The translations under genes and the position numbers were made by a program. A DNA stretch of 6,148 nucleotides from JALTID01 sp027004335 [NCBI: bacterium] (GTDB lineage: Bacteria > JALSQH01), in the NCBI GenBank assembly GCA_027004335.1, contig JALTID010000241.1, positions 1 to 6,148 of the forward strand, in the 5' to 3' direction. A model generated the notes under the pieces. It was not told where the DNA came from. It saw only the letters and a list, made by a program, of their open reading frames with translations, and ran no database searches. Below, one piece after another: positions 1 through 6,148 of this stretch; the stretch's first letter is position 1, and each line of letters begins with the position of its first letter.

Positions 1-2
1 AC

Positions 3-116
3 CTTAAATTCTTGGTGAGAGAGAATTTTAGAAAATTTTCTCAGAGACTTTCTTATGCAGATTCCTGGATTAGTAAGTTTTTAAAAAAAGGAAATTTGTG
101 CAGTGAATTATGCAGT
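3..116 (+). CDS. Possible 3' end of an upstream gene (partial, unidentified)
   Basis: The third frame is open from the left edge to a TAA at 114-116 and gives 37 residues rich in basic and aromatic amino acids, including the stretch RLSYADSWISKFLKKG. I do not recognise a family. If real, it is the tail of a protein that begins outside the window and overlaps the ATG at 110 by 7 nt, which is a normal operon junction. It could equally be a piece of the damaged URO-D-like gene read in a shifted frame, or a chance open stretch, because 38 codons is short for an AT-rich sequence. No start codon or ribosome binding site is visible. Confidence 0.25.
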
Positions 117-633
117 TAACTATAATTATAGAATCTTATAAAAAAATAAGTAAAGAGGGGATAGCAGTTGATGGTTTTCACTTTAGTGATGATATTGCCT
201 ATAAGAACGCAATGTTGATTTCTCCAAAGACCTACAAAGAGTTATTATTTCCTTGTCATAATAGATTATGTGATTTCTTTAAATCTCAAGGGCTACCGGT
301 TATGTATCATACCGACTGTAAATTAAATGAAGCCTTACCTTTATTGATAGAGACAGGCATTACTGCTATTCACCCTTTAGAAGCAAAGGCTGGGAATGAT
401 GTGCGTAGGTAAAGAAAACTTATGGAAAAGATTTAGTTTTTGTGGGAAATATTGATGTGCGAAAGATGTCTGGTTTAGAAAAAGAGATAGAAGAAGAGAT
501 AAAAAGTAAGATTTTAATTGTCAAAGAAGGTGGTGGCTATCTTTATCATTCTGACCATTCTGTTCCTCTATCAGTAAGTTTTGAAAATTATAAATATGTG
601 ATAGAGTTGGTTAAGGAATATGGAAAATATTAA
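110..633 (+). pseudogene. Broken uroporphyrinogen decarboxylase-like (MtaA/URO-D superfamily) methyltransferase gene, C-terminal half
   Basis: Two overlapping frames give consecutive pieces of one URO-D superfamily protein. Piece one (110-412) carries DDIAYKNAMLISP, then GLPVMYHTD and HPLEAKAGNDVR. Piece two is open in the other frame from about 409 and contains YGKDLVFVGNIDVRKMSG, then EGGGYLYHSDHSVP, ending at the TAA at 631-633 with a normal family C-terminus. Reading cgt-ag-gta at 404-411 as if one base were missing restores a continuous protein. Family members are usually about 330-380 residues and act in corrinoid-linked methyl transfer or porphyrin synthesis. Here only about the last 175 residues are seen, so the N-terminal half is missing or unreadable. 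The usual HTDG motif reads HTDC (Cys codon 317-319), a further sign of lost constraint. Just upstream of 110 the same frame reads KFVQ, a TGA at 104-106, then IMQ, which may be more of the relic. No ribosome binding site is well placed for the ATG at 110. A single sequencing error could explain the frameshift, but not the missing N-terminus. Confidence 0.8.
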
Positions 634-1810
634 ATTTAAACCGATAGTATTTAATGAATTGCCGGTGCATGATACATGCTGGTCATTGATTACCGGGGTG
701 GATGGTAATATTTATATTGCTGTCTGTGGAGAGATGACAGGAGGCTTGAGTGCCTATATAGTCAGCTATGACCCGGAGAAAGAAAAGATAGAATATTTAT
801 TAGAAGTGGCAAAAGTATTAGGGATACCTGAAGATAGTGGAGAGGCAGCCCATGCCAAAATTCATTACTCTTTAGTTTCCGATGATGAAGGAATGCTTTA
901 TGGTGCAACACATTGCACAGGGCCTCCTTTAGGAGATGTTATCTGGAGACCTTGGAACTGCTGGAGCCATCCGATAAAGAATTTTAGAGGCTCAGGAATA
1001 TTTGGTTATGACCCGAGAAAGAGAGAAATCCTCTTCACTGATTTTCTTCTTCCTCATGAAGGAAGCAGATGCATGGCTATAAGTTGCAAGAGGAGAAAAA
1101 TTTATGGTATTTCATATCCGAGAGACCACTTCTTTATCTATGATTTGAATAAGCATGAGGTGCGTGATCTAGGTCGTATAGGCAGTATCAATCCTCAATG
1201 TATATTTCTTGATAATGAAGAGAACGCATATACTACCGGTGATTACGGAAATTTAATAAAGTGTGATGGAGATAACGAAGAGTTAATTGATACAGGGATT
1301 CAAATTCCTCATGCTAATTTCAGAAATGGTTTTCATAATGTTTTGATTGATGTAACACCTTCTCCTGACGGTGAGAGTGTCTATGGGGTAACCTGGACAT
1401 TTGGAGAAAGACTTTTCTGCTACAATTTTAAGAAGAACAAGATTTATGACCTGGGTAAAGCATATGGAGAAGAGAGAGAAGAATGGTGGCATATAATAAA
1501 CAGTAATGTGGCCGGTCTGGTATTTGGGGATGATGGTTACCTTTACTTTTGTGCAAACCTTCCTGCAGGGAAAGGTTATTCACCACATCTTATTCGCTTA
1601 AATACAGAAACCTTAAAAAGAGAGATTATTGGAGAAATAACCTATCAAGGGAAGCCAGCAGATCATATCTCAAGGGGAACAAAAGATTTCTACGGCAACC
1701 TTTATTTTGCTGAAGTGGGTAATAGTCCGACGAAGATATTTAAGTATGAAGGGGCAAAGTGCAACGGCCAAAGCTCAAAAGTCAGCGGGATACCAAGACA
1801 TTGGGGATAA
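620..1810 (+). CDS. Uncharacterised seven-bladed beta-propeller-like protein (propeller 1)
   Basis: This 396-residue protein is of unknown function. Seven repeats of the form 'DG-x-hydrophobic-Y-G ... hydrophobic-x-Y-D/N' can be picked out: near residues 28-51, 89-131, 159-175, 201-215, 250-269, 305-328 and 357-376. The pattern suggests a seven-bladed beta-propeller. There is no signal peptide or membrane segment, so it is probably cytosolic. A Cys/His/Trp-rich loop at about 97-118 (THCTGPPLGDVIWRP, then WNCWSHP) interrupts blade 2 and is a candidate ligand or metal site. Possible roles by analogy with other propellers are sugar binding, a lyase, or a lactonase/epimerase-type enzyme; none is proven. 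The start overlaps the end of the URO-D-like gene by 14 nt. An AAGGA at 613-617 lies only 2 nt from the ATG, closer than usual, but the next in-frame Met would cut into blade 1. Residues 377-396 are a non-repeat tail. It is a neighbour and likely distant paralogue of the next gene. Confidence 0.85.
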   Translation: MENIKFKPIVFNELPVHDTCWSLITGVDGNIYIAVCGEMTGGLSAYIVSYDPEKEKIEYLLEVAKVLGIPEDSGEAAHAKIHYSLVSDDEGMLYGATHCTGPPLGDVIWRPWNCWSHPIKNFRGSGIFGYDPRKREILFTDFLLPHEGSRCMAISCKRRKIYGISYPRDHFFIYDLNKHEVRDLGRIGSINPQCIFLDNEENAYTTGDYGNLIKCDGDNEELIDTGIQIPHANFRNGFHNVLIDVTPSPDGESVYGVTWTFGERLFCYNFKKNKIYDLGKAYGEEREEWWHIINSNVAGLVFGDDGYLYFCANLPAGKGYSPHLIRLNTETLKREIIGEITYQGKPADHISRGTKDFYGNLYFAEVGNSPTKIFKYEGAKCNGQSSKVSGIPRHWG

Positions 1811-1835
1811 GAAAATTAAACAGTGGGGTGAAATG

Positions 1836-3158
1836 ATGGATCTAAAAAAGAAAAAGTGGCCGGTTCCTCCGGGGGAGGAGGAAAGATTTAAGGGAGAGAG
1901 AATAAAAAAATTTTTGAAGATAAGGGCTGAATATGAGAAATCAGCCTTTGTCAGTGAAGGACATATTGAAGTTCGCCGTTTAGGACCTATTGCTTTTACA
2001 AAACCTATACCTCCAGAGGAATCGGCTATTACTGCCCTTACCTTCTATCATAATGGCAAGATTTATGGGGGGACTTCTGGTAAAAGAGCACATTTATTTT
2101 ATTATGACCCTTCCCCTGATGCTGATGCAGTGGTAGATATAGGGATAGTCGGAGAGAATTTGAGAATAACCTCTCTTGTTGCCGAGGAAAGAGGGAAGAT
2201 ATTCGGGGCAGTGGCAAGGGCAGATGGAAACGGTGAAGGTTTTTTATTCTCCTATTCCCCCTGTGAAGTAACGATAAAGAAACTCGATATTGAAGGGAAA
2301 GGGATAAGAGAGGTATTTGATACACCTGTAGAAGACCAAATCTTTCACAGTATAATTGACCCATGTCATTCTGTAGGAAAGATGGAGGTTTTGACTACCC
2401 CGGCCAAAGGAGAAGGGATTACCTCATTAGTGCTAGATGAAAAAAGAAAATTGTTATACGGGCTCTCGGATAAAAAAGGCATATTTTTTATCTATGATAT
2501 TTCTAAAGGGAAGGCAATAATTAAAGGGCTTGTTGACGAAGTTAATGAATTTTCCAAAAAGTTGATTATGGATAAAGAAGGAGTGGTTTATGGAGCAAAA
2601 GCCCTGGGCGAACTTTTCAGATATGACCCCGAAAAGGACAGGATGGAAGATATGGGTTTATTTACCCCCTCTTTAAAGGGCAGGGAATTATATAATCGGG
2701 TAGATTCCTGGGCTCTGGATGAAGAGACCGGATTGATTTATGGTGGAAGTATAGATGGGATACTGTTCGTTTTTGACCCTATTGAAAGAACTATAACCGC
2801 TTTTGGTAAACCTATTGACCAAACAAGAATTAGAGCAATTACTGTCGATAAAGTTGGAAGAGTATTTGGTGTTGCAGGTGAACCGGGTAGTTGTGCACAT
2901 TTAGTCTGTTATAATCCAGAGACTCGGGAGCTTAAGGATTTAGGCGTTCCACTGGCAACTGTTGAAACACCCTGGTATGGTTATGAGTTTGAATCAGCAG
3001 TTACAGGTAAAGATGGTGAAATTTACCTGGGAGAAAGTGATAGAATAAGCCATTTATGGATTTACTATCCGCCGATGCCTCAGCGCCAAATGGTAAAGGA
3101 TGAAGAAAATGAAAAAAATAGGGTAAAACACAAAAAGGAGGAGCAATGCCAGAGATAA
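1836..3158 (+). CDS. Uncharacterised seven-bladed beta-propeller-like protein (propeller 2)
   Basis: This 440-residue protein is of unknown function. The blade signature is clearer than in propeller 1: an [IV][YF]G core followed by a hydrophobic-x-Y-D-P strand. It recurs at about residues 73-92, 119-142, 203-221, 248-265, 298-315, 340-361 and 393-413, for example GGTSGKRAHLFYYDP and GGSIDGILFVFDP. Seven copies fit a closed propeller. Residues 1-40 are a basic, charged leader with no signal peptide, and the last 25 residues are a very charged tail. I chose the ATG at 1836 because GGGG at 1825-1828, running into GGTGA, lies 7 nt upstream. The ATG at 1833 is one codon longer and also possible. 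The frame stays open back to 1707, but that extension lies inside the previous gene and looks like its shadow. It follows propeller 1 by 25 nt and overlaps the inositol-phosphate synthase gene by 13 nt, so translation is probably coupled. It may be an enzyme, a carbohydrate binder or a scaffold. Confidence 0.87.
   Translation: MDLKKKKWPVPPGEEERFKGERIKKFLKIRAEYEKSAFVSEGHIEVRRLGPIAFTKPIPPEESAITALTFYHNGKIYGGTSGKRAHLFYYDPSPDADAVVDIGIVGENLRITSLVAEERGKIFGAVARADGNGEGFLFSYSPCEVTIKKLDIEGKGIREVFDTPVEDQIFHSIIDPCHSVGKMEVLTTPAKGEGITSLVLDEKRKLLYGLSDKKGIFFIYDISKGKAIIKGLVDEVNEFSKKLIMDKEGVVYGAKALGELFRYDPEKDRMEDMGLFTPSLKGRELYNRVDSWALDEETGLIYGGSIDGILFVFDPIERTITAFGKPIDQTRIRAITVDKVGRVFGVAGEPGSCAHLVCYNPETRELKDLGVPLATVETPWYGYEFESAVTGKDGEIYLGESDRISHLWIYYPPMPQRQMVKDEENEKNRVKHKKEEQCQR
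1864..1883 (+). other. Perfect 7-bp hairpin near the 5' end of propeller 2
   Basis: TTCCTCC (1864-1870) and GGAGGAA (1877-1883) are exact inverted repeats separated by GGGGGA. The hairpin lies about 26 nt after the start codon and encodes part of the Pro/Glu-rich leader. It could slow early translation, but a purine-rich Pro-Gly-Glu coding stretch could produce it by chance. Confidence 0.3.
3136..3141 (+). promoter_or_regulatory. Strong ribosome binding site for the inositol-phosphate synthase gene
   Basis: AGGAGG ends 4 nt before the ATG at 3146 and lies inside the last codons of propeller 2. It is the best Shine-Dalgarno match in the window and fixes the start. It suggests that the synthase is translated more strongly than its neighbours. 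Confidence 0.85.
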
Positions 3159-4249
3159 GAGTAGCAATAGCAGGAGTGGGCAATTGCACAAGTTCTTTAG
3201 TGCAGGGGAGATTCTACTATGAGAAATTGAAAACTAAAAATGGAAAATTAGAAGAGGGAGAGGTGATTTCAGGTTTAATGCATCCAGTATTAGGAGGATA
3301 CAAAGTTTCTGATATTGTTCCAGTAGTTGCCTTTGATATTGATGCTCGCAAAGTAGGCAAGGATTTATCCGAGGCAATCTGGGCTCCTCCTAACTGCACA
3401 ATGAAGTTCTGTGATGTTCCTCATCTCGGAGTAAAGGTTTTAATGGGACCTGTTTTAGATGGAGTAACAGAGCATCTTAAAAAATATGTTGAAATCTCTT
3501 CTGAAGAAGAGATTAATGATGTTGATGAAGTGGCAAAAATTTTGGAAGAGGCAAAAGTAGATGTTATAGTCATTAATCTTCCCACTGCATCAGAGAAAGC
3601 AGCCTGGTTCTATGCCAAAGCTGCTTTGAAAGCTGGCTGCGGTATTGTTAATGGAATTCCTGTTTTGATTGCTAACGATAAAGAATTTAGGAAAAGAGCA
3701 GAAAAAAATAAGGTTCCTATAGTAGGAGATGATTACAAGAGTCAACTTGGAGGAACAATTCTTGATAGAGACCTTCTTAATCTGTGTCAGCAAAGGGGTA
3801 TAAAAATTAAGAAGTCATATCAATTGAATTATGGAGGCAATACTGATTTCTGGAACTTAACAGATTATAGTAGAGGGAAAAGTAAGCATGCTTCCAAGAA
3901 AAGAGGAGTAGACGCGGTAATGAAATACGATGCACCATTTTCAGTAAATGTATCACAGTTAGAAGTACTAGAGGACGATAAAATCTGCAGGATTGAAATA
4001 TGGGGAGAGAATTTTGGAGGAACACCAATAAAATTAGAAGCAAAACTTCATGTTGTGGACAGTCCCAATTCTGCCGGTGTGATGGTAGATGCTATAAGAT
4101 GTTGTAAGTTAGCCAAGGATAGAGGTATTGGTGGAGTATTGGAGAGTGCGTCCTCCTATCTTATGAAAAGCGGGCCAGTTCAGTATCCTTCAGAGGAAGA
4201 AGCCAGAAAAGCAATAGATGAGTTTATTGAAGGAAAGAGGGCAAGGTAA
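3146..4249 (+). CDS. ino1: Inositol-3-phosphate synthase (myo-inositol-1-phosphate synthase)
   Basis: The enzyme converts D-glucose 6-phosphate to 1D-myo-inositol 3-phosphate with bound NAD (EC 5.5.1.4), the first step of inositol synthesis in the cytosol. The 367-residue length matches the short archaeal/actinobacterial type. The N-terminal Rossmann motif is GVGNCTSSL (10-18), followed by VAFDID (61-66). Family motifs follow in order: NLPTASE (144-150), GDDYKSQLGGT (204-214), YQLNYGGNTDF (225-235), a lysine-rich stretch (245-260) where the family carries active-site lysines, DSPNSAG (305-311) and SSYLMKSGPVQYP (336-348). No key block is missing, so the gene looks functional. It overlaps the end of propeller 2 by 13 nt and sits 2 nt before the kinase. 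The product could feed phosphatidylinositol-type lipids, a compatible solute such as di-myo-inositol phosphate, or another inositol compound. No phosphatase or lipid-transfer gene is in view to decide between these. Confidence 0.95.
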   Translation: MPEIRVAIAGVGNCTSSLVQGRFYYEKLKTKNGKLEEGEVISGLMHPVLGGYKVSDIVPVVAFDIDARKVGKDLSEAIWAPPNCTMKFCDVPHLGVKVLMGPVLDGVTEHLKKYVEISSEEEINDVDEVAKILEEAKVDVIVINLPTASEKAAWFYAKAALKAGCGIVNGIPVLIANDKEFRKRAEKNKVPIVGDDYKSQLGGTILDRDLLNLCQQRGIKIKKSYQLNYGGNTDFWNLTDYSRGKSKHASKKRGVDAVMKYDAPFSVNVSQLEVLEDDKICRIEIWGENFGGTPIKLEAKLHVVDSPNSAGVMVDAIRCCKLAKDRGIGGVLESASSYLMKSGPVQYPSEEEARKAIDEFIEGKRAR

Positions 4250-4251
4250 AA

Positions 4252-5208
4252 GTGAAATCTACTTTTGATTTAGTAGTAATTGGTCACCTTTTAAAAGAGA
4301 AGATTATTTTCCCTGATGGAAAGGAGATAGGTCCGGTACTGGGAAGTCCTGCTGCCTATGCTTCTGTATGTGCCTCAGTATTAGGGCTTAAGGTAGGGCT
4401 AGTCACAAAAATAGGAGAAGACCTGCCCGAGGAATTACTAGGGGTGTTCAAGGAGACAGGAGTTGATACTGAAGGAATCCGAATGGATAAAAATACCACT
4501 GCAAATCTCCTCATCTACAAAAGGTCAGGGGATAAAAGGTTGAAATTTTTAAAGAAAGCAGAAGATATTTCTCCTGAGGACATACCAAAGAATTACTTTA
4601 ATGCTCAGTTTTTCTTGATAGCCCCCGTAGATTATGAAGTTTCGGAAAGTGTAATAAGATTCCTGCACCAGAAGGGGAGCAGGTTATCCATGGAATTAAG
4701 TGGATTTGGAGGCGCTTCCTCCAGAGAAGATGGTAAATCTACAAAAGAAGAAAGAATAAATTTAATTCGAAGAGTGACTCCTTACTTTGAGATAGTAAAA
4801 GGAGGGGAAGAAGATTACAGGTGTTTGTTTGGAGATAGTGAGGAAGTAGATACGGCCTACAAGTTTATTGAGTGGGGAGCAAAGATTTCAGTTCTGACAA
4901 GGGGGGAGAAGGGTGCTATTGTAATAAGAGGAGAAGATTTTTTCAAGATTCCATCTTTTCCAGGAGAAATTTGTGACCCTACAGGAGCGGGGGATGTCTG
5001 GCATGCAGGATTCTTATTCAAATATCTTAAGAAAGGTTCTCTTAAAGAAGCAGGCATCTTTGCCTCAGCACTTTCTTTCCTCTTGATCCAGAAAACAGGA
5101 GGAATAGTAAAAGAGAGATTCCCTACCTGTAGACAGGTAGAGAAGAAAATAAGAGAAAAATCAGTAAGTGAAGAACAACAACCTTCAAAAATGGGCAGAA
5201 GGAAGTGA
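4252..5208 (+). CDS. PfkB/ribokinase-family carbohydrate kinase, substrate unknown
   Basis: This 318-residue protein is a member of the PfkB family, which uses ATP to phosphorylate a sugar, nucleoside or inositol hydroxyl. The start is a GTG, with AAGG at 4243-4246 five nt upstream. The N-terminal glycine-rich substrate region is GSPAAYASV (31-39), followed by GLVTKIGED (49-57). The ATP-binding region includes LTRGEKGA (215-222). The PfkB signature is DPTGAGDVWHAGF (242-254), with Asp248 as the expected catalytic base; the Trp at 250 replaces the more usual Phe. The C-terminal FPT...VEKKI (290-300) is typical, followed by an 18-residue charged tail. Its position 2 nt after the inositol-phosphate synthase gene makes an inositol or inositol-derived substrate attractive. 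PfkB-type inositol kinases are known in archaea and plants, and the DPTGAGD form occurs among several PfkB subgroups. The sequence does not prove this; 2-keto-3-deoxy sugar, ribose or fructose-type substrates remain possible. Confidence 0.92.
   Translation: MKSTFDLVVIGHLLKEKIIFPDGKEIGPVLGSPAAYASVCASVLGLKVGLVTKIGEDLPEELLGVFKETGVDTEGIRMDKNTTANLLIYKRSGDKRLKFLKKAEDISPEDIPKNYFNAQFFLIAPVDYEVSESVIRFLHQKGSRLSMELSGFGGASSREDGKSTKEERINLIRRVTPYFEIVKGGEEDYRCLFGDSEEVDTAYKFIEWGAKISVLTRGEKGAIVIRGEDFFKIPSFPGEICDPTGAGDVWHAGFLFKYLKKGSLKEAGIFASALSFLLIQKTGGIVKERFPTCRQVEKKIREKSVSEEQQPSKMGRRK
5123..5140 (+). repeat. Near-perfect 18-bp palindrome inside the kinase gene
   Basis: CTACCTGTAGACAGGTAG has two exact 8-bp inverted arms around a 2-base AG centre. 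It encodes PTCRQV of the kinase at the conserved FPT-x-x-VEK position, so the reading frame is kept. An 8-bp perfect stem is uncommon by chance and resembles the short dispersed palindromes of some bacterial genomes. Only one copy is in this window, so repeat status is inferred. Confidence 0.5.
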
Positions 5209-5214
5209 ATAAAG

Positions 5215-5325
5215 ATGGTTATTGCTAAGTGGTTAATAGTCATTGGTTTGATGATAGTTGGACAGGTGTCTCTGGCTACTATCAATTTGTTAAGACACCA
5301 GAAGGTTGGAGATACTTATGATTAA
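5215..5325 (+). CDS. Possible small membrane peptide (36 residues)
   Basis: The ATG at 5215 opens a 36-codon frame ending in TAA at 5323-5325. GGAAG at 5201-5205 lies 9 nt upstream. The first 24 residues are almost wholly hydrophobic (WLIVIGLMIVG core) and could form one membrane helix, followed by a short polar tail with Arg, His, Lys and Asp. It begins 6 nt after the kinase stop and overlaps the LamG gene start by 8 nt, which fits the operon. No homologue is recognised. A competing frame (5205-5321) also gives protein-like sequence and also joins both neighbours, so only one of the two is likely to be real, and both may be chance or relic. Confidence 0.35.
   Translation: MVIAKWLIVIGLMIVGQVSLATINLLRHQKVGDTYD
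5308..5311 (+). promoter_or_regulatory. Ribosome binding site for the LamG-domain gene
   Basis: GGAG sits 6 nt before the ATG at 5318. It supports that start over later ones and keeps the signal peptide in the product. Confidence 0.6.
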
Positions 5326-6148
5326 TAAAAAAGAAGAAGGGAAGATATTGAGAGTTTTAAGAAGTATAGGGTTTATAGGTTTAGTGACTCTTTTTATCGT
5401 TATAGGGACAAAAGAGGTTTTTAGCCAAGAGAAAGGGCTTGTTCTGGAGTATGATTTTTCTGAGGGGCAGGGTAATATCTTAAAGGATAAAAGTGGTAAT
5501 GGGAACGATGGGGTTATCTTTGGAGCTAAATGGATAAAAGAAGAGAAAGGATATTCTCTCTTTTTTGATGGAGTGGATAATTATGTGGAGGTTAAACACT
5601 CCTCTTCTTTGGAAATAGGAAATGAATTTACTGTTGAAATCTTAGCAAAACTAGGAGAGAATCCCAAGAAAAAAGGTTTTGGAACCTATCGATTAATTAT
5701 TGGTAAGAGAGGTGAATTCTGGGATTCCAACAGCTCTTTTGCTCTTTACGTTGATCAGGGAAGCAGAGGTTTCACTGGATATACTAGATATGGAATGCAG
5801 AATACCTCTAAGAATAATGAAATTTATTTAGTCTCTTGCCCTGTGAGACAACCGAATATATGGCATAAGATAATTTTAATCAAAACGCGGAACAGTTTGG
5901 CACTTTCTGTAGATTTTTCTCCTTTAGTCAGCAAAAGTATCCCCAAAAAGATGATTTCTTCTGCTCAACCTTTAAGAATAGGTGGAGTCCCCGGCCGTTT
6001 CTTTAAAGGCTATATTAGAGAGATAAAAATGTATAATTATGCTAAAGAGACAAAAGGATTCTCTTTCAAGCCCAAAAAAGAAAGGAAGACACCTTATTTG
6101 GTTATGGTGACTTCTTTGGATGAAAGAATAAGTAGTACACCTCTTTTG
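5318..6148 (+). CDS. Exported LamG-like (concanavalin A-like jelly-roll) domain protein, 3' end outside the window
   Basis: The frame is open for 277 codons from the ATG at 5318 to the window edge with no stop. Residues 1-16 are basic, 17-31 hydrophobic (IGFIGLVTLFIVIGT), and VFS before Gln37 is a plausible signal-peptidase site, so the protein is probably secreted or periplasmic. Residues 41-245 match the LamG/Laminin_G_3 pattern: YDFSEGQGN, DKSGNGNDG, LFFDGVDNYVEV, EFTVEI, WHKIILI and LRIGGVPGRFFKGYIREIKMYNYA. This fold binds carbohydrate or calcium and is common as an accessory module of secreted glycoside hydrolases, lyases and sulfatases. After it, a basic linker leads into TPYLVMVTSLDERIS, which looks like the start of a second domain that cannot be named here. 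The gene overlaps the preceding small frame. The role is likely in polysaccharide handling outside the cytoplasm, by inference. Confidence 0.85.
   Translation, partial: MINKKEEGKILRVLRSIGFIGLVTLFIVIGTKEVFSQEKGLVLEYDFSEGQGNILKDKSGNGNDGVIFGAKWIKEEKGYSLFFDGVDNYVEVKHSSSLEIGNEFTVEILAKLGENPKKKGFGTYRLIIGKRGEFWDSNSSFALYVDQGSRGFTGYTRYGMQNTSKNNEIYLVSCPVRQPNIWHKIILIKTRNSLALSVDFSPLVSKSIPKKMISSAQPLRIGGVPGRFFKGYIREIKMYNYAKETKGFSFKPKKERKTPYLVMVTSLDERISSTPLL

Follow-up and report, generated by a model that had tools for sequence, protein, structure and literature searches.

The closest structural counterpart of the proteins described here is virginiamycin B lyase (Vgb, also streptogramin B lyase; PDB 2qc5 and 2z2n-2z2p), a single-chain seven-bladed propeller whose catalytic residues we take to be His270 and Glu284; the title of PDB entry 2z2p describes the H270A form as inactive. 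Propellers are often single working units. GH74-type double propellers use two seven-bladed propellers jointly, as tandem domains with a cleft between them, and act on extracellular glucans. The propellers of the Reg_prop sensors BT4663 and BT4673 are parts of extracellular or periplasmic sensor proteins. To our knowledge, the inositol pathway of Thermotoga maritima (IolG, IolM, IolN and IolO) includes no propeller.

The 6,148-nucleotide stretch of bacterial DNA that was analyzed (the window) carries two neighboring forward-strand genes for proteins of 396 and 441 residues, P1 (positions 620 to 1810) and P2 (1833 to 3158). The start of P2 was placed at the ATG at 1833 on the basis of its homologues, rather than at the TTG at 1707 given in the list of open reading frames. 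The two proteins were aligned with their relatives in a 21-member alignment for P1 (A3, from which the partial or frameshifted L048-L051 were omitted) and a 20-member alignment for P2 (A4, omitting the partial L029). Seven blade motifs can be picked out by eye in each protein (NIYIA, MLYGA, KIYGI, NAYTT, SVYGV, YLYFC and NLYFA in P1; KIYGG, KIFGA, LLYGL, VVYGA, LIYGG, RVFGV and EIYLG in P2), and the AlphaFold2 models of both were propellers (mean pLDDT 88.1 and pTM 0.91 for P1; 83.9 and 0.82 for P2). Based on the strand lists of these models, to which blades were assigned by hand, P1 and P2 are predicted with confidence to be seven-bladed beta-propellers, each a ring of seven four-stranded blades. 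Neither N-terminus has the look of a signal peptide, as judged by eye only. The first-pass annotation, which had described two adjacent seven-repeat propellers that lack export signals and differ strongly in sequence, was borne out on each of these points, including by the structure prediction it had suggested. P1 and P2 share 26% identity over 174 residues. Their profiles, however, aligned over 312 columns in a single comparison (E 2.3e-30), in register along the whole length, the pattern expected of old paralogues or of subunits that arose from a gene duplication.

By sequence, P1 and P2 could be placed in no curated family and with no enzyme of solved structure (Pfam and NCBIfam at E <= 1; PDB chains), in agreement with the first-pass annotation, which had called them uncharacterized. 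A search of solved structures with the single P1 sequence gave no match, and that with P2 gave only methanol dehydrogenase (E 0.3). With profiles, P1 found surface-layer and YncE propellers (best E 0.0013), and P2 found designed Cake propellers (best E 7.7e-13), the BT4663 sensor (E 2.3e-7), PQQ-type propellers and others. Below the Pfam cut-offs, P2 resembled Tachylectin (25.1 bits, cut-off 29.8) and DUF5074. Reg_prop was matched weakly by seven of the 21 P1 members (best E 6.5e-4). Reg_prop exceeded its 20.4-bit cut-off in two leader-bearing P1-like relatives (25.3 in L160, 21.5 in L025), SSL_N exceeded its cut-off of 18.9 in three fused proteins (20.9, 31.1 and 27.6), and Kelch_6 exceeded 25.3 in one far relative (36.0). 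We read all of these profile and repeat-model matches as generic propeller similarity. Among the matches listed, no report of a propeller pair of this type was found in the open-licence literature.

The structure comparisons placed 2qc5 first for both proteins (P1: Z 29.3, rmsd 2.6, 292 residues aligned, 14% identity; P2: Z 33.8, rmsd 2.0, 293 residues aligned, 12% identity). The matches listed spanned Z scores of 27.5-29.3 for P1 and 30.4-33.8 for P2, and the other structures in these ranges included Cdc20, YncE, spliceosome subunits and RACK1. Foldseek put BT4673 at the top of its list for P1 and in second place for P2, with BT4663 present for both. Chains of PL22, PL24/25 and SMP-30 were absent among the 50 structures listed, an absence that does not exclude kinship, and no sequence match named as a PL24 or PL25 ulvan lyase was found in PDB chains. 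Neither a Vgb nor a PL22 model was among the Pfam matches listed at E <= 0.1 for the 41 members of A3 and A4, where the PL22 model is presumably part of the Pfam copy searched and the presence of a Vgb model in the Pfam and NCBIfam copies is assumed. The Lactonase model PF10282 did not reach its cut-off, appearing in one of 20 P2 members (E 0.025) and none of 21 P1 members.

The conserved unit is the P1-P2 pair, and the partnership is well supported. Of 24 related loci, 20 have P2 adjoining P1 and the remaining four are on contigs that stop within or just after P1, so the P1-P2 part of the neighborhood proposed in the first-pass annotation was recovered. When only P1 matches of at least 300 bits were counted (thus excluding G308:C167, G309:C568 and others), 28 were found in 20 genomes; 23 had an adjoining P2, four were cut by the contig end, and one had, at a contig end, the beginning of another P1 after it. 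P2 is therefore the neighbor in 23 of the 24 cases in which downstream sequence is visible, whereas most other neighbors vary. For the 20 pairs in which both genes were whole enough, a mirror-tree comparison of P1 and P2 distances gave r 0.83, a value reached in none of 10,000 permutations. Divergent relatives are also adjacent (L025 and L158-L162), and the gene order is reversed in L042. Five fused double-propeller proteins occur in four genomes, in both orders: P1 with a shortened P2 half in L072, and an N-terminal P2 with a C-terminal P1 in two proteins of L155 and one each of L156 and L157. P1-like proteins without a clear P2 were seen in L026 and, as two in tandem, in L027, and L016 is a stand-alone relative.

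By record title, the carriers include Victivallales (some from rumen or abomasum), Verrucomicrobiia, Latescibacterota, Firestonebacteria, Omnitrophota, WOR-3, Actinomycetota, Bathyarchaeota and others; all of these records are MAGs, in which single taxon assignments may be wrong. Chance does not explain the observation, since P1 and P2 are found side by side again in records from many phyla. The pair genomes were counted as 21 rather than 24 because G163, G262 and G282 apparently duplicate G297, G303 and G307. There was no relative among 158 pattern matches in viral contigs, and a search of plasmids with P1 gave no match.

The residues conserved in the two families differ. In P1, a Lys80-x-His82 motif at the start of blade 2 (codons at 857 to 865, forward strand) is kept in all 38 aligned P1 and P1-like sequences, and it is retained in the C-terminal halves of the L155-L157 fusions. 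The 17 outer P1-like proteins keep this motif and seldom the other residues (His98 in five, His170 in six). In P2, Glu63 in the loop before blade 1 (codon at 2019 to 2021, forward strand) is kept in 19 of 20 members and His87 (codon at 2091 to 2093, forward strand) in all 20. Nine P2 positions hold a histidine or a charged residue that is kept in 90% or more of members, six of them in top loops and none in bottom loops. The conserved residues of P1 (eight in top loops, four in bottom loops, eight in strands and one outside the blades) appear, on the model, less clearly confined to one face.

The genes around the pair are tightly packed. P1 overlaps by 14 nt the end of a URO-D or MtaA-like methyltransferase gene (110 to 633, forward strand), recognized by Pfam and tblastn, whose 5' part lies off the contig and whose frame is broken near 370-430; tblastn with its L028 homologue matched frames 2 and 1. 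URO-D was also considered as a functional partner, as such genes are present in six of 25 loci, but these phyla carry many copies. The gap between P1 and P2 is 22 nt, and P2 overlaps by 13 nt a gene for a 367-residue homologue of INO1-type inositol-3-phosphate synthase (3146 to 4249, forward strand), which is followed after 2 nt by a GTG-initiated gene for a 318-residue PfkB-family sugar kinase (4252 to 5208, forward strand; PF00294, 96.9 bits). The kinase had no NCBIfam equivalog above cut-off. The INO1 homologue contains the Inos-1-P_synth domain (PF01658, 86.9 bits, cut-off 27) and, compared with 1gr0, keeps the SK..SK and KL..AKDRG stretches, whose lysines we take to be catalytic. It scored 348 bits against the mycothiol-type equivalog TIGR03450, below the cut-off of 638. 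An assignment as an Ari2-type synthase of a five-membered cyclitol phosphate was rejected, since the protein resembles 1gr0 (296 bits) more than it does 6k96 (183 bits).

This INO1 belongs to a distinct subclade found in seven of 21 pair genomes and in none of 286 others (among which G145, with a divergent pair, was counted), and six of the 11 subclade genes are no more than 5 kb away from a pair. The subclade comparison used 18 rows representing nine distinct genes (the short L040/L091 and L088 were omitted) and 11 other rows, including INO1 of pair genomes. INO1 of any kind was present in 76 of 290 background genomes, and INO1 is ruled out as a universal partner by nine of 20 pair genomes that lack it at E 1e-10. 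The coupling of two propellers with Ino1 and PfkB, as the first-pass annotation had described it, thus stands for the window, L028, L106 and L107, with INO1 also present in L040 and L074, and does not extend to most pair loci, which have other genes.

Parts of the T. maritima pathway were found near other pairs, with the gene iolM no more than 4 kb away from P1 at two more loci. In L044, the 5 kb before P1 encode IolM (502 bits, cut-off 450), IolO (328 bits, cut-off 300) and an IolN-like protein (166 bits, below the cut-off of 245), and in L048 IolM (517 bits) lies 1.2 kb before P1. The IolO of L044 was the only support for a uronate substrate, which had been suggested earlier. IolG-like dehydrogenases of L028 and L074 scored 123-133 bits (cut-off 355), and one that is 68% identical stands beside the pair of L045/L073. 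By genome, inositol catabolic genes are weakly enriched in pair genomes: IolM exceeded its cut-off in four of 21 against one of 36 others (p 0.056, Fisher, kinship ignored; the 36 include G145), and IolN in two of 21 (G298 and G308) against one of 36, T. maritima being the only control genome with IolN. A role of the pair as an IolN replacement is unsupported, given the IolN-like protein in L044 and IolN in G298 and G308. Many pair loci have neither the INO1 subclade nor iolM nearby, and most have varied carbohydrate genes (MFS, ROK, lactaldehyde-reductase-type Fe-ADH, GH130, GH123-like, FAD oxidoreductase). The neighbors in L031 are a transporter, an Fe-ADH and a ROK protein, the Fe-ADH scoring 649 bits against the lactaldehyde reductase cut-off of 537, which points to deoxysugars, and L042 has a GH130 neighbor. 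The inositol link is recurrent, in a subset of pair loci.

We tentatively propose, at slightly under even confidence, that P1 and P2 jointly make up one double-propeller enzyme, either as its two subunits or as obligate partners, and that its substrate is a keto-cyclitol or a related sugar. A physical complex is probable, and the earlier suggestion of two subunits gains from the adjacency and from the fusions in both orders; catalysis is also fairly likely, while a cyclitol-type substrate has slightly less than an even chance. The P1 pocket would comprise Glu38, Lys80, His82, His98, Arg150, His170, Asn191 and Gln193, and that of P2 Glu63, His87, Glu194, Arg284, Lys326, His356 and Arg404. On the P2 model, the conserved charged and histidine residues lie for the most part on one face, in its d-a and b-c loops. 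The pair may perform cytosolic acid-base chemistry on the keto-cyclitol or related sugar, most likely a lyase or hydrolase step, with the exact reaction a guess. In the clade of the window the substrate would stand close to INO1, an IolG-like dehydrogenase and a PfkB kinase. The proposed arrangement recalls GH74 in its joint use of two seven-bladed propellers, in one chain in L072 and L155-L157, but the matches listed show no sequence relation to GH74.

The two proteins might instead be separate enzymes for consecutive steps of one pathway, adjacent through co-regulation and sharing no active unit. Their different conserved residues and the reversed order possible in L042 fit such an arrangement, as would the fusions alone, since fusions occur also between enzymes of consecutive steps. 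We consider it rather unlikely, however, as the partner is adjacent in nearly every visible case while most other neighbors vary, and the profiles are in register over the full length as for duplication-born subunits. A non-catalytic module that binds a sugar or cyclitol (a sensor, carrier or scaffold), like the Reg_prop propellers of hybrid two-component sensors, would account for the weak Reg_prop matches in P1, those above cut-off in L160 and L025, the match of the P2 profile to BT4663 and the Foldseek ranks of BT4673. Reg_prop, however, is a short repeat that matches a wide range of propellers; P1 and P2 stand alone as proteins, with no leader peptide seen, and Pfam scans found no kinase, helix-turn-helix or membrane segment attached in cytosolic pairs. 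The conserved Lys-x-His, Glu and Arg sets also seem more typical of catalysis, and a binding module is, in our judgment, unlikely.

It is highly improbable that either protein diverged from within a known propeller enzyme family, whether virginiamycin B lyase, PL22 oligogalacturonate lyase, PL24/25 ulvan lyase or the seven-bladed lactonases. Vgb does top the structure ranking for both, and three histidines and a glutamine of P1 (H82, H98, H170 and Q193) are reminiscent of the PL22 metal site. Unrelated propellers nevertheless trail the top match by no more than 2 Z units for P1 and 3.4 for P2, Vgb differs in its gene context and has 9-15% identity to P1 and P2 with no family match listed, and no model named for Vgb or PL22 was among the matches listed for A3 and A4, where the Lactonase model appeared for one P2 member only. 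As to substrate, the pair could serve general sugar catabolism, with its INO1 neighbors a product of gene-cassette shuttling among these phyla, an account compatible with a joint enzyme, with separate enzymes or with a binding module. The varied carbohydrate genes at most pair loci and the frequency of INO1 in background genomes suit it, and we hold it to be a real possibility, somewhat short of an even chance. Against it, the INO1 linked to the pair forms a distinct subclade absent from the 286 background genomes, and two other loci have IolM or IolO no more than 5 kb away from P1.

The interpretation given in the first-pass annotation is thus partly supported, and we return to the proposed double-propeller enzyme. 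In its boldest form, which we think improbable, the pair would represent a new enzyme class, a heteromeric double propeller occurring in cytosolic, secreted and fused forms across many candidate phyla, that supplies a missing cyclitol step such as keto-inositol opening or dehydration, the linked INO1 subclade making or consuming a non-standard cyclitol phosphate. The core P1 and P2 families are almost never apart here (23 of 24) and are fused in both orders, which points to a two-part machine, one described by no curated family in the libraries searched. The pair may represent a widespread step, as yet without a name, by which cyclitols or sugars are broken down or made.

The window is the complete contig C241 of a genome of 1.5 Mb (80% complete) whose phylum is represented by two genomes in the collection. 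It carries a tightly packed operon of a URO-D-like gene with a broken frame, the propeller genes P1 (620-1810, 396 aa) and P2 (1833-3158, 441 aa), an INO1-type inositol-3-phosphate synthase gene (3146-4249) and a PfkB sugar kinase gene (4252-5208), with a LamG-domain protein gene, truncated by the contig end, downstream. The two propeller genes in tandem agree with the description in the first-pass annotation. The URO-D/MtaA-like gene (110-633) changes frame near 370-430, and its homologue in L028, a locus with a close relative of the operon, is unbroken; either sequencing error or decay may be the cause. Between the PfkB and LamG-domain genes, a 36-aa ORF with a hydrophobic N-terminus was read by eye (5215-5325). 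The LamG/concanavalin-like protein (5306-6148; Laminin_G_3, 31.5 bits) has a hydrophobic start.

A first search of 290 genomes found P1 orthologues of 40-52% identity at four places in three genomes, each adjoined by P2. The scan of the collection identified 24 loci with P1, and P2 adjoined it in 20; in the other four no P2 was visible, the contig ending just past P1 (L032, L033) or inside it (L048, L051). The gene order was P1-P2 throughout the paired loci, with the exception of L042, where it was reversed. The 20 genomes behind these loci held 28 P1 matches of at least 300 bits, 23 of them with an adjacent P2, four truncated by contig ends (G294:C43, G295:C106, G308:C132 and G304:C109) and one (G304:C151) in which a second P1 begins after the first at the contig end. 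The last of these (L110, 1-1383) comprises a complete P1 and then the start of a second resembling that of L030, possibly part of a P1-P1-P2 array. P2 was absent from one genome of the 20, G295, in which the contig of P1 ends. Over 20 pairs, distances among P1 and among P2 proteins were correlated (r 0.83, a value reached in 0 of 10,000 permutations). The two trees share most clades, with L036 and L044/L045 positioned differently. Three genomes (G296, G297 and G305) each had a window-type pair plus a second, more distant pair type, and G304 had window-type P1 genes with their partners cut off and one distant pair.

P2-profile matches at 1e-12 occurred in 15 of 64 genomes of the phylum of G282, with ordinary pairs in two of the 15 (G282 and G324). 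Our survey of far relatives covered eight regions from six of these 15 genomes, leaving out G310, G325 and G327-G331. P1-like and P2-like genes were adjacent in L158-L162 and in L025, which came from the first search. By score, P1 could be assigned clearly in L158, L159 and L162; L025 was a fair case (62 vs 39 bits), and L160 (63 vs 57) and L161 (55 vs 52) were marginal. All six P1-like proteins retained the Lys-x-His motif (K80-x-H82 of P1), and those of L025, L160 and L161 had leader-like hydrophobic N-terminal stretches by eye. Fusions into a single protein of 839-880 aa, P2-like in the N-terminal half and P1-like in the C-terminal half, were found twice in L155 and once each in L156 and L157, the last lacking its N-terminus at the contig start. 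The L155 fusions scored 59-72 bits per P2 piece, and their C-halves matched the P1 profile better (34 and 46 bits) than that of P2 (15 and 10); these two proteins lie in tandem (1618-6927) and have leader-like starts. A fusion of opposite order, P1 then P2, was present in L072 (709 aa; 131 bits for P1, 13 and 40 for the P2 pieces), its P2 half being shortened. Some relatives did not fit this pattern. The lone gene of L016 scored higher with the P2 profile (60 vs 46 bits) yet encodes Lys-x-His. The proteins of L014 and L020 were P1-like, as were those of L026 and L027, which were without a clear P2; L027 has two in tandem.

AlphaFold2 models built on alignments of 21 P1 and 20 P2 members had pLDDT 88.1 and pTM 0.91 for P1, and pLDDT 83.9 and pTM 0.82 for P2, in which residues 1-5 and 155-178 fell below 50. 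Manual assignment on the predicted strands fitted seven blades to each protein, with an N-terminal strand closing the last blade. Virginiamycin B lyase was the top structural match for both, but unrelated propellers ranked almost level with it, so the match supports the fold only. P1 and P2 share 26% identity across part of their length and align as profiles over 312 columns (E 2.3e-30). Duplication and divergence is the simplest reading of this likeness, to which generic propeller similarity adds.

Invariant P1 positions in the 21-member alignment include E38, K80, H82, H98, R150, H170, N191 and D244; in 17 further P1-like sequences, K80 and H82 were present in all, H98 in five and H170 in six. 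In P2, H87, R284, H356 and D369 were invariant, and E63, E194, D308, K326 and R404 were kept in at least 90% of members. Twelve further P2-like sequences retained E63 (9), H87 (8), R284 (7), D308 (11), K326 (10), H356 (1) and R404 (11). Six of the nine conserved P2 residues lie in the d-a or b-c loops of the predicted structure and none in the opposite loops, the two loop sets being of near-equal length (96 and 97 positions). The P1 distribution was less clean (top loops 8, bottom loops 4, strands 8, outside 1). We infer a putative pocket in each protein.

The whole operon (URO-D, P1, P2, INO1 and PfkB) is kept in L028, whose P1 is 80% identical to that of the window, together with an IolG-like dehydrogenase, a class III aminotransferase, further URO-D genes and an M20 deacylase. 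L074 (recorded as Verrucomicrobiia) has INO1, IolG-like, aminotransferase, M20, P1, P2 and a gene for a GntR regulator; L106 comprises GntR, a different dehydrogenase, INO1, PfkB, P1 (broken frame) and P2; L107 has the final P2 residues, then INO1, PfkB and IolG-like; and L040 has P1, P2 and INO1. The INO1 genes of these loci belong to one subclade, with 77-86% identity to the window INO1, the closest other INO1 in the 290 background genomes being 52% identical. Of the 21 pair genomes, 7 carried the subclade (in G304 as a 65-residue fragment), and 6 of its 11 genes have a pair no more than 5 kb away. Three of the other five sit on contigs shorter than 6 kb; G290:C1 and G305:C96 had no pair within the 14-18 kb read. 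Nineteen columns, one a gap, separate the subclade from 11 ordinary INO1 proteins, each group agreeing at 90% or more, and the subclade may differ in substrate. The differences (window 3146-4249; L028, L074, L102-L107) include Val147-Gly148 to Thr-Ala and His207 to Asp. Subclade INO1 is usually followed by PfkB and often also by an IolG-like dehydrogenase. In L104, a LegC/PseC-like aminotransferase gene (363-1592, under cut-offs) adjoins INO1, PfkB and an IolG-like gene, a context suggestive of an aminocyclitol.

A different kind of inositol neighbour carries the names of the Thermotoga maritima pathway; PMC3750489 deals with inositol use in that organism and cites the paper on the pathway. 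The 5 kb upstream of P1-P2 in L044 encode IolM and IolO above curated cut-offs and an IolN-like protein below cut-off, and in L048 IolM lies 1.2 kb upstream of the P1 truncated by the contig end. Four of the 21 genomes with a pair and one of the 36 others had IolM above cut-off (p 0.056), and two and one, respectively, had IolN above it; among 14 control genomes, one exceeded the IolM cut-off and T. maritima alone that of IolN. Other pair loci carry different carbohydrate genes, and in L031 a lactaldehyde reductase above cut-off points to deoxysugars.

Since the partner persists through wide divergence and fuses in both orders, the sequences argue for P1 and P2 acting jointly, best as a heteromer. 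The conservation of Lys, His, Glu and Arg likewise argues that the pair may be catalytic; by analogy with other propeller enzymes, our guess is that the reaction would be lyase or hydrolase chemistry. The two kinds of inositol neighbours, the INO1 subclade and IolM/IolO, favour a substrate of the cyclitol type, at least for the clades that have them.
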